Source: Thiomicrospira sp. WB1
GTDB lineage: Bacteria; Pseudomonadota; Gammaproteobacteria; Thiomicrospirales; Thiomicrospiraceae
Length of the DNA stretch: 64,000 bases
NCBI RefSeq assembly: GCF_001507535.1
Contig: NZ_LQBN01000003.1
Span: forward strand, 124,001-188,000
Reading direction: 5' to 3'
In this document: piece after piece, positions 1-64,000 of the stretch
Position numbering within the stretch: the first letter of the stretch is position 1
How the letters are laid out: the number at the start of each line of letters is the position of its first letter
Notes under the pieces: model-generated
Databases searched by the model: none
Told to the model about the DNA's origin: nothing
The model's input: only the letters and a program-made list of their open reading frames with translations
Made by a program: the position numbers and the translations under genes

Positions 1-1245
1 CCGCTGTTTGAATCCTCTTTTTCTTTGGCCGCGACCCCGAACAATGATCAGGACCCGGCAGACGTGGCCGGTTTGAGCGACGCCGCCCTGACCCCTTACC
101 TGCCGCCGTTTGAAACCATTCGGCTGGTGTTTGTGGATGGGGTGTTTTCCGAATCGCTGTCCGGCGGTCTGGATGCGATTGATGACGACCTGTCGATTGA
201 GATGGCCGACGCCGATGCCATTCAGTCCATGACACTGGCTGATTTACGACGCTATCAGGGCGTGCAGGACGGCACACGCAATGCCGCACGTCCGGTGGCA
301 CCGTCGGATGCGCCCAGTGTGGACGATGTGTTTGTGCACATTAATGAAATGTGTCTGGATCAGGGGCTGACCATCCGCCTGGCGCCGAATAAAGTGCTCG
401 CCCGTCCGTTGCAGATTTTACAACTGGTGACCCAAAACGATGCCCTGGTCAATCTGCGCGTTCGGTTTGAGTTGGGCCATCACGCCCAGATGAGCTGGTT
501 GAATCAGTGCGCGTGTCTGGATGATGCGGCACGCAGCTGGGTGAACCGTCTGCAACAGGTGTCTCTGGCAGATGGCGCGGTGGCGCGCCAGGTCGACTGG
601 CAGGGATTGAATGACCAAAGCTTTCTTTCAAGCATGACGTATGTGGATCAGGCGCCGCATTCCCAATGGCAGAATCATGCTTTGGCACTGGGCGCGCGCT
701 GGTCTCGGCAGCAGTCTTATGTCTGTCTCAACGGCGAAGGCGCGGATGCCGAGCAGAATACGCTGGCCTGGGTGCGCGGCCAGCAATTGACCGATGCGCG
801 AACCGAGACCCAGCACGGTGCGGCTCATTGCACCAGCCGTCAATTGCATAAGTTCGTGGTTCAGGATCAGGGCCGCGGGGTGTTTAACGGTATGATCGGG
901 GTCGCCAAGGCCGCGCAAAAAACCGACGGGCAGATGGACAATAAAAATCTGTTGCTGTCGCCCAAAGCCAAAATGGATACCAAGCCTCAGTTGGAAATTT
1001 ACGCCGACGATGTGGCCTGTTCGCATGGCTGTGCCTCGGGAGAAATCGATGCCAACCAGATTTTCTATGCGCAAGCACGGGGGATTAAGCACGATGAGGC
1101 GGTTCGAATGATCACGCAGGCGTTCTTGCTGGAACCTTTGGAATCGATTGCGCACGACAGCTTGCGTCAATGGCTGCACGATGATCTGTCAAAGCGTCTG
1201 GTCGCTTTGCCCAGCCTGCAACATCAGCGGGATGAAAATGCATGA
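1..1245 (+). CDS. sufD: Fe-S cluster assembly protein SufD (5' end outside window)
   Basis: SufD is a scaffold subunit of the SufBCD complex, which assembles Fe-S clusters in the cytoplasm. The frame is open from the first base (it reads PLFESS before the TTG at 25), so the true start lies upstream and about 10-20 residues are missing compared with the usual ~420. The C-terminal part carries the conserved SufB/SufD core, with a CSHG motif followed by a Gly/Asp loop (around bases 1018-1050), typical of the beta-helix scaffold. The stop overlaps the sufS start (ATGA), indicating translational coupling. sufB and sufC presumably lie upstream outside the window. Confidence 0.9.
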   Translation, partial: PLFESSFSLAATPNNDQDPADVAGLSDAALTPYLPPFETIRLVFVDGVFSESLSGGLDAIDDDLSIEMADADAIQSMTLADLRRYQGVQDGTRNAARPVAPSDAPSVDDVFVHINEMCLDQGLTIRLAPNKVLARPLQILQLVTQNDALVNLRVRFELGHHAQMSWLNQCACLDDAARSWVNRLQQVSLADGAVARQVDWQGLNDQSFLSSMTYVDQAPHSQWQNHALALGARWSRQQSYVCLNGEGADAEQNTLAWVRGQQLTDARTETQHGAAHCTSRQLHKFVVQDQGRGVFNGMIGVAKAAQKTDGQMDNKNLLLSPKAKMDTKPQLEIYADDVACSHGCASGEIDANQIFYAQARGIKHDEAVRMITQAFLLEPLESIAHDSLRQWLHDDLSKRLVALPSLQHQRDENA

Positions 1246-2468
1246 GTGAGTCCTTTGACATCCAACGCATTCGGTCCCAGTTTCCGATTCTGGCTCAGAC
1301 CGAAAATGGTCACCCGCTGATTTACCTGGACAGTGGGGCCACCACGCAAAAGCCGCAAAGCGTGATTGATGCGGTGGCGCAATATTATCGCCACGACAAC
1401 GCCAACGTTCACCGTGGGGTCTATGCGTTAAGCGAGCGGGCGACCGAGGCGTATGAGGGTGTGCGAGACCGAGTGGTCGACTTTGTTCATGCGTCGTCGC
1501 GCAAGGAGGTGGTGTTTGTGCGCGGCGCCACCGAGGCGATTAATCTGGTCGCCCAAAGTTACGGACGGGCGTTTTTGCAGGCCGGGGATGAAGTGCTGAT
1601 CACCGAGCTGGAGCACCATTCCAATATTGTTCCCTGGCAGTTTCTGCGGGACCAGATCGGCATTAAGCTGGTGGTGGTACCAATCAATGAACGCGGTGAA
1701 GTGCCGCTGGCGGATTATGAAGCCGCTTTGTCAGAGCGAACGAAACTGGTGGCGATTTCACATATGTCCAATGCGCTGGGCACCATTAATGATGTGGCCG
1801 CCATGACGCGTCTGGCCAAACAGAAAGGCGCGCAGGTGCTGGTGGATGGTGCCCAGGCGATTGCTCATTTGCCTGTCGATGTGCAAGCGATTGGTTGCGA
1901 TTTTTATGTGTTTTCCGGGCATAAAATGTATGGCCCCACCGGCGTAGGCGTGCTCTGGGCCAGAGAAGCGCTATTGGATCGCATGCCGCCCTATCAGGGC
2001 GGGGGGGACATGATCCACACTGTGACGTTTGAGAAGACCGAATACAATGAACTGCCCTATAAGTTTGAAGCCGGGACGCCAAATATCGCCGGTGTGGTCG
2101 GGTTGGGCGCCGCCATTGCGTTTGTCGAGTCTTTGGAGCGCGAAGCGATTGAGGCTTACGAACAGCGTCTGCTGAGCTATGCCACCCAACAGTTGCAAAG
2201 GTTACCAGGCCTGGTGATTATCGGGCAGGCCCAGCATAAAGCGGCCGTGATTTCGTTTGTGATAGAGGGGGCGCACCCGCATGATTTGGCAACCTTGATG
2301 GATCAGGATGGGGTCGCCGTGCGTGCCAGTCACCATTGCGCACAGCCGGTGATGCAGAAGTTTCAGGTGCCGGCCACTGTCCGTGCTTCCTTTGGGGTGT
2401 ATAACTCGTTCGAGGACGTGGACCGATTGGTGGCCTCTGTGCAGGAAGCGGTGGATATGTTACTCTGA
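1242..2468 (+). CDS. sufS: Cysteine desulfurase SufS
   Basis: PLP-dependent class V aminotransferase that removes sulfur from cysteine and passes it as persulfide to the SUF machinery. The 408-residue length is normal. The PLP-binding Lys lies in FSGHKMYGPTG (K228) and the catalytic Cys in SHHCAQP (C366). The ATG overlaps the sufD stop by four bases. No sufE or sufU follows, so the sulfur acceptor must be encoded elsewhere. Group II desulfurases of this type depend on such an acceptor. Confidence 0.95.
   Translation: MSESFDIQRIRSQFPILAQTENGHPLIYLDSGATTQKPQSVIDAVAQYYRHDNANVHRGVYALSERATEAYEGVRDRVVDFVHASSRKEVVFVRGATEAINLVAQSYGRAFLQAGDEVLITELEHHSNIVPWQFLRDQIGIKLVVVPINERGEVPLADYEAALSERTKLVAISHMSNALGTINDVAAMTRLAKQKGAQVLVDGAQAIAHLPVDVQAIGCDFYVFSGHKMYGPTGVGVLWAREALLDRMPPYQGGGDMIHTVTFEKTEYNELPYKFEAGTPNIAGVVGLGAAIAFVESLEREAIEAYEQRLLSYATQQLQRLPGLVIIGQAQHKAAVISFVIEGAHPHDLATLMDQDGVAVRASHHCAQPVMQKFQVPATVRASFGVYNSFEDVDRLVASVQEAVDMLL
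2204..2215. repeat. 12-base palindrome copy in sufS
   Basis: Perfect ACCAGGCCTGGT inside sufS, read in frame as L-P-G-L-V. First of 12 perfect copies in the window. Confidence 0.9.
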
Positions 2469-2507
2469 AGGCGTCTTTTTCATGCGTAACCGAAGGCGGA
2501 CCCCAAC

Positions 2508-2933
2508 GTGAGCAACTCTTCCAAATCGGCATTTTCCAGCCCAGATGACATCATCGAAACCCAGGCAGACCAGTCGGCGCCGGATCAGTTCAGTCCGGTC
2601 GACGCGACCCCGTCAGGCAAGCCTCCGCTGGAATGGATTCGCCTGGAATTGCACCCTTTGCCGGGCACGGACCATGAACAGAAAGTGGTCTTCTGGAACC
2701 CCGATACGCAGGAGCTGGTCGGCAATGGGGCTGACACCGTGGCCGATCTGGCCGCCCAGGCCAAAACGGATGGCCACATCCAGAGCCCCAGCCTGAATCA
2801 TATGGAAATGACCGATCCTTTGAGCAAACCGTCGGAACTGGCGGCGGTGCTGGCCCAGCATTATTGGGTGATTCCTGAGCCGGTTGCCCAGCCGGGTGAG
2901 GCGGCCAGCGCTGAATCGGGTACCTTGCACTGA
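2508..2933 (+). CDS. Uncharacterised small protein between sufS and murC
   Basis: I do not recognise this 141-residue protein. It starts with GTG 39 bases after sufS. The first ~45 residues are Ser/Asp/Pro-rich and probably disordered. The middle (about 45-75) reads like a compact beta-rich module with FWNPDTQELVGN. The part to about residue 125 looks helical, and the tail is Ala/Gly/Glu-rich. There is no signal peptide or membrane segment. It is co-oriented with suf and murC and could belong to either transcript. It may be a small SUF-associated factor or a lineage-specific protein; the sequence does not decide. Confidence 0.6.
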   Translation: MSNSSKSAFSSPDDIIETQADQSAPDQFSPVDATPSGKPPLEWIRLELHPLPGTDHEQKVVFWNPDTQELVGNGADTVADLAAQAKTDGHIQSPSLNHMEMTDPLSKPSELAAVLAQHYWVIPEPVAQPGEAASAESGTLH

Positions 2934-2979
2934 CGGGTTTTGTTTCGCTACCGCTCCAAAACGCGGTATCATACGCCGC

Positions 2980-4401
2980 ATGAAAGACCAAGTTCAACAC
3001 ATTCATTTTGTCGGAATCGGTGGTGTCGGTATGGCCGGCATTGCCGAGGTCTGTCTGAACCTCGGGTTTAGCATTACCGGTTCCGATCTGCGCCGCAATG
3101 CCACGGTCCAGCGACTGCAATCGCTGGGCGCCGAGATTCATATTGGCCACAGTGCCCGTCATGTCAAAGCCACCGATGTGGTGGTGGTCTCCACCGCGGT
3201 GTCGGACGACAACCCTGAAGTGGTGTTTGCGCGTGAAAGCCGTATCCCCGTGATTCCACGCGCTGCGATGCTGGCCGAGCTGATGCGCATGCGTTTTGGC
3301 ATCGCCATTGCCGGTACCCATGGCAAAACCACCACCACCAGTCTGGCGGCGGCCATTCTCACGCATGGCGGTCTGGACCCAACCTTTGTGATTGGCGGCA
3401 AGCTCAATCAGGTGGACTCCAATGCGCGCCTGGGCAGCAGTCAGTATCTGGTCGCCGAAGCGGATGAGTCCGACGCCTCTTTTTTGCATCTGTCACCCAT
3501 GATGTCGGTGGTCACCAACATCGATCAGGATCACATGGATACCTATCAAGGCGATTATAAGTTCCTTGAAAACAGCTTTATTGAATTTGTGCATCGCCTG
3601 CCTTTTTACGGTTTGGCGATCGTCTGTCTGGAAGACCCGAATGTGCGGGACATGCTGCCGAAACTGTCGCGCAAGGTGCGCACTTATGGGTTTGAATCGA
3701 TCGCTGACATTCAGGCATTGAATCTGAAAGCCGACGGTCTGCGCATGCATTTCGAGGTCAAGGCGCTGGATTACCCACCGTTTGCCGTGACCTTGAAGCA
3801 GCCCGGCACCCATAATGTTCTCAATGCGCTGGCGGCCATCGGCATTGCGTTGGAGCTGAATGTGTCGATCGAAGCCATTCAGGCGGCCCTTGCTGAGTTC
3901 GGCGGGGTGGGGCGACGGTTTGAAGTGTATGATCAGCGTGGCATTGGCGGCCATCGTCTGACGCTGGTGGACGATTACGGTCATCATCCGACCGAACTGC
4001 AGGCCACGTTGCAGACCGCGCGCGATGCCTTTCCCAATCAGCGGTTGGTTCTGGTGTTTCAGCCCCATCGCTATACCCGGACCCGTGACCTGTTCGATGA
4101 TTTTGTTCAGGCGTTGATCAAAGCCGATCTGGTGATCTTGCTGGATGTCTATGCCGCGGGTGAAACCCCGCTTCCGGCGTTTGACGCCAAATCATTGTTG
4201 CGCGCCATGCGCCTGCGGGGCCATACCGAAAACCTGCATGCACAGGACGAGACACAGCTGAATGAGTTGGCGCCCAGCGTTCTGGCCGATGAGGATGTGG
4301 TGTTGATGATGGGGGCGGGTGACATCGGGCAAATGGCTCGTCACTGGGCCGAAAGCGCCTGGAGTGAGGGCACCGGTCAGCAGGAGCGTTTGCCCGTATG
4401 A
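2980..4401 (+). CDS. murC: UDP-N-acetylmuramate--L-alanine ligase
   Basis: Cytoplasmic ATP-dependent ligase that adds the first L-Ala to UDP-MurNAc in peptidoglycan synthesis. It shows an N-terminal glycine-rich nucleotide site (HFVGIGGVGMAGIA), the Mur P-loop GTHGKTTTT near residue 112, and the central EADESD motif. Length is 473 residues from ATG 2980, the first start that matches the family N-terminus. No clear Shine-Dalgarno precedes it, and a TATCAT box sits just upstream at 2969-2974, so a promoter right at the gene is possible. Stop and ddl start overlap (ATGA). Confidence 0.95.
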   Translation: MKDQVQHIHFVGIGGVGMAGIAEVCLNLGFSITGSDLRRNATVQRLQSLGAEIHIGHSARHVKATDVVVVSTAVSDDNPEVVFARESRIPVIPRAAMLAELMRMRFGIAIAGTHGKTTTTSLAAAILTHGGLDPTFVIGGKLNQVDSNARLGSSQYLVAEADESDASFLHLSPMMSVVTNIDQDHMDTYQGDYKFLENSFIEFVHRLPFYGLAIVCLEDPNVRDMLPKLSRKVRTYGFESIADIQALNLKADGLRMHFEVKALDYPPFAVTLKQPGTHNVLNALAAIGIALELNVSIEAIQAALAEFGGVGRRFEVYDQRGIGGHRLTLVDDYGHHPTELQATLQTARDAFPNQRLVLVFQPHRYTRTRDLFDDFVQALIKADLVILLDVYAAGETPLPAFDAKSLLRAMRLRGHTENLHAQDETQLNELAPSVLADEDVVLMMGAGDIGQMARHWAESAWSEGTGQQERLPV

Positions 4402-5360
4402 AGCCTGACATAACGTTTGAACGACCGTCTGTGCAGTCACTGGGGCGGGTTGCGGTCTTAATGGGAGGCGTCTCGGCCGAAAGAGCGGTGTCCCTTCGCA
4501 GTGGTCAAGCGGTGGCGGCCGCATTAAAGTCCATTGGGGTCAATGCCGAAGCCGTGGATGTGCAGACGGTGGAAGAGGTGTTGGCGGTCACACGCGATTT
4601 TGATCGTGCGTTTGTGGCCCTGCACGGTCGTTGGGGCGAAGACGGCGGTGTGCAGGCCATTCTGGATGCACAGGGGTTTCCCTACACCGGCAGTGGCATG
4701 GCCGCCAGTGCGCTGGCCATGGACAAAGTCCGTACCAAACGTGTCTGGCAGGGCATGGGTCTGCCAACCCCGGCGTTTCAATCTCTTGGCCCCTCTCAGT
4801 CGCTTTCGACCGTGACCTTGCCCCAAACCTTCCCGCTTATCATCAAGCCAAGTCATGAAGGCTCAAGCATTGGCATGCAAAAAGTGGACACCGCCGACAC
4901 CCTGGACCAGGCCGTGGCCGATGCCCAGGCACTGGACTCGGAAATCCTGATTGAGCAGTGGGTGACCGGGCGGGAATTTACAGCCGCGGTGGTGGGCACC
5001 ACAGTGCTGCCGTTGATTGAACTGAAAACCGATCATGCTTTTTATGATTATGACGCCAAATATGCCTCCAACACCACACAATACATTTGTCCGGTCGATT
5101 TATCACCAGGCCTGGTAAAAACCTTGAGTGAATTGGTGTATCAGGCGTTTGAGGCCGTGGGCGCCCGTCACTGGGGACGGGTTGATTTCATGCTGGATGA
5201 AAGGCTTAATCCCTGGTTGATCGAAGTCAACACCGCGCCGGGTATGACGGACCATTCTCTGGTGCCGATGGCTGCTAAAGAAGCGGGGCTGACGTTCCCC
5301 GATCTGGTGTGTCATTTGTTGGGCATGACTTTGCCGACCGCGTCAGAGGCGCCGGCATGA
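4398..5360 (+). CDS. ddl: D-alanine--D-alanine ligase
   Basis: ATP-grasp ligase that makes D-Ala-D-Ala for the peptidoglycan stem peptide. The 320-residue length is typical. The N-terminus has VLMGGVSAERAVSLRSG, the central lid has PSHEGSSIGM, and the C-terminus has the metal-binding EVNTAPGMTDHSLVP. It overlaps murC by four bases and ftsQ by four bases, so the three genes are coupled. murB is absent between murC and ddl, as in many gammaproteobacteria. Bases 5105-5116 carry a copy of the 12-base palindrome, read as S-P-G-L-V-K. Confidence 0.95.
   Translation: MKPDITFERPSVQSLGRVAVLMGGVSAERAVSLRSGQAVAAALKSIGVNAEAVDVQTVEEVLAVTRDFDRAFVALHGRWGEDGGVQAILDAQGFPYTGSGMAASALAMDKVRTKRVWQGMGLPTPAFQSLGPSQSLSTVTLPQTFPLIIKPSHEGSSIGMQKVDTADTLDQAVADAQALDSEILIEQWVTGREFTAAVVGTTVLPLIELKTDHAFYDYDAKYASNTTQYICPVDLSPGLVKTLSELVYQAFEAVGARHWGRVDFMLDERLNPWLIEVNTAPGMTDHSLVPMAAKEAGLTFPDLVCHLLGMTLPTASEAPA
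5105..5116. repeat. 12-base palindrome copy in ddl
   Basis: Perfect ACCAGGCCTGGT in coding sequence, same reading frame (P-G-L-V) as in sufS; A run follows. Confidence 0.9.
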
Positions 5361-6079
5361 CAAGGCGTTCGCTGCTGCTCTCGATTCTCAGTTTGTTGGG
5401 CACGGTCTTGCTGGTGATTTGGTTTTTTTCCGGCAAGACCTTATCCAAAGTGTCTTATCAGGCTGCGTTTGAACGTGTGAATCAGGAAACCGTGGCTGAC
5501 CGAGTTGCCCCGTTTCTGGGTCAGCCGTTCTGGGAGGCCGATCTCGAATCGCTGCATGCACGTCTGCTGCAATTAGAGTGGGTGCACCGGGCCAGAGTGA
5601 CTCGGCGCTGGCCCAACCAACTGCGCATTCGGCTGGAAGAGCAAACTCCGGTGGCGCGTTGGGGCGAGCAGGCGCTGCTGAATCAGTTCGGTGATATTTT
5701 CTACCCCACCGATATTCAACCGTTTGATGCGTATGTGCGTCTGGACGGCCCTGCCGTACGCGCCAAACTGGTATTGAAGCGCCTTGGGCAGTTACAATCG
5801 CGGTTGCAGGCACTTGACTGGCGAATTTCAGGGTTGACGATGCTGCCTGACGGGGTGTTTCAGGTGGACTTGGAGCAGAAACGGCGTCTGCTCTTGCCCG
5901 AAGACAATCAGGCGGCGGTTTTGGAACGCTTTATACGAAGTTATCCACGGATCCAGTCCGACCTTAGAAAGTTCGCACAGGTGTTTGATTTGCGCTATAG
6001 TAACGGTTTTGTAATCCGCAAAAACACAGAGCCTGACGCATCGAACCAGGCGCCCCCAATGAATGAAAACAACCCGTAA
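5357..6079 (+). CDS. ftsQ: Cell division protein FtsQ
   Basis: Single-pass inner-membrane divisome protein that links early and late division proteins through FtsB and FtsL. It is 240 residues: a short basic N-terminus, one membrane segment (about 6-25), a POTRA domain (about 30-95, with EWVHRARVTRRWPNQLRI) and the FtsQ beta domain. ATG 5357 was chosen because it overlaps the ddl stop and begins the expected short cytoplasmic segment. Confidence 0.92.
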   Translation: MTRRSLLLSILSLLGTVLLVIWFFSGKTLSKVSYQAAFERVNQETVADRVAPFLGQPFWEADLESLHARLLQLEWVHRARVTRRWPNQLRIRLEEQTPVARWGEQALLNQFGDIFYPTDIQPFDAYVRLDGPAVRAKLVLKRLGQLQSRLQALDWRISGLTMLPDGVFQVDLEQKRRLLLPEDNQAAVLERFIRSYPRIQSDLRKFAQVFDLRYSNGFVIRKNTEPDASNQAPPMNENNP

Positions 6080-6159
6080 ACCGGATCTTTTGCGCGGAAA
6101 AGGATTCAAACCGTGCCTGTGAGTGTTAACACAGGTACCTGATCAGGAAGAAGAGGCAC

Positions 6160-7413
6160 ATGGCGAGAAAGCAAGCAATGTCAGAAACCAATATTGTCAT
6201 CGGTTTGGACATCGGTACCTCCAAAATTGCGGCCATCATCGGCAAAGTGAAATCGGATGGTGACATCGAAGTCGTGGGCATGGGCACGCACCCCTCGCGC
6301 GGTTTGAAAAAAGGGGTCGTGGTCAACATTGATGCCACGGTGGATTCGATTCAGCGCGCCATTGACGAGGCGGAGCGGATGTCTGGCGTGAAAGCGCATT
6401 CGGTGTCCGTCGGGATTGCCGGCAGTCACATCGGCAGCTTTAACTCCAATGGGATGGTCGCCATTCGTAACCAGGAAGTACAGACCGAGGATGTGAGCCG
6501 TGTGCTGGAAGCGGCCCAGACCATTGCCATCCCGGGCGATCAGGAAGTGCTGCACATTCTGGCACAGGAGTTTATGATCGACAATCAGGGCGGCATTCGT
6601 GAGCCGGTGGGCATGTCGGGGGTGCGTCTGGAAGCCCGCGTTCACATGGTGACCGGCTCGGTGAGTGCGGCACAAAACATCACCAAATGCGTTGAGCGCT
6701 GTTCGCTGAAGGTCGATAACCTGATTCTAGAGCAGCTGGCTTCGTCCGAAGCGGTGCTGTCGGAAGATGAAAAAGAACTGGGCGTCTGTCTGGTGGACAT
6801 CGGTGGCGGCACCACAGACATTGCCGTGTTCCAGAATGGTGCCATTCGTCATACCGCTGTGATTCCGGTTGCGGGCGATCAGGTCACCAACGACATTGCC
6901 ATGGCCTTGAGAACCCCGAAACAGGCGGCCGAGGACATTAAAAAGAACCACGCCTGTGCGTTGGCGCAACTCATTGCCAAGGACGAAGAAATTGAAGTCC
7001 CCAGTGTGGGCGACCGTCCGGCACGTTGTTTGTCCCGCCATACGCTGGTGGAAGTGATTGAGCCGCGTTATGAAGAATTGTTTCAACTGGTTCAGGCAGA
7101 ATTGCGCCGCACTGATTTTGAAAACAAGATTGCCGCGGGCATTGTTCTGACCGGGGGCAGCAGCCTGATCGAAGGTGCGGTCGAACTGGCGGAAGAAGTC
7201 TTCCACATGCCCGTGCGGCTGGGCACGCCTCAGCACGTCAGCGGCCTCAAGGAAGAAGTGGCCAGTCCAGCGTTTGCAACCACGGTCGGTTTGCTGATGT
7301 ATGCGCGTGAGCACCCCAGCCAGGTCAGTGAGGTGAGCGCCCCCAGTGAAGCCGGGGAAACGCGTGGGTCTGTTCTGGCACGCATGAAACAGTGGTTCAG
7401 TCAGAATTTTTAA
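6160..7413 (+). CDS. ftsA: Cell division protein FtsA
   Basis: Actin-like ATPase that tethers FtsZ filaments to the membrane. It has the actin-fold phosphate motifs (IGLDIGTSKIAAI near the start, VDIGGGTTDIAVF about residue 212, ILTGGSS near 330). The amphipathic C-terminal helix (LARMKQWFSQNF) matches the membrane-targeting sequence. ATG 6160 has a GAGG-type ribosome site; ATG 6178 is an alternative. The next gene should be ftsZ, but only about 140 bases separate ftsA from lpxC. Confidence 0.95.
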   Translation: MARKQAMSETNIVIGLDIGTSKIAAIIGKVKSDGDIEVVGMGTHPSRGLKKGVVVNIDATVDSIQRAIDEAERMSGVKAHSVSVGIAGSHIGSFNSNGMVAIRNQEVQTEDVSRVLEAAQTIAIPGDQEVLHILAQEFMIDNQGGIREPVGMSGVRLEARVHMVTGSVSAAQNITKCVERCSLKVDNLILEQLASSEAVLSEDEKELGVCLVDIGGGTTDIAVFQNGAIRHTAVIPVAGDQVTNDIAMALRTPKQAAEDIKKNHACALAQLIAKDEEIEVPSVGDRPARCLSRHTLVEVIEPRYEELFQLVQAELRRTDFENKIAAGIVLTGGSSLIEGAVELAEEVFHMPVRLGTPQHVSGLKEEVASPAFATTVGLLMYAREHPSQVSEVSAPSEAGETRGSVLARMKQWFSQNF

Positions 7414-7465
7414 AAAACGGCCCGTGTGGCATGGCGTCGGTTGGGCGCATGTTTATTCAGGGCTG

Positions 7466-7474
7466 TGCTAGAAT
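7466..7474 (+). promoter_or_regulatory. Extended -10 promoter upstream of lpxC
   Basis: TGCTAGAAT matches an extended -10 element (TGn plus TAGAAT), 81 bases before the lpxC GTG. The matching -35 region is poor. It would let lpxC be expressed apart from ftsA. Inference from sequence only. Confidence 0.5.
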
Positions 7475-7554
7475 ACAGCTTTTTGACAGCCTTGGGTGTG
7501 CGCATCCGTGTTGCCACCGCGTCAGGCTCGCCCCAATTTATTGAAAGACATTCT

Positions 7555-8475
7555 GTGAAACAACGTACCCTAGCCAATACCATCAAAGCCAAAGGCGTCG
7601 GCCTGCACACGGGTCACCAGTCGGTGATGACGCTCTCTCCCGCCCCGGTGGATACCGGCATCGTATTTCGTCGTGTGGATGTCTCCCCGGCGGTCGTTTT
7701 TCCTGTTTCGCCGGATCTGGTGCGTGAAACCACCCTGTGCACCACCATTGTCAAGGACACCGATACCGGGCCGTTGAAAATTGCGACCATTGAACATTTG
7801 ATGTCAGCGCTGGCTGGGGTCGGGATTGACAACCTCTATATTGACATCAGTGCTGACGAAGTGCCGATCATGGATGGCAGTGCGTCGCATTTTATTTTTC
7901 TGCTGCAATCAGCAGGCGTGCGCCTGCAATCCGCGCCCAAACGTTTTATTCGCATTAAGCGCAAGATTCACGTTGAAAACGACAAAGGCTCCTGGGCCGA
8001 GTTTCGCCCCTTTGAAGGGTTTCGCCTGACATTTTCCATTGATTTTGACCACCCGGCGTTTGAACAGACCGCCGAATCCATGACGCTGGATTTTTCATCC
8101 ACTGCTTATTTCAAAGAAGTCAGTCGAGCCCGCACCTTTGGATTCATGAAAGACATGGAGTTGTTGCGGGCCAACAACCTCGGCCTGGGGGCTGGATTGC
8201 ACAATGCAATCGGCCTGGACGATGATGGGGTGGTCAATCAGGAAGGCCTGCGTGACAAGGATGAATTTGTGCGGCACAAAATTCTGGATGCGGTGGGCGA
8301 CCTTTACATGGCCGGTCACCCGATACTGGGCGAGTTTGTGGCGCATAAATCCGGCCATGCTCTGAACAATGACCTGTTGCGTCAACTGGTGCACGACCCG
8401 ACGGCCTTTGAGGTGGTCACCTTTGATGACGATCAGCCGCCCATTCATTATGGCAGTAGCAAAATTTTGATGTGA
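7555..8475 (+). CDS. lpxC: UDP-3-O-acyl-N-acetylglucosamine deacetylase
   Basis: Zinc deacetylase for the committed step of lipid A synthesis in the cytoplasm. The protein from GTG 7555 begins with KQRTLANTIKAKGVGLHTG, which aligns with the family N-terminus and gives 306 residues (about 305 in E. coli); the frame is open further upstream but does not fit. Zinc ligands are visible in EHLMSAL and HKILDAVGD. It follows ftsA directly where ftsZ is normally placed between them, and secA follows 63 bases later. Confidence 0.95.
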   Translation: MKQRTLANTIKAKGVGLHTGHQSVMTLSPAPVDTGIVFRRVDVSPAVVFPVSPDLVRETTLCTTIVKDTDTGPLKIATIEHLMSALAGVGIDNLYIDISADEVPIMDGSASHFIFLLQSAGVRLQSAPKRFIRIKRKIHVENDKGSWAEFRPFEGFRLTFSIDFDHPAFEQTAESMTLDFSSTAYFKEVSRARTFGFMKDMELLRANNLGLGAGLHNAIGLDDDGVVNQEGLRDKDEFVRHKILDAVGDLYMAGHPILGEFVAHKSGHALNNDLLRQLVHDPTAFEVVTFDDDQPPIHYGSSKILM

Positions 8476-8538
8476 ACCGCTTTTTTGAACCCCCTACGAG
8501 TCCCCGTTAAGGGGAAACGCTCAAGATAACTGGATTGG

Positions 8539-11283
8539 ATGTCTATGCCACTGAAACTGATTAAAAAGCTGTTTGGCAGCCGCAACGACCGTCTGCTGAA
8601 GAAATACGACAAGAAACTGGCTCAGATCAATCAATTCGAACCAACGCTGGAGGCCTTGTCGGACGAGGCGCTTCAGGCAAAAACCGAAACGTTCAAGCAA
8701 GCGTATCAATCCGGCACCTCCCTGGATCATCTGCTACCGGAAGCGTTTGCGGTGGTCCGCGAGGCATCTCGGCGTGTCACAGGTCTGCGCCACTATGATA
8801 CGCAGCTGATCGGCGGTATGGTGTTGCACGATGGCAACATCGCCGAGATGCGTACCGGTGAAGGCAAGACCCTGGTGGCGACCCTGCCCGCTTACCTCAA
8901 TGCGCTGTCAGGCAAGGGCGTGCATGTGATCACCGTCAACGATTATCTGGCCAGTCGTGATGCGGAATGGATGGGTCAGATTTATGGCTTTCTGGGGCTG
9001 ACAACCGGCACCATTTTATCGGGTCAGTCTCCCGAGGAGAAAAAAGCGGCCTACAACGCCGACATTACCTACGGTACCAACAACGAATTTGGGTTCGACT
9101 ACCTGCGTGACAACATGGCGATCTTCGCTGAAGAGCGTGTCATGCGCGGTCAGAATTTTGCCATTGTGGACGAAGTGGACTCGATCCTGATTGATGAGGC
9201 GCGTACGCCGCTGATTATTTCCGGTCCGGCTGAAGATCAGTCCGAGCTGTATCAGACCATTACGCCGTTGGTGGCCGATCTGGAACAAGGCGAAGAGGAC
9301 CCGGAAACCAAGACGTCCTCGGGTGATTACACCATCGATGAAAAGAGCCGTCAGATTCATTTGACCGATGAAGGCCACAGCAAAATCGAAGCGAAGATGA
9401 CCGAGGTTGGGTTGCTGCAAGAAGGCGATTCGCTTTATGACGCCGAGCACATCACTCTGATGAAATACGTCAACGCGGCCATGCGTGCGACCTTGATCTT
9501 TGAGAAAAACACCGATTACATCGTTGAAAACGGTCAGGTCGTGATCATTGATGAATTCACCGGCCGTAAAATGCATGGACGCCGCTGGGGCGATGGGCTG
9601 CACCAGGCGGTGGAAGCCAAAGAAGGCGTGGCCATTCAGGCGGAAAGCCAGACCTATGCGTCCATTACCTTCCAAAATTATTTCCGCCAATATGAAACCC
9701 TGTCGGGCATGACCGGCACGGCCGACACCGAAGCCGGTGAGTTTTTGTCGACTTACCAACTGGAAGTGGTGGTCGTGCCGACCAATAAAACACCGCAGCG
9801 CCTGGATTTACCTGATCTGGTGTTTCTGGACGTGGAAGGCAAAATGACCGCTCTGGTGCGCGATGTCAAGGAAATCAACGAAACCGGCCAGCCGATTCTC
9901 GTCGGGACCGCTTCGATTGAGATGTCGGAAGTCCTTTCAGCGCATTTTGACAAGGCGGGCATTGCACACAAAGTCCTCAATGCCAAGCAACACGAAAAAG
10001 AAGCGCACATCATTGCCCAGGCCGGGCGGCCGGGGGCGGTGACCATCGCCACCAATATGGCCGGGCGAGGCACCGACATTGTGCTGGGCGGGAATCTGGA
10101 CATGGAGCTGGAACTGCTGGAAAACCCCGATGACGAGAAAGTGGCCCAGCTCAAGGCCGACTGGGAGAAACGCCACCAGAGTGTGCTGGAAAAAGGCGGT
10201 CTGATGGTGATTGGCTCGGAACGCCATGAATCACGCCGGATCGACAACCAGTTGCGCGGGCGTTCCGGGCGTCAGGGTGACCCGGGGGTGACTCGTTTCT
10301 ACTTGTCGCTGGACGACGACCTGATGCGCCGTTTTGCTTCCGATAAAGTCAAGAGCATGATGCGCCGTCTGGGCATGAAGTCCGACGAAGCGATTGAGCA
10401 TAACATGGTGACCCGCTCGATTGAACGGGCTCAAAAGCAGGTGGAGCGCATGCATCAGGACGAGCGTGCCAACCTGCTTAAGTTTGACAACATTGCCAAC
10501 GAACAGCGTAAAGTGGTGTACACCCAGCGCAATGAATTAATGGAAGTCGAGGACGTCTCCGACATCATTGATTCGCTGCGAAGCACGGTCGTAGAAAACG
10601 TCATGGCCGGTTTTGTGCCGCCGGGCAGTCTGGATGAACAATGGGACATCCCGGGACTGACGCGTCAGCTGCATGAGGATTTCGGCGTGGATCTGCCCAT
10701 CCAGACCTGGTTGGACGAAGACAAGTCGCTGTATGAGGAAACCCTGCGCCAGAAAATTGTGGAAGCCATCAAGACCGCCTACGATCAGAAAATGCAGGTG
10801 GTGGACCCGCAAACCCGCCATCATTTTGAAAAAGAAGTCCTGTTGCGTACGATTGACAAGCAATGGCGCGGTCATTTGAATGAAATGGATTATCTGCGCC
10901 GCTGGATTCACCTCAAAGGCTTTGCCCAGAAAGATCCGTTCCAGGAATATCGTGCCACCGCCGCGAGCATGTTTGAAGCGTTTTTGGATGAGGTGATGTT
11001 TGAAACCGTCCAGACTCTGTCGCTGGTGCAGATCCAGGGGCGCGATGACGTGGACGCTTACGAACAGCAGCAACTGGAAGAGCGCCCGGATCAGCTCGAA
11101 GCCACGCATCCGGCGGCCCAATCCATTGCCCAGGCCATGCAACCGCAGCAAGCGGCGCAACCCGGTGACGATGAGCCGAAACCCGCCACTTACCGCCGGG
11201 ATATGCCCAAAGTCGGGCGCAATGATCCCTGTCCGTGCGGATCGGGTAAAAAGTACAAGCAGTGTTGTGGGCGGCTGCAATAA
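8539..11283 (+). CDS. secA: Preprotein translocase ATPase SecA
   Basis: Motor ATPase that pushes preproteins through SecYEG. The 914-residue length is typical. It has Walker [10 protein letters not shown] (about residue 104), the DEVDSIL Walker B, the [10 protein letters not shown] motif of the second nucleotide domain, and the zinc-binding C-terminal tail [13 protein letters not shown], which binds SecB and the ribosome. No secM-like gene precedes it; a small hairpin (TCCCC-loop-GGGGA, about 8501-8515) lies in the leader. ATG 8545 is an alternative start. Confidence 0.97.
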
Positions 11284-11349
11284 ACGCGCTGACGGATCAG
11301 TACCAGGTTTGAGTGCTGATTGAACCTTTGCCGGGAGAAGGAGAGTCGC

Positions 11350-12603
11350 ATGGCTGAACCCAAAGAGCAAACAGACACAGGTATCCTGACACGGCCGCAC
11401 CCGATTGCCGGTGTGTATTTAGGCGCCACCGCCTCTGGGCTGAAAAAAACGGGGGCGCTGGATCTGGCAGTGATGCAGGTGTGTGAGCAGGCACGCACCG
11501 CCGCCGTGTTTACCCGCAATGCCTTCTCTGCCGCCCCGGTTGTGGTGGCCAAAAAGCATCTGAGCCAGCGCGCTCCCTTGTTTTTGCTGATCAACAGCGG
11601 CAATGCCAATGCCGGTAATGGGCAGCAAGGTTTGGCCGATGCCGAGCAAACCTGTCAGTGGCTGGGGCAGGAAATGGGCATGCCTGCGGATTCGGTGTTG
11701 CCATTTTCCACCGGCGTGATTGGTGAACCACTCAAGATGGATCGCATTCAGGCCGGTTTGCCGGATGCGCTGGCGGACTTGTCGATTGATGGCTGGGAAC
11801 GTGCGGCTGAGGCGATACGCACCACCGATACCTATGCCAAAGTGGCGAGTCTGGCCGTGGACGTCGATGGCCACCGGGTTTTGCTCACCGGGATGGCCAA
11901 AGGCTCCGGCATGATTCATCCCAATATGGCGACCATGCTCGGATTTGTGGCCACGGATGCCAAAATTGACCAGGCCTGCCTGGATCTGGCCTTGAAGCAC
12001 GCCGCGGACCGCTCTTTCAACCGCATCACCATCGATGGTGACACCTCCACCAATGATGCCTGCACCCTGACAGCGACCGCGCAGGCGGACATGCCCTGGG
12101 TCGATGACCCGGCCTCCGACGCCTATCGGGCGTTTGAAGATGGGTTGGTCCGACTGATGCAGCATTTGGCGCATGAAATTGTGCGTGACGGCGAAGGCGC
12201 GACCAAATTTGTCGCCGTTCAGGTGGAAAGGGGTGTGGACGCCGAGGAATGCCTGCAGGTGGCGCACGCGGTGGCTTTGTCGCCTTTGGTCAAAACCGCT
12301 CTGTTTGCCTGCGACCCCAACTGGGGTCGTATTCTGGCGGCAGTGGGTCGGGCAGGTGTGGGCGAGGCCGCGACCAGTCCCGACTTTGACATTGACGCGG
12401 TGGAAATCTATCTGGGCAATGTCTTGTTGGTGGCCAATGGAGGCCGGGCGCCGAGCTATACAGAAGCCGCCGGTCAGGCGGTGATGGATCAGACCGACAT
12501 TACGATTCGCATTGTGTTGCATCGTGGGGCGGTGTCCGAAACCGTCTGGACGTCGGACTTTTCTTACGATTACGTCAAGATCAACGCGGAATATCGTACC
12601 TGA
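11350..12603 (+). CDS. argJ: Glutamate N-acetyltransferase / amino-acid acetyltransferase ArgJ
   Basis: Ornithine acetyltransferase that recycles the acetyl group in arginine synthesis and, in bifunctional forms, also makes N-acetylglutamate. It is 417 residues from ATG 11350, preceded by GGGAGAAGGAGAG. The autoproteolysis site is in NMATMLGF, with Thr195 as the nucleophile of the beta chain. It contains the family motif GMAKGSGMIHPN. A separate argA lies at 24447-25727, so the cell may have both classical and cyclic N-acetylglutamate supply. Confidence 0.95.
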   Translation: MAEPKEQTDTGILTRPHPIAGVYLGATASGLKKTGALDLAVMQVCEQARTAAVFTRNAFSAAPVVVAKKHLSQRAPLFLLINSGNANAGNGQQGLADAEQTCQWLGQEMGMPADSVLPFSTGVIGEPLKMDRIQAGLPDALADLSIDGWERAAEAIRTTDTYAKVASLAVDVDGHRVLLTGMAKGSGMIHPNMATMLGFVATDAKIDQACLDLALKHAADRSFNRITIDGDTSTNDACTLTATAQADMPWVDDPASDAYRAFEDGLVRLMQHLAHEIVRDGEGATKFVAVQVERGVDAEECLQVAHAVALSPLVKTALFACDPNWGRILAAVGRAGVGEAATSPDFDIDAVEIYLGNVLLVANGGRAPSYTEAAGQAVMDQTDITIRIVLHRGAVSETVWTSDFSYDYVKINAEYRT

Positions 12604-12627
12604 ACGGGTGTATGCGTTTCAAAACTG

Positions 12628-12639
12628 ACCAGGCCTGGT
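12628..12639. repeat. 12-base palindrome copy after argJ
   Basis: Perfect copy 25 bases after the argJ stop; its extension GGTTT is shared with the copy at 13046. Confidence 0.9.
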
Positions 12640-13045
12640 GGTTTGTTGCCTTGATCAGGTTTGCTGAGATGCAGACGCTTTAGGGTTATTGCGATCCTGG
12701 ATGCGTTCATTTTTTACCTGTGTAAAAAACGAACCAAAAAAGCACACCCAGCACACGCTTTCTGTGCCTTCTAAGCTCTGTCACAGGGCCTTTGCGAACT
12801 CGCTTTGCTCGGACAGCGCAAGGGACATTTCCTGTGACATAGCTAAGAAGCACGACGAAATCTTTGTGATGAGGATTTCTCCAAGCCTCGGTTTTGATGC
12901 GATGGGCATAAACCGTTTGACAAGGCATTTAAGATCTCTAAGAATTCGGCGGCCGCAGAGGCAAGGCAAGAAAAAATAAACACACCCAAGATCGCACAAC
13001 CATCCAGTGTCTAAAACCCATAAAACCTCATCAAAGCAACCATTC
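12640..13045. repeat. Fold-back element between two palindrome copies; no convincing gene
   Basis: The 498-base gap between argJ and hisC holds no convincing gene. It is bounded by two direct copies of a 17-base sequence (12628-12644 and 13046-13062) whose first 12 bases are the window-wide palindrome. Inside are a 13-bp stem with one mismatch (12705-12717 with 12722-12734), a 20-bp arm pair with two mismatches (12768-12787 with 12831-12850) that encloses a further short inverted repeat, and a third small stem near 12856-12880. Both strands have ORFs under 100 codons, as expected when a structured repeat lacks stops by chance. It could be a small non-autonomous mobile repeat or a structured RNA. 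Confidence 0.5.
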
Positions 13046-13057
13046 ACCAGGCCTGGT
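13046..13057. repeat. 12-base palindrome copy after hisC
   Basis: Perfect copy 45 bases beyond the hisC stop; with 12628 it brackets the fold-back element. Confidence 0.9.
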
Positions 13058-13101
13058 GGTTTTGACTTTTGTCATATCTGACATCTCTGTTTTCTCAACG
13101 C

Positions 13102-14163
13102 TTATCCCAATATCTCGCTGAGCGCTTGGCAGAGCCGTTGATTCTCTTCCTCCGAGCCAATGCTGATGCGCAGATATTGATCGATGCGGGGCTTGTCAAA
13201 GTAACGCACGATAATGGCTCGATCGCGTAACGCCTGCGCCAACTCGTTGGCCTGATGTTCAGGGTGACGACAGAAGACAAAATTGGCGTAAGAGGGCAAC
13301 ACCTCAAAGCCCTGATTCTCAAGAAAATCGGTCAGTGTCTGTCGCGTGGCCATGACCTTGCGGCAGCTTTCGACAAAGTAGTCGTCTTCGTGCAGTGAGG
13401 CAATGCCTGCTGCCATGGCAAGCCGGTCCACCGGATAGGAATTAAAACTGTTTTTGACCCGCTCCAACGCCTCAATCAGGTGGGCCTGACCAAACGCCAT
13501 GCCCAGGCGCAACCCCGCCAGCGCCCGTGATTTGGAAAACGTCTGGGTGACCAGCAGGTTGGGGTATCGGTCAATCAGTTTCGTGGCCGATGCGCCACCA
13601 AAGTCAATGTAGGCTTCGTCCACAATCACAACATAGGACGGGTTGAGTTCAAGCAGTTTTGTGATCTCAGCCAGACTGAGCAGACGTCCGGTCGGGGCAT
13701 TGGGGTTGGGTAAAATGATTGGCCCGCTGTCGCCCTGATAATCGGCCGGATCAATCGCCAGTGCGTCGTTCAAGGGCACGGTGCTTGGGGTGATGCCATA
13801 CAGACCGCAATAAACCGGGTAAAAGCTGTAAGAGATGTCGGGAAAGCGCAACGCCACACCAGGGTGTTTGAGTAATCCCTGAAAGGCATGGGCCAGGACT
13901 TCATCCGAGCCATTGCCCACAAATACCTGAGCGGCGTCCAGCTGATAGTAATCGGCCAGAGCTTGCTTTAACTGTGTGGCATTGGGGTCCGGGTACAGAC
14001 GAAGGCCCTCATCGGTGGTGTCTTTGATCGCCTGCAACACGCCGGGCGCCGGAGGGTAGGGGCTTTCATTGGTGTTGAGCTTGACCAGATTGGCGACCTT
14101 GGGCTGTTCGCCGGGCGTGTAAGGCGAAAGTTGGCGGATTTCAGGGTTCCAGAAGTGCTGCAT
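13102..14163 (-). CDS. hisC: Histidinol-phosphate aminotransferase
   Basis: PLP-dependent class I/II aminotransferase of histidine synthesis. It has the N-terminal LNTNESPYPPAPG motif, the DEAYIDFGG aspartate region, and the PLP-Lys segment TFSKSRALAGLRLG. ATG 14163 was chosen because AAAGG lies six bases upstream; ATG 14169 is two codons earlier. It stands alone with no other his gene nearby and runs opposite to argJ. Confidence 0.93.
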   Translation of the reverse strand: MQHFWNPEIRQLSPYTPGEQPKVANLVKLNTNESPYPPAPGVLQAIKDTTDEGLRLYPDPNATQLKQALADYYQLDAAQVFVGNGSDEVLAHAFQGLLKHPGVALRFPDISYSFYPVYCGLYGITPSTVPLNDALAIDPADYQGDSGPIILPNPNAPTGRLLSLAEITKLLELNPSYVVIVDEAYIDFGGASATKLIDRYPNLLVTQTFSKSRALAGLRLGMAFGQAHLIEALERVKNSFNSYPVDRLAMAAGIASLHEDDYFVESCRKVMATRQTLTDFLENQGFEVLPSYANFVFCRHPEHQANELAQALRDRAIIVRYFDKPRIDQYLRISIGSEEENQRLCQALSEILG

Positions 14164-14279
14164 GACCATCCTTTAACTGATTCGGTAACCGGGACTCGGT
14201 GAATGCGTCCCGTTTGCACAGGGCACTTATTGTAACCAACCCAAGCGCAGAGGGCATCTTTTCAACGTACGAGGGCATC

Positions 14280-14303
14280 AAAAAACCGGCCAGAGGCCGG
14301 TTT
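14280..14303 (-). terminator. Rho-independent terminator of the first chemoreceptor gene
   Basis: A 9-bp stem, AAACCGGCC with GGCCGGTTT around AGA, is followed on the minus strand by a run of six T. It lies 33 bases after the stop of the 14336-16942 gene and is repeated exactly after the second receptor gene. Confidence 0.85.
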
Positions 14304-14324
14304 GGATGGGATAGGGCACATTTC

Positions 14325-14336
14325 ACCAGGCCTGGT
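14325..14336. repeat. 12-base palindrome copy at the first receptor stop
   Basis: Perfect copy; its last base is part of the TAA stop of the 14336-16942 gene. Lies between stop and terminator. Confidence 0.9.
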
Positions 14337-16942
14337 TAAAACTCGGCCCATTCATCGTCGGAACCACTCTGCTCAGGCGCGGGCTTTGGCTTTTCGGCCT
14401 TGTCTTCACCTTTTGCCGACGCCGTGTCTTTGGCACTGGCCTGAGGCAGTGCGGCCGGCTTGGCCGGTTTTTCTGGCGTCTGTTTTTGCGGTGTTTTGGC
14501 CACTTTTGGTGCCGAGTGGCCCTGCGTCGACGCTTTGGGCTGGCCGGTGTTAAAGAACGACATGTCCTTGTCCAGGATTTCCGCCTGTTCGCTCATGCTC
14601 TCGGCGGCGGCCGAGGTTTCTTCCACCAGCGCGGCGTTCTGCTGCGTGACTTCATCGATCTGGCTGATCGCCTTGTGCACCTGTTCAATCCCGGTCATCT
14701 GCTCATTTGAGGCAGCGGAAATCTGCTCAATCATATTGGCCACATCGTCCACTGACTTATCGATGGTGTCCAGCATTTCACCCGACTCGGACGCCAGTTT
14801 GGTGCCTTCATCAATCCGGGCCACGCTTTCATTGATCAGCCCGGTGATTTCCTTGGCCGCATCGGCCGACTTCTGTGCCAGTGCTCGCACCTCGCCCGCG
14901 ACCACGGCAAACCCACGGCCGTGTTCCCCGGCCCGGGCCGCTTCCACCGCCGCGTTGAGCGCCAGCAGATTGGTCTGGAAGGCAATCGAATCAATCAGGG
15001 TCACAATGTCGGAAATCTTGTGACTGGATTCCTGAATTGCCGACATGGCATCCACGGTTTTCTGCATTACGCGGGTGCCTTCTGTGGTTTTTTCCTGCAC
15101 CTCATGCGCCACGCGGGTGGCGTCTTTGGCGTGGTTGGCATTGTTCTGCACCGCCGAATTCATCTGCTCCATGGTGGCCGAGGTTTCTTCCACGGAAGCG
15201 GCCTGTTCCTGTACCCGCTGGCTCAGGTCCTGAGAGCCCTGGGACACTTCGGACGAAGCGCCATTGACGATCTCGGTGGCATTGAGGGCTTTTTTGACCA
15301 CATCCAGCAGGCGGTCGGTGGTTTTGTTGACCGAGTCTTTCAGGGTTTTCAGGTCGCCCTGATAATTGCCTTGGATTGACTGAGTCAGATCACCGTGGGA
15401 CTGGGCGACCACCACGTCGGTGACTTCCTTGATGGCGGCTTCGATCGACTCCATGGAGTTGTTGACGCCGTCTTTGAGTTTGAGCAGGTCGCCTTTGGCC
15501 TGGGTATGAATGCGCTGATCGAACTGACCTTCTTCCATGGACTGCATCACACCAATGATGCCATCAATGGTTTGATCCAGGCCTTCCATGGTGGTGGTGG
15601 CAAAATTGACCAGTTCCAGATACTCGCCTTTGACGTCGGCATTGATGCGGGTGTCGAATTTGCCGTCGCTCATGGCATTGAGCAGTTTGCGCAATTCGCC
15701 CATGGTCTCGGCCACCGAATCGGCGGATTCGTTGATGCCGTCTTTCAGCGCTTTGAGGTCGCCGCTGAGTTGCGCGTTGACGCGCTGGTCAAACTGACCG
15801 GCGGCCATGGCACAGACCACATCATTGGCTTCCTTGATCGCGGTCTGCATGTCGGACAGCAGCTTGTTGACCGCTTTGCCCATGTCGCCGATTTCATCGG
15901 CGCGACGATCGTCGGCGCGGATGCTGAAATCACCGCTTTCGCTGAGCTTGGCCAGCTGGGTTTGAATCGAGGCAATGCCGCGAGCAATCAGACGCGGAAT
16001 AAAGATCGCCGTCAGGATGGCAAAGAGCGCGATCGCAATGGCCACAGCGATCAACACTGAGATGATGCTTTCATTGAGTTCCTGAACTTCGGGTCCGATG
16101 CGATCCTGATCGGCTTTCACGGACTGTTTGACTTTGTCAGCCAGCTCAGCGATTTCTGGCCCAAGTTGGTCAAGTGTATTATTGATCAATTTATTGCGGT
16201 CATTAATGATACCGTTCATGACGCGTACGTTTTCGGAATAGCGTGCCTGCAAGCTCTGAATTTCGTTTAATTTTTCGAGACGGGTGGGATTTTGAATCTC
16301 TGTTTCGAGTTCCGCCATGTTGTCGCCGAGGGTGGTGAACTCATCCAGAGCCCGATCCATGAAAGCCTTTTGATTGTCTTCCATGAACTTGACCGTGTAC
16401 AAGCGTCCAATCAGTAACGTACGCATGCCTTTGGATGCGGCAAGTGATGCCGGGATGTCACCGTCTTCGTAAGCGGTGGTTTGAATGTAGGTCAGCAATT
16501 CTTCCATTTTGGGGCCATCGACATTCAAGACATTGAACACAATGTCATTACGCTGGTTCATGAAGTCCTGAACTTGCGTAAACGCCTGATGGTATTCGTC
16601 GAGGGCATTGTCCATGCGATCCACCCATTCCGCGCGCTGAGGGTTCTGGATCTGTTTTTGCGCCTGGGTCAGGAGTTCATTGGTGCGGTTGAAATAGTCG
16701 GTGTATTCGTCCACTTCTTTTTGCACCGGGTTATTCAGATAGTCTTTGACGTTCATCCGCACCATCAGCATGTTGCTTTGCACCTCGCTGACCAGCAGTG
16801 AATCTTTGGCAATTTCGCGGTAATCGGAAAAGCCGCCAGCCGATTGATTAATTTGAGTGATACTGAACACTGCCATCCCGATGACCAGAATGGTCAGCAG
16901 GCTGAAGCTTGCGATGAGTTTGGCGCGGATTGTCTTGAACAT
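14336..16942 (-). CDS. Methyl-accepting chemotaxis protein with large sensor domain and poly-HAMP linker
   Basis: 868-residue inner-membrane chemoreceptor. It has TM1 near residues 8-28, a long helical periplasmic domain (about 30-285, the size of two-module HBM sensors), TM2 near 290-312, then several HAMP-like units repeating G-x-FDxRI/V blocks ([24 protein letters not shown]). The signalling coiled coil has its hairpin tip near residue 670 ([20 protein letters not shown]). The last residues end in EWAEF after an Ala/Pro/Lys linker. This matches the xWxxF pentapeptide that tethers CheR/CheB in enterobacterial receptors. The last ~950 bases are almost identical to the next gene. Ligand unknown. 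Confidence 0.9.
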
Positions 16943-17088
16943 AACAATAACCCCGTTTTTAGGTCAAGAATTGGTATCTTTGCTCATGCTATAGCAAACG
17001 GCCAAGCAGGACAAGTTAAGCAATTAAAAATTACTAATATGTTTGTCCAAGCAAAGAGCAAGCCAATGAAAGAGGGGGGGGCAGAAAC

Positions 17089-17112
17089 AAAAAACCGGCC
17101 AGAGGCCGGTTT
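17089..17112 (-). terminator. Rho-independent terminator of the second chemoreceptor gene
   Basis: Same 9-bp stem and triloop as the copy at 14280-14303, followed by a T run on the minus strand. It is part of the block shared by both receptor genes. Confidence 0.85.
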
Positions 17113-17133
17113 GGATGGGATAGGGCACATTTC

Positions 17134-17145
17134 ACCAGGCCTGGT
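17134..17145. repeat. 12-base palindrome copy at the second receptor stop
   Basis: Perfect copy in the same place relative to stop and terminator as at 14325; part of the duplicated block. Confidence 0.9.
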
Positions 17146-19409
17146 TAAAACTCGGCCCATTCATCGTCAGCGCTACTCTGCTCAGGCGCGGGCTTTGGCT
17201 TTTCGGCCTTGTCTCCATCTTTTGCCGACGCCGTGTCTTTGGCACTGGCCTGAGGCAGTGCGGCCGGCTTGGCCGGTTTCGCTGGTGTCTGTTTCTGGGG
17301 TGCTTTGGCCACTTTGGGTGCCGACTGGCTCTGCGCAGACGCTTTGGGCTGGCCGGTGTTAAAGAACGACATGTCCTTGTCCAGGATTTCCGCCTGTTCG
17401 CTCATGCTCTCGGCCGCGGCCGAGGTTTCTTCCACCAGCGCGGCGTTCTGCTGCGTGACTTCATCGATCTGGCTGATCGCCTTGTGCACCTGTTCAATCC
17501 CGGTCATCTGCTCATTTGAGGCAGCGGAAATCTGCTCAATCATATTGGCCACATCGTCCACCGACTTATCGATGGTGTCCAGCATTTCACCCGACTCGGA
17601 TGCCAGCTTGGTGCCTTCATCAATCCGGGCCACGCTTTCATTGATCAGTCCGGTGATTTCCTTGGCGGCATCGGCCGACTTCTGTGCCAGTGCTCGCACC
17701 TCGCCCGCGACCACGGCAAAGCCACGGCCGTGTTCCCCGGCCCGGGCCGCTTCCACCGCCGCGTTGAGCGCCAGCAGATTGGTCTGGAAGGCGATCGAAT
17801 CAATCAGGGTCACAATGTCGGAAATCTTGTGACTGGATTCCTGAATTGCCGACATGGCATCCACGGTTTTTTGCATCACACGCGTGCCTTCGGTGGTTTT
17901 TTCCTGCACCTCATGCGCCACGCGTGTGGCGTCTTTGGCGTGGTTGGCATTGTTTTGCACCGCCGAATTCATCTGCTCCATGGTGGCCGAGGTTTCTTCC
18001 ACGGAAGCGGCCTGTTCCTGAACCCGCTGGCTCAGGTCCTGAGAGCCTTGAGAGACTTCCGCTGAGGCGCCTGAAACGACCTGAGTGGCATTGATGGCTT
18101 TCTGGATGACGTCGACCAGTTTTTCAGAGGTATGGTTGACCGACGTTTTCAGTGTGTTCAGGTCACCTTTGTACTGCCCCTGGATGCGGGAGGTCAGGTT
18201 ACCATTGGATTGGTCCACGACCACGCTCGTGACTTCTTTAATGGCTTCGTTCAAGTCGTCCATCGAGGAATTGATCGCGCGTTTCAGAGAGGCCAGCTGC
18301 CCTTTGGCGTCGGCGGTCACCCGTTCGGAAAACTGACCGTCGTCAATTTTGTCCATGACGGCAATAATGTCTTCCACCACGTCATTGGTAATGGCCAGGG
18401 CGCCTTCCACCTTGTTGCGGAAATTGGCGGGAACCTGTTCGTCCATTTTGGCGTCGAGTTTCCCGTTGGCCAGCGCCGTCATAATGCGTTCCAGCTCCGA
18501 CATCATGAAGCTGACGCTTTCGGCCGAGTTATTGATGCCGAGTTTGAGGCGGTTGAGGTCGCCTTGGTATTCGCGGGTGATGCGTTGATCAAAGTCGCTT
18601 TGCGCGATGGCGTCCACCACATGATTGGCGTCCTGAATGGCATCGGCGGTTTTTTCCAGCAGATGGTTGAAGGCTTGGGCGGCCTGGCCGACTTCGTCTT
18701 CGCGCGAGATCTGAACACGCTTGGAGAAATCGCCTTCTTGAACCACGGCTTTGGACACACCGACCAGTTCATTCAGGGGGCGAGTGATCGCCAACAGGGT
18801 CTGACGCGCCAGCCAGAGTACCGCCAGAAAAACCAGCAAGGCGACAACGATGGCCATGGTCAAGGTGTTGTCATAGGTGGTCATTTGAGCCTGCTGCATT
18901 TTTTCCGCTTCGCGCAGTTGCAGCGCTACGAGCTCACTGATGGTGTCGGAAATCGGATCAATCGCGGGGTAAAGCTGTTCGATGCTGAATTCAGTGATGG
19001 CGTTCATGTCGCGCTGTTGCACCAGAGTCAGCAGTTGTGCCACATTGTCATCGGCTGTCTTCATCAGGGCTTGTGCTTTTTCGGCCAGGGCCGCTTCTTT
19101 GGGGGTCAGTTTGGTTTGCATATAGCCATCCCAAAGCGCGTGAATCTGCTTGCTGGCGGATTCGATGTTCTGTTCAGCCTGTGCCCAGTCGATGTTGCCA
19201 TTGCGCAGTTTGTGGTTGGTGTCGACGATGTTGACGGCATAGGCGTCAGCGATGTTTTTCAGGTCCTCCAGCGGCACGATCCGGTCGTTGTAGAGCGCAT
19301 TGAACGTCTGGTTGTTGTTTTTCATGTTGATCAAGCCCGCTGCAATCGCGAGCACAGAAAATGCCAGCAAAATGACAGTCAGGGTTAGAATTCGTTGTTT
19401 GACGCTCAT
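17145..19409 (-). CDS. Methyl-accepting chemotaxis protein, four-helix-bundle sensor
   Basis: 754-residue chemoreceptor. It has TM1 (about 9-28), a ~155-residue periplasmic domain with the 4HB_MCP signature ([20 protein letters not shown]), TM2 (about 187-207), HAMP plus further HAMP-like repeats ([24 protein letters not shown]), and the methyl-accepting coiled coil. The C-terminal EWAEF pentapeptide is identical to that of its neighbour. Sensor domains differ between the two genes but the output domains are nearly identical, so they probably signal to the same CheA/CheW array with different ligands. Confidence 0.9.
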
Positions 19410-19515
19410 TGAAGCAGTCCTCTTTCAGGTCGATGTCGTGATGACCAGAGATTTGAATTGGTCATAAAGTTCATTTTAGTCTGAAAAAAATCAAATTGTT
19501 TCGTTTTGATGACAA

Positions 19516-19527
19516 TTTTGTACAAAA
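19516..19527. promoter_or_regulatory. Perfect 12-base palindrome upstream of the Nudix-ThiE gene
   Basis: TTTTGTACAAAA lies between the divergent receptor gene and the Nudix-ThiE gene. It could be an operator. No regulator is recognised and the site appears only once, so this is weak. Confidence 0.25.
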
Positions 19528-19610
19528 CAAGCAGGTTTTTTGCCAGGTGCCCGCATTTTGGCAGGTACACATGGTAAAAGGACAACCAGCAGATGTAAAA
19601 GGAGGAATTG

Positions 19611-20558
19611 ATGGAAGAAACCTTGATTGCGGTGGGCGTGCTTCGACAAGGGAATCAGGTCTTGATTGCCCAGCGACAGACGGGCCAGCATCTGGCGCAT
19701 TTCTGGGAGTTTCCCGGCGGGAAGGTCAAGTCGGGGGAAACCCCGGATACGGCGTTGACGCGCGAGTTTGAGGAGGAAGTCGGGGTCAGTCCCCTTGACT
19801 GGCAACCCTTGATAGAAATCCCCTGGCAGTACGAGCGCCGCCGGCTGCGATTGATCGTTCGAATGAGTGAACGGTTTGACGGCACGCCCTTCGGTCGGGA
19901 AGGGCAGGCGATCAAATGGTGTGCCTTGGACGAATTGATGCATTATGAGTTTCCTGCCGCAAACCAAGGCGTGCTGAATGCCTTGGCGCTGCCCGATCAG
20001 ATGATGATTACCGGGGCGTTTGAGGATAGGGAAGATGGCCTGACGCGCCTGGCTGCGGCTCTGGAAGACGGGATTCGATTGGTGCAGTTGCGCAGCAAGA
20101 AACTGGATGAAGCCGGTTTTTTGGCCTGGGCGCGCGAAGCCCTGGCGCTGTGCCACGAGTATGAGGCTCAGGCGGTGCTCAATGGCCCGGCCGGGTGGTT
20201 GAGGGCGCTGCCCGAGGCAGACGGTTTGCAATTGTCGTCTCATGCACTGATGTCGCTGGTGCAGCGCCCGGCGGAAACCCAAGGCAAATGGCTGGGGGCG
20301 TCGGTGCACAGTCAGGCGGAGCTGGCCAAAGCAATGGAAGTGGGCGTGGACTATGTGTTGTTGTCTCCGGTCAAGCCAACCGCGTCTCACCCCGATATGT
20401 CTCCACTGGGCTGGGAGACGTTTGCCGAATGGGTTCGGGATTGCCCGGTGCCGGTGTTTGCCCTGGGCGGCGTGGGGGCGAACGATGTGGAGAAAGCAAA
20501 AGAGCATGGCGGTCAGGGTATTGCCGCCATTTCCGGGTTATGGCCGCAGCCGATGTAG
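19611..20558 (+). CDS. Nudix (MutT-type) hydrolase fused to a ThiE/TenI-like domain
   Basis: 315-residue fusion. The N-terminal half (1-130) is a MutT-like hydrolase with a full Nudix box (GGKVKSGETPDTALTREFEE followed by EVGV), typical of 8-oxo-dGTP cleansing enzymes. The C-terminal half (about 135-315) is a thiamine-phosphate-synthase-like barrel, with RLVQLRSKKLDE, SVHSQAELAKA and a phosphate-binding ALGGVG. ATG 19611 follows AAAGGAGGAATTG. The fusion is known from other gammaproteobacteria, where the barrel half has no settled role. No thi genes are near. It converges on coaE with a 13-base gap. Confidence 0.88.
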   Translation: MEETLIAVGVLRQGNQVLIAQRQTGQHLAHFWEFPGGKVKSGETPDTALTREFEEEVGVSPLDWQPLIEIPWQYERRRLRLIVRMSERFDGTPFGREGQAIKWCALDELMHYEFPAANQGVLNALALPDQMMITGAFEDREDGLTRLAAALEDGIRLVQLRSKKLDEAGFLAWAREALALCHEYEAQAVLNGPAGWLRALPEADGLQLSSHALMSLVQRPAETQGKWLGASVHSQAELAKAMEVGVDYVLLSPVKPTASHPDMSPLGWETFAEWVRDCPVPVFALGGVGANDVEKAKEHGGQGIAAISGLWPQPM

Positions 20559-20571
20559 TTTGATGCCCGTT

Positions 20572-21219
20572 TTAACCGTCTGTCAACGCCGGCTTGGCGG
20601 ACTTGGGCAGATGAATGCCATTCTGGGCAAGAATGGTGCGGAGCTGGTGACGCACCTCTTGATGCGACTGGGTTGTGTCCACGACCCAGTCCGCCTGAGC
20701 CAGTCGCTGAGATCGACTGGCTTGCGCGGCCATGATGGCATCCACTTGTGCTTCCGTTATGGATGCGTGCTGGGCCTCGGCCCGAGCCAATGCGCGTGCT
20801 TTTTGCGTGGCAGGTGGCAAGTCGCAGACGATGACCTGGTCGATGAAATCAGGGCGACCGGTTTCTGTGAGCAGAGGAATCTCCACCACCACCGCCTGAG
20901 TGGTCGATTTTCTGTGACGGTCCACCCAGTCTGATAGGTGTTGGCGGATCAAGGGATGGGTGATGGCTTCAAGCGTCTGGCGGGCATCCGGGTCGACAAA
21001 AATACGCTGGCGCATTCGAGCCCGGTCGAGCTCACCGTCAGGCGTGCAGATGTCGTGACCAAACGCGGCGATGATTTTTGCCAGGCCTGGGGTGCCTGGG
21101 GCCACGACCTGACGTGCGGCCTGGTCCGCATCACAGCCGGGCACGCCCATCTCCTCGAAGTCCGCCCGCACGGTGCTTTTGCCACTGGCCAGCCCGCCGG
21201 TTAATCCAAATACGATCAT
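20572..21219 (-). CDS. coaE: Dephospho-CoA kinase
   Basis: Last enzyme of coenzyme A synthesis, an ATP-dependent kinase of 215 residues. The P-loop is GLASGKST near residue 8, followed by a DAD segment and EIPLLTET. In many gammaproteobacteria it sits with pilD and yacG; here it is alone, facing the Nudix-ThiE gene. An imperfect copy of the palindrome (CCAGGCCTGG) lies within it at 21081-21090. Confidence 0.93.
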   Translation of the reverse strand: MIVFGLTGGLASGKSTVRADFEEMGVPGCDADQAARQVVAPGTPGLAKIIAAFGHDICTPDGELDRARMRQRIFVDPDARQTLEAITHPLIRQHLSDWVDRHRKSTTQAVVVEIPLLTETGRPDFIDQVIVCDLPPATQKARALARAEAQHASITEAQVDAIMAAQASRSQRLAQADWVVDTTQSHQEVRHQLRTILAQNGIHLPKSAKPALTDG

Positions 21220-21372
21220 GCAGACAGTTTACGCGCAAACGGGCCTTAATGCATCTTTGTGCGGTTCCACTGATGCTTTGTCATGGGGGCAGGCCGTGAG
21301 TTGGGTCACGGCAGCGTCTGTTTTTGGTTAAAATAGCGCCTCCATCCATTGAGAAAAAGACAGGACAGAATC

Positions 21373-23232
21373 ATGTGCGGGATTTGCGGCGAAATATACT
21401 GGGACGGACAACGCGCCAGTGAGGCCAGCTTGACACCCATGTTGGAGAAGCTGGTTCGACGCGGCCCGGATGATGGTGGCATGTGGTTGCAGAACCAGGT
21501 AGGGCTGGGCCATCGCCGGTTGTCGATCATTGATTTGTCGGACGCCGGTCATCAACCGATGGTGGATGAAGAGCTCACGCTGGTCTTTAATGGCTGCATC
21601 TACAACTATGTGGCGTTGCGGGATCAGTTGAGCGAGCTGGGCCATGTGTTCCGATCGCATTCCGACACCGAAGTGATTCTTAAAGCGTATCGTCAGTGGG
21701 GGATGGAGTGTGTGACCCGGTTTGAGGGCATGTTTGCCTTTGCGATCTGGGATGATCATCAGCACCAGCTGATGCTGGCACGCGACCGGTTCGGGATCAA
21801 GCCGCTTTACTATGCGCCCATTGAGGGCGGGGTGCGCTTTGCCTCCAATACCCAGGCACTTTTGGCTGCCGGTGGCGTGGATGTGGCGCTTGATCCGGTG
21901 GGGTTGCATCATCAGTTTACTTTGCACGGGGTGGTGCCTGCGCCGCATACGGTTCTCAAAGGCGTGCGCAAGCTGGCCCCGGGGCACTGGATGACGGTGA
22001 ACCCGGACGGGCAGATTTATCAGAAAAGCTGGTGGCATTTAAGGGCCGAGCGCCCGGGACCGAATCATGAAAACCCCAGGCTGAAAGCGTTGAGTGGGGT
22101 CGAGGATCATCAGGCCTGGATTGAGGCGGTGCATGACAGTCTCAAAGAAGCGGTGCACAAGCGCTTGACCGCGTCCGATGTGCCGGTTGGCGTGTTGTTG
22201 TCCGGCGGTCTGGACTCAAGTTTGATTGTGGCCCTGCTGGATGAAGCCGGTGTGGACGACATCCGCACTTTTTCCATCGGATTTGAAGATGTGCCGGAAG
22301 AAAAGGGCAGTGAGTTTGAGTATTCCGATCAGGTGGTCGAGCGCTTTCAGACGCGGCATAAGAAATTTCTGATCCCTAATGCGGAGGTTCTGCCTCGGCT
22401 GCAGGAAGCCGTGGATGCCATGGCCGAGCCGATGTTTGCCCAGGATGCGGTGGCGTTTTACCTGCTGTCGGAACAGGTCTCGAAAGAGGTGAAAGTGGTC
22501 ATGTCCGGGCAGGGCGCCGATGAGGTCTTTGGCGGCTATTTCTGGTACCCGCAAATGGTTGAGGCGGCGAAAAAGCTGGCGCCCGATGCCGACCGGGTTG
22601 AGGCCTTTGCACCGTTTTATTTTGATCGCGACCACGCGGAATGGTGTGAGTTGATTCACCCGGATTACCATGTGCACGATGTGACCACCGACTGGGTGCA
22701 GGATCGTCTCAATGAAGAAGACGCCGATGCCTTTATCGATCAGGTTTTGCGCCTGGATGCTAGTCACTTGATTGTGGATGACCCGGTCAAACGCGTGGAC
22801 AACATGACCATGGCGTGGGGTCTGGAAGCACGGGTGCCGTTTCTGGATCACTCGCTGGTTGAGGTGGCCATGGCGGCACCGCCGGAAACCAAATTGCAGG
22901 ATTTTAAATATCTGCTCAAGGCGGTGGCCCGAGGGCGCGTGCCCGATGCGGTGATTGATCGCCCCAAAGGGTATTTTCCCATGCCAGCGCTGAAATACGT
23001 GCGCGGCCCTTTTTATGAAATGATGCGATCTGTGCTGACCAGTGAGGCGGCCAAAACACGCGGTCTGTTTCAGGCCGATTATATTGAGCGTCTGTTGGCC
23101 GAGCCGGAAGCCGAGACCAGTTTTACCCGTATTCAGGGGAGCAAGCTCTGGCACGCGGCCTTGCTGGAACTCTGGCTGCAGACCCATGTGGACCCGTATC
23201 GTGCCCGCAATGTCTGTAGCGATGCCGCCTGA
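21373..23232 (+). CDS. AsnB-family amidotransferase, similar to N-acetylglutaminylglutamine amidotransferase
   Basis: 619-residue glutamine-dependent amidotransferase. The N-terminal nucleophile hydrolase domain starts MCGICGE (Cys2 nucleophile) and has RRGPDDGG. The synthase domain has the PP-loop SGGLDSS near residue 277. Features such as SGQGADEVFGGYFWYPQ, DDPVKRVDNMTMAWGLEAR and the IDRPKGYFP segment recall AsnO, which makes the osmolyte N-acetylglutaminylglutamine amide, more than housekeeping AsnB. The usual partner gene ngg is not adjacent, so asparagine synthesis remains possible. ATG 21373 is required to expose Cys2. Confidence 0.75.
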   Translation: MCGICGEIYWDGQRASEASLTPMLEKLVRRGPDDGGMWLQNQVGLGHRRLSIIDLSDAGHQPMVDEELTLVFNGCIYNYVALRDQLSELGHVFRSHSDTEVILKAYRQWGMECVTRFEGMFAFAIWDDHQHQLMLARDRFGIKPLYYAPIEGGVRFASNTQALLAAGGVDVALDPVGLHHQFTLHGVVPAPHTVLKGVRKLAPGHWMTVNPDGQIYQKSWWHLRAERPGPNHENPRLKALSGVEDHQAWIEAVHDSLKEAVHKRLTASDVPVGVLLSGGLDSSLIVALLDEAGVDDIRTFSIGFEDVPEEKGSEFEYSDQVVERFQTRHKKFLIPNAEVLPRLQEAVDAMAEPMFAQDAVAFYLLSEQVSKEVKVVMSGQGADEVFGGYFWYPQMVEAAKKLAPDADRVEAFAPFYFDRDHAEWCELIHPDYHVHDVTTDWVQDRLNEEDADAFIDQVLRLDASHLIVDDPVKRVDNMTMAWGLEARVPFLDHSLVEVAMAAPPETKLQDFKYLLKAVARGRVPDAVIDRPKGYFPMPALKYVRGPFYEMMRSVLTSEAAKTRGLFQADYIERLLAEPEAETSFTRIQGSKLWHAALLELWLQTHVDPYRARNVCSDAA

Positions 23233-23384
23233 ACGCAGCGTTTTTTCTATTTTGGCTGGGATTTGATCTGTGCGTCTGATAAAATAACCAACCTAGCAAC
23301 TCAGGAATTAAAACGAGGTTGCCGTCCTTTGCTCACCTAAACGCACAGCAACGGGGCAAACTCAGGCAGAAGGAAGGAATGCAT

Positions 23385-23732
23385 ATGTCAGATCAGGAAC
23401 AGGAAATTCTTGCGCGCATTGATGAGCAAGTTAAAAACAACCCCGTCGTACTTTATATGAAAGGCACGCCGCAGATGCCGACGTGTGGTTTTTCCAGCCG
23501 CACGGCGGAAGCGCTGGTCAACACGGGTGAAAAGTTCGCATTTGTTAATATTCTGGCTGATCCGCTGATTATGGAGCATTTGCCCAAATATCAGGAATGG
23601 CCGACCTTTCCCCAGCTCTACATCGACGGTGAATTGCAGGGCGGATGCGACATCACACTGGAAATGGCTGAGTCAGGTGAGCTGAAAAAAATGATGGCCG
23701 AGGCCAACGCCAAGCAGCAGGAAACCGCCTGA
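23385..23732 (+). CDS. grxD: Monothiol glutaredoxin GrxD
   Basis: 115-residue CGFS-type glutaredoxin that carries [2Fe-2S] clusters and works in Fe-S trafficking. The monothiol site CGFS is at residues 34-37, with WPTFPQLYIDGEL and GGCDI glutathione-binding segments. ATG 23385 lies eight bases after AGGAAGG and gives the same length as E. coli GrxD; ATG 23379 is too close to that site. It fits the SUF/IscA genes in this window. Confidence 0.95.
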   Translation: MSDQEQEILARIDEQVKNNPVVLYMKGTPQMPTCGFSSRTAEALVNTGEKFAFVNILADPLIMEHLPKYQEWPTFPQLYIDGELQGGCDITLEMAESGELKKMMAEANAKQQETA

Positions 23733-23769
23733 TTTTTCTCGTTTGAGTGGCAGCGGGCCGAATGGTTTT

Positions 23770-24438
23770 TTAACCAGGCCTGGTTGAATCGGGTGTTTTT
23801 TGCCCGGCTGGTTCGGCGGTTTGGCCCAGAGTGGGCATGTCGTTGACAATGCGGCAAAAAAGCTCTGCGGTCTTGTCGGTGTCGTAAGCGGCTGAATGCG
23901 CCTGGGCATCGTCCCAGTCGAGACCGGCCGCCTGGGTGGCTTTGGCCAGTACTGTCTGACCGTAAGCCAGGCCCGCGAGTGAGACGGTGTCAAAGGTGCT
24001 GAACTTGTGAAACGGTGACTTCACTTTCTGCCGTTCGGCGGCGGCGCGGATAAATCCCAAGTCGAAAAACGCATTATGCCCGACCAGTATGGCACGTGTG
24101 CAACCAGTCAGTTTGAGCTCTCGATAAATCGGATCAAAGCATTTTTTCAGAGCGTTCCGCTCGGAAAGCGCAAACCGAAACGGGTGCGTCGGGTCTTCCA
24201 CCCCGATGAACTTCAAAGCGCTTTTGTCCAGCTGGGCGCCATCAAACGGCAGAACGTTGGATTGCACCGCAATACTCGGGTACACCTTGCCGGCGGCGTT
24301 CATGCCAATGGTGACGGCGGCAATTTCAATCAGTGCGTTTTTTTCGGCATCAAACCCAGCTGTTTCGACATCCACCACAACCGGCAGAAAACCACGAAAA
24401 CGTTCTCGAATGTAATTTTTGTCATCCGGTTGGATCAC
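23770..24438 (-). CDS. rnt: Ribonuclease T
   Basis: DEDD-family 3'-5' exoribonuclease that trims tRNA and other stable RNA ends. The 222-residue length is typical. Exo motifs: DVETAGF (about 23), GHNAFFDLGF and HSAAYDTDKTAEL. It starts with GTG after GAGGTG. The last codons and stop (T-R-P-G-stop) are formed by the palindrome at 23773-23784. It follows argA by eight bases and converges with grxD. Confidence 0.93.
   Translation of the reverse strand: MIQPDDKNYIRERFRGFLPVVVDVETAGFDAEKNALIEIAAVTIGMNAAGKVYPSIAVQSNVLPFDGAQLDKSALKFIGVEDPTHPFRFALSERNALKKCFDPIYRELKLTGCTRAILVGHNAFFDLGFIRAAAERQKVKSPFHKFSTFDTVSLAGLAYGQTVLAKATQAAGLDWDDAQAHSAAYDTDKTAELFCRIVNDMPTLGQTAEPAGQKTPDSTRPG
23773..23784. repeat. 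12-base palindrome copy forming the end of rnt
   Basis: Perfect copy in the convergent grxD/rnt end; it encodes the last four residues of RNase T, with a T run on the left. Confidence 0.9.
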
Positions 24439-24446
24439 ATGGCACC

Positions 24447-25727
24447 TCAGGTCCGCGTTTGAATGGGTTTGACCAACACCTTGGAATTGCGTTGCGCATT
24501 GTACAGGTTTTTGCGTGGCGCGGGCAGGGCTTCCGGGTCGCTGGCATCAAAACCGTTTTCTTCGAACCAGTGATGCGTATGGGTGGTGAGTAGCCACAAA
24601 TGCTGATATCCCTTTTTATGGGCTTGCTGTTCAATTTCATTAAGCAGTTCCTGCCCCAGGCCCTGGTCTTGATATCCCGGTTCAACGGCCAAGCAGGACA
24701 GTTCGGCATTGTGGGCATCAATGGAGTGAAGGGCGGCACAACCGATGAGGTGCTGGTCGATTTCCATCACCCAGAAGTCTGACAGATTTTGTTCGAGTTG
24801 TTCCGGGCTGCGGCTCACCAGAATGCCAGCGGCTTCCAGAGGTTGGATCAGACGCATCAAGCCGGGGATGTCTTCCGCCTGAGCGGGCCGCAACTGGTGA
24901 TAGCGGTCGGTATAGATCAAGGTGCCGGCGCCATCCCGGCTGAATAATTCGGTCAGCAGCGCATCCGGCTGGTTGTCTGCGATCAGATGCACGCGCTTTA
25001 GACCTTTGCCATGGCGTTGAATCAGGGTTTGAAGCCGCTCCGAGATCGGCTGCGCTGTCAGTTCCGAACGTTTGATCGCTTTTGGCAGGTGTTTGAGTTC
25101 CTGGCTGGCTTGGAACAGCATGAGCTTGTCAGCTTCCAGCAATTCGCTGATGGCAAACGCCTGCTCCATGGTGTTCAGGTTAAACGCTTCCCCGCTCAAC
25201 GAATAGGCCAGAGGCGTGATCAGCACCATTTGCCCGGCCTGAAGCGTTTGAGACAGGGCGGCACGGTTGATTTTTCTTACACTGCCCGTATGCTGAAAGT
25301 CAATGCCATCGATGATGCCTTTGGGCTTGGCAACCACCCAGTTGCCAGAGACCAATGCCCCGGGTAAGTGGTGTTCAGCACTGGCTTGGGTGATCGCTGA
25401 TTCGACCCGAGCACGCACCCGCCCAACGGTGCTTTCCAGCAAGGGTAGGTGCTCTGGACCGGTGATGCGGGTGTTCTGGTGACACTGCCACGTTACTCCG
25501 GCATCACGATACGCCTGATTCAGCCAAGCCCCGGCCCCGAGCGTAATGACCAGCTTGAGTCCCAGGCTATTGAGCAATACACAGTCTCGGGCCAAAGATT
25601 GCAGTTTTGCCGGGTCGGCGATCATGTCAGACGGCCAGTAGAGCACCAGCGTCTTGTCACGGTGGTCTGCCAGGTAAGGCGAGGCCTGACGCAAAGATTC
25701 AGTGAAAGAGGGAATGGTTGGCTCCAT
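24447..25727 (-). CDS. argA: N-acetylglutamate synthase ArgA
   Basis: First enzyme of arginine synthesis. It has an N-terminal amino-acid-kinase-like domain (about 1-280), which in the family is regulatory and binds arginine, and a C-terminal GNAT acetyltransferase domain (about 285-426, with LAVEPGYQDQGLGQEL). The conserved N-terminus (FTESLRQASPYLADHR) supports ATG 25727 (426 residues); ATG 25763 would add 12 residues. It is co-transcribed with rnt and divergent from ilvD. Confidence 0.9.
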   Translation of the reverse strand: MEPTIPSFTESLRQASPYLADHRDKTLVLYWPSDMIADPAKLQSLARDCVLLNSLGLKLVITLGAGAWLNQAYRDAGVTWQCHQNTRITGPEHLPLLESTVGRVRARVESAITQASAEHHLPGALVSGNWVVAKPKGIIDGIDFQHTGSVRKINRAALSQTLQAGQMVLITPLAYSLSGEAFNLNTMEQAFAISELLEADKLMLFQASQELKHLPKAIKRSELTAQPISERLQTLIQRHGKGLKRVHLIADNQPDALLTELFSRDGAGTLIYTDRYHQLRPAQAEDIPGLMRLIQPLEAAGILVSRSPEQLEQNLSDFWVMEIDQHLIGCAALHSIDAHNAELSCLAVEPGYQDQGLGQELLNEIEQQAHKKGYQHLWLLTTHTHHWFEENGFDASDPEALPAPRKNLYNAQRNSKVLVKPIQTRT

Positions 25728-25866
25728 GAGATCAACTTTTTTAAACGACCGCGGAGAGTTCATGCACAGACGCGGGCGGATATGCGAAAATATTCGTTAA
25801 GTTTTAAGTATAACAGTCTGATCAGGGAAACGGAAAACGTCAATCCCCTGTGAGAAGGAGGTAAGT

Positions 25867-27720
25867 ATGCCGGATTATCGTTCCAAAACCAGTACTCATG
25901 GCCGCAACATGGCAGGCGCTCGAGCGCTTTGGCGCGCGACCGGCATGGGCACCGAAGATTTTGGTAAACCCATCATTGCGATTGCCAATTCGTTTACGCA
26001 GTTTGTCCCGGGGCATGTGCACCTCAAGGACATGGGGCAATTGGTCGCACGTGTCATCGAAGAAGCCGGCGGTGTGGCCAAAGAGTTCAACACCATTGCC
26101 GTGGATGACGGGATTGCCATGGGGCATGACGGCATGCTTTATTCACTGCCGTCACGCGATTTGATCGCGGACTCGGTTGAATACATGTGTAATGCGCACT
26201 GTGCCGACGCACTGGTCTGTATTTCGAACTGTGACAAGATCACCCCGGGCATGATGATGGCGACCATGCGTCTGAATATCCCCACCATCTTCGTCACCGG
26301 TGGGCCGATGGAGTCTGGCAAAACCGTGCTGGGAGGTGAAGGCATCAAGCTGGATCTGGTCGACGCCATGGTCAAGGCAGCGGATGATAGCTGCTCCGAT
26401 GAAGACGTGACCACGATTGAAGAGTCGGCCTGTCCAACCTGTGGGTCCTGTTCGGGGATGTTTACCGCCAATTCCATGAACTGTCTGGCCGAAGCGCTGG
26501 GCATTGCGTTGCCGGGGAACGGCACCACGCTGGCCACGCATGCGGATCGTCGTCATCTGTTTGAAGAAGCGGGACGTCGTATTGTTGAAATTTCAAAAGC
26601 GTACTATCAAGACAACGATGAACGGGTACTTCCGCGCTCCATTGCCACCTATGAAGCGTTTCAGAACGCCATGGCGTTGGATGTGGCCATGGGCGGCTCA
26701 ACCAACACCGTGCTGCATTTGTTGGCCATTGCGCGTGAAGCCGAAGTGAAATTCAATATGGCTGACATGGATCATATTTCCCGAAAAGTGCCTTGTCTGT
26801 CCAAAGTGGCGCCCAACTCGAAAGACTATTATATGGAGGATGTGCACCGTGCCGGTGGCATCATGCGTATCCTCGGTGAGTTGGACCGAGCTGGTTTGAT
26901 TGATCCGGATGTGTACACCGTCCATGCGTCGACCATGGGGGCCGCGCTGGAACTGTGGGACATTACCCGCACGGAGGATGAATCGGTCAAGACATTCTAC
27001 AAAGCGGCCCCGGGCAATGTCCGTACCACGCAAGCGTTTAGTCAGAGCAAGCGCTGGAAAACCTTGGACGTGGATGACAAAAACGGTTGTATTCGCAGCG
27101 TTGAGCACGCCTATACCAAGGAAGGCGGTCTGGCTGTTCTGTATGGCAACATTGCCATGGACGGCTGCATTGTCAAAACCGCCGGCGTGGATGAATCCAT
27201 CTTTAAATTCAGTGGCCCGGCACGAATTTTTGAAAGCCAGGATGCGGCGGTGGAAGCCATTCTGGGCGATCAAATCAAATCCGGTGACGTAGTACTGATT
27301 CGTTACGAAGGACCAAAAGGCGGCCCGGGCATGCAGGAAATGCTTTATCCGACCAGTTACCTCAAATCCAAAGGGTTGGGCAAGCAGTGTGCCTTGCTCA
27401 CGGACGGTCGCTTTTCCGGCGGAACGTCAGGATTGTCCATTGGTCATTGTTCGCCCGAGGCAGCGGAAGGGGGCAATATCGGCCTGGTAGAAGACGGTGA
27501 CATGATTGAAATCGATATCCCCAACCGGACGATTGAAGTGAAGCTTAGTGATGAAGAGCTTGCGGAGCGTCGTCAAGCCATGCATGAGCGTGGGCGCGAT
27601 GCATGGAAACCAGCCTTGCCCAGAAAGCGTAAGATTACGGCAGCCTTGCGCGCTTACGCGGCCATGACAACCAGTGCAGCCTATGGTGCAATAAGAGACG
27701 TGGATCAGGTCGAGCACTGA
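25867..27720 (+). CDS. ilvD: Dihydroxy-acid dehydratase
   Basis: Fe-S dehydratase of valine, leucine and isoleucine synthesis. The 617 residues are normal. It starts [20 protein letters not shown] with GGAGGT upstream. Cluster cysteines are visible in CISNCDK and [11 protein letters not shown]. It works with leuA (37420-38973) in the branched-chain pathway, though the genes are far apart. It is followed 21 bases later by the TerB-like gene. Confidence 0.96.
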
Positions 27721-27741
27721 CTTTAGAGACAAGGAATCAAT

Positions 27742-28140
27742 ATGTTTGCAGATCGATTAAACAATCAACAACGTCAGGCCGTTTTTGATCTGGCCGTGAT
27801 CATGGCTTATGCCGATCGAGAATTGGCCAGTGAAGAAGAGCAGTATCTGCGCAGTTTCAGTGAAGCTTTCGGGATCGAATACAGCTTGGATAAAAGTCAT
27901 CTCAATCTCGATGACCTTCTTCAGGTGTTTAAAAGTAAGCATGATCGGATTATTCTGCTTCAGGAATTGATCAAGCTGTCCTATAAAGATGGCCACTTTG
28001 GTCAGGAAGAGCAGGAAAATGTGTTTGCCATTGCTCAGAAACTGGGCTTGAACGACCCTGAGTTGTTTATGCGCATTGAAAAATGGGTGCGTGAAGGCTT
28101 TAACTGGGTCTATGAGGGTGAGGACATGCTGGAGGCCTGA
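27742..28140 (+). CDS. TerB-like domain protein
   Basis: 132-residue acidic helical protein. MAYADRELASEEEQYL and LSYKDGHFGQEEQE are the paired acidic helices of TerB/DUF-type folds, which bind metals in related proteins. There is no membrane segment. It is probably co-transcribed with ilvD and ends before a strong terminator. Role unknown; TerB-like singletons are common and do not imply tellurite resistance. Confidence 0.7.
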   Translation: MFADRLNNQQRQAVFDLAVIMAYADRELASEEEQYLRSFSEAFGIEYSLDKSHLNLDDLLQVFKSKHDRIILLQELIKLSYKDGHFGQEEQENVFAIAQKLGLNDPELFMRIEKWVREGFNWVYEGEDMLEA

Positions 28141-28170
28141 AAAGGACGCAGAGACGACCCTTTGATTCAT

Positions 28171-28194
28171 AAAACCCGCTTCGGCGGGTTTTTT
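28171..28194 (+). terminator. Rho-independent terminator after ilvD-terB
   Basis: A 9-bp stem AAAACCCGC / GCGGGTTTT with a TTCG tetraloop and a T run. It ends the ilvD transcript. Confidence 0.9.
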
Positions 28195-28368
28195 GTGTCT
28201 GACTTCACACAGAGCAATGATCAAGCGATTGATCTAAATGCCCACATCAATTTTAGCCCTGTCTAATTACTCCGAAGGAAGCAGGCCTGGTAAAAAATTA
28301 GTTTGCACACACTGGACTGAGGTGCCACATGAATGTACGTGTGCCTCACTTTACGGGATGACAGACAT

Positions 28369-28396
28369 AAAAAAACCCGCCGAAGCGGGTTTTTTT
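28369..28396 (-). terminator. Rho-independent terminator after soxA
   Basis: Same hairpin (ACCCGC, TTCG loop, GCGGGT) as at 28171-28194 but oriented for the minus strand, with long A/T flanks on both sides. It ends the sox transcript and could work in both directions. Confidence 0.9.
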
Positions 28397-28415
28397 AGAC
28401 AATCAACCGATTGGA

Positions 28416-29249
28416 TTATTCACGATAACCAGGACCGTTGATTTCCAAACCGTTTGACATATAAGCCTGGAAGAATTCCAGATTGCGGTACTCTTCACTC
28501 TGAGCTTTCATAGGCTTGGCACGCATGTTTTTGTTACAGCCGCCATAACGACGGTGCAGGGTACCCAGTTCCTGCCACTTGGCACGGAATACTGGGAAGT
28601 GCGTGGTGTGTCCCAGGTTGGCTGACAGGGTGTTGGAACGCGCTTTACGACCGGCATTGTAAGTGTGACATTTCGCACACGACAGACCTAGCTGGCCGCG
28701 TTCCTGTACATAGAAAGCCTGACCTTTGTTAAAGGCTTCTTTCGCACCAGGAGAACTGGCATCAACATTGATTTTCTGGCCACGTGCTTCATAGGCAAAA
28801 TAAGCTGACAATTTAGCGATGTCACCTTTTTTCCATTTGAAAGGCTTCAGACCATTGTCTGCGCGGCACTGGTTGATTTGACCTTCCAGGGTCTCAACCT
28901 GTTGGGTTGATTCGTTGAAGCGTGGGTATTTTGCACGAATCTGAGTGACATCAGAACCGAAGCACTTGTCATAGACGGCTTTGTCCTGCTCGTACAAGGC
29001 TTCACCAGCATCAACGGAATCCAAATAGGGAGGAAATTCCTCGGCAGCTCGCCACTGCATCATTTTGTCTTCGCTGTAAATGTAAGCACCATTAATATAT
29101 TCTTCAGGTGCAATGTTCGGGTTCTTCGCTTTGAAGTACTCGACTAGTTGAATCCGGCTTTTTTCCGGATCGACTCCACCGGCCATTACGTTGGTGGCAG
29201 CGGTTGCGGTTGCGCCCAGTGTTAAGGCGACTAGCAATGTTTTCTTCAT
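28416..29249 (-). CDS. soxA: SoxA, c-type cytochrome subunit of the SoxAX complex (mono-haem type)
   Basis: Periplasmic cytochrome that, with SoxX, couples thiosulfate to the SoxY carrier. It has 277 residues with a Sec signal peptide (about 1-23). Only one haem motif is present, CAKCH at 191-195. The N-terminal haem of di-haem SoxA is missing, and two lone Cys (96, 128) could form the disulfide known in mono-haem forms. Cys238 in YGGCN is the expected haem ligand modified to persulfide. Last gene of soxXYZA. Confidence 0.95.
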   Translation of the reverse strand: MKKTLLVALTLGATATAATNVMAGGVDPEKSRIQLVEYFKAKNPNIAPEEYINGAYIYSEDKMMQWRAAEEFPPYLDSVDAGEALYEQDKAVYDKCFGSDVTQIRAKYPRFNESTQQVETLEGQINQCRADNGLKPFKWKKGDIAKLSAYFAYEARGQKINVDASSPGAKEAFNKGQAFYVQERGQLGLSCAKCHTYNAGRKARSNTLSANLGHTTHFPVFRAKWQELGTLHRRYGGCNKNMRAKPMKAQSEEYRNLEFFQAYMSNGLEINGPGYRE

Positions 29250-29295
29250 CCCATTCCTCCGTCCGAAAACGATGATAATATTTTATTTTTGATAT

Positions 29296-29320
29296 CAGCA
29301 CTCCGCAGAGCGGAGCGCTG
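29296..29320 (-). promoter_or_regulatory. Stable hairpin between soxZ and soxA
   Basis: On the minus-strand transcript an 11-bp stem (one G-U pair) closes a UCU triloop. It lies 16 bases after the soxZ stop, in an 86-base gap, and is followed by A/T-rich sequence without a clean T run. It may protect the soxXYZ message from 3' decay or cut read-through into soxA, which would help give more SoxYZ than SoxAX. Function is inferred. Confidence 0.55.
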
Positions 29321-29335
29321 TCAGCTTAATCGGGA

Positions 29336-29644
29336 TTAAACTTTGATGGTGTGCTCACCAGTCTGACCGTTCAGGTCTTCCAACTTCAGAGTGACTTCGT
29401 CGCCCTTGTTGGCTTTAACCTTAACGCCCATGTATGGGTTGGCAGAGATCGCACCAGACCACTGAGAATCAATGGCTTTGGTTCCGTTTACCAGAACTTC
29501 AACCACGTTGATGTAGTCAGCAGGATATGGCTTACCGGTTTTTTTGTTCATGCGAGCACCGGATTCCATTTTGTGCTTGATCAGTGCTTTAACTTCTGCA
29601 ACGCCGCCTTTTGCACGGCCACGCATACGAATTTTGATAGACAT
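29336..29644 (-). CDS. soxZ: SoxZ, sulfur carrier partner
   Basis: 102-residue periplasmic beta-sandwich protein that pairs with SoxY. It begins MSIKIRMRGRAKGG and contains NGTKAIDSQWSGAISANPYMGV, typical of SoxZ. It has no signal peptide and is exported together with SoxY through the Tat system. AAGGAA ribosome site upstream. Confidence 0.95.
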   Translation of the reverse strand: MSIKIRMRGRAKGGVAEVKALIKHKMESGARMNKKTGKPYPADYINVVEVLVNGTKAIDSQWSGAISANPYMGVKVKANKGDEVTLKLEDLNGQTGEHTIKV

Positions 29645-29695
29645 AGTCGTTCCTTTTTAATTCAGTATAAAAATCTATGAAGTGTGGGCTGGGGA

Positions 29696-30163
29696 TTAAC
29701 CGCCACAACCACCGATGGTGACTTTCACTTCTTGTTCTTTCTTATACAGTTTTCCGCCAGCTTTAACGACGGCAACAACGTTCATGGTTTCACCCATACG
29801 GATACGTGTGGAAACGTAACCAACGGCTGGACCAGAGAAGTCATAACGGCAAACCATAGGGCTTGGGTTTTTCGTTGCCATGATCGCGATGGACTCAACA
29901 CCGTCCATTTTGGTCGCGTCGATTTTGATCGGGGTAACCGCACCGTTTTCAGCGATGGCTGGCGCAGACAGATCAATGTCGCCTGACTCAGACATGGATG
30001 TGGTGCCGAACATAGCGCTCAGACCGTCATCAACGGTTTTTGCTTTGAATGCTTTTTCATTCCATTCCGCCAGAACGGTGGATGGCGTCAACAAGCCGGC
30101 ATTCGCTGCAACCGCAGCGGCACCAGTTGCAAGGGTACCTTTAAGGAAAGATCTACGTTTCAT
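29696..30163 (-). CDS. soxY: SoxY, thiosulfate-binding sulfur carrier
   Basis: 155-residue periplasmic carrier. A Tat signal (KRRSFLKG, residues 2-9) precedes an Ala-rich stretch. The C-terminus ends in GGCGG, the swinging arm whose Cys holds the sulfur intermediates during oxidation. Lies between soxX and soxZ. Confidence 0.96.
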   Translation of the reverse strand: MKRRSFLKGTLATGAAAVAANAGLLTPSTVLAEWNEKAFKAKTVDDGLSAMFGTTSMSESGDIDLSAPAIAENGAVTPIKIDATKMDGVESIAIMATKNPSPMVCRYDFSGPAVGYVSTRIRMGETMNVVAVVKAGGKLYKKEQEVKVTIGGCGG

Positions 30164-30206
30164 AAGGTTTTAACTCCCGGTTAAGGTTTACTAAGTGGAT
30201 TAACGA

Positions 30207-30581
30207 TTACAGTGTGTAGATGTAATCGGTAATTTTCTGAATCTCTTCGTCAGACAAGATTCCGTTTGCCCCAAAATGCGGCATCATGCTGTCTTCTACA
30301 ACGGTCTCGGGCGTGCCCCAGATTTTGTTGTAAAGTTTTTGCTTGTCAGGATAACGCATTTTCATGGCGATCAAAGCTGGACCGATGTTACCGGGCATAG
30401 CCCCATCGTCGACCATGTGGCAAGCCAAGCAGTTGCCCTTGGAGCGAGCAAAAGCCAATTCCTTCCCTTCTTCAATGGCGCTGGCCCCTTTGTCGGCGGC
30501 GAACGCAACGGATGGCGCGGCAACACATGCTGATGAAACAGCGACCGCAGTCAGGAATTGCTTCATTTTCATTTTCAACAT
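30207..30581 (-). CDS. soxX: SoxX, mono-haem cytochrome subunit of SoxAX
   Basis: 124-residue periplasmic cytochrome c. It has a signal peptide (about 1-28), the haem motif CLACH at 51-55 and the Met ligand in SMMPHFG (about residue 100). ATG 30581 follows AGGAGG seven bases upstream, so the eight codons before it in the open frame are rejected. First gene of soxXYZA. soxB and soxCD are not in the window, so sulfate thiol hydrolysis is encoded elsewhere. Confidence 0.94.
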   Translation of the reverse strand: MLKMKMKQFLTAVAVSSACVAAPSVAFAADKGASAIEEGKELAFARSKGNCLACHMVDDGAMPGNIGPALIAMKMRYPDKQKLYNKIWGTPETVVEDSMMPHFGANGILSDEEIQKITDYIYTL

Positions 30582-30780
30582 TCTATATCCTCCTAAAAAA
30601 GCCATGGGACTTTTCGATTATGCTCCCCTTACAGGGTCTTATTTTTGAGCGAGTGAAAGCTCTTAAGGGCATAGGTTACTGATCTGATCGGGTTTCGCAA
30701 GTTTTTTACCGGCAATCGTACATAGCAATATTTAATGCTGAATATATTTTTCTTTATGAACCAGGGTAGAGCGTTGTTTT

Positions 30781-32217
30781 TTAGCGATATTGTTCTAGGC
30801 GCGATTTTAGGCGTTCTAGTTTTGCATTTTTTTTGCGCATTTCCGCGGTCAAAAACGTTTCGGCCTGGCGGGCGAGATAGTGCGCCTTTTCGATGTTCCC
30901 CAGATGTTCTTCTTGGAGCGCCAAATAATAATGCGTGCCAAAGTCGTCGTTCTGTTGGCTGTAATAGCGAGCCAGTCGTTCATAAAACGCACCCTGGTGC
31001 TCAAATTCAACCAGGCGTTCTGTGAGTAAGTTGATCGCCGCCTGCTTGCTGTCAAACTCAGCCAGCGCATTGGCCTGAGTGAGCGCGATTGCGGCGTTGC
31101 CGGGATAGAGTTCACTCAGATATCGCAAGGTTTGCAGTGCTTGGGGTTGAGCAAGGCGGATCTGGATTTGGGCGGCCAGCAGTTTGAAATAGGGCGATTG
31201 GGGCGATGCTTTATCGGCCTGATCAAGGCATTTCAGTGAATAGGCCACCTGTGTGGCCGCTTGTTCTAACCAGGCCTGGTGATTTTTCTGGTAGCAACGT
31301 TGAGCTGGGGTGTATGTTTTTTGGGTGACCTGGCTTGCGGGTTGATTTTTGAGGTTGCGCAGTCGCAACTTCATCAGCGTTAAGGTGTCTTTTTTGAAAG
31401 CACGTTGTTGCGTTGTTTTTGGCATTTGTTGAGCACGGTCGTCGGCCCTGGCTAAGCGGTCGGCAGACACCGGGTGGGTGCGAAGAATTTCAGGCAGGGT
31501 GAATTCATCGTACTGAGATTCGCGAGCGAGTCGGCCAAAGAAATCTCCCATGGCATACGGGTTGTAGCCAGCTTCGCTCAGATAGCGAATGCCAAAGTGG
31601 TCGGCTTCGTTTTCATGCAGGCGAGAGTTTTTGAGTTGCTGTTGAATGTTGAGACCCGCGGACCCCATGATGGTGGCCATGCCCGCACTGGGGTTTTGAG
31701 AACCAACTAAAATGGCTGCGATGAGTGAGGCGATGGTGGCGGCGGTGTTGCTATTTTGATAGTCAAAACGACGGGAAAGATGATGTTGAGTGACATGGGC
31801 GATCTCGTGCGCAATGACCGAGGCCAATTCGTCCTCTGAACGAGCGGCCAGAATCAGGCCGGCATGCAGGCCGATGATGCCGTTTGGGCCAGCGAAGGCA
31901 TTGATTTCCGGCCGGTCTATCACGTAAAACCGATAGCTGCGGTGGGACGCGGTCTTGCTGGTGATGCGAGCCCCAATCTGTCGAATGTAATCAAGCAGCG
32001 TGGGGTCCTGGATCATGGCAAACTGGGTATGCAGTGTGGTCGAAAAAGCGCGACCCAGCGCTTTTTCCTTTTCGGGGGTGTAGGTCACCAAATCAGGCGC
32101 ACCAAGATCCGGCAAATCGCTATGAATCGCTGCTTGAGAAAAATGGCTTAAGCTGAGAAACAGCCATGCCACCACGAGTCGTGTGGTCAGTTTTGGGCTG
32201 AGTGAGAACTGGGGCAT
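30781..32217 (-). CDS. bepA: BepA-type periplasmic M48 metalloprotease with TPR domain
   Basis: 478-residue outer-membrane quality-control protease and chaperone (YfgC family). It has a signal peptide (about 1-30), the zinc site HEIAH plus the downstream NEADHFG glutamate, and a C-terminal helical TPR region (about 310-478). It works with the BAM complex on LptD assembly in E. coli. It is divergent from tusA, a pairing seen in other gammaproteobacteria. A palindrome copy at 31269-31280 encodes H-Q-A-W-L in the TPR part. Confidence 0.9.
   Translation of the reverse strand: MPQFSLSPKLTTRLVVAWLFLSLSHFSQAAIHSDLPDLGAPDLVTYTPEKEKALGRAFSTTLHTQFAMIQDPTLLDYIRQIGARITSKTASHRSYRFYVIDRPEINAFAGPNGIIGLHAGLILAARSEDELASVIAHEIAHVTQHHLSRRFDYQNSNTAATIASLIAAILVGSQNPSAGMATIMGSAGLNIQQQLKNSRLHENEADHFGIRYLSEAGYNPYAMGDFFGRLARESQYDEFTLPEILRTHPVSADRLARADDRAQQMPKTTQQRAFKKDTLTLMKLRLRNLKNQPASQVTQKTYTPAQRCYQKNHQAWLEQAATQVAYSLKCLDQADKASPQSPYFKLLAAQIQIRLAQPQALQTLRYLSELYPGNAAIALTQANALAEFDSKQAAINLLTERLVEFEHQGAFYERLARYYSQQNDDFGTHYYLALQEEHLGNIEKAHYLARQAETFLTAEMRKKNAKLERLKSRLEQYR
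31269..31280. repeat. 12-base palindrome copy in bepA
   Basis: Perfect copy in coding sequence, read on the minus strand as H-Q-A-W-L. Confidence 0.9.
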
Positions 32218-32322
32218 AGGTCATGCATCCTAATGCGTCTATGGTGGCGCTGCAATCAATCATCGGGTGGCTTCATGCTATTGTAAGATAGTTGGGGTAA
32301 TGTGTGAGAGGATTCAGTTTTT

Positions 32323-32547
32323 ATGGAACATGTGGATGTGTCAGGACTGCCTTGTCCCATGCCTTTGCTTAAGCTAAAGCAGGCCATGGCACGGTCGCCT
32401 GAAGAGGCGCAATTTGAACTTTGGTCAACGGACCCTGGGTCATGCCGGGATATTCCGGCGTTTTGTGCGCAACAGGGGATGACCTGTGAAGAACTGGTGA
32501 CCGAGCAAGAAGAGCTATATGCGTTTCGGGTCTGCCGTCAAGGGTGA
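32323..32547 (+). CDS. tusA: TusA-family sulfurtransferase
   Basis: 74-residue SirA/TusA fold protein with the sulfur-accepting Cys in GLPCPMPLLKLK (CPxP motif). TusA proteins carry sulfane sulfur to tRNA thiolation and, in sulfur oxidisers, to cytoplasmic oxidation. It is next to bepA, not to dsr or hdr genes, so the housekeeping role is the safer reading. Confidence 0.88.
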   Translation: MEHVDVSGLPCPMPLLKLKQAMARSPEEAQFELWSTDPGSCRDIPAFCAQQGMTCEELVTEQEELYAFRVCRQG

Positions 32548-32597
32548 GCACGGTGTGAGGGGTGTGTCAAAGAGTGTTCAGTTTGCCCGGACTTCGT

Positions 32598-32603
32598 TAT
32601 ACT
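32598..32603 (+). promoter_or_regulatory. -10 box of a likely galU promoter
   Basis: TATACT lies about 110 bases before galU, in the 166-base gap after tusA. The -35 is poorly conserved (GTTCAG at 16-base spacing). The long leader shows no recognised riboswitch. Confidence 0.4.
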
Positions 32604-32713
32604 AGATTCTAAGTAGTATTGATGCTGGCAACGTGGCTGGTAGGAAATCGATCAAAGCTCGTTTGCGGTTGTGTTTCGACAACGGGGCCGACGCTTGTGA
32701 GAAAGGATGAAGT

Positions 32714-33589
32714 ATGTCATTAAAAAAACTGACCAAAGCCGTTATTCCTGTCGCCGGTCTGGGGACACGGTTTTTGCCGGCCACCAAGGCCATTCCCAAA
32801 GAGATGTTGACGGTCGTTGATAAACCGTTGATTCAGTATATTGTGCACGAAGCTGCGGAAGCAGGCATTACCGATATTATTCTGGTAACGCATTCCAGTA
32901 AATCAGCGATAGAGAACCATTTTGATAAGCACTATGAGCTGGAGTCCGAACTCAACCTTCGCGGCAAAAGTGATCGTATGGCCAGCCTGGAAGACATCAC
33001 GCCAGAGGGGGTGCGCATTGTCAGTGTGCGTCAGCCGGAGGCGCTGGGACTGGGACATGCGATTCTCTGTGCGGAACCGGTGATTGCCGACAATGAGCCG
33101 TTTGCGGTGCTGTTGCCCGATGTGTTGATGCACCACCCCAAGAAAGGCTGTTTGGCCCAGATGACCCAGCAGTATCAGAAGATGCACACCAGTGTGGTGG
33201 CGTTGGAAGCGGTGGCGGAAGATCAGGTCGAAAAATACGGTATTGCCGGTGTCAAAGGACCGGACATGCGTATTGTGGAGCTGGTGGAGAAACCAAAACC
33301 TCAGGAGGCGCCTTCGAACTTGTCGGTGGTCGGGCGTTATATCTTTACGCCCCGCCTGATGGAGTTGCTTAAGGACACCAAGCCCGGAGCAGGCGGAGAG
33401 ATCCAGTTGACCGATGCCATGGATCGTTTGCTCGAAGAAGAGGTAATGTTTGGGTTTGAGTTCAAAAATGGCCAGACCTATGACTGTGGCGACAAACAGG
33501 GGTATCTTCAGGCCAACGTAGAATATGCGCTGCGTGATCCCAAGCTTGGCAAACAGTTCAAACAATACCTCAAAGGAATGAAGCTCTAA
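32714..33589 (+). CDS. galU: UTP--glucose-1-phosphate uridylyltransferase
   Basis: Makes UDP-glucose for envelope polysaccharides. 291 residues, with the nucleotide-binding GLGTRFLPATKAIPKEML near the start, EALGLGHA and VVGRYIFTP. First of galU-pgi-ugd-like, a set around UDP-glucose and glucose-6-phosphate. RBS GAAAGGATGA. Confidence 0.96.
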   Translation: MSLKKLTKAVIPVAGLGTRFLPATKAIPKEMLTVVDKPLIQYIVHEAAEAGITDIILVTHSSKSAIENHFDKHYELESELNLRGKSDRMASLEDITPEGVRIVSVRQPEALGLGHAILCAEPVIADNEPFAVLLPDVLMHHPKKGCLAQMTQQYQKMHTSVVALEAVAEDQVEKYGIAGVKGPDMRIVELVEKPKPQEAPSNLSVVGRYIFTPRLMELLKDTKPGAGGEIQLTDAMDRLLEEEVMFGFEFKNGQTYDCGDKQGYLQANVEYALRDPKLGKQFKQYLKGMKL

Positions 33590-33634
33590 GCGGCAGGCGG
33601 ACGAGACCTGAGTACAGAAAAAAGAGAGAGGATT

Positions 33635-35266
33635 ATGGGGGTAGAGCAATCACCGGCCTGGCAGGCATTGCAGTTGCACTGTGATGCGGGCGTGGGCAGC
33701 CAGCATTTGGCCAGCTTGTTTCAGCAGCCTAACCGGGTGGATGAGTTTTCATTGGCCTTTGATCAGTTGTATGTGGATTTTTCCAAAAACCGAATCACCC
33801 GTGAGACCTTGGCACTGCTCATGACACTGGCGCGTCAGCAGGGGCTGCCGCAAGCCATTGAGCAATTGACCCGGGGGGAAAAGGTCAATGAAACCGAGGA
33901 TCGTCCGGCCTTGCATACGGCCCTGCGTGCGCAGGGCAAAGACGTCCAGGGGTTTGCTGCCGACGTGCAGCCTCAGGTGGCTGAGGTGCTAGAGAAAATG
34001 GCAGGCCTGGTCAATAAAATTCGTTGCGGCCATTGGCGCGGATACACTGGCAAGCCGATTACCGATGTGGTCAATATCGGGGTCGGCGGTTCCGATCTGG
34101 GGCCACTGATGATCACTCACAGCCTGCAGACGATTGAATCGCCGGTCCGATTGCATTTTATTTCGTCCATTGACGGCACTCAGACGTCCAATCTGCTTCG
34201 CGACCTCAACCAGGAAACGACGCTGTTTATTCTGGCGTCCAAATCTTTTACCACGATTGATACGCTTTCCAATGCTGAAACCGCCAAAGATTGGCTGCAG
34301 GAATGCATCCCCGATGATGACGCGATTATGTCGCAACACTTTATCGGCGTGTCCGCCAATCAACAGAAGATGGCGGAATGGGGCATTCCCCCCGAAAATC
34401 AGTTGGCTTTCTGGGACTGGGTCGGTGGACGCTATTCGCTCTGGTCCGCCATTGGGTTGCCGATTGCGCTGAAAATCGGCATGCAAGGGTTCCGCGAATT
34501 ATTGAGCGGCGCGCATGCCATGGATCAGCATTTCATGACCACGGAAATGGAACACAATATTCCGGTGGTTCTGGGGTTGATCGACATCTGGAACATTAAT
34601 TTTCTGGATATTCACGACAAAGCCATTCTGCCCTATGACGCCCGGTTGCGCTATCTCCCGTCTTACCTGGAGCAGCTGGTGATGGAAAGCAACGGAAAAT
34701 CGGTGACCAAGTCGGGTCAACGTGTGGCGTACAAAACCTGTCCGGTTCTGTGGGGCGAAGTGGGGCCCAATGCGCAGCACGCGTTTTACCAGCTTTTGCA
34801 TCAGGGAACTCAGGCGGTGATGAGCGATTTTATTGCCCCAACCACGCGGGATGATTTTGACCCCAATCTGCATTCGGAGAAAAACGAAAGCCTGCGCTTG
34901 CAACATGAGCTGGCGCTGGCCAACTGTTTTGCGCAGTCGCGGGTCCTGATGTTGGGCGATGAGGCGATCCCTGAAAGTTTAAAAGCCGCTTTCGATTCGC
35001 CGTTCAAACACTATCCCGGCAACCAGCCCTCCAACACGATTTTGTTGGATACGCTTTCGGCACATACGCTGGGGATGTTGATTGCCATGTATGAGCACAA
35101 AACCTATGTCGAAGGGGTGATCTGGGAGATCAATTCCTTTGATCAGTGGGGCGTTGAGCTGGGCAAGCAGATTGCCAAGGAAACGCATCAGGCGATCAAG
35201 GATCCAAGTCGACTGGATGGATTTGATGAGTCCACAAAAACATTGATTCAGCGGGTGGTGTCATGA
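33635..35266 (+). CDS. pgi: Glucose-6-phosphate isomerase
   Basis: Interconverts glucose-6-P and fructose-6-P in the cytoplasm. 543 residues, with NIGVGGSDLGP, DWVGGRYSLWS and the C-terminal signature (SFDQWGVELGK). Stop and start overlap the next gene (ATGA), so the dehydrogenase homologue is translationally coupled to it. Confidence 0.97.
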   Translation: MGVEQSPAWQALQLHCDAGVGSQHLASLFQQPNRVDEFSLAFDQLYVDFSKNRITRETLALLMTLARQQGLPQAIEQLTRGEKVNETEDRPALHTALRAQGKDVQGFAADVQPQVAEVLEKMAGLVNKIRCGHWRGYTGKPITDVVNIGVGGSDLGPLMITHSLQTIESPVRLHFISSIDGTQTSNLLRDLNQETTLFILASKSFTTIDTLSNAETAKDWLQECIPDDDAIMSQHFIGVSANQQKMAEWGIPPENQLAFWDWVGGRYSLWSAIGLPIALKIGMQGFRELLSGAHAMDQHFMTTEMEHNIPVVLGLIDIWNINFLDIHDKAILPYDARLRYLPSYLEQLVMESNGKSVTKSGQRVAYKTCPVLWGEVGPNAQHAFYQLLHQGTQAVMSDFIAPTTRDDFDPNLHSEKNESLRLQHELALANCFAQSRVLMLGDEAIPESLKAAFDSPFKHYPGNQPSNTILLDTLSAHTLGMLIAMYEHKTYVEGVIWEINSFDQWGVELGKQIAKETHQAIKDPSRLDGFDESTKTLIQRVVS

Positions 35267-36576
35267 AAATATCGGTTTTTGGGTGTGAGTTGAGTGGTTT
35301 GGTGACGGCCGGCTCTCTGGCGCATACCGGCAACGAGGTTCTGGCCATGCCGGTGGGAAACTTATTGAAAACCAGTGATCTGGAGCAAGGTATTCTGCCG
35401 CGCGATGAACCGGGACTGAGTTCTCTGGTCAAAAACCAGGTGGCCGAAGGTCGGTTGCGTTTTTCCGATGATTGGCAGGCGGGCATTGCGCATGCCGGGA
35501 TTTTTATGTTGAGCATGCCGTCCTGGCGGTCCGACAAGGCCGAGGAAGTGGTTGAAGCGATTGGCCAGACGGCCGATAAGGATGTGTTGGTGATCAATCA
35601 GAGTACCTTTCCCATTGGCACCGCAGATCGATTCGAAGCCTCGATCAAACTGGCATTTGCCCAGCGCGGGTTGGTGGCGAAAGTCTCGGTGGTGTCGATG
35701 CCCGAATTCATCAGTGAGGGCTCGGCCATCAGTGACTTTTCCAAGCCGGATCGGGTGGTGCTGGGCAGCCATGACCAGCAATCGACCGCCATTATTCGCG
35801 ATTTGATGCGCCCCTTTAATCACGTGACGGATCAGGTCAAAGTGATGTCCACGCGCGCCGCGGAATACACCAAGTACGCGGTGAATGCTTTGCTGGCCAC
35901 GCGCATCAGTCTGGTGAATGAACTGGCCAACAACGCTGAGCACTTTAATATTGATATGGAAGAGGTGCGTCAGGGATTGGGGTCGGACAACCGCATTGGC
36001 TTTAATTACCTCTTTCCCGGTTGCGGCTTTGGGGGGCCAAGTTTTGCCGCCGATGTTCAGGCACTGGTTGGGACACTGCAATCCAAAGGGTATGACGCGG
36101 ACCTACTCAAAGCGGTGCTGCAAAACAATGAAACCCAGAAAGAGGTGCTGTTTCGTAAAGCCTGGCGCTTCTTTAAGAACGACCTCAAGGGACGTAAGTT
36201 TGCGGTTTGGGGGCTGTCGTTCAAACCCAACACCGCCACGGTGGACAATGCGCCCAGTGTGAAAACCATCGAAGCCCTGGTGGCGCAGGGTGCCCAAGTG
36301 GTGGCGTATGACCCCAAAGCGGCGGCGGCGTTTCGTCGATATTGGGGGGAGCGCCCCGGCGTGACGCTGGTGGATGACATGTATCAGGCCCTGGATGAAG
36401 CCGACGCGTTGATGGTCATGACCGAGTGGCGCCGTTTTTGGAGCCCGGATTACGAAGGCATGCTGGCTCGTATGCATCGGCCTGTGATTTTCGATGGGCG
36501 CAATATTTATGAGCAGTCGGTGTTAAAATCTTTCGGGTTCCGCTACTTCGCCGTGGGGCGGGGTGAGACCATTTAA
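35263..36576 (+). CDS. UDP-glucose 6-dehydrogenase homologue lacking the catalytic Cys
   Basis: 437-residue member of the UDP-glucose/GDP-mannose dehydrogenase family by length and domain order: NAD-binding half, central helix, UDP-binding half. Family segments are clear (STFPIGT, PEFISEGSAISDF, K204 in YTKYAVNALLATRIS, D264). The catalytic motif GFGGSCFPKD reads GFGGPSFAAD, with Ser260 where the nucleophilic Cys is expected. The N-terminal GxGYVG reads GCELSG, and the NAD ribose-binding Asp near residue 30 is Pro. The usual two-step oxidation through a thioester is therefore doubtful. It may be inactive, or a dehydrogenase or regulator of a different type. Confidence 0.8.
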   Translation: MKISVFGCELSGLVTAGSLAHTGNEVLAMPVGNLLKTSDLEQGILPRDEPGLSSLVKNQVAEGRLRFSDDWQAGIAHAGIFMLSMPSWRSDKAEEVVEAIGQTADKDVLVINQSTFPIGTADRFEASIKLAFAQRGLVAKVSVVSMPEFISEGSAISDFSKPDRVVLGSHDQQSTAIIRDLMRPFNHVTDQVKVMSTRAAEYTKYAVNALLATRISLVNELANNAEHFNIDMEEVRQGLGSDNRIGFNYLFPGCGFGGPSFAADVQALVGTLQSKGYDADLLKAVLQNNETQKEVLFRKAWRFFKNDLKGRKFAVWGLSFKPNTATVDNAPSVKTIEALVAQGAQVVAYDPKAAAAFRRYWGERPGVTLVDDMYQALDEADALMVMTEWRRFWSPDYEGMLARMHRPVIFDGRNIYEQSVLKSFGFRYFAVGRGETI

Positions 36577-36577
36577 C

Positions 36578-36589
36578 ACCAGGCCTGGT
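36578..36589. repeat. 12-base palindrome copy between the ugd homologue and pssA
   Basis: Perfect copy starting one base after the stop codon and ending 13 bases before pssA; an A run follows. Confidence 0.9.
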
Positions 36590-36602
36590 AAAAAAGGATC
36601 TT

Positions 36603-37427
36603 ATGAAATCGTTTGAAAAAGGCATTTATCTGCTGCCAAATCTGATGACCATGATCGCGCTGTTCTCTGGCTTTTATGCCGTGATCGCGGGAATGAATGG
36701 CGAGTATGAACTGGGCGCGATCGCCATTTTTGTGGCGATGGTGTTCGACGGGCTGGATGGTCGCATCGCCCGTATGACTCAGACCTCGAGCGCGTTCGGG
36801 GCCGAGTTCGACAGCCTGGCGGACATGGTGTCCTTTGGTCTGGCGCCGGCGCTGCTGATGTATCAGTGGGCTCTGAGCGATTACGGTAAAATCGGCTGGG
36901 TGGTGGCGTTTGTGTTTACTGCGGCGGCGGCTTTGCGTTTGGCTCGGTTCAACACTCAGGTCGGCGTCGCGGACAAGCGTTATTTCCAGGGTTTGCCCAG
37001 CCCGGCCGCGGCGGCATTGCTGGCGGGCTTTATCTGGATGTTTGAGACCAATCCACTCAACCCGGAACTGGCCGGACCCGTTGCCATGGTGCTGACGGCG
37101 GTGGCAGGCTTGATGATGGTCAGCAACATCCGTTTCAGCTCGTTCAAGGAACTGAACCTGAAAGACAAGGTGCCGTTTGTCACCTTGTTACTGGCGGTGT
37201 TGATTTTTGTCGTGATCACGCTTAAGCCATCCATGATTTTGTTTTTGCTTTTTTTGCTCTATGCCATTTCCGGGCCGATCTGGACTCTGAAAGCGATTCA
37301 GCAGCGGCGATCAGAGCGACGACGGGCTTCCAAGACGAGCGAGCCCGATGCTTTGGATGCCGGGTCGCACGATGCGGCCGATACCACCTCAACTCAGGAT
37401 CAAGAAGGGGCACAACGCCATGACTGA
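36603..37427 (+). CDS. pssA: CDP-diacylglycerol--serine O-phosphatidyltransferase
   Basis: Integral membrane enzyme that makes phosphatidylserine. The CDP-alcohol phosphotransferase motif runs from DGLDGRIAR through GAEFDSLAD (about 57-82). Several membrane helices follow, and a polar C-terminal tail ends the 274 residues. It overlaps leuA by eight bases; the pssA-leuA order is common in proteobacteria. A palindrome copy sits 14 bases before the start. Confidence 0.93.
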
Positions 37428-38973
37428 TGCCACCGATCGTTTAATTATTTTTGATACCACCTTGCGAGACGGCGAGCAAAGCCCAGGCGCCAGCATGACG
37501 CGGGAAGAGAAAATTCGCATTGCCCGTCAGCTGGAAAAACTGCGGGTGGATGTGATCGAAGCCGGGTTTCCTGCAGCCAGTCAGGGCGACTTTGATGCGG
37601 TCCGAGCGGTTGCGGAAGCAGTGCGGGACAGTCGCATCTGTGGCTTGGCTCGCGCACTGGAGAATGACATCGTTCGCGCCGGCGAGGCGATTGCGCCAGC
37701 CGAAGCCGGGCGCATTCACACGTTTATTGCGACCTCACCCATTCACATGGAAAAAAAGCTGAAAATGACGCCGGATCAGGTGGTGGAAAAGGCGGTGTGG
37801 GCGGTCAAAAGAGCGCGTGACTTTACCGATGATGTGGAGTTTTCGCCGGAAGACGCGGGGCGTTCGGATCTGGACTTTCTGTGTCGAGTGATCGAAGCGG
37901 CGATTGACGCCGGCGCGCGGACCATTAACATCCCCGATACCGTGGGTTACAACATTCCCGAACAGTTCGGCGAGCGCATGCATCAACTGCTGACTCGGAT
38001 TCCCAATTCGGACAAAGCGGTGTTTTCAGCGCATTGTCACAACGATTTGGGATTGGCCGTGGCCAACTCACTGGCCGCCGTTCAGGCCGGCGCTCGCCAG
38101 GTGGAATGCACCATCAATGGTCTGGGCGAGCGTGCGGGCAATACCGCGCTGGAAGAAGTGGTCATGGCCGTGCGCACTCGCCAGGATGTGTTCCCCGTGG
38201 ACACGCGCATTCATACGCCGGAAATTCTGGCTGCGTCCCGACTGGTGGCGGGCATCACCGGGTTTACCGTTCAGCCCAACAAGGCGATCGTCGGGGCCAA
38301 TGCCTTTGCGCATGAGTCCGGGATTCATCAGGATGGGGTGCTGAAACACCGTGAAACCTATGAAATAATGCGCGCCGAAGACGTCGGCTGGACCATGAAT
38401 CGCATGGTGCTGGGCAAGCACTCGGGGCGTAATGCGTTCCGTGATCGTTGTCTTGCACTGGGCATTGCGTTTGAGACCGAAGCAGAATTGTCTGAAGCGT
38501 TTATGAGCTTTAAAGCCCTGGCTGATCGCAAGCATGAAATTTATGACGAAGACATTCAGGCGTTGGTCACGGATAACGACACGCGCCGGACCGAGAATGA
38601 GCAAGTCAAGCTGGTCTCACTCAAGGTTCAAACCGAAACCGGCGAGGCACCGACGGCGCAGATCACTTTGTGGGTCAATGGTGAGGAAAAGCACGCCAGT
38701 GCCGAAGGCGGCGGGGCCGTGGATGCGACGTTCAAGGCGATTGAGCGCATTGTGGATTCCGGCGCCAGTCTGGAATTGTATTCGGTTAATAATGTGACCA
38801 ACGGCACCGATTCGCTGGGGGAAACCTCTGTACGGATGGAAAAAGGCGGGCGCATTGCTAACGGCCAGGGCGCGGACACGGACATTGTGACCGCCTCGGC
38901 CAAAGCTTACATTAACGCCTTGAACAAACTGATGGATGAGGGACTGAAAGCTCATCCGCAGGCACCGGTCTGA
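37420..38973 (+). CDS. leuA: 2-isopropylmalate synthase
   Basis: Condenses acetyl-CoA with 2-ketoisovalerate, the first step of leucine synthesis. It has 517 residues from ATG 37420. The catalytic barrel has [14 protein letters not shown] near residue 11 and metal ligands in [11 protein letters not shown], and the C-terminal regulatory domain is present. Upstream in-frame codons belong to the pssA overlap. Confidence 0.96.
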
Positions 38974-38980
38974 GGTGGCA

Positions 38981-39505
38981 ATGGGATTGTCGGCATCGTT
39001 TCTGACTCAACTCGGGGTGCAGCCCTGGCAATTGAAGCCTTCGTTTCAAGCGGCGCCAGAGCAGGCACCGGTTGAGACAATGTCGTCTGACGTTCCGTCC
39101 CCCCAAGCTGATGCGTCTGAGGGACAAGGTGCCATGGCTTCGGCCCAACCGGCCTCCGGCTTGCAACGATTTGTCTGGGTTGAGCCCGGTCTGGCCAGTG
39201 CTGGCGCGCCGGCGCAGGCCTTACTGAGCAATTTGTTTCATGCCCTGGGCGTGAGCGCGCAAAACTGGCAGTGGGTGGACCCTTTGACCTTAGCGGATGA
39301 AACCGCGCGTTTTGACCGGCTTGAAGCCTTGATTGAGTTCGGCCCGGACCTGGCGTTGTGTACCGATCTGGCGCCCGAGTTTGTTCAGGAACTGGCTGAA
39401 GGCATGATGGTAGAAACGGTTGTCTCTACCCAGGCCATGATGCAAGATCCCTGGCAGAAAAAGGCGTTTTACCGTCAGTGGCTGGCGTTGGCCGCCCGTG
39501 ACTGA
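38981..39505 (+). CDS. holD: Probable DNA polymerase III psi subunit (HolD-like)
   Basis: 174 residues. The beginning (FLTQLGVQPWQLKPS) and the end (DPWQKKAFYRQWLALA) resemble HolD, whose N-terminal peptide binds the chi subunit and whose C-terminus ends in a Trp/Gln helix. The middle has a low-complexity Ala/Gln/Ser insert (about 28-65). Its place directly before rimI, overlapping by eight bases, is the classic holD-rimI arrangement. HolD diverges fast, so the call rests on position plus these short matches. ATG 38981 has GAGGTGG upstream. Confidence 0.6.
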   Translation: MGLSASFLTQLGVQPWQLKPSFQAAPEQAPVETMSSDVPSPQADASEGQGAMASAQPASGLQRFVWVEPGLASAGAPAQALLSNLFHALGVSAQNWQWVDPLTLADETARFDRLEALIEFGPDLALCTDLAPEFVQELAEGMMVETVVSTQAMMQDPWQKKAFYRQWLALAARD

Positions 39506-39971
39506 TCCGCTCACGCTTAAACCGATGGACGAAGCCGATCTGGACTGGGTGATGTCGGTGGAGCGTCGCGTCTATGTTCGTCCCTGGGGACGACGGGGAT
39601 TTGAGCTGGCACTGGATGAAGGCTTGAATTATGTGATTGTGCGTGGCAGCGGAACGCATGAACAGCCCGTCGGCTATGTCATCTGTCGGCCAGTTGTGGA
39701 TGAGGTGGAGTTGTTGAATTTCTGTATTGCGCCACCGTTCCAACGTCAGGGGCTTGGGCGTCGGGCGCTTAAAATCTTGCTTGAGCGATGGGTTGAGCAG
39801 GGTTGGCAGCGTGCGCTGCTGGAGGTGCGGGTGTCCAATCCGGCTCGAACCCTGTATCGATCCTTGGGGTTTGACGAAGACGGTGTGCGTCCCAATTATT
39901 ACCCGGGTGATCGCCCAGGCAGTGAGCGGGAAGACGCTTGTCTGATGTCGTGCGACCTGAGCGTGCATTGA
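39498..39971 (+). CDS. rimI: Ribosomal protein S18-alanine N-acetyltransferase RimI
   Basis: 157-residue GNAT enzyme. The acetyl-CoA site is QRQGLGRRAL, followed by LEVRVSNPARTLYRSLGF, the RimI pattern. GTG start inside the end of the preceding gene. It ends before a 26-base perfect palindrome facing suhB. Confidence 0.88.
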   Translation: MTDPLTLKPMDEADLDWVMSVERRVYVRPWGRRGFELALDEGLNYVIVRGSGTHEQPVGYVICRPVVDEVELLNFCIAPPFQRQGLGRRALKILLERWVEQGWQRALLEVRVSNPARTLYRSLGFDEDGVRPNYYPGDRPGSEREDACLMSCDLSVH

Positions 39972-39993
39972 ACCAAAATAAAACGGGGAAGCG

Positions 39994-40019
39994 GGTTTTC
40001 ACCAGGCCTGGTGAAAACC
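39994..40019. terminator. 26-base perfect palindrome between convergent rimI and suhB
   Basis: GGTTTTC, then the 12-base palindrome, then GAAAACC form a perfect 26-base inverted repeat in the 57-base gap between convergent genes. It can fold as a long stem and could stop transcription from both sides, though T runs beyond the stem are absent. It is the most extended member of the palindrome family here. Confidence 0.6.
40001..40012. repeat. 12-base palindrome copy between rimI and suhB
   Basis: Perfect copy at the centre of the 26-base palindrome described at 39994-40019. Confidence 0.9.
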
Positions 40020-40028
40020 GGCTCTTTG

Positions 40029-40859
40029 TCAATGTTTGGGATTGGCCTGGGCAGGGCGATTGCGACGGAATTCTTTCGGAATGGTGCGCCCGATCACGCT
40101 CGCCATTTCCTTGAGCATTTTGGGGTTGGCGGCAATGATGTTGCCGGAGGTCAGGTAGCCGTCGCCGCCGACAAAGTCAGTGACCATGCCGCCGGCCTCC
40201 TGCACGATCAGGGCACCGGCGGCAATGTCCCAGGGTTTCAGGTTCAGTTCCCAGTAGCCATCCACCCGGCCACTGGCGACGTAGGCCAGGTCCAGCGCGG
40301 CCGAGCCGGGGCGGCGAATGCCCGCTGTGTTGAGCATGAATTCCTTGAAGCTTTCCAGATACGCATCCACATAATCAAAGTTGTAGTAGGGAATGCCGGT
40401 CGCCATCAGGGCATTGGCCAGGGTTTTCTGTTCGCTGACCCGAATACGGTAGTTGTTGATGCGTGCGCCCTGGCCCTTGCTGGCGCTGAACAACTCGTCG
40501 CGCAAAGGGTCATAGACCACACCGTGCATCAGTCGACCTTTTTCGGTGACGGCTATGGACACCGCAAACTGCGGAAATTGGTGCAGAAAGTTGGTGGTGC
40601 CGTCGAGTGGGTCAATGATCCACTCAAAGTCCGAATCTTTGTGATGATGCCCGCTTTCTTCGGCCATGATGCTGTGGCCGGGGTAGTATTTTTGAATGGT
40701 GTCGATGATGATGCGCTCAGCCTGTTTGTCGACTTCGCTCACATAATCGTTGCGGCCCTTGTGTTCAATGTTCAGGCGGTCGATGTTCTGCAGCTGATTG
40801 GCGATGAATTCCCCAGCGTCTTTGGCGGCCTGGGAGGCGATATTGAGAATCGGGTGCAT
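40029..40859 (-). CDS. suhB: Inositol-1-monophosphatase SuhB
   Basis: Mg-dependent phosphatase and, in E. coli, part of rRNA antitermination complexes. 276 residues. Metal motifs are EESG, WIIDPLDGTTNFLHQFPQF, and the C-terminal WDIAAGALIVQEAGG. Divergent from trmJ, the usual gammaproteobacterial arrangement. Confidence 0.95.
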   Translation of the reverse strand: MHPILNIASQAAKDAGEFIANQLQNIDRLNIEHKGRNDYVSEVDKQAERIIIDTIQKYYPGHSIMAEESGHHHKDSDFEWIIDPLDGTTNFLHQFPQFAVSIAVTEKGRLMHGVVYDPLRDELFSASKGQGARINNYRIRVSEQKTLANALMATGIPYYNFDYVDAYLESFKEFMLNTAGIRRPGSAALDLAYVASGRVDGYWELNLKPWDIAAGALIVQEAGGMVTDFVGGDGYLTSGNIIAANPKMLKEMASVIGRTIPKEFRRNRPAQANPKH

Positions 40860-40922
40860 AACAATCCGTCCGGTTTTGTTAGAATGGTCATTCGAAATTT
40901 GGGCCCATTATAACGGAAAAGC

Positions 40923-41744
40923 ATGAACGAATCGGAAACAAACCCGTCTGCCTTTGCACAAATCAAGGTGGTCTTGATCGAAACCTCGCATCCCGGCAAC
41001 ATCGGGGCGGCGGCCAGGGCCATGAAAAACATGGGGTTGTCGCGTTTGACACTGGTTAGCCCGCGCGAGTTTCCCAGTCAGGTGGCGTCTGCCAGAGCAT
41101 CGGGGGCGGCCGACGTGCTGGATCAGGCCGAAGTGGTGGATACCCTGGAAACGGCTCTGGCCGGTTGTGCCACCGTGTTTGGTGCCAGCGCCCGGTTGCG
41201 CAAGGTGGCCTGGCCGCAGGTGGATGTGCGTCAAACCGCGACCATGGCCTGGCAACAGGCCACGGCGGGGGAGACTGTGGCACTGGTTTTCGGACGGGAA
41301 GATTCCGGCCTGACCAATGCGGAGATGGATTTGTGCCATTATCTGGCGCACATTCCCTCGAATCCGGATTACAGTTCTTTGAATCTGGCTCAGGCGGTGC
41401 AGGTGTTCAGCTATGAGTGTCGCATGGCGTCGGATTTGCGCGATGTGCCGCAAGGGCAGGGCTACCGCGATCGCCGAGCCAGCTCGGAGCAACTGGAAGG
41501 CTTTTACGAGCATTTATATCAGGCTTTGCAGGACATTGAATTTCTCGACCCGGCCAAAAATGCCCGATTTATGCGTCGGATGCGACGTTTGTTTAATCGG
41601 AGCGGCCTCGATATCAAAGAAATTGATATTTTGCGCGGCATTTTGCGTGCGGCCCAGAGGCAGGCCTGGTCAAAAGCAGACCTGGAGGCCCAGCTCCGAT
41701 CGGCCGGGCTGATTCAACCCAATGCGGAGAAACCGGATGTTTGA
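40923..41744 (+). CDS. trmJ: tRNA (cytidine/uridine-2'-O)-methyltransferase TrmJ
   Basis: SpoU-family methyltransferase acting on position 32 of tRNAs. 273 residues: [16 protein letters not shown] near the start, [14 protein letters not shown], and the knot motif [17 protein letters not shown]. Overlaps cysE by eight bases. Confidence 0.94.
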
Positions 41745-42543
41745 TCGAATTCGCGAAGATGTACGCTGTGTGTTTGACCGCGACCCCGCTGCCCGAAATA
41801 CGTTGGAGGTGTTGACCACTTACCCCGGGTTGCATGCGATTTTGTTTTATCGGTTGACGCATTGGCTTTGGCACAAGCGGTTGAAATGGTTGTCTCGCTT
41901 TGTGTCCGGGTTGGCGCGCTGGCTGACGGGCATTGAAATTCATCCGGCGGCAAAGATCGGTCGTCGCTTTTTCATCGACCACGGCATGGGGGTGGTGATC
42001 GGCGAAACCGCCGAGATCGGCGACGATTGCACGCTCTACCACGGCGTCACCCTGGGCGGTACCAGCTGGCAGGAAGGCAAGCGTCACCCCACGCTGGGTG
42101 ACCGGGTCGTGGTCGGTGCGGGCGCCAAAGTGTTGGGGCCGATTGAGATCGGAGACGATGCGCGAATCGGTTCCAACGCCGTGGTGGTCAAGCCAGTGCC
42201 GGCCTTGAGAACCGTGGTGGGCATCCCCGGACGAGTGGTGGAGCGTCCGACCGACGAGACGCATCGCAAGCGCAAAGCCATGGCCGAAAAGATTGGGTTC
42301 GATGCTTATGGCGTCGGGCGCAATGTGGAAGACCCGGTTGAAAAAGCCATTTACAGCTTGCTGGATCACATTCAGGGGCAAGACGAACAGTTGGAGCGTT
42401 TGAACCATGAGGTGCAACGACTGGGCGGTCAAGATTCGCATGTGGAACTGCCTGGTCTGGATGACGCGGTGCTGGAGCCGGATGATCCGGCGCAGCGCGC
42501 GCACATTCGCGAAGAAAAAACCACCGGCGACGACAAATCTTGA
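41737..42543 (+). CDS. cysE: Serine O-acetyltransferase
   Basis: Makes O-acetylserine for cysteine synthesis. 268 residues; an N-terminal helical part, then left-handed beta-helix hexapeptide repeats with [11 protein letters not shown] and [17 protein letters not shown], then a C-terminal extension with acidic and coiled-coil character. ATG 41737 lies inside the trmJ end. The trmJ-cysE-iscR order is typical and ties cysteine supply to Fe-S assembly. Confidence 0.93.
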
Positions 42544-42568
42544 GTTATTTAGTGGGTTTTTGTATGAT
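42540..42568 (+). promoter_or_regulatory. Sigma-70-type promoter of iscR
   Basis: TTGAGT (42540-42545), a 17-base spacer and TATGAT (42563-42568). The -35 overlaps the cysE stop codon. It drives iscR-iscA. In E. coli IscR represses its own promoter; a recognisable IscR box is not obvious here. Confidence 0.65.
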
Positions 42569-42602
42569 GGCGATTCATCAACCAAGATTTGAAGAGTGAT
42601 GT

Positions 42603-43049
42603 ATGAAATTGACATCCAAAGGCCGCTATGCGGTCACCGCCATGCTCGATATTGCACTGAACCAGTCTTCCGGGCCGATTACGCTGGCCATGATTTCTGA
42701 GCGTCAGTCGATTTCACTGTCGTACCTTGAACAGATTTTTTCGCGGCTGAAAAAAGCTGACCTGGTTCTGAGTGCCCGAGGTCCGGGTGGGGGGTACCGA
42801 TTGAGTCGACCCGCTTCGGAGATCAAGGTGAATCAGGTGATTCAGGCGGTGAATGAAGATCTGGAGCCCCGTCGCTGCCGAGGCGAATCCAACTGTCAAA
42901 ATGGCGATGAATGTCTGTCTCATGCCTTGTGGGCCGATCTGAGTGATATGATCAACCAGTTTTTGAGCGATGTCAGTCTTCAGGCCATCATCGACAAGCG
43001 TTGCGGACCCAAGTCGGTCCAGTTTGATGGCCACAGTGCATCGGCCTGA
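42603..43049 (+). CDS. iscR: Fe-S cluster-sensing regulator IscR
   Basis: 148-residue Rrf2-family repressor. It has a winged helix-turn-helix (about 1-65) and the [2Fe-2S] ligands C92, C98, C104 and H107, at the same positions as in E. coli IscR. It normally opens the isc operon. Here iscS, iscU, hscBA and fdx do not follow; only iscA does. It may also control the suf operon. Confidence 0.94.
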
Positions 43050-43092
43050 TCGGTTACAATGGACTTACAATTTCAAGCGGAGGTAATTTCCT

Positions 43093-43419
43093 ATGGCAGT
43101 CACTCTGACGCAAGCGGCCGCGGATCGTGTGGAAACCATGCTTGGCAAGCGCGGCCACGGCATTGGACTGAGAGTGGGCACCAAGGTCAGCGGGTGCGCC
43201 GGTTTTTCTTATGAGGTAGATTATGCCGATGAGATCACCGATGCGGACACCGTCTTTGAAAGCCATGGTGTGAAAGTGGTAGTGCCCAGTGAGGCATTGG
43301 ACAAGCTGGACGGTCTGGAGCTTGACTATGTGAAAGAAAGTCTCCTGAATGAAGGGTTTGAGTTTCATAACCCCAACGTCAAAGACAGTTGCGGGTGCGG
43401 TGAATCCTTCAGTGTTTGA
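43093..43419 (+). CDS. iscA: A-type Fe-S carrier IscA
   Basis: 108 residues with the three conserved cysteines C35 (SGCAGF), C100 and C102 (DSCGCGESF), matching IscA in length and spacing. It hands clusters from a scaffold to target proteins. Ribosome site CGGAGGT upstream. It is the only isc assembly gene left after iscR. ErpA-like function cannot be excluded. Confidence 0.9.
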   Translation: MAVTLTQAAADRVETMLGKRGHGIGLRVGTKVSGCAGFSYEVDYADEITDADTVFESHGVKVVVPSEALDKLDGLELDYVKESLLNEGFEFHNPNVKDSCGCGESFSV

Positions 43420-43445
43420 CCTCGATCCATAGAACCACGCGAGTA

Positions 43446-43472
43446 AAAACCCCGGCTTGACCGGGGTTTTTT
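43446..43472 (+). terminator. Rho-independent terminator after iscR-iscA
   Basis: A 10-bp stem AAAACCCCGG / CCGGGGTTTT around a CTTGA loop ends in a run of six T. It lies 27 bases after iscA and separates it from ndk. Confidence 0.9.
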
Positions 43473-43623
43473 GTTTGCAGGCGTCGGTGAGGCTTTTTCT
43501 GACATTCTGTGCCCAGATTGTTAAAATATTGAAAATTCGAAAGCTTTGCGCCTTTTACCGGCCGATGTCGGCGATGAAAAAGGGCGCGGGGTGTTGCGCA
43601 AGCCAAACCAGTGTGAGGAAACG

Positions 43624-44058
43624 GTGCTAGAACAAACATTTGCAATTATTAAACCGGATGCGGTCAAACGGAATCTGATCGGTGAAATCATTCAGCGCAT
43701 GGAAGAAAACAATCTGGCCGTGATTGCTGCCAAAATGCTGCAACTGACCGAGGCGCAAGCGCAGGGGTTTTATGCGGAGCACCAGGGCAAACCGTTTTTT
43801 GAAACCCTGGTCACCAACATGACCGCCGGACCGATTGTGGTGATGGTGCTGGAAGGGGATCATGCCATTGAGCAATACCGTCGGCTGATGGGTACCACCG
43901 ATCCAGAGCAGGCCGAACCAGGAACCTTGCGCAAGCTGTATGCGGTGTCGATGCAACAAAATTCGGTGCATGGGTCCGATTCGCCCGAAAGTGCCGCGCG
44001 TGAGATCGGTTACTTTTTCTCCCAGCTGGAACTGCATGGAGCCAATTGTGCAAGCTAA
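43624..44058 (+). CDS. ndk: Nucleoside diphosphate kinase
   Basis: Balances NTP pools by phosphotransfer through a His intermediate. 144 residues from GTG 43624 (AGGA upstream), matching the usual 143. Begins [16 protein letters not shown]; the active-site His lies in NSVHGSDS. The open frame upstream is not conserved. Confidence 0.95.
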
Positions 44059-45172
44059 ACCGATGGCCGTAGATTCCGATAAAACCGACCTGCTGGGCAT
44101 GGACTTGCCCGCGCTGAAACAGTTTTTTGCCGACATCGGTGAGAAACCGTTTCGGGCAGCTCAGGTGATGAAGTGGATTCATCAGCATGGGGTGAGTGAG
44201 TTTGCCGACATGACCAATCTGAGCAAGGCGCTGCGAGAAAAGTTATCGCAGGTCGCGCGCATCCGAACGCCCAAAATTGTCTCGGAACAGGTGTCTGGCG
44301 ACGGAACGCGTAAATGGTTGCTGGAAGTGGATCATCACAATTCGGTCGAGGTGGTCTTTATCCCGGAAAAATCACGCGGCACTTTGTGCATCTCTTCTCA
44401 GGTGGGGTGCGCACTGGATTGCAGTTTCTGTGCCACCGCCCGGCAGGGGTTTAACCGTAATCTGGAGAATTGGGAGATCGTGGCGCAGATGTGGGTGGCA
44501 AACAAAGCCCTCGGTTGTCTGCCCAAAGAAGAGCGGGTGATTTCCAACGTGGTGTTTATGGGCATGGGGGAGCCATTGCTGAATGTCACCCACACCTTTC
44601 CCGCTGCTCGCATCTTGATGGATGACAATGCCTATGGCCTGTCCAAACGCCGGGTTACCATCAGTACCGCAGGCGTGGTGCCCGCCATTGATAAAATCAA
44701 AGCGGCGCTGGATGTGTCACTGGCCATTTCCCTGCATGCACCCAACAATGCCCTGCGCGATGAGTTGGTGCCGATCAACCAGAAATACCCACTGGAAGTG
44801 CTGATGCCGGCCCTGCACCGTTTTGTTGAAGGCGGACACAGCAAAAAGCATGTGACGGTTGAATACGTGATGCTGGATCATGTGAACGACCGGCCGGCGC
44901 ATGCACAGCAACTGGTTGACCTGCTTGGGGATTTGCCCTGCAAGGTCAATCTGATTCCATTTAATCCATTTGATGGGGCGGCCTACAAGCGCTCTTCCAA
45001 TAATGCGGTGCATAAATTTCAGCAACAATTAATGGCCGCTGGTGTAAACTGTACCGTCAGACGCACCCGGGGCGACGACATTGATGCCGCCTGCGGCCAG
45101 TTGGCCGGAAAAGTCAAAGACCGGACCAAGCGAACCTTAAACACTGTGAACCTGGAAAGACTCCATGGCTGA
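44048..45172 (+). CDS. rlmN: Dual-specificity 23S rRNA/tRNA adenine-C2 methyltransferase RlmN
   Basis: Radical SAM methyltransferase. The cluster motif CxxxCxxC appears as CALDCSFC, followed by ARQGFNRN. The C-terminal Cys is in DAACGQL. GTG 44048 was chosen because GGAG lies six bases upstream, giving 374 residues; ATG 44036 and ATG 44063 are alternatives. Overlaps ndk and the rodZ-like gene, so the three are coupled. Confidence 0.93.
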
Positions 45173-45599
45173 AACCGAATCCGATCCTGTGCCAACGCCT
45201 GCTTCGGCCGGTGCCGAATCCGAGCCGTCTCTGATTCAGGCACTGAGTCATGAGCTCAGACAGGCGCGTGAGCGCAAACAGATGAGCGTGGCTCATGCCG
45301 CCGAATCCTTGCGAATCAGTGCTGACCATTTGACGCTGTTTGAAAGCGGTGCCTTTGAGTTTGCCGAATTGGATCCGTTTCAGCGGGGGTATATTCGCAA
45401 TTACGCCGAAATGCTGGAAGTGGATTTGACGCCCTATGAGACGTTCTTCCCCAAGGTGACAGAGGTGGGGGCCACTCTTCAGGCGGTTGATCTGGAAGAA
45501 GAGCATGCGCGACCTCTGATTTCAGTGGGGCTGCTCAAGGCGGTGATCACGTTAATGATTCTGGCACTGGCCGGCTTGCTGGTCTGGATGAATCTGTAA
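45165..45599 (+). CDS. rodZ: Short RodZ-like protein (HTH and membrane anchor only)
   Basis: 144 residues: an acidic lead (1-20), a Xre-type helix-turn-helix (about 22-95, with FQRGYIRNYAEMLEVD typical of RodZ), a short linker and one membrane helix near the C-terminus (about 122-142). RodZ normally continues with a Pro/Thr-rich region and a ~100-residue periplasmic DUF4115 domain; here a stop follows the membrane helix. It links MreB to the envelope in rod-shaped cells. It sits in the right place between rlmN and hisS. Confidence 0.82.
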   Translation: MAETESDPVPTPASAGAESEPSLIQALSHELRQARERKQMSVAHAAESLRISADHLTLFESGAFEFAELDPFQRGYIRNYAEMLEVDLTPYETFFPKVTEVGATLQAVDLEEEHARPLISVGLLKAVITLMILALAGLLVWMNL

Positions 45600-45681
45600 A
45601 CTCCGAGTCCGATGACTTTGTTGATGCCATGCATGAGCAAAAGCTTCACATTTTTCAATTGACTAATCTCTGAAAGAAACT

Positions 45682-46989
45682 ATGTCGAATTCAATTTCTG
45701 CGGTTCGAGGCATGAACGATGTCTACGGCGATGCGGCCTGGAGCATGGATTACCTGCTCAATACGGCCCGAGTGATTCTACGCCAGTATGGGTATGAAAG
45801 CATCAGCCTGCCAGCGGTGGAAAAAACCGCTTTGTTTGCGCGCAGTATCGGTGAAGTGACCGATATTGTGGAAAAAGAAATGTACACCTTTGAAGATCGC
45901 AATGGCGATTCGTTGAGTCTGAGACCGGAAGGCACCGCCGGGTGCGTCCGGGCGGTGATTCAAAATGGCCTGGTACACAATCAGATCCAGAAGTTGTTTT
46001 ATACCGGTCCGATGTTTCGCCATGAGCGCCCGCAGAAAGGGCGCTATCGTCAGTTTCATCAACTGGGGGTTGAGGTGTTTGGGCTGGAAACGCCCGATGC
46101 CGATGCCGAACTGATTGCAATGACCGCCCGTCTCTGGGAAAAACTTGGGCTCAATGGCTTGACCCTTCAGCTTAACTCTCTGGGGTCACAAGCGGCGCGC
46201 GCCGCTTACCGAGATTTGCTGGTCGATTATTTTCAGTCGCATGCCGAGCAGTTGGATGAAGACAGTCAACGGCGACTGCACAGCAATCCGATGCGGATCC
46301 TGGACTCCAAAAATCCGGAGATGATGGATTTGATTGCCGGCGCCCCCAAGCTCAGCGATCATTTGGATGACGCGTCACGTGAGCATTTTGAGGCCTTACT
46401 CGCTTATCTGGATGACCTGGGCATCGACTATGAACTCAATCCCAATCTGGTCCGAGGTCTGGATTATTACAATCGCACCGTGTTCGAGTGGGTGACGCAG
46501 GATCTTGGTGCTCAGGGGACCGTCTGCGCCGGGGGGCGCTATGACGGTCTGGTGGAACAGATCGGAGGTCGTGCCACACCGGCAGTGGGCTTTGCCCTGG
46601 GGGTGGAACGACTGATGGTGTTGCTCCAGGAAAAAGCCTGCGTGCCCCCTAAAATCAATGCCGACCTTTACCTGATTCTGGCCGGTGACCTGGCAAAACG
46701 ACCAGGCCTGGTGATGGCGGAGCGAATCCGTGAGGCGCTGCCTCAGCTCAAAGTGCAGATGCATTGTGGTGGGGGCAGCTTCAAAAGCCAGTTCAAAAAA
46801 GCCGATAAATCCGGCGCGAAAATGGCTTTGATCCTGGGTGAAGAAGAAATTGCACAGGAACAAGTGGCGATTAAGTTCCTGCGTGAGGCGCGTGAGCAGG
46901 AAACCATCAGCTGGGAGCGCTTGATCCCTTACCTGACCCAAATGACGACCGATTCAGAAAAAGCGAGGAAAACCTATGAGTCGCTATAA
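45682..46989 (+). CDS. hisS: Histidyl-tRNA synthetase
   Basis: 435-residue class II aminoacyl-tRNA synthetase. Motif 2 [16 protein letters not shown], histidine-binding [14 protein letters not shown] and GGRYDGL, and the C-terminal anticodon domain are present. The upstream gene is normally ispG, which is absent. A palindrome copy at 46701-46712 encodes R-P-G-L-V-M. Overlaps yfgM by 14 bases. Confidence 0.96.
46701..46712. repeat. 12-base palindrome copy in hisS
   Basis: Perfect copy in coding sequence, read as R-P-G-L-V-M. Confidence 0.9.
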
Positions 46990-47620
46990 TGACGATGATG
47001 AACAGCTTCAGGCGCTGAAAGCCTGGTGGCAAAAAAACGGAACCTGGCTACTCAGTGGGGTATTGGTGGTTGTGGTTGCCTGGTCGGGTTGGACTTATTG
47101 GCAGAACCATCAGCTTTCCAAAGCCATGCAGGGATCGGCCATGTTTGAACTGGTTCAGGCTCAGGCGCAACAGGATCAGATTGGTGAAATCTTGCGTGAC
47201 GCCAAACAGTTTTTGGCAGAACAGCCTGAAAGTCCGTATGCGACGGGCATTGCTTTGATTCTGGGGAAACATTATTTTGATCAGGCCGCGTATGACGATG
47301 CCCTGGCCCAATACGACTGGGTGATTCGTCACAGTCCGGATGCGTCTTTGTCTCTGGTGGCATCGCTTCGCTCAGCCAAGGTTGCGTTGCAGCAGGGCAA
47401 CCCGGCAAGTGCGCAGGCCTACCTGGATGCGGTTTCGCTCAAGGCCCTGGCGCCTGAGGAAAAAGCGAATTATCACTTTATGGCCGGAGAAGTGGCCATG
47501 GCACAACAGGCACCGGATCAGGCACGTACCCATTATGAATCTGTCCTCTCAGTGACAGGACTTCCCGATGGGTTGAAGAATCTGACCCGTTTGAAACTAT
47601 CGGATCTGGCAGGCAATTAA
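46976..47620 (+). CDS. yfgM: YfgM-family inner-membrane TPR protein
   Basis: 214 residues: a short cytoplasmic start ([18 protein letters not shown]), one membrane segment (about 23-43), then TPR-like helical repeats in the periplasm. YfgM associates with SecYEG/PpiD in E. coli. The order hisS-yfgM-bamB-der is conserved. Confidence 0.88.
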
Positions 47621-48895
47621 ATGATGGCGTTGGAAGTGTCGTTCTGGAAAAACAATTTCAAAGCGCTGGTCTTGGCAGGGGCGGCGGCTTTGCTGACTGG
47701 GTGCTCCACCCCCACTGAACTCAAGCCACCTGCTCCGTTAGACCCGTTATCGTCGCCTTACGCGCTGGAAAAACAGTGGCAATTGCAGCTGTCGGCGTTT
47801 ATTCCTGCGCAGGCGGAAGGGCTTTATTTTGAATCATCGGAGCAAGCGGTTTATATCGGTGTTCCTGGCGGGTACCTGACCAAAGCAACCAAACAGCCAC
47901 AGGGAAGTTGGTCGGATCAGGTGGTCTGGCAGAAAAAACTGGCCACCACCCTGACGGCAGGGCCGACACGCTTGGATCGCCAGTTGTTTGTGGGAACGGG
48001 AAAAGGCCAACTGATCAGCCTGTCTGAAGAATCGGGGCAGGTACGCTGGCAGGTCGCCCTGTCGAGCGAGGTTATCAGTCGTCCGGTGCTTGGTGACAGT
48101 CAGCTGTTTGTGCGCACGGTCGATGGCAAGCTGTATGCCTTGAACCCGCAAAATGGGCAGGTGAATTGGGTGATTGAACGCTCGTTGCCGAACTTGTCAT
48201 TACGCGGGGTGGCGCCGGTTACGTTTGCAGAAGGCACACTTTACATTGGCTGGGAAAATGGCCAGATTGAAGCTCTGGATGCGCGTACCGGGCAAAGCCA
48301 ATGGGCCACACGCTTTTTGGTGCCGTCCGGTCGGACCGATCTGGAACGACTGGTCGACATTCAGGCGGCTCTGTTATATCAGGATGGGCGCCTGTTTGCA
48401 TTGGGTTACCAGGGCAAGGTTGCCGCCCTGAATCCAGCCACGGGGAATTTCTACTGGACGCGAGATGTTTCTGGGTACCGCGATATGAGCGTGGACGCCC
48501 AGGCGCTTTATCTGGTCAGTGATGAGAGTGAAGTTCTGGCGCTGGATAAAATGAACGGCACGGTCTTATGGCAGCAGGAGGCGTTGCAGGGGCGTTATTT
48601 GATCGATGTGCTGACTTATGATGCCAATCAGTTGCTGACAGCCGATCGTTTTGGCAAGGTACATTGGCTGGACCGTGTTGATGGCGCCTTGACCGGACGG
48701 GTGCAGATCAGCAATGATCTGGGTACCGGCAATGCCATTTCCCGTCTCTGGCTGGATGGAAACACCCTGTATACGCTGGATGGTGATGGTTATGTCAAGG
48801 CTTACCGGATCAAGCCGTCTGACTGGTATCAATTCAACCATCCGGGCGATCCACGCGGTTTGTTTTCAACCCGAGACGATGACGGAGCAAAATGA
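47621..48895 (+). CDS. bamB: Outer-membrane assembly lipoprotein BamB
   Basis: 424 residues. Lipoprotein signal with lipobox LTGC (Cys28), then an eight-bladed beta-propeller with repeated VRWQV / LYALNPQNGQVNW / VLALDKMNGTVLWQ motifs. Part of the BAM complex that inserts outer-membrane proteins. Starts directly after the yfgM stop and overlaps der by four bases. Confidence 0.93.
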   Translation: MMALEVSFWKNNFKALVLAGAAALLTGCSTPTELKPPAPLDPLSSPYALEKQWQLQLSAFIPAQAEGLYFESSEQAVYIGVPGGYLTKATKQPQGSWSDQVVWQKKLATTLTAGPTRLDRQLFVGTGKGQLISLSEESGQVRWQVALSSEVISRPVLGDSQLFVRTVDGKLYALNPQNGQVNWVIERSLPNLSLRGVAPVTFAEGTLYIGWENGQIEALDARTGQSQWATRFLVPSGRTDLERLVDIQAALLYQDGRLFALGYQGKVAALNPATGNFYWTRDVSGYRDMSVDAQALYLVSDESEVLALDKMNGTVLWQQEALQGRYLIDVLTYDANQLLTADRFGKVHWLDRVDGALTGRVQISNDLGTGNAISRLWLDGNTLYTLDGDGYVKAYRIKPSDWYQFNHPGDPRGLFSTRDDDGAK

Positions 48896-50358
48896 AAAAG
48901 CCAATCATCGCATTGGTGGGGCGCCCGAATGTGGGCAAATCCACACTGTTCAATCGCTTGACGCGTACTCGTGATGCGATTGTGGCCGATTTTCCGGGGC
49001 TGACCCGGGATCGCCAATACGGCCGAGGGCGCTATGGCGATCAGCCTTTTATTGTTGTTGACACGGGCGGGCTGAGTGGCGAGCAGGCCGGTGTGGACCC
49101 GTTAATGGCTTCCCAGGTCATCCAGGCGGTCAATGAAGCGGATGCGGTTCTGTTTCTGGTGGACGCACGTACGGGATTGATTCCGGCGGACGAAACCATT
49201 GCTCAGCAACTGCGCGCTTTCGGAAAGCCGGTCACACTGGTGGTCAACAAGGCCGAAGGTCATAACCCGGAGCTGGTGGGCAGTGAGTTTTATGAACTGG
49301 GCCTGGGCACACCGATTCCCATTTCTTCTGCCCACGGCGACCATGTGAATGGTTTGATTGAGCAGGTATTAAGCGAGTGCGAAACGACGGCCAATGTGCC
49401 AGTGGACGATACCGATACGGCTGATTCTGTGTTGTCACTCGAGGAACAGCCCGGCACCCGCGTGGCGATCATTGGACGTCCCAATGTGGGGAAATCCACT
49501 TTGATCAACCGTATGATCGGTGAAGAACGGGTTGTGGCCTACGACATGCCCGGCACGACGCGCGACAGTATCTTTGTGCCGTTTGAGCGCGATGGCAAGG
49601 CCTACACACTGATTGATACCGCCGGCATTCGCCGCCGCAAGAACATCAAAGAAAAAATTGAAAAATTCAGCATCGTCAAAGCGATCGAAGCCATGGAATC
49701 CAGTCATGTGGTGATCCTGGTCATGGATGGGTCCGAAGGGGTGACGGATCAGGATTTGACCCTGCTTGGTCTGGCGATTGAGTCGGGGCGGGGCCTGATT
49801 CTGGCCATCAATAAATGGGATCACCTGAGCCGGGACCAGAGAGACAAGGTCAAGCACGAGTTGAGTCATCGCTTTGCTTTTGTGGATTACGCTGAGCGCC
49901 ATCTGATCTCGGCCCTGCACGGCACTGGGGTGGGGACGCTGTTTAAAACCGTGGACACCGTGTACCAGGCGGCCATCCAGTCGGTATCGACGGCGGATCT
50001 CAACCGTGTGCTGACCCAGGCCGTGGCCGACCATCAACCGCCTCTGGCAGGCGGACGGCGCATCAAATGTCGTTATGCCCACCTGGGTGGGGTTAACCCG
50101 CCAACCATTGTGATTCATGGTAATCAGGTCGATAAATTGCCCGCGGCTTATACCAAATACCTGATGAATGTGTTTCGCAAAGCGTTTCAGTGGGTGGGAA
50201 CGCCGGTTCGGATTGAATACCGTGTGAGCAAGAATCCATACGAAAACCGAACTTCTGGTTTCGTGCACCGCCGTGGAAAGTCGCAGTCTCAAGCGGAGAA
50301 CACGGAACTCAAGCGGCGCAAAAAACAACGCCGCCGAACGCAAAAGCCCCGGCGTTGA
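48892..50358 (+). CDS. der: GTPase Der (EngA)
   Basis: Double GTPase needed for 50S subunit assembly. 488 residues with two G domains, each with GRPNVGKST (about 8 and 197), DTGG/DTAG and NKAE/NKWD, then a C-terminal KH-like domain and a basic tail. Converges with ppx across a 40-base gap. Confidence 0.96.
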   Translation: MKKPIIALVGRPNVGKSTLFNRLTRTRDAIVADFPGLTRDRQYGRGRYGDQPFIVVDTGGLSGEQAGVDPLMASQVIQAVNEADAVLFLVDARTGLIPADETIAQQLRAFGKPVTLVVNKAEGHNPELVGSEFYELGLGTPIPISSAHGDHVNGLIEQVLSECETTANVPVDDTDTADSVLSLEEQPGTRVAIIGRPNVGKSTLINRMIGEERVVAYDMPGTTRDSIFVPFERDGKAYTLIDTAGIRRRKNIKEKIEKFSIVKAIEAMESSHVVILVMDGSEGVTDQDLTLLGLAIESGRGLILAINKWDHLSRDQRDKVKHELSHRFAFVDYAERHLISALHGTGVGTLFKTVDTVYQAAIQSVSTADLNRVLTQAVADHQPPLAGGRRIKCRYAHLGGVNPPTIVIHGNQVDKLPAAYTKYLMNVFRKAFQWVGTPVRIEYRVSKNPYENRTSGFVHRRGKSQSQAENTELKRRKKQRRRTQKPRR

Positions 50359-50391
50359 CCGAGGTGCAGCTCGGGTTCGGCGGCCTCCGCC
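50359..50391. terminator. Two short hairpins between der and ppx
   Basis: CCGAG/CTCGG (50359-50374) and GGCGG-CCT-CCGCC (50379-50391) lie in the gap between convergent genes. No T run; possible weak bidirectional stop. Confidence 0.35.
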
Positions 50392-50398
50392 TGAGTCT

Positions 50399-51958
50399 TC
50401 ACTCAAACGTCAAGTCAAATCCGGCGCCTTGCAGACGCTGCGCTTCAATTTCCAGATCCAGACGCGTCAACGGATGTTGGGCCAGCCAATCGGCTTCGAA
50501 GTGGATGGCCAGTCCGGTTTCGTTGTAGACCGATACCTGCATGTTCGGTCGATCGGTTTCCCGGCCCCGGTGCAGACGAACCGCCAGACGAAGCAAGACC
50601 GTCAGACGTTGTAATTTGGTGTCATGCGGTGCATCCAGTCGAGCATAAGGCTCGATCAGAAATTTTCCTCGATGGTTGAGCAGCAGGGCACCAAGCATCT
50701 GTTTTTCCTGCTGGGTAAACCCCGCCATGTCAAAGTTCTCAATCAAATAAGCACTGTGATAACGATAGCGTTTATAACTGAGCGCAATGCCGGCTTCGTG
50801 CAGCTGGGCGGCCCATTTCAAGAGTTTGTCATACTCATACTCCGAGTCATGCAACGCCCAGGCCTGTTCAACCTGTTCATACAGCTCAAGACTGGTGTGT
50901 GCCACGGCTTGCGCCTGCTGGCGGTCCACTTTTAACCAGGCCTGGGCAGCGGTGACACTGGTTTCACGCACGTCCGCATCGTAGAGGCGTCCCAGTGTGT
51001 CATAAATCAACCCTTCGCGCAGAGCATTGCTGGACACTTGCATTTGTTGGATGCCGACTTCTTCGAAGGTGGCGATCAGGATGGCCAGCCCCCCGGCCAA
51101 TACGGGGATGCGTTCCTCTTTCAGGCCTTTGAGCTCGGCTTTGGCCACACTTCCGGCTTTCAAAATGCTGTCCCGAATCTGGTAGAGGCCTTTGAGGGTG
51201 ATGCTGCCGGGTTGCGAGCCTTGCTCTGCGCCATCCCAGCCATTTTCGACCAGGATGCCGCCGAGGGCTTTGATGGTGCCTGACGCGCCATAGGCATTGT
51301 CCCATCCCATTTGAGTCAGTTTTCGGTAATGCGGGCGCAGGATCTGGCGGCATCGGCTGATGGCCTTATTCATGCGTTTTTCACTGATTTCCGGTTTGTG
51401 AAAAAAACGCTGGGTAATGCTGACGCATCCCATTTCGGTGCTGGTCAGATGCTTGTGTTCAAATGCTTTGCCGATGATGTATTCGGTACTGCCGCCGCCG
51501 ATGTCCATCACCAGGCGTTGTTCGTCCGTCTGAGGCAGACCGTGGGCGACGCCCAGATAGATCAGACGCGCTTCTTCCTGGCCACCAATGATTTGGATGT
51601 CATGGCCCAATGCCTGTTTGGCACGAGTCAGAAACGCCTGGCTGTTGCGCGCATTGCGCAGGGTATTGGTGCCGACGGCTCGGATGTGATTGGCCGGAAG
51701 GTTTTTGATTAACTGGCCAAACCGTTCCAAACAGGCAATGCCGTTTTCGAACGCGGTTTCGGTCAGATAGCCTTTTTTATCGAGCCCGGAGCGCAAGCGG
51801 ATCATTTCCTTGTGTTTGTCCACGATTTGCACCTGACCGTGCAGCTCTCTGGCAATCACCAGATGAAAGCTGTTGGACCCGAGGTCAATGGCGGCATACA
51901 TGCCCTGAGCCCCTTCTTCGTCTTGAGAGAAGGGTAAGAGGTGATTCAGAAAGCTCAT
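50399..51958 (-). CDS. ppx: Exopolyphosphatase Ppx/GppA
   Basis: 519-residue phosphatase that shortens polyphosphate; family members also hydrolyse pppGpp. N-terminal actin-like fold with AIDLGSNSFHLVIARE and MDIGGGSTE, and a C-terminal HD-like helical part. Overlaps the ppk start region by four bases as the second gene of ppk-ppx. A near-perfect palindrome (11 of 12) at 50935-50945 encodes Q-A-W-L. Confidence 0.92.
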   Translation of the reverse strand: MSFLNHLLPFSQDEEGAQGMYAAIDLGSNSFHLVIARELHGQVQIVDKHKEMIRLRSGLDKKGYLTETAFENGIACLERFGQLIKNLPANHIRAVGTNTLRNARNSQAFLTRAKQALGHDIQIIGGQEEARLIYLGVAHGLPQTDEQRLVMDIGGGSTEYIIGKAFEHKHLTSTEMGCVSITQRFFHKPEISEKRMNKAISRCRQILRPHYRKLTQMGWDNAYGASGTIKALGGILVENGWDGAEQGSQPGSITLKGLYQIRDSILKAGSVAKAELKGLKEERIPVLAGGLAILIATFEEVGIQQMQVSSNALREGLIYDTLGRLYDADVRETSVTAAQAWLKVDRQQAQAVAHTSLELYEQVEQAWALHDSEYEYDKLLKWAAQLHEAGIALSYKRYRYHSAYLIENFDMAGFTQQEKQMLGALLLNHRGKFLIEPYARLDAPHDTKLQRLTVLLRLAVRLHRGRETDRPNMQVSVYNETGLAIHFEADWLAQHPLTRLDLEIEAQRLQGAGFDLTFE

Positions 51959-54075
51959 GACTGACCTTCGTCGGTTTCGGCGTATTTATTGATCAGCCAT
52001 TCCTGAGCACTGAACCGGGGTTCGGATTCAGTTGGGGTGCGTTGGATATATTGCCCATCCGGTTGCAATACCCAGGCACCCACGGTGTCTTGCAGATAAA
52101 TGGCCAGGCCTTCGGTGAACACTTGCTGAAAGTGCGCGGGGTCTTCAATCGGGAAGCAGGTTTCCACGCGCGAAAACAGGTTGCGACGCATCCAGTCGGC
52201 GCTGGAACAGTAGAGCTCCGGCTTGGCTCCGGCGTTTTCGAAATAATACACTCGGTGGTGTTCCAGGAAGCGCCCGATGATGCTGATCACACGGATGTTT
52301 TCCGACAGGCCTTCGATGCCCGGGCGCAGACTGCAGATGCCGCGTACAATCAGATCTATTTTCACCCCGGCCTGAGAGGCGTGATAAAGCGCATCAATGA
52401 TGCCCTGTTCCTGCAACCCGTTCATCTTGGCAATGATCCGGGCCGGTCGGCCATTGCGCGCATTTTCTGCTTCGCGCTGAATGCGTTCGATCATCCCTTT
52501 TTGCAGCGTAAACGGCGATTGCAGCAACACGCCCAGGTTCTTGGTGTCCCCCAGACTGGTCAACTGCTGGAAGATTTTGGCCACATCCTGTCCCATTCGC
52601 GGGTTGGCGGTGAGCAAACCGAAATCAGTGTAGAAACGGGTGGTGATGTGGTGGTAGTTCCCAGTACCCAAATGCACGTATTGCCGCAACTGTTGTTTTT
52701 CACGGCGCACCACCAGAATCATCTTGGCGTGGGTTTTGTAACCCACCACGCCATAGACCACGTTGACGCCTGCGTCCTGAAGGCGATTGGCCTGAAGGAT
52801 GTTGTTGTCTTCATCAAAACGTGCACGCAGCTCGACCACGGCGGTGACTTCCTTGCCGTTGTTGGCGGCCTTTTCCAGGGCATCGATGATGGCTGATTTT
52901 TCCCCGGTCCGATACAGGGTCATGCGGATAGCCAGAACATTGGGGTCGTTGGCGGCCTGCTGCAGAAATTCGATCACTGGGCTGAAGGAGTCGTAAGGGT
53001 GGTGCAGCAGAATGTCCTGGCGCTGAATCTGTTCAAACAGACTTTCGGGTTCCTGTTTTCGGTTGAATAACTTGAAGGAACTTTGCTTGGCTTTGGGCGC
53101 GGTAAGTTTGCGCGCTGAAAACGGCGGGAACAGCAGATCCGGGCGTTTGGCCAGATCCGGCACCGCGCTGAGGCGGTGCAGGTTCACCGGACCATTGACC
53201 TGATAAAGCTGGGATTCCTCCAGGTCAAACTGGTTCAGCAGATAGCGGTACATGTCTGGCGGACAGCGATCCGAGACTTCGAGGCGAATGGCCCCCCCAT
53301 AATCCCGGCTGGACAATTCGCCTTGGATCGCGCGCATGATGTCATCGACTTCTTCCTCGTCAATAAAGAGGTTGGTGTTGCGCGTCAGGCGGAACTGGTG
53401 ACATCCGGTTACCGTCATGCCCGGAAACAAATTGGAGACATTGGAGTGCAGCACCGAAGACAGAAACACAAAATCATTGTCGCCGTCGGTGGCTTCGGGG
53501 GGCAATTTGATCACGCGCGGCAGTGAGCGCGGCACTTGCACGATGGCCAGCCCATTGGTGCGCCCAAATGCGTCCTTGCCTTCGAGCGACACGATAAAAT
53601 TCAAACTCTTATTAAGCAGACGGGGGAAGGGGTGCGACGGGTCAAGGCCCATGGGGCTCATCACCGGCTGGAGGGAGTCAATGAAATACTGACGGATCCA
53701 TTCCTTTTGCTGGTCGGTCCAGCGATTGCGCCGCAGGAATCGAATGTTTTCTTTTTCCAGTTCCGGGATCAGCGTGTGGTTCAGGGTGTCGTATTGATCA
53801 TCAACCAGCTCCCGGGCCACGTCATGCAGCATGTCCACGGCCTGTTCCGGGACCATGTTGTCGGGTTTGGTGCGCGCGCCGGGGTCATTCTGCAATTCAT
53901 AGAGACTGGCCAGACGCACTTCAAAAAATTCATCCATGTTGCTGCTGGAAATGCACAGAAACTTCAGCCGCTCCAGAAGCGGGATCGCCGGGTTTTTGGC
54001 CTGAGCCAGAACGCGTCGGTTGAATTCAAGCAAACTGCGCTCTCGGTTGATGTAGGGATTGTGTTGGTCGTTCAT
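51955..54075 (-). CDS. ppk: Polyphosphate kinase 1
   Basis: Makes inorganic polyphosphate from ATP at the membrane. 706 residues. Four-domain PPK1 with IKMTLYR-like substrate loop (AIRMTLYRTG), the autophosphorylated His in GYKTHAKM (about residue 445) and a second His in FLEHHRVYYFEN. The ppk-ppx pair points to phosphate and stress control. Confidence 0.95.
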   Translation of the reverse strand: MNDQHNPYINRERSLLEFNRRVLAQAKNPAIPLLERLKFLCISSSNMDEFFEVRLASLYELQNDPGARTKPDNMVPEQAVDMLHDVARELVDDQYDTLNHTLIPELEKENIRFLRRNRWTDQQKEWIRQYFIDSLQPVMSPMGLDPSHPFPRLLNKSLNFIVSLEGKDAFGRTNGLAIVQVPRSLPRVIKLPPEATDGDNDFVFLSSVLHSNVSNLFPGMTVTGCHQFRLTRNTNLFIDEEEVDDIMRAIQGELSSRDYGGAIRLEVSDRCPPDMYRYLLNQFDLEESQLYQVNGPVNLHRLSAVPDLAKRPDLLFPPFSARKLTAPKAKQSSFKLFNRKQEPESLFEQIQRQDILLHHPYDSFSPVIEFLQQAANDPNVLAIRMTLYRTGEKSAIIDALEKAANNGKEVTAVVELRARFDEDNNILQANRLQDAGVNVVYGVVGYKTHAKMILVVRREKQQLRQYVHLGTGNYHHITTRFYTDFGLLTANPRMGQDVAKIFQQLTSLGDTKNLGVLLQSPFTLQKGMIERIQREAENARNGRPARIIAKMNGLQEQGIIDALYHASQAGVKIDLIVRGICSLRPGIEGLSENIRVISIIGRFLEHHRVYYFENAGAKPELYCSSADWMRRNLFSRVETCFPIEDPAHFQQVFTEGLAIYLQDTVGAWVLQPDGQYIQRTPTESEPRFSAQEWLINKYAETDEGQS

Positions 54076-54224
54076 GGATGGGGCACTCCCTGTGCGTCAG
54101 AGCCAATTTCGTGGCATTAGGCAATCGAATACAGCATTTTAGCGCCTTTTCATGGGCTTTTAAAGGCGCTTTCACAGGCAGACTCTAACAGGCGCAAATG
54201 ACGTTGCCATGACAAAAAACGAGG

Positions 54225-54500
54225 TCAGGTTTCAGAGCCATCGTGCGGTTTGTTTTTAGGGGGAGGGCGCTTGCAGCCGCATTCGGGCACCGGGTCCACG
54301 CCGCCTGGGTTGGCCGGGTGACAGCGTAGGACGCGTTTGAGTGCCAGCCAGCTTCCGCAGAGTACGCCGTGCGTTTGAATGGCTTCAATGGCGTAATGCG
54401 AGCAGGTGGGGTAAAACCGACAGCGAGGGCCCAGCAGTGGGCTGATAAACCACTGATAAAAACGAATGGGCAGGATCAACAGCCATTTGAGTGGATTCAT
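54225..54500 (-). CDS. yidD: Membrane protein insertion efficiency factor YidD
   Basis: 91-residue amphipathic membrane-associated protein with the conserved [11 protein letters not shown] core and [14 protein letters not shown]. It normally sits in rpmH-rnpA-yidD-yidC near the origin. Here it overlaps the end of a GGDEF/EAL gene by four bases and is not next to any of those genes. Confidence 0.93.
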
Positions 54501-56926
54501 GAGGGGGTTGAAGGCTTGGTTTGCGGATCGGGCAAAAGCGGTTCGGCCACAGCATGAACCGGATCGTAGTGGTGCATCCAGGCTTCCAGGGTGTGAATCG
54601 GCAAGGGTTTGCAGTAGTGGTACCCCTGCACCATGTCGCAGCCGGCCTGATGCAGAAAGTCAAATTGAGCCTGGTTTTCAACGCCTTCGGCGATGACTTT
54701 CATGTTGAGACTTTGCGCCAGTTTGATGATGGCCAGTGAAATGGCCGCATCGTCTTCATCATTGGGTAAGCCGTCAACAAAGGATTTGTCCACTTTCAGA
54801 ATATTCAGCGGAAACCGTTTGAGGTAGCTTAAAGAGGAATAGCCAGTCCCGAAATCGTCCACCGATATGGTTAAGCCGTGTGCCCTAATCTGATAAAGCA
54901 TGTCGACATTGTCCTGAGCATTAGACATGATGGAGCGTTCGGTCAGCTCGATTTCAAGTTTTTCAAAGGGGACGTTTTCTTCAGACATCATGGCATGAAC
55001 CTGTTCCAGGAACGTCGGGTCTTCCAGTTGGTGGCTGCTGACGTTGATGGCAATGTTCAGGTATTCAAATTCCGTGCCCTGCCAGGCTTTGAGCTGTTGT
55101 ACAGCGGTGTTGAGCACCCAGTGTCCGATTTCCAGAATCAGGCTGCTTTGCTCGGCGATGGCAATGAAACGGTCGGGTGACACGGGGCCGATTTCCGGGT
55201 GCTCCCAGCGAAGCAGCGCTTCCACCGCCGTGACTTGCTGGGTTTTGGCGCTGATCTGTGGCTGATAGTAGAGCTCCAGTTCGTCGTCATCCAGCGCCCG
55301 GCGCAGGCCGCGTTCGATTTTTAGGCGCTCGGACAGGCGTGCTTCAATGGTGTTGTCATAAATGGCCAGCGTGTTTTTGCCTTTGGCTTTGGCTTCGTAC
55401 ATGGCGCTGTCCGCATGGCGCAGCAATTCGCTCAGGGTGCGACCGTGCTCGGGGTAGAACGCCATGCCCAGGCTGGCGGTGATATGCACCTCCTCCTGGT
55501 CGATCTTGAGAGGTTTGTATAGGGTCGCCAGCAGGCGTCTCGCGGTTTCGATGGCTTCTTCGGCGTCGATGTTGCTCAGCAATACCAGAAATTCATCCCC
55601 ACCGAAACGGCAGAGGCGAGGCGGGGGGAAAGCACTGCGAATGGAATGATTCAGGCGGCTGCCGATGATTTTGAGCAGTTCGTCGCCGAACTCATGCCCC
55701 AGGGTGTCATTGATCTGCTTGAATCCATCCAGATCGATCAGAAAGACCACGCTCGGGTCCAGGGGAGACTGCGCCAGATAACTGTCCACGTTCTGACTGA
55801 AGAACTGTCGGTTTTCCAGCCCTGTCAGCGGGTCGTAAAGCGCCAGTTGTTCGATTTCGGCTTCCCGGCGTCGGTGTTGTGTGACGTCATTGATGAACAG
55901 AGCATATTCGAATGCCTGACCATGATGGAAGCGCGTGGCGGTGACATCGCAGCGAATGGTTTCAAAATCCTTGCGGATAAAGGCCATTTCATAGTGTTTT
56001 TCATTCTGGTCGGCCAAAAGCCGGAACACATTATGCGGGCGACGGTTTCCATCCATGAGCAGATTTTGAATGGGTTTGTTCAGAACGTCGCTTTCGGCAT
56101 ACCCGAACAGGGCTTCGGCGGCCGGGTTCCAGTGATGAATTAATCCATTTGGGTCGCACAGAATGATGGCTTCGTGCGCTTTTTTGACGTATTCCACAAA
56201 ACGCTGCTGGTTCAAGGCGGATTGTTGCTGTTGGTAGCGGACGCGGTGAAGCTGTGTCCAACCGAACAGGTACAGCGCGGTTAACAGTCCTGTCAGTGCG
56301 ATCAACCAGGGCAGCGTCTCAGTCGGCCAGTGCGCGGGCATTGAAATAGCAAGCTGTGCATGGCTCAATTCCAGAGAAGGGTCGGTCGTTGGTGCGTTCA
56401 GTGGCAGGCGTAAGTCATAGGTTCGCCACGCTGCATTGGGTTCGGTCGCTTCGATGACCGGTTGGCTGACGTCGCGATTGGGTCGGGTCAGTAAAAGCGT
56501 GGTGTCTTCTTCGATAGGAAGGTGTGACTGAATCTGACGTAGCCAGTCAGGCAGGTTCAATGACAGTGCGGCCGAAGAGTCTGATCTTGAAGCCGGCAGA
56601 GGCCAGATGAGCTCAAACGGTTTTTGTGTCAGGGCGGAACGGTCAAAGGTCAACTCAAACGCATGGCGTTCGGTGATTGACGTGATCAATGCCTCGCGCT
56701 GTTGGGGAGCGAGCGTCTGCATGGAGGACACTAGGTGATTGGTCCGTGCAAGATCGTCGCTCAGGATGTTAATTTGCTGTTGTATGTGGCTTTGCCAGGT
56801 GGCAGACAGACGCTGTTTTTCCTGGATGTCGGCCCACCCGATCAGTCCCAGAAGAACGATGCTCGCAACAAAAAGGCCATGGCGCCAGGCCTGACCAGAG
56901 GCAATGTGAGGTTTCAGCGCTTTCAA
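54497..56926 (-). CDS. Membrane-anchored PAS-GGDEF-EAL cyclic-di-GMP protein
   Basis: 809 residues: TM1 (about 16-34), a ~165-residue extracytoplasmic domain, TM2 (about 205-225), a PAS domain (about 245-350, [16 protein letters not shown]), then GGDEF (FGGDEF near residue 442) and EAL (EALLRW near 570, [10 protein letters not shown]). Both catalytic motifs are intact, so it may both make and break c-di-GMP. The start is a TTG at 56926 without a clear ribosome site, and no better in-frame start precedes TM1. Confidence 0.9.
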
Positions 56927-57110
56927 TTTATATTCAATGTATAAAGGGTGTCGGTTGAGTGCTCATGGTTGAAGCGATTGAGTGGGTCAATCCTAATGTC
57001 TTCGCTATTTTGGCAGAAAGTGCACGATAAAACAAAGCGTATGTCCGACCCGGTAAGAGAACCGGCGAGGATTTTGCCTGCAGAGGGGCTTGTGTGCGTT
57101 TTGGGTTTTT

Positions 57111-57140
57111 TTGTTATTGCACGAATGGACAGGTTAGAAT
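57111..57140 (+). promoter_or_regulatory. Sigma-70-type promoter of the dihydroorotase gene
   Basis: TTGTTA (57111-57116), an 18-base spacer and TAGAAT (57135-57140), 31 bases before the start codon. It lies in the 244-base gap shared with the divergent GGDEF/EAL gene; the rest of that gap shows nothing I can name. Confidence 0.6.
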
Positions 57141-57170
57141 GCTTTTAGCAGAAAAAAGAGGACAAGCACG

Positions 57171-58505
57171 ATGACAACCACAGTGATTACTCAGGCGACG
57201 GTGATTAATGAAGGACAACGTCACCAGCAGGATGTATTGATTCGAGACGGATTGATTGCCGAAATCGGTCCCGATCTGACCGGCAAGGCGGATGAAGTGA
57301 TCGATGGCAGCGGCCAGTGGTTGCTGCCGGGCATGATCGACGACCAGGTGCATTTTCGCGATCCCGGTCTGACGCACAAAGGCTCCATTGCGACCGAATC
57401 CAAAGCGGCCGTCGCTGGCGGCACAACCACCTTTATGGACATGCCTAATGTCAATCCGACCACCACGACCCTGGAAGCGCTGGAAGCCAAACATGCCCAT
57501 GCCTCGAAAGTGGCTTGGGCAAATTATTCGTTTTATCTTGGGGCGACCAATGACAACATTGAAGAGGTCAAAGCGCTGGATCCTAATGCGGCCTGCGGCG
57601 TCAAGATTTTTATGGGCGCCTCGACCGGCAACATGCTGGTGGATCGGGAAGCCGCACTGGAGCAGGTCTTTACCCACAGTCCCACGCTGATTACCACCCA
57701 TTGTGAGGACACGCCCATGATCAAGGCTCAAGAAGCGCTTTATCGTGAGCGTTACGGCGAGGATGTGCCGATGTCCGCGCACCCGGATATTCGTTGTCGC
57801 GAAGCCTGTTACAAATCGTCGTCGTTTGCCGTGGATTTGGCCAAAAAGACCGGAGCTAATCTGCATGTGCTGCACTTGACCACGGCCGAGGAAATGGCCT
57901 TGTTTGAGCCGGGCCCCGTCGCCGGCAAACAGATTACCGCTGAAGCCTGTACCCATCACCTCTGGTTTTGCGATGAGGACTACAAGCAACTGGGCACCTT
58001 GATCAAATGCAATCCGGCGATCAAATCCCGCGCAGATCGCGACGCGATCCGTCAGGCGGTGAGGGATGGGCGCATCGACATCATTGCCACGGACCATGCC
58101 CCACATACCTGGGAAGAAAAGCAAAACACCTATTTCAAAGCACCGGCCGGACTGCCACAGGTGCAGAAATCACTGGTGTCGTTGTTGGAATTGGTGCATC
58201 AGGGGGTGTTTGATCTGGAAACGGTGGTTCAGAAAACCGCGCATAATGTGGCCATTCGCTACCAGATCGCCAACCGCGGTTACATCCGTGAAGGCTACGC
58301 CGCCGATCTGGTGCTGGTGAACCCGAACCAGCCGCACACAGATGATCCCGATTCTGTCCTTTATCACTGTGGTTGGTCGCCCTGGTCGGGTCAACGTTTC
58401 CAAAGTTCGGTGACCGCCACCTTTGTGAACGGGGTAAAAATGTTCGATCGGGGCCAGTTTGCCGCGTTTCAGCCCGGGCAACGTCTGACCTTTGAGCGTC
58501 GCTAA
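57171..58505 (+). CDS. pyrC: Dihydroorotase (Gln variant at the first metal position)
   Basis: 444-residue amidohydrolase of pyrimidine synthesis. The family motif DxHxHxRDPG reads DDQVHFRDPG, with Gln59 where the first zinc His is expected and His61 kept. The remaining ligands look present: K in GVKIFMG, H in TTHCEDT, H in HVLHLTT, and D in IATDHAPH. I recall the DQVHF form in Bacteroidetes dihydroorotases, so this subfamily may be of that type. No pyr genes are adjacent. Hydantoinase/allantoinase relatives are the alternative. Confidence 0.82.
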   Translation: MTTTVITQATVINEGQRHQQDVLIRDGLIAEIGPDLTGKADEVIDGSGQWLLPGMIDDQVHFRDPGLTHKGSIATESKAAVAGGTTTFMDMPNVNPTTTTLEALEAKHAHASKVAWANYSFYLGATNDNIEEVKALDPNAACGVKIFMGASTGNMLVDREAALEQVFTHSPTLITTHCEDTPMIKAQEALYRERYGEDVPMSAHPDIRCREACYKSSSFAVDLAKKTGANLHVLHLTTAEEMALFEPGPVAGKQITAEACTHHLWFCDEDYKQLGTLIKCNPAIKSRADRDAIRQAVRDGRIDIIATDHAPHTWEEKQNTYFKAPAGLPQVQKSLVSLLELVHQGVFDLETVVQKTAHNVAIRYQIANRGYIREGYAADLVLVNPNQPHTDDPDSVLYHCGWSPWSGQRFQSSVTATFVNGVKMFDRGQFAAFQPGQRLTFERR

Positions 58506-58518
58506 CCAGGAGTCGGGC

Positions 58519-59745
58519 ATGACTGAGATCTTTTTTGACCGTCAGGCCATTTTGGATGGGGCGTTAAAAACTCAGGCGGTGCGACTGGCGCTGCATTGGC
58601 CGGATGAGCCCTCTGAAGCGGATTGTGACGCGGCCATCCATCAGATCGAAACCATTGAAAAAAATACCGGGTTTGCGCGCATTGTGGGCGAGCAGCCGCT
58701 CTGGCTGGCTTTGCCGCATGCCTTGCTGGCAAAGGCACCGCTGCCCGAGATGCCTTCGCCCGAGCGGTTGATTCTGGAGCTGCCTTTGTCCATGGTAAAA
58801 GACGTGGCGGTGCTCAAGCGTTTGAAAACGCTTCGAGCTCAGGGCACACGCCTGGCGCTGTCCGATTACGATGGGTCTGAGGTGGCGGATAAGCTCTTAC
58901 CCATTGTTCATTGGGCGCGCATCGACGCTGACACGCCCGCAGAGGCGCTGAAAAACCGGGTGGCGCGTATTCATCAGAATGACGCTGTGGCCGTGGCCTG
59001 TCCGGTTGACGGCTATACGCAGTTTGAAACCCTTACCGATCTAGGCGTGGAAGCGTTTCAGGGAAATTTCTGGCAGCATCTGCCCGCCGGGCCTGACTAT
59101 GAACCCGGCGTGCATCATCAGGCGCTGGCCGCGCTGAAAGCAGAAATGCAGCGTCCTGGCACCAGCTTTGAGCCTTTGGGTGTGTTGCTTTCGCAAGTGC
59201 CATCGCTGGCATTTAAACTGGTACACAGCCTGAATGACCTGGCGCAAGCCCACCATCTCAAACTCGATGATCTGCATCAGGCGCTGCACTACACCGGTAT
59301 GGGGCATCTGGAAACGCTGATCGATGAGGTGGAGCAATTGCCGGAGGATCAGACCCCGGCCGAACTGACCATTACGGCGCTGACCCGGGCTCGCTTTTGT
59401 GAGCAGGCGGCCTTTGTGATGCACATGCCCGACCAGAAAGATGAGTTTTTTCTGGGCGGGCTTTTCTCCATGCTGGAAGCGTTTTTTCGCCAGCCGGAAT
59501 CCGGCCTGCTGGAGCAGATGGTGCTGTCGGATGCGATCACTCAGGCCATTCTTGAAGGTGAAGGCTTAATGGGGCAGGTGCTGGGCTGGTGCTTCAGCTT
59601 TGAACAAGGCCGGGTACCCGATGTCAGCGTGACGTTTTTTGAAAACGACATTGCGTCGTTAAACCGAATTTATTTGGCGGCCTGTGCCTGGGCGCATAAA
59701 ATAGAACAGGATCCGGCTCAGGGCGTGATTTCTGTCGAAACCTGA
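58519..59745 (+). CDS. Degenerate EAL domain plus HDOD domain protein
   Basis: 408 residues. The N-terminal ~195 residues resemble the EAL fold of YuxH-type proteins but lack the EAL signature (RLALHW in place of xELLFR), so phosphodiesterase activity is unlikely. Residues ~200-390 are an HDOD domain (LLSQVPSLAFKLVHSLND). YuxH-like proteins are thought to act as signalling platforms. AGGAG precedes ATG 58519, 13 bases after the dihydroorotase gene. Confidence 0.8.
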   Translation: MTEIFFDRQAILDGALKTQAVRLALHWPDEPSEADCDAAIHQIETIEKNTGFARIVGEQPLWLALPHALLAKAPLPEMPSPERLILELPLSMVKDVAVLKRLKTLRAQGTRLALSDYDGSEVADKLLPIVHWARIDADTPAEALKNRVARIHQNDAVAVACPVDGYTQFETLTDLGVEAFQGNFWQHLPAGPDYEPGVHHQALAALKAEMQRPGTSFEPLGVLLSQVPSLAFKLVHSLNDLAQAHHLKLDDLHQALHYTGMGHLETLIDEVEQLPEDQTPAELTITALTRARFCEQAAFVMHMPDQKDEFFLGGLFSMLEAFFRQPESGLLEQMVLSDAITQAILEGEGLMGQVLGWCFSFEQGRVPDVSVTFFENDIASLNRIYLAACAWAHKIEQDPAQGVISVET

Positions 59746-59776
59746 CAGCACGGCGGGCAAACCAGCTATTATTTTA

Positions 59777-59788
59777 ACCAGGCCTGGT
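59777..59788. repeat. 12-base palindrome copy before the aldehyde dehydrogenase gene
   Basis: Perfect copy in the 61-base gap after the EAL/HDOD gene, with TTTTA on the left and CAAAAA on the right. Confidence 0.9.
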
Positions 59789-59806
59789 CAAAAAGAGGGG
59801 TGAATC

Positions 59807-61177
59807 ATGGCAATGGAATCAATTAATCCAGCGAACGGTGAAGTCAATGCACGGTTTGACCTGTGGGACGATGCCACCGTCGAGCAGACATTGACCGATG
59901 CCGGTCTGCTCTGGCCCCAGTGGGCGAAAGAGGTCTCGATGGACGATCGCTGTCAGCTGTTAAAGCGGTTGGGGGATGTGTTGCTGGACGATCGGGAACC
60001 ACTGGCCGAACTGATCACCCTGGAAATGGGCAAGCTCTACAAGGAAGCGCTGGCAGAAGTGGATAAATGCGCCAAGCTTTGTGATTTTTACGCGGAAAAA
60101 GCGCCTGAATTTCTGGCGGATGAGCCGCTTGAATCCGACGGTCAGCAAAGCTTCCTGACGTATAAGCCTCTGGGCGTGGTACTGGGCGTGATGCCGTGGA
60201 ATTTTCCGTTGTGGCAGGTGTTCCGTTTTGCGGTGCCGACGCTGACGGCGGGCAATGTGGTGTTGGTCAAGCATGCTTCCAATGTCCCGCAATGTGCTTT
60301 GGCCATTGAAGAAGTGTTTCGAAAAGCCGGTTACCCGGAAGGTGTCTACCAGCACATGCTGATCAGTGCGTCTCAAGTCGAGCCGGTGATTCGGAACAAG
60401 GTGGTACGGGCCGTGTCACTGACCGGCAGCGAACCCGCCGGACGAAAGGTGGCGGCCATTGCCGGCAGCGAATTGAAAAAATGCGTGTTGGAGCTGGGTG
60501 GTTCGGATGCGTTCATCGTGCTGGACGATGTGGACATGGAGGCGGCGGTGGCCGGAGCGGTCAAAGGCCGTTTCCAGAACTGCGGTCAGAGTTGCATTGC
60601 CGCCAAACGTTTCATCGTGGACGCATATCGGCATGATGAGTTTGTGGCGGCCTTCAAACAGGCGGTGGAAAGTCAGTTACACGCGGGGGACCCCATGGCT
60701 TCCGATGCCACACTGGCGCCTATGGCACGCCAGGATTTGCTCGAAGAGCTGGACGCTCAGGTACAGAAGTCGGTACAAATGGGTGCGACGCTGGTGACCG
60801 GGGGGTATCAGCTGGATCGTCCCGGCAGCTATTATGCGCCCACGATTCTGACCGATGTGACCTCTTCCATGCCCGCCTACTCTGAGGAAATGTTCGGCCC
60901 GGTCGCCACAGTAATGAAAGCGTCTGAGCCGGCGCACGCCGTTGGCTTGGCCAATGCCACCGACTTTGGATTGGGGGGCAGTGTCTGGGGCAACGATGCT
61001 GACACCTGCGAAACCATTGCCCGCAATATGGAGTCGGGCGCGACCTATGTGAATAGCATCACGTTTTCCGATCCGCGCCTGCCGTTTGGTGGCATTCGCA
61101 ACTCTGGTTACGGGCGTGAACTGTCGCGTGAGGGCATTCGTGAGTTCACCAACATCAAAACGATTTATATCAAGTGA
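59807..61177 (+). CDS. NAD(P)-dependent succinate-semialdehyde dehydrogenase-type aldehyde dehydrogenase
   Basis: 456-residue aldehyde dehydrogenase. Catalytic Cys263 in [11 protein letters not shown], general-base Glu in LELGGSDAF, and substrate-end motif [12 protein letters not shown] resemble the Sad/GabD group that oxidises succinate semialdehyde. The short length fits that group. A palindrome copy lies 19 bases before the start, with AGAGGGG as ribosome site. Substrate not proven. Confidence 0.85.
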
Positions 61178-61181
61178 CTGT

Positions 61182-61205
61182 CTTGCGGTCACCTTTGACC
61201 GCAAG
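61182..61205 (+). promoter_or_regulatory. Perfect 10-bp hairpin after the aldehyde dehydrogenase gene
   Basis: CTTGCGGTCA pairs perfectly with TGACCGCAAG around a CCTT loop, just after the aldehyde dehydrogenase stop and 24 bases before the next gene. No T run follows, so it is more likely an mRNA-stability or partial-stop element than a full terminator. Confidence 0.55.
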
Positions 61206-61228
61206 CGAATGAGACAAGGAACCGAACC

Positions 61229-62041
61229 GTGGGCATGACGTATCTGTGGAAAACCCTGGTGGACCTCAAAGAACCGGCGATTCTGACTCGTCTGTTTGTG
61301 CCATTTGGGGTGGGCCTGATCGCGGTGTCGGTTTTGGGCTACGCGGTGTTTGGTCTGGCGCTGAGCTCGGATTGGTTCTGGAGCAACCCCTGGGTCACGA
61401 TGATGCAGGACTGGGAAAGTTCAGCCGAAGAGGCATTGGCATCGATTCCGTTGATTGGCGGGATTCTGATCTGGCTGGCCGGGTTTCTGGTGACGGTCAT
61501 CGCCGGGGTGCTGGGAATCATTCTGGGCAGTTATCTGGTGCTGCTGTTTGCCATGATTGTGACCGCCTTCATGACCGATTCGCTGGTCAAGGCGGTGCAT
61601 GACAAACATTACCCCTATACGGACTATGAAGGCCATGGTGATTTCTGGGGGCTGACCTGGAAAATCACCCGGTATGCGCTGGGGATGTTGCTGCTGTTGC
61701 TGGTGACCTTGCCCTTGCTGTTTATCCCGCTGATCAATGTGCTGTGGTTCTGGCTGATTGGTTTTTTGTTTTTCCGTTATGCGCTGGTGCTGGATGTGGG
61801 GCAGGTGATTTTGCCGAAATCCCTGTTTGATGCGGTCAAACCGGTAACGCATTGGCCGGGCACGATGCCTTTGGCCGTTTGGTATCTACTCAGTGTCCTG
61901 CCGGTTTTAAGCTTTTTTGCACCGGTATTGGCGGTGGTGACATTGGCACATTACTATTTTGATCGGCTGTCATTATTGCCAGCCGACCGCTCCGCGGATC
62001 GTGCTGACGAGACGGGTAACCGGGCCGACCCCTCGGTCTGA
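61229..62041 (+). CDS. EI24/CysZ-like membrane protein
   Basis: 270 residues with about five hydrophobic segments (near 22-48, 76-110, 145-175, 180-195, 215-240). Motifs such as LPLLFIPLINVLWFWLIGFLFF and the membership pattern of EI24-domain proteins are recognisable. The family includes CysZ sulfate transporters and uncharacterised proteins; with no cys genes adjacent I leave the function open. GTG 61229 has AAGGA at proper spacing. Confidence 0.75.
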   Translation: MGMTYLWKTLVDLKEPAILTRLFVPFGVGLIAVSVLGYAVFGLALSSDWFWSNPWVTMMQDWESSAEEALASIPLIGGILIWLAGFLVTVIAGVLGIILGSYLVLLFAMIVTAFMTDSLVKAVHDKHYPYTDYEGHGDFWGLTWKITRYALGMLLLLLVTLPLLFIPLINVLWFWLIGFLFFRYALVLDVGQVILPKSLFDAVKPVTHWPGTMPLAVWYLLSVLPVLSFFAPVLAVVTLAHYYFDRLSLLPADRSADRADETGNRADPSV

Positions 62042-62053
62042 GGGCGGTGAGGC

Positions 62054-63343
62054 TCACTGTTTGTTCGAGCGCTTGGGCTTCTTTGTCGTCTTTTTCTTGC
62101 CTGATCGGGCGCTCTGTTTCTTCTTTTTGGTTTTTTTGGGTCGGCGATCAATGTCTTTGCGGCTAAAACGCGCCTCTAGGCCCTCGATGGTGGCCGTGGG
62201 CAGGGTTTGCTGCAGATGGTATTCGATACGCTGAAGGTTTGGGATGTCGTGGCGCTCGATCAGGCTGAAAGCCACCCCGGCTTGATGGCCGCGACCGGTG
62301 CGCCCGATCCGGTGGATGTACTGATCGCCACGAAACGGCATGTCGGCGTTGACCACATGCGTGATGTTGTCAACATCCAGACCGCGGGCCGCCACGTCCG
62401 TTGCGACTAATACCGGCGGTTGCCCCTGACGGAAGCGCTTGAGAATCTGCAGGCGCTTGGCCTGAATCATATCGCCGTGCAGGATCAGGCTGTCAATGCC
62501 TTGTGAGGTCAACCAGGCCTGCTCTTCCATGGCGCGGTCTTTTTTGTTGTAAAAAACCAATGCTCGCTGGCAGGTGGGGTCCTGCAAAATCGCAAGTAGG
62601 AGCTGACGTTTGTGTTCCCGGCTGTCGGCCAGATACAGCGTCTGTTGCACCTGTTGTGATTGTTGGTTGGGGGCATCCAGTTGCAGCACTTCGGGGGCAT
62701 CCAGAACCTGTCGGGCAAAGTCCTTTAACCCTTTACCGCCTAAGGTGGCCGAAAAACAACCGGCCTGAAAATCACGGGGAATGGCTTCGAGCAGCGCCAG
62801 CACATCCGGTCCCTGTCCCATGTCCAGCATGCGATCGGCTTCGTCAATGATCACCAGTTCCAGATCCGATAGGTCAATGAAGGCATCGGCCATCAGTTTG
62901 AGCAGGCGACCGGGCGTGGCCACCAGAATGTCCAGCGGCTGCTTGAGCTGGGCCAGTTGCCGGTCAGCGGCCAGGCCACCTGTGATGACCATGGATGGGC
63001 ATTCCATAAAATGCCCGAGTTGCTTGACCACTTTATGGGTTTGAAATGCCAGTTCGCGGGTGGGGGCAAGGATCAGCACCCTCGGATGTCGGGACGGACG
63101 AGGGACGTCAAGCAATCGCTGCAGCGCCGGTAACACAAACGCGGCGGTTTTGCCGGTCCCGGTGGCAGCCCCGGCGAGCAGGTCACGTTCTTCGAGCAGG
63201 AGGGGGATGGCCGCTGCCTGAATCGGCGTCGGTCGGTGAAAATGCTGTGCGTTCAAGGCGGAGAGCAGGCAGGGGTCCAGTCCGAGGTCCTCGAAGTGTT
63301 CGTTATCCTTCGGGTCAGCACTCTGTGTTGTCAGGTCAGTCAT
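62054..63343 (-). CDS. DEAD-box RNA helicase
   Basis: 429 residues with all core motifs: Q motif FEDLGL...PTPIQ, AATGTGKT, PTRELA, DEAD, SAT, ARGLD and HRIGRTGR. A Lys/Arg-rich tail (last ~40 residues) suits RNA binding. It resembles SrmB/RhlB-type helicases, but the subfamily is not certain. It is followed by a 12-base convergent gap and overlaps the ppnN end upstream. Bases 62512-62521 match 10 of the 12 palindrome bases. Confidence 0.92.
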   Translation of the reverse strand: MTDLTTQSADPKDNEHFEDLGLDPCLLSALNAQHFHRPTPIQAAAIPLLLEERDLLAGAATGTGKTAAFVLPALQRLLDVPRPSRHPRVLILAPTRELAFQTHKVVKQLGHFMECPSMVITGGLAADRQLAQLKQPLDILVATPGRLLKLMADAFIDLSDLELVIIDEADRMLDMGQGPDVLALLEAIPRDFQAGCFSATLGGKGLKDFARQVLDAPEVLQLDAPNQQSQQVQQTLYLADSREHKRQLLLAILQDPTCQRALVFYNKKDRAMEEQAWLTSQGIDSLILHGDMIQAKRLQILKRFRQGQPPVLVATDVAARGLDVDNITHVVNADMPFRGDQYIHRIGRTGRGHQAGVAFSLIERHDIPNLQRIEYHLQQTLPTATIEGLEARFSRKDIDRRPKKTKKKKQSARSGKKKTTKKPKRSNKQ

Positions 63344-64000
63344 GATGGGTGTCCGTCGATGAGTCGGAGGGATCGGTCACAATATGATAGCAAGGCACGT
63401 AATTTTCTGCCCCCAGCTTCATGCGGCGCTGAGCTACAAACGAGCGCAAGAGTTTGTCCATGCGTTGCATGATCTCCGGGTCGCCCTGGATGCGAAAGGG
63501 ACCATGGGCTTCAATCTGGGCCATGCCTTCGCGTTTGACGTTGCCAGCAACGATGGCGGAAAAGACCTTGCGCAGTTGTGCGGCCAGTTCATGCTCGGGT
63601 TGGTTCTTATCGATGCACAGCTTTTCGATGTTTTCATGCGTGGGTTCGAACGGTTTTTGCCGGTCATAAGGAATGTGCAGATTCCAGTTGTAGTAGTAGG
63701 CATCCGATGTGGCTTCCCGGTAAGCTTTGACATGCGCCACGCCTTTTTTCAGAAACAGTGCGGTTTCAACCGGTTCGTCGATGAGGACCGTTAAGCGTTC
63801 CCGCGCACGCGGACCGAGCGTGAATTCGATGAATTCCAGAACGGCATCAAAATAATCCCGGCTCGACTCGGGTGCAGTCAGCACCACTGGAAAGGGAATG
63901 TTGTTGTTCTGCGGATGCAACAGCACGCTGAGCAGATAGAGAATTTCTTCCATGGTGCCAGCCCCACCGGGGAAAATAATGATGCCGTGTCCCAAGCGCA
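63336..64000 (-). CDS. ppnN: Nucleotide 5'-monophosphate nucleosidase PpnN (5' part outside window)
   Basis: C-terminal ~221 residues of a LOG-family nucleosidase that cleaves nucleoside monophosphates; E. coli PpnN (YgdH) is about 454 residues, so roughly half is missing. The LOG motif PGGAGTMEE lies at the window edge, and the long PpnN-specific C-terminal domain follows (HPQNNNIPFPVVLT, MQRMDKLLRSFVAQRRM). The frame stays open to base 64000. Overlaps the helicase start by eight bases. Confidence 0.88.
   Translation of the reverse strand, partial: RLGHGIIIFPGGAGTMEEILYLLSVLLHPQNNNIPFPVVLTAPESSRDYFDAVLEFIEFTLGPRARERLTVLIDEPVETALFLKKGVAHVKAYREATSDAYYYNWNLHIPYDRQKPFEPTHENIEKLCIDKNQPEHELAAQLRKVFSAIVAGNVKREGMAQIEAHGPFRIQGDPEIMQRMDKLLRSFVAQRRMKLGAENYVPCYHIVTDPSDSSTDTHHD

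Follow-up and report, generated by a model that had tools for sequence, protein, structure and literature searches.

The galU-pgi-ugdL locus

The window analysed here, a 64,000-nucleotide stretch of the Thiomicrospira sp. WB1 genome, contains an operon of three genes, galU-pgi-ugdL, the last of which codes for a homologue of UDP-glucose dehydrogenase (UGDH). The genes and the relevant UgdL positions are listed below, with counts that refer to 61 UgdL sequences from 60 genomes and to a comparison set of 31 intact relatives.

32714..33589, + strand: galU, UTP--glucose-1-phosphate uridylyltransferase, first gene of the operon (TIGR01099, 343.8 bits, above the cut-off of 326.8)
33635..35266, + strand: pgi, glucose-6-phosphate isomerase (NF001211, 728.3 bits, above the cut-off of 492)
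35263..36576, + strand: ugdL, UGDH homologue without the catalytic Cys and the NAD+ site, 437 aa (from domains, residues and an AF2 model)
35281..35298, + strand: residues 7-12, GCELSG instead of GxGYVG, the NAD-binding motif (Gly9 in 0/61, Tyr10 in 4/61)
35350..35352, + strand: Pro30 at the position of the Asp that binds the NAD ribose (Asp in 0/61)
35500..35532, + strand: residues 80-90, deleted GTPP loop with the nicotinamide-ribose Thr (LSM--P; gap in the Thr column in 61/61)
35872..35886, + strand: residues 204-208, UDP-sugar contacts Lys204 and Asn208 (61/61 each; roles from PMC4794789)
35992..35994, + strand: Arg244, which reaches across the subunit interface to the glucose of UDP-glucose (61/61; role from the same paper)
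36031..36054, + strand: residues 257-264, GGPSFAAD replacing GGSCFPKD; the Cys site holds Ser260, and Asp264 is kept
36142..36165, + strand: residues 294-301 with Glu294, Arg298 and Trp301, candidate partner surface
36223..36246, + strand: residues 321-328, KPNTATVD in place of KPNTDDMR, with Lys321 kept and the NAD-pyrophosphate Arg replaced by Asp328
36286..36288, + strand: Gln342, UgdL-specific invariant residue (61/61 against 4/31 canonical sequences)
36499..36501, + strand: Arg413 of DGRN (61/61), presumably UDP-binding as in human UGDH

As the preliminary description had it, the gene is coupled to pgi beside galU: the pgi stop and the ugdL start overlap by 4 nt (ATGA), and pssA and leuA follow downstream. 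In all 61 cases pgi lies upstream of ugdL on the same strand, with an overlap of 4 or 11 nt in 53, and galU precedes pgi in 42 of the 43 loci that extend that far.

The UgdL frame has no internal stops and matches, in order, all three UGDH domains (PF03721, 2e-30; PF00984, 5.9e-29; PF03720, 7.2e-28), which together with its score against TIGR03026 (302.6 bits, above the cut-off of 189.8) places it in the NDP-sugar dehydrogenase superfamily. Its score against the TuaD equivalog NF047673 (308.8 bits) lies below the curated cut-off of 700. PHROGs returned one general UDP-glucose dehydrogenase family and PADLOC no match. The AF2 model (pLDDT 92.8, pTM 0.86) predicts a full-length UGDH fold, and this fold is confident in both divergent forms of UgdL. 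Like Burkholderia BceC (PDB 2y0e), a UGDH of the BceC/TuaD type, UgdL has the complete three-domain fold (Foldseek TM 0.95, 40% identity; VIA Z 49.4, 433 residues) and shares with this type the UDP-sugar residues; unlike it, UgdL lacks the catalytic Cys, GxGxxG, the ribose Asp, the GTPP loop and the NAD-pyrophosphate Arg. The second, canonical ugd that the preliminary description proposed to look for is present elsewhere in the genome (G000; C1, 390 aa, GYCLPKD); its product scores above the TIGR03026 cut-off (346.1 bits) and below that of PRK15057 (647.6 bits, cut-off 757).

Dismantled coenzyme site and retained UDP-sugar pocket

The residue changes first reported for the window protein (Ser260 and FAAD at the SCFPKD motif, loss of the GxGYVG pattern and of the ribose Asp, retention of Lys204 and Asp264) are all borne out by our alignment. 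Three further losses had escaped that description: the GTPP loop, the NAD-pyrophosphate Arg and the Lys of NKST, which is Gln113 in the window protein.

The catalytic Cys260 occurs in 31/31 canonical sequences and in 0/61 UgdL sequences, where the site holds Ser (23), Asn (19), His (11), Tyr (5), Asp (2) or Gly (1); the Lys next to it is missing from 56/61. According to PMC4794789, this Cys and 17 other residues are invariant across all 229 UGDH sequences of that study. Of the glycines of the NAD-binding motif, Gly7 is found in 61/61 and Gly12 in 28/61; the equivalent of Thr83 is found in 0/61; and the position of the NAD-pyrophosphate Arg (Arg327) holds Arg in 3/61 and an acidic residue in 46/61. 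UgdL proteins thus lack both the catalytic Cys and the NAD+ site of an active UDP-glucose dehydrogenase (EC 1.1.1.22). Orthologues at this locus whose SCFPKD is intact, which had been named as a sign of recent loss or sequencing error, did not appear. Since the core losses (of the Cys, Gly9, the ribose Asp and Thr83) recur in 60 further sequences, chance, a sequencing error, a local assembly fault or a recent loss is excluded.

By contrast, at the sequence level the predicted UDP-sugar site (Lys204, Asn208, Arg244, Gly257 and the diphosphate-binding Lys320, which is Lys321 in the window protein) is complete, each residue in 61/61. Asp264 is retained in 60/61, as is an acidic residue at the position of Glu148. 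With residue roles assigned from PMC4794789, 7/7 UDP-sugar sites are conserved in at least 80% of UgdL sequences, against 2/8 NAD sites (Fisher p = 0.007). The putative pocket has nevertheless drifted, the Glu141 equivalent being Asp in 39 sequences and the Glu145 equivalent differing in 12, which we count against the reading preferred below.

UgdL has also acquired conserved residues of its own, at positions 59, 214, 294, 298, 301 and 342, with conservative changes at 249, 250 and 256. Glu294, Arg298 and Trp301 occur in 61/61, 57/61 and 61/61 UgdL sequences, against 8, 3 and 0 of the 31 canonical ones, among which the invariant Trp301 corresponds to 14 different residues.

Distribution, descent and selection

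ugdL is carried by 57/62 genomes of the window's order and by 3/6 of a second order; its carriers are environmental bacteria related to Hydrogenovibrio in which ugdL stands directly behind pgi. In a phylogenetic tree, the 61 UgdL sequences form one side of a branch (support 100/100), apart from the 31 intact relatives, and this branch persists (SH-aLRT 100) after removal of the 71 columns that mark the losses. In four genomes of one contig each that are 99-100% complete (G013, G033, G058 and G061), UgdL is the sole PF00984 match, so it is independent of an active Ugd. A general role as hetero-oligomer partner of the canonical enzyme is thereby excluded.

The earlier view that the gene is full length and maintained agrees with its evolution. 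UgdL frames are full-length in 60/61 cases, and the remaining one ends at a contig end. The dN/dS ratio is 0.031 in the pair with H. halophilus (0.041 for pgi), falling to 0.003 in the central domain, the most conserved part of the protein. Of 13 further pairs, 3 were saturated; the remaining 10, with a finite dS, gave values of 0.009-0.080.

A putative UDP-glucose-responsive regulator

As the residues for oxidation are lost and the sugar-nucleotide pocket is kept, UgdL probably senses or regulates UDP-glucose and does not consume it. On balance, we consider UgdL probably a pseudoenzyme that binds a UDP-sugar and works through a partner encoded in the UDP-glucose operon, a reading that draws on the lost redox residues, the kept sugar-nucleotide residues, conservation, selection, operon structure and gene overlap. 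UgdL would derive from a UDP-glucose dehydrogenase of the BceC/TuaD type whose NAD+ site and catalytic thiol were dismantled, while its fold, its UDP-glucose pocket and the arginine that contacts the neighbouring subunit's ligand would have been retained. Made in probable translational coupling with glucose-6-phosphate isomerase inside an operon for UDP-glucose synthesis, it would most likely bind the end product of the pathway, UDP-glucose or a close relative, and relay this signal to a partner protein of that pathway, with Pgi as leading candidate and GalU next. A surface formed by Glu294, Arg298, Trp301 and Gln342 may contact the partner, so as to control the flux from fructose 6-phosphate to UDP-glucose. 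Among the points against this reading, besides the drift of the pocket, are that neighbouring genes commonly overlap in bacteria and that in one genome (G055) no galU adjoins pgi-ugdL.

We compared 42 Pgi and 41 GalU sequences from ugdL operons (window included) with 29 others each: the gained conserved columns were 19/158 for Pgi, where the L087 sequence ends in some UgdL residues, and 9/96 for GalU, where the differences look like a difference between GalU subgroups. The comparison singles out neither protein as the partner, and in a quick Pgi tree the Pgis linked to ugdL did not form a single clade (3 changes, of which at least 2 are forced); both results count against the reading above. 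In one genus (g3), pgi and UgdL exist in two versions and leuA has no such split. The L087 locus, from a metagenome-assembled genome (G065), carries pgi-ugdL as a single 932-aa frame; we gave this fusion no weight as evidence for interaction because, compared with the closely related L085, its overlap differs in length by a single nucleotide.

Other explanations have to be weighed against this one. UgdL might have become an enzyme that converts UDP-glucose or a different NDP-sugar by a new chemistry other than oxidation (hydrolysis, transfer or isomerisation), working without NAD+ at a Lys204/Asn208/Asp264 site. The near-universal conservation of these residues and of the acid at position 148 speaks for it, and such positions matter for UGDH catalysis according to PMC4794789 and PMC3184952; but the variable Cys position and the lost Lys beside it leave no conserved new catalytic residue at that spot, and the UgdL-specific residues lie mostly elsewhere, bar the conservative changes, so we regard this as unlikely. 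Somewhat less likely still is a UDP-glucose sensor with a target outside the operon, for instance in cell division or envelope synthesis. OpgH of E. coli and UgtP of B. subtilis read UDP-glucose as a proxy of nutrient status (PMC3723540), as UgdL would, although both are division-inhibiting glucosyltransferases and UgdL belongs to another fold family. The operon position could merely couple the level of such a sensor to that of the pathway; however, the constant tie to pgi and the fact that pgi and UgdL changed together in g3 favour a target within the operon.

The kept residues could also serve the fold or the dimer instead of a ligand, UgdL being a ligand-free scaffold or stabiliser of Pgi or GalU. 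Indeed, the most conserved part, the central domain, forms the UGDH dimer (PMC3184952), and Asn219, Asn289 and Gly258 have structural roles (PMC4794789). Yet a pure fold constraint would not demand the invariance of the ligand contacts Lys204, Asn208, Arg244 and Lys321, which makes this explanation quite improbable. Elsewhere in the class, an intact SCFPKD Ugd adjoins pgi (L191) or galU (L192 and L193), so the ancestor of UgdL may have stood in such a position; that UgdL is a leftover of an old galU-pgi-ugd operon, decaying and on its way to loss, is nonetheless extremely unlikely given its low dN/dS, its full-length frames and the confident fold of its divergent forms.

Returning to the partner-acting pseudoenzyme, a more specific version can be put forward tentatively: UgdL as a dedicated UDP-glucose-gated regulatory subunit of Pgi, a dehydrogenase turned ligand sensor and made in step with Pgi, which through its new Trp301-centred surface would restrain the flow of fructose 6-phosphate into UDP-glucose once the pool of end product is full. 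In these organisms, fructose 6-phosphate comes fresh from CO2 fixation. A partial parallel to UgdL is GalF of enteric bacteria (NCBIfam name 'GalU regulator'), a nucleotide-sugar enzyme that has lost most of its activity and is kept around UDP-glucose metabolism (PMC4643126). GalF, however, is a paralogue of GalU and retains residual activity; UgdL is related to UGDH and has lost both the thiol and the coenzyme site. Among the matches listed from the open-licence PubMed Central literature, judged by titles and abstract beginnings, we found no paper on UgdL or on a UDP-glucose dehydrogenase pseudoenzyme, and one may have been published elsewhere.

These proteins call for caution in genome annotation: the window protein exceeds the cut-off of the NCBI 'nucleotide sugar dehydrogenase' model, so UDP-glucuronate synthesis could be wrongly assigned to genomes such as the four in which UgdL is the sole PF00984 protein found. 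The clear split between a surviving substrate pocket and a dismantled coenzyme pocket, across most genomes of an order, makes UgdL an informative metabolic pseudoenzyme. If our reading is true, it would exert feedback from the pathway's product on Pgi or GalU, and would represent a family of UDP-glucose sensors with a testable surface of its own.

Residues lost and kept in UgdL

UgdL, a homologue of UDP-glucose dehydrogenase (UGDH), is encoded on the part of contig 3 studied here, in a genome of 2.28 Mb that is 100% complete, by the following gene:

35263–36576, plus strand: ugdL, a 437-aa frame behind galU and pgi, its start codon overlapping the pgi stop codon (ATGA)

The protein matches the three UGDH Pfam domains, has BceC (2y0e) as its best solved relative by sequence, and is 94% identical to UgdL of Hydrogenovibrio halophilus DSM 15072, the nearest named relative found. 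From 28 UgdL sequences AlphaFold2 gave a confident model (pLDDT 92.8, pTM 0.86), which superposes over the full length on BceC and on UDP-glucuronate-bound 3gg2 (Foldseek TM 0.95; VIA against 3gg2, Z 49.8 over 415 residues at 1.8 Å). The same fold is predicted for a divergent UgdL that is 44% identical (locus L044, pLDDT 92.4).

We compared 61 UgdL rows from 60 genomes, one row per copy (genome G024 has two, one of them cut by a contig end), with 31 intact canonical relatives returned by the same searches, leaving out duplicates, the more distant homologues L039, L040 and L095, and L002, a short Ugd from the window's own genome. Residue roles were assigned from PMC4794789 and, for human UGDH, from PMC3184952. 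The preliminary description had the catalytic Cys, the NAD glycine motif and the ribose-binding Asp gone, and Lys204 and Asp264 kept. This pattern recurs in the rows compared: Gly9, the ribose Asp, Thr83 and Cys260 are each absent from all 61 rows, and Lys204 is kept in 61 and Asp264 in 60. Ser, Asn, His, Tyr, Asp or Gly occupies the Cys260 position, Tyr10 persists in four rows, and the NAD-pyrophosphate Arg in three, with an acidic residue there in 46. On the NAD side there remain Gly7 (61/61), Ser117 (51/61), Gly12 (28/61) and Thr118 (27/61). All rows also keep Asn208, Asn219, Arg244, Gly257, Gly258, Asn289, Lys321 and Arg413. The intact relatives share 128 invariant columns, of which UgdL retains 72 at 80% or more: 18/51 in the NAD domain, 35/47 in the central domain and 19/30 in the C-terminal domain. 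UDP-sugar sites are kept in 7/7 cases versus 2/8 NAD sites (Fisher p = 0.007; the test is small, and we selected its sites from PMC4794789). Two substitutions speak partly against a fully intact UDP-sugar pocket: 39 rows have Asp at the position equivalent to Glu141, and 12 have Asp, Lys or Pro at that equivalent to Glu145.

Few residues are conserved in UgdL at positions where the intact relatives vary or carry another residue: Arg214, Phe256, Glu294, Arg298 (57/61), Trp301, Gln342, Gln59 (57/61) and some hydrophobic changes. In the model, Arg298 and Trp301 lie within helix 295–303, which Glu294 immediately precedes. The Trp301 column holds 14 different residues among canonical rows and, because so variable a position is normally on the surface, the invariant Trp suggests a putative new contact.

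The galU-pgi-ugdL unit

In all 61 rows pgi lies 5' of ugdL on the same strand; in 60 of them it overlaps ugdL or ends no more than 196 nt from it, and in the remaining row the distance is 1632 nt. The junction is a 4-nt overlap in 36 rows, an 11-nt overlap in 17 and 0 or 1 nt in four, with gaps of 75, 196 and 1632 nt in three. At L087:3789–6587 (G065, a MAG), pgi and ugdL read as one 932-aa frame. The near relative L085 shows the usual overlap of 11 nt, and the two junctions differ in length by a single nucleotide; we regard this in-frame fusion as doubtful, and it may be natural or an assembly error. Upstream of pgi, galU is present in 42 of the 43 rows with a locus long enough (18 loci are too short), the sole exception being L083 (G055), where a mutase-like gene follows. 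G024 carries two galU-pgi-ugdL units on two contigs (L047 and L048), and in the second of them pgi and ugdL are 1632 nt apart. In genus g3, 21 rows have a phosphomannomutase/phosphoglucomutase-like gene on the same strand no more than 6 kb away; such a gene is directly 3' of ugdL in L044 and L083, the L044 protein scoring under the NCBIfam cut-offs. In three rows of genus g2, L046 among them, galE is nearby. Together, these neighbours cover the route from fructose 6-phosphate to UDP-glucose.

Within g3, leuA is uniform (77–81% identical to that of the window in genomes with a match), whereas pgi falls into two groups (70–72% in six genomes, 52–59% in the others with a match), which UgdL tracks (71–74% versus 40–46% in seven genomes). 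The presence of two versions of the galU-pgi-ugdL unit, exemplified by L058 and L042, in a genus with uniform leuA suggests that the whole operon was exchanged as one block. The whole Pgi tree does not contain one clade of ugdL-linked Pgis (3 changes). GalU proteins of ugdL operons (window 32714–33589) have Pro135 and Val137 in 41/41 rows; among 29 further GalUs from the class, 28 carry Ala135 and all 29 carry Asp137, which is probably a GalU subgroup difference. Between leuA and rimI, a 176-aa frame (38975–39505) has no Pfam match at E up to 1 and is poorly conserved (56% in L032, 26–30% in three other relatives with a match); judging by its neighbourhood, it could encode a divergent psi subunit of DNA polymerase III.

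Distribution, descent and selection

Searches with A1, a profile of 28 UgdL sequences, found UgdL in 57/62 genomes of the window's own order and in 3/6 of a small second order of the same class. Of the five own-order genomes without it, G027, G068, G070 and G075 also have no pgi match and G011 has a pgi match cut by a contig end, its 3' part missing, so that UgdL is present in every own-order genome searched in which the 3' end of pgi is assembled. All six second-order genomes have pgi, the three without UgdL a more distant one (45–47% versus 72–100% identity to that of G278). Loci with pgi-ugdL in this order are L097, L098, L124, L125 and L130 (G162, G278, G428), with galU seen in two of the three genomes.

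A1 score alone cannot separate dead from intact proteins, as the weakest known UgdL (522.5 bits) lies below the best intact relative (525.5 bits). In 369 class genomes, besides the own order and two second-order genomes, only G309 reached the weakest UgdL score, and its SCFPKD motif is intact, as in the other top matches returned as loci, which were read in a minority of the 250 genomes matching at E 1e-100. Among 398 phylum genomes, only the window's own UgdL passed E 1e-153. All known UgdLs clear this cut-off (the weakest at 4.2e-157), but a still more distant dead homologue would escape it.

A recent loss or sequencing error, considered in the preliminary description, is contradicted by the absence of the catalytic Cys from every row. 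An IQ-TREE tree places the 61 rows together on one side of a branch (support 100/100), a grouping that persists in a quick tree without the 71 loss-marking columns (SH-aLRT 100); the losses are real and old. Between the window and H. halophilus, dN/dS is 0.031 for UgdL (0.003 for its central domain), 0.013 for galU and 0.041 for pgi; among 13 other UgdL pairs it is 0.009–0.080 in ten and dS is saturated in three, these ratios being rough because dS exceeds 1 in most pairs. Since intact SCFPKD enzymes adjoin pgi (L191) or galU (L192, L193) elsewhere in the class, a working ugd at this locus may have given rise to the dead ugdL. In the IQ-TREE tree, UgdL of the second order clusters with that of g7, a genus in the window's family (99/90), which may reflect a transfer between orders.

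A possible sensor of UDP-glucose

UgdL is a member of the NDP-sugar dehydrogenase superfamily in both descent and fold. It lacks the residues that define the enzyme, however, and annotation as UDP-glucose 6-dehydrogenase should be avoided. With the residues seen in the alignment, the known redox chemistry would be impossible, and UgdL is almost certainly not an NAD-dependent UGDH. The second, canonical ugd that the preliminary description proposed to look for does exist in the window's genome (390 aa, GYCLPKD). Nevertheless, UgdL is the only PF00984 match in G013, G033, G058 and G061 (one contig each, 99–100% complete), so it is not simply the partner of an active Ugd. The sequences show that its sugar-nucleotide pocket, dimer arginine and fold are under strong selection, and binding of a UDP-sugar is a well-favoured prediction. 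That it acts through Pgi or GalU, the candidate partners, has about even chances; the comparison meant to tell them apart singled out neither.

Open-licence literature yielded no paper on UgdL among the matches listed. On the proposed reading, UgdL would work somewhat like GalF (PMC4643126) and like the UDP-glucose readers OpgH and UgtP (PMC3723540), but it is not a member of any of these families. Dimeric UgdL would bind UDP-glucose or a relative, ligand occupancy would shift the protein, and this would be reported to Pgi or GalU by way of a partner surface close to Trp301.
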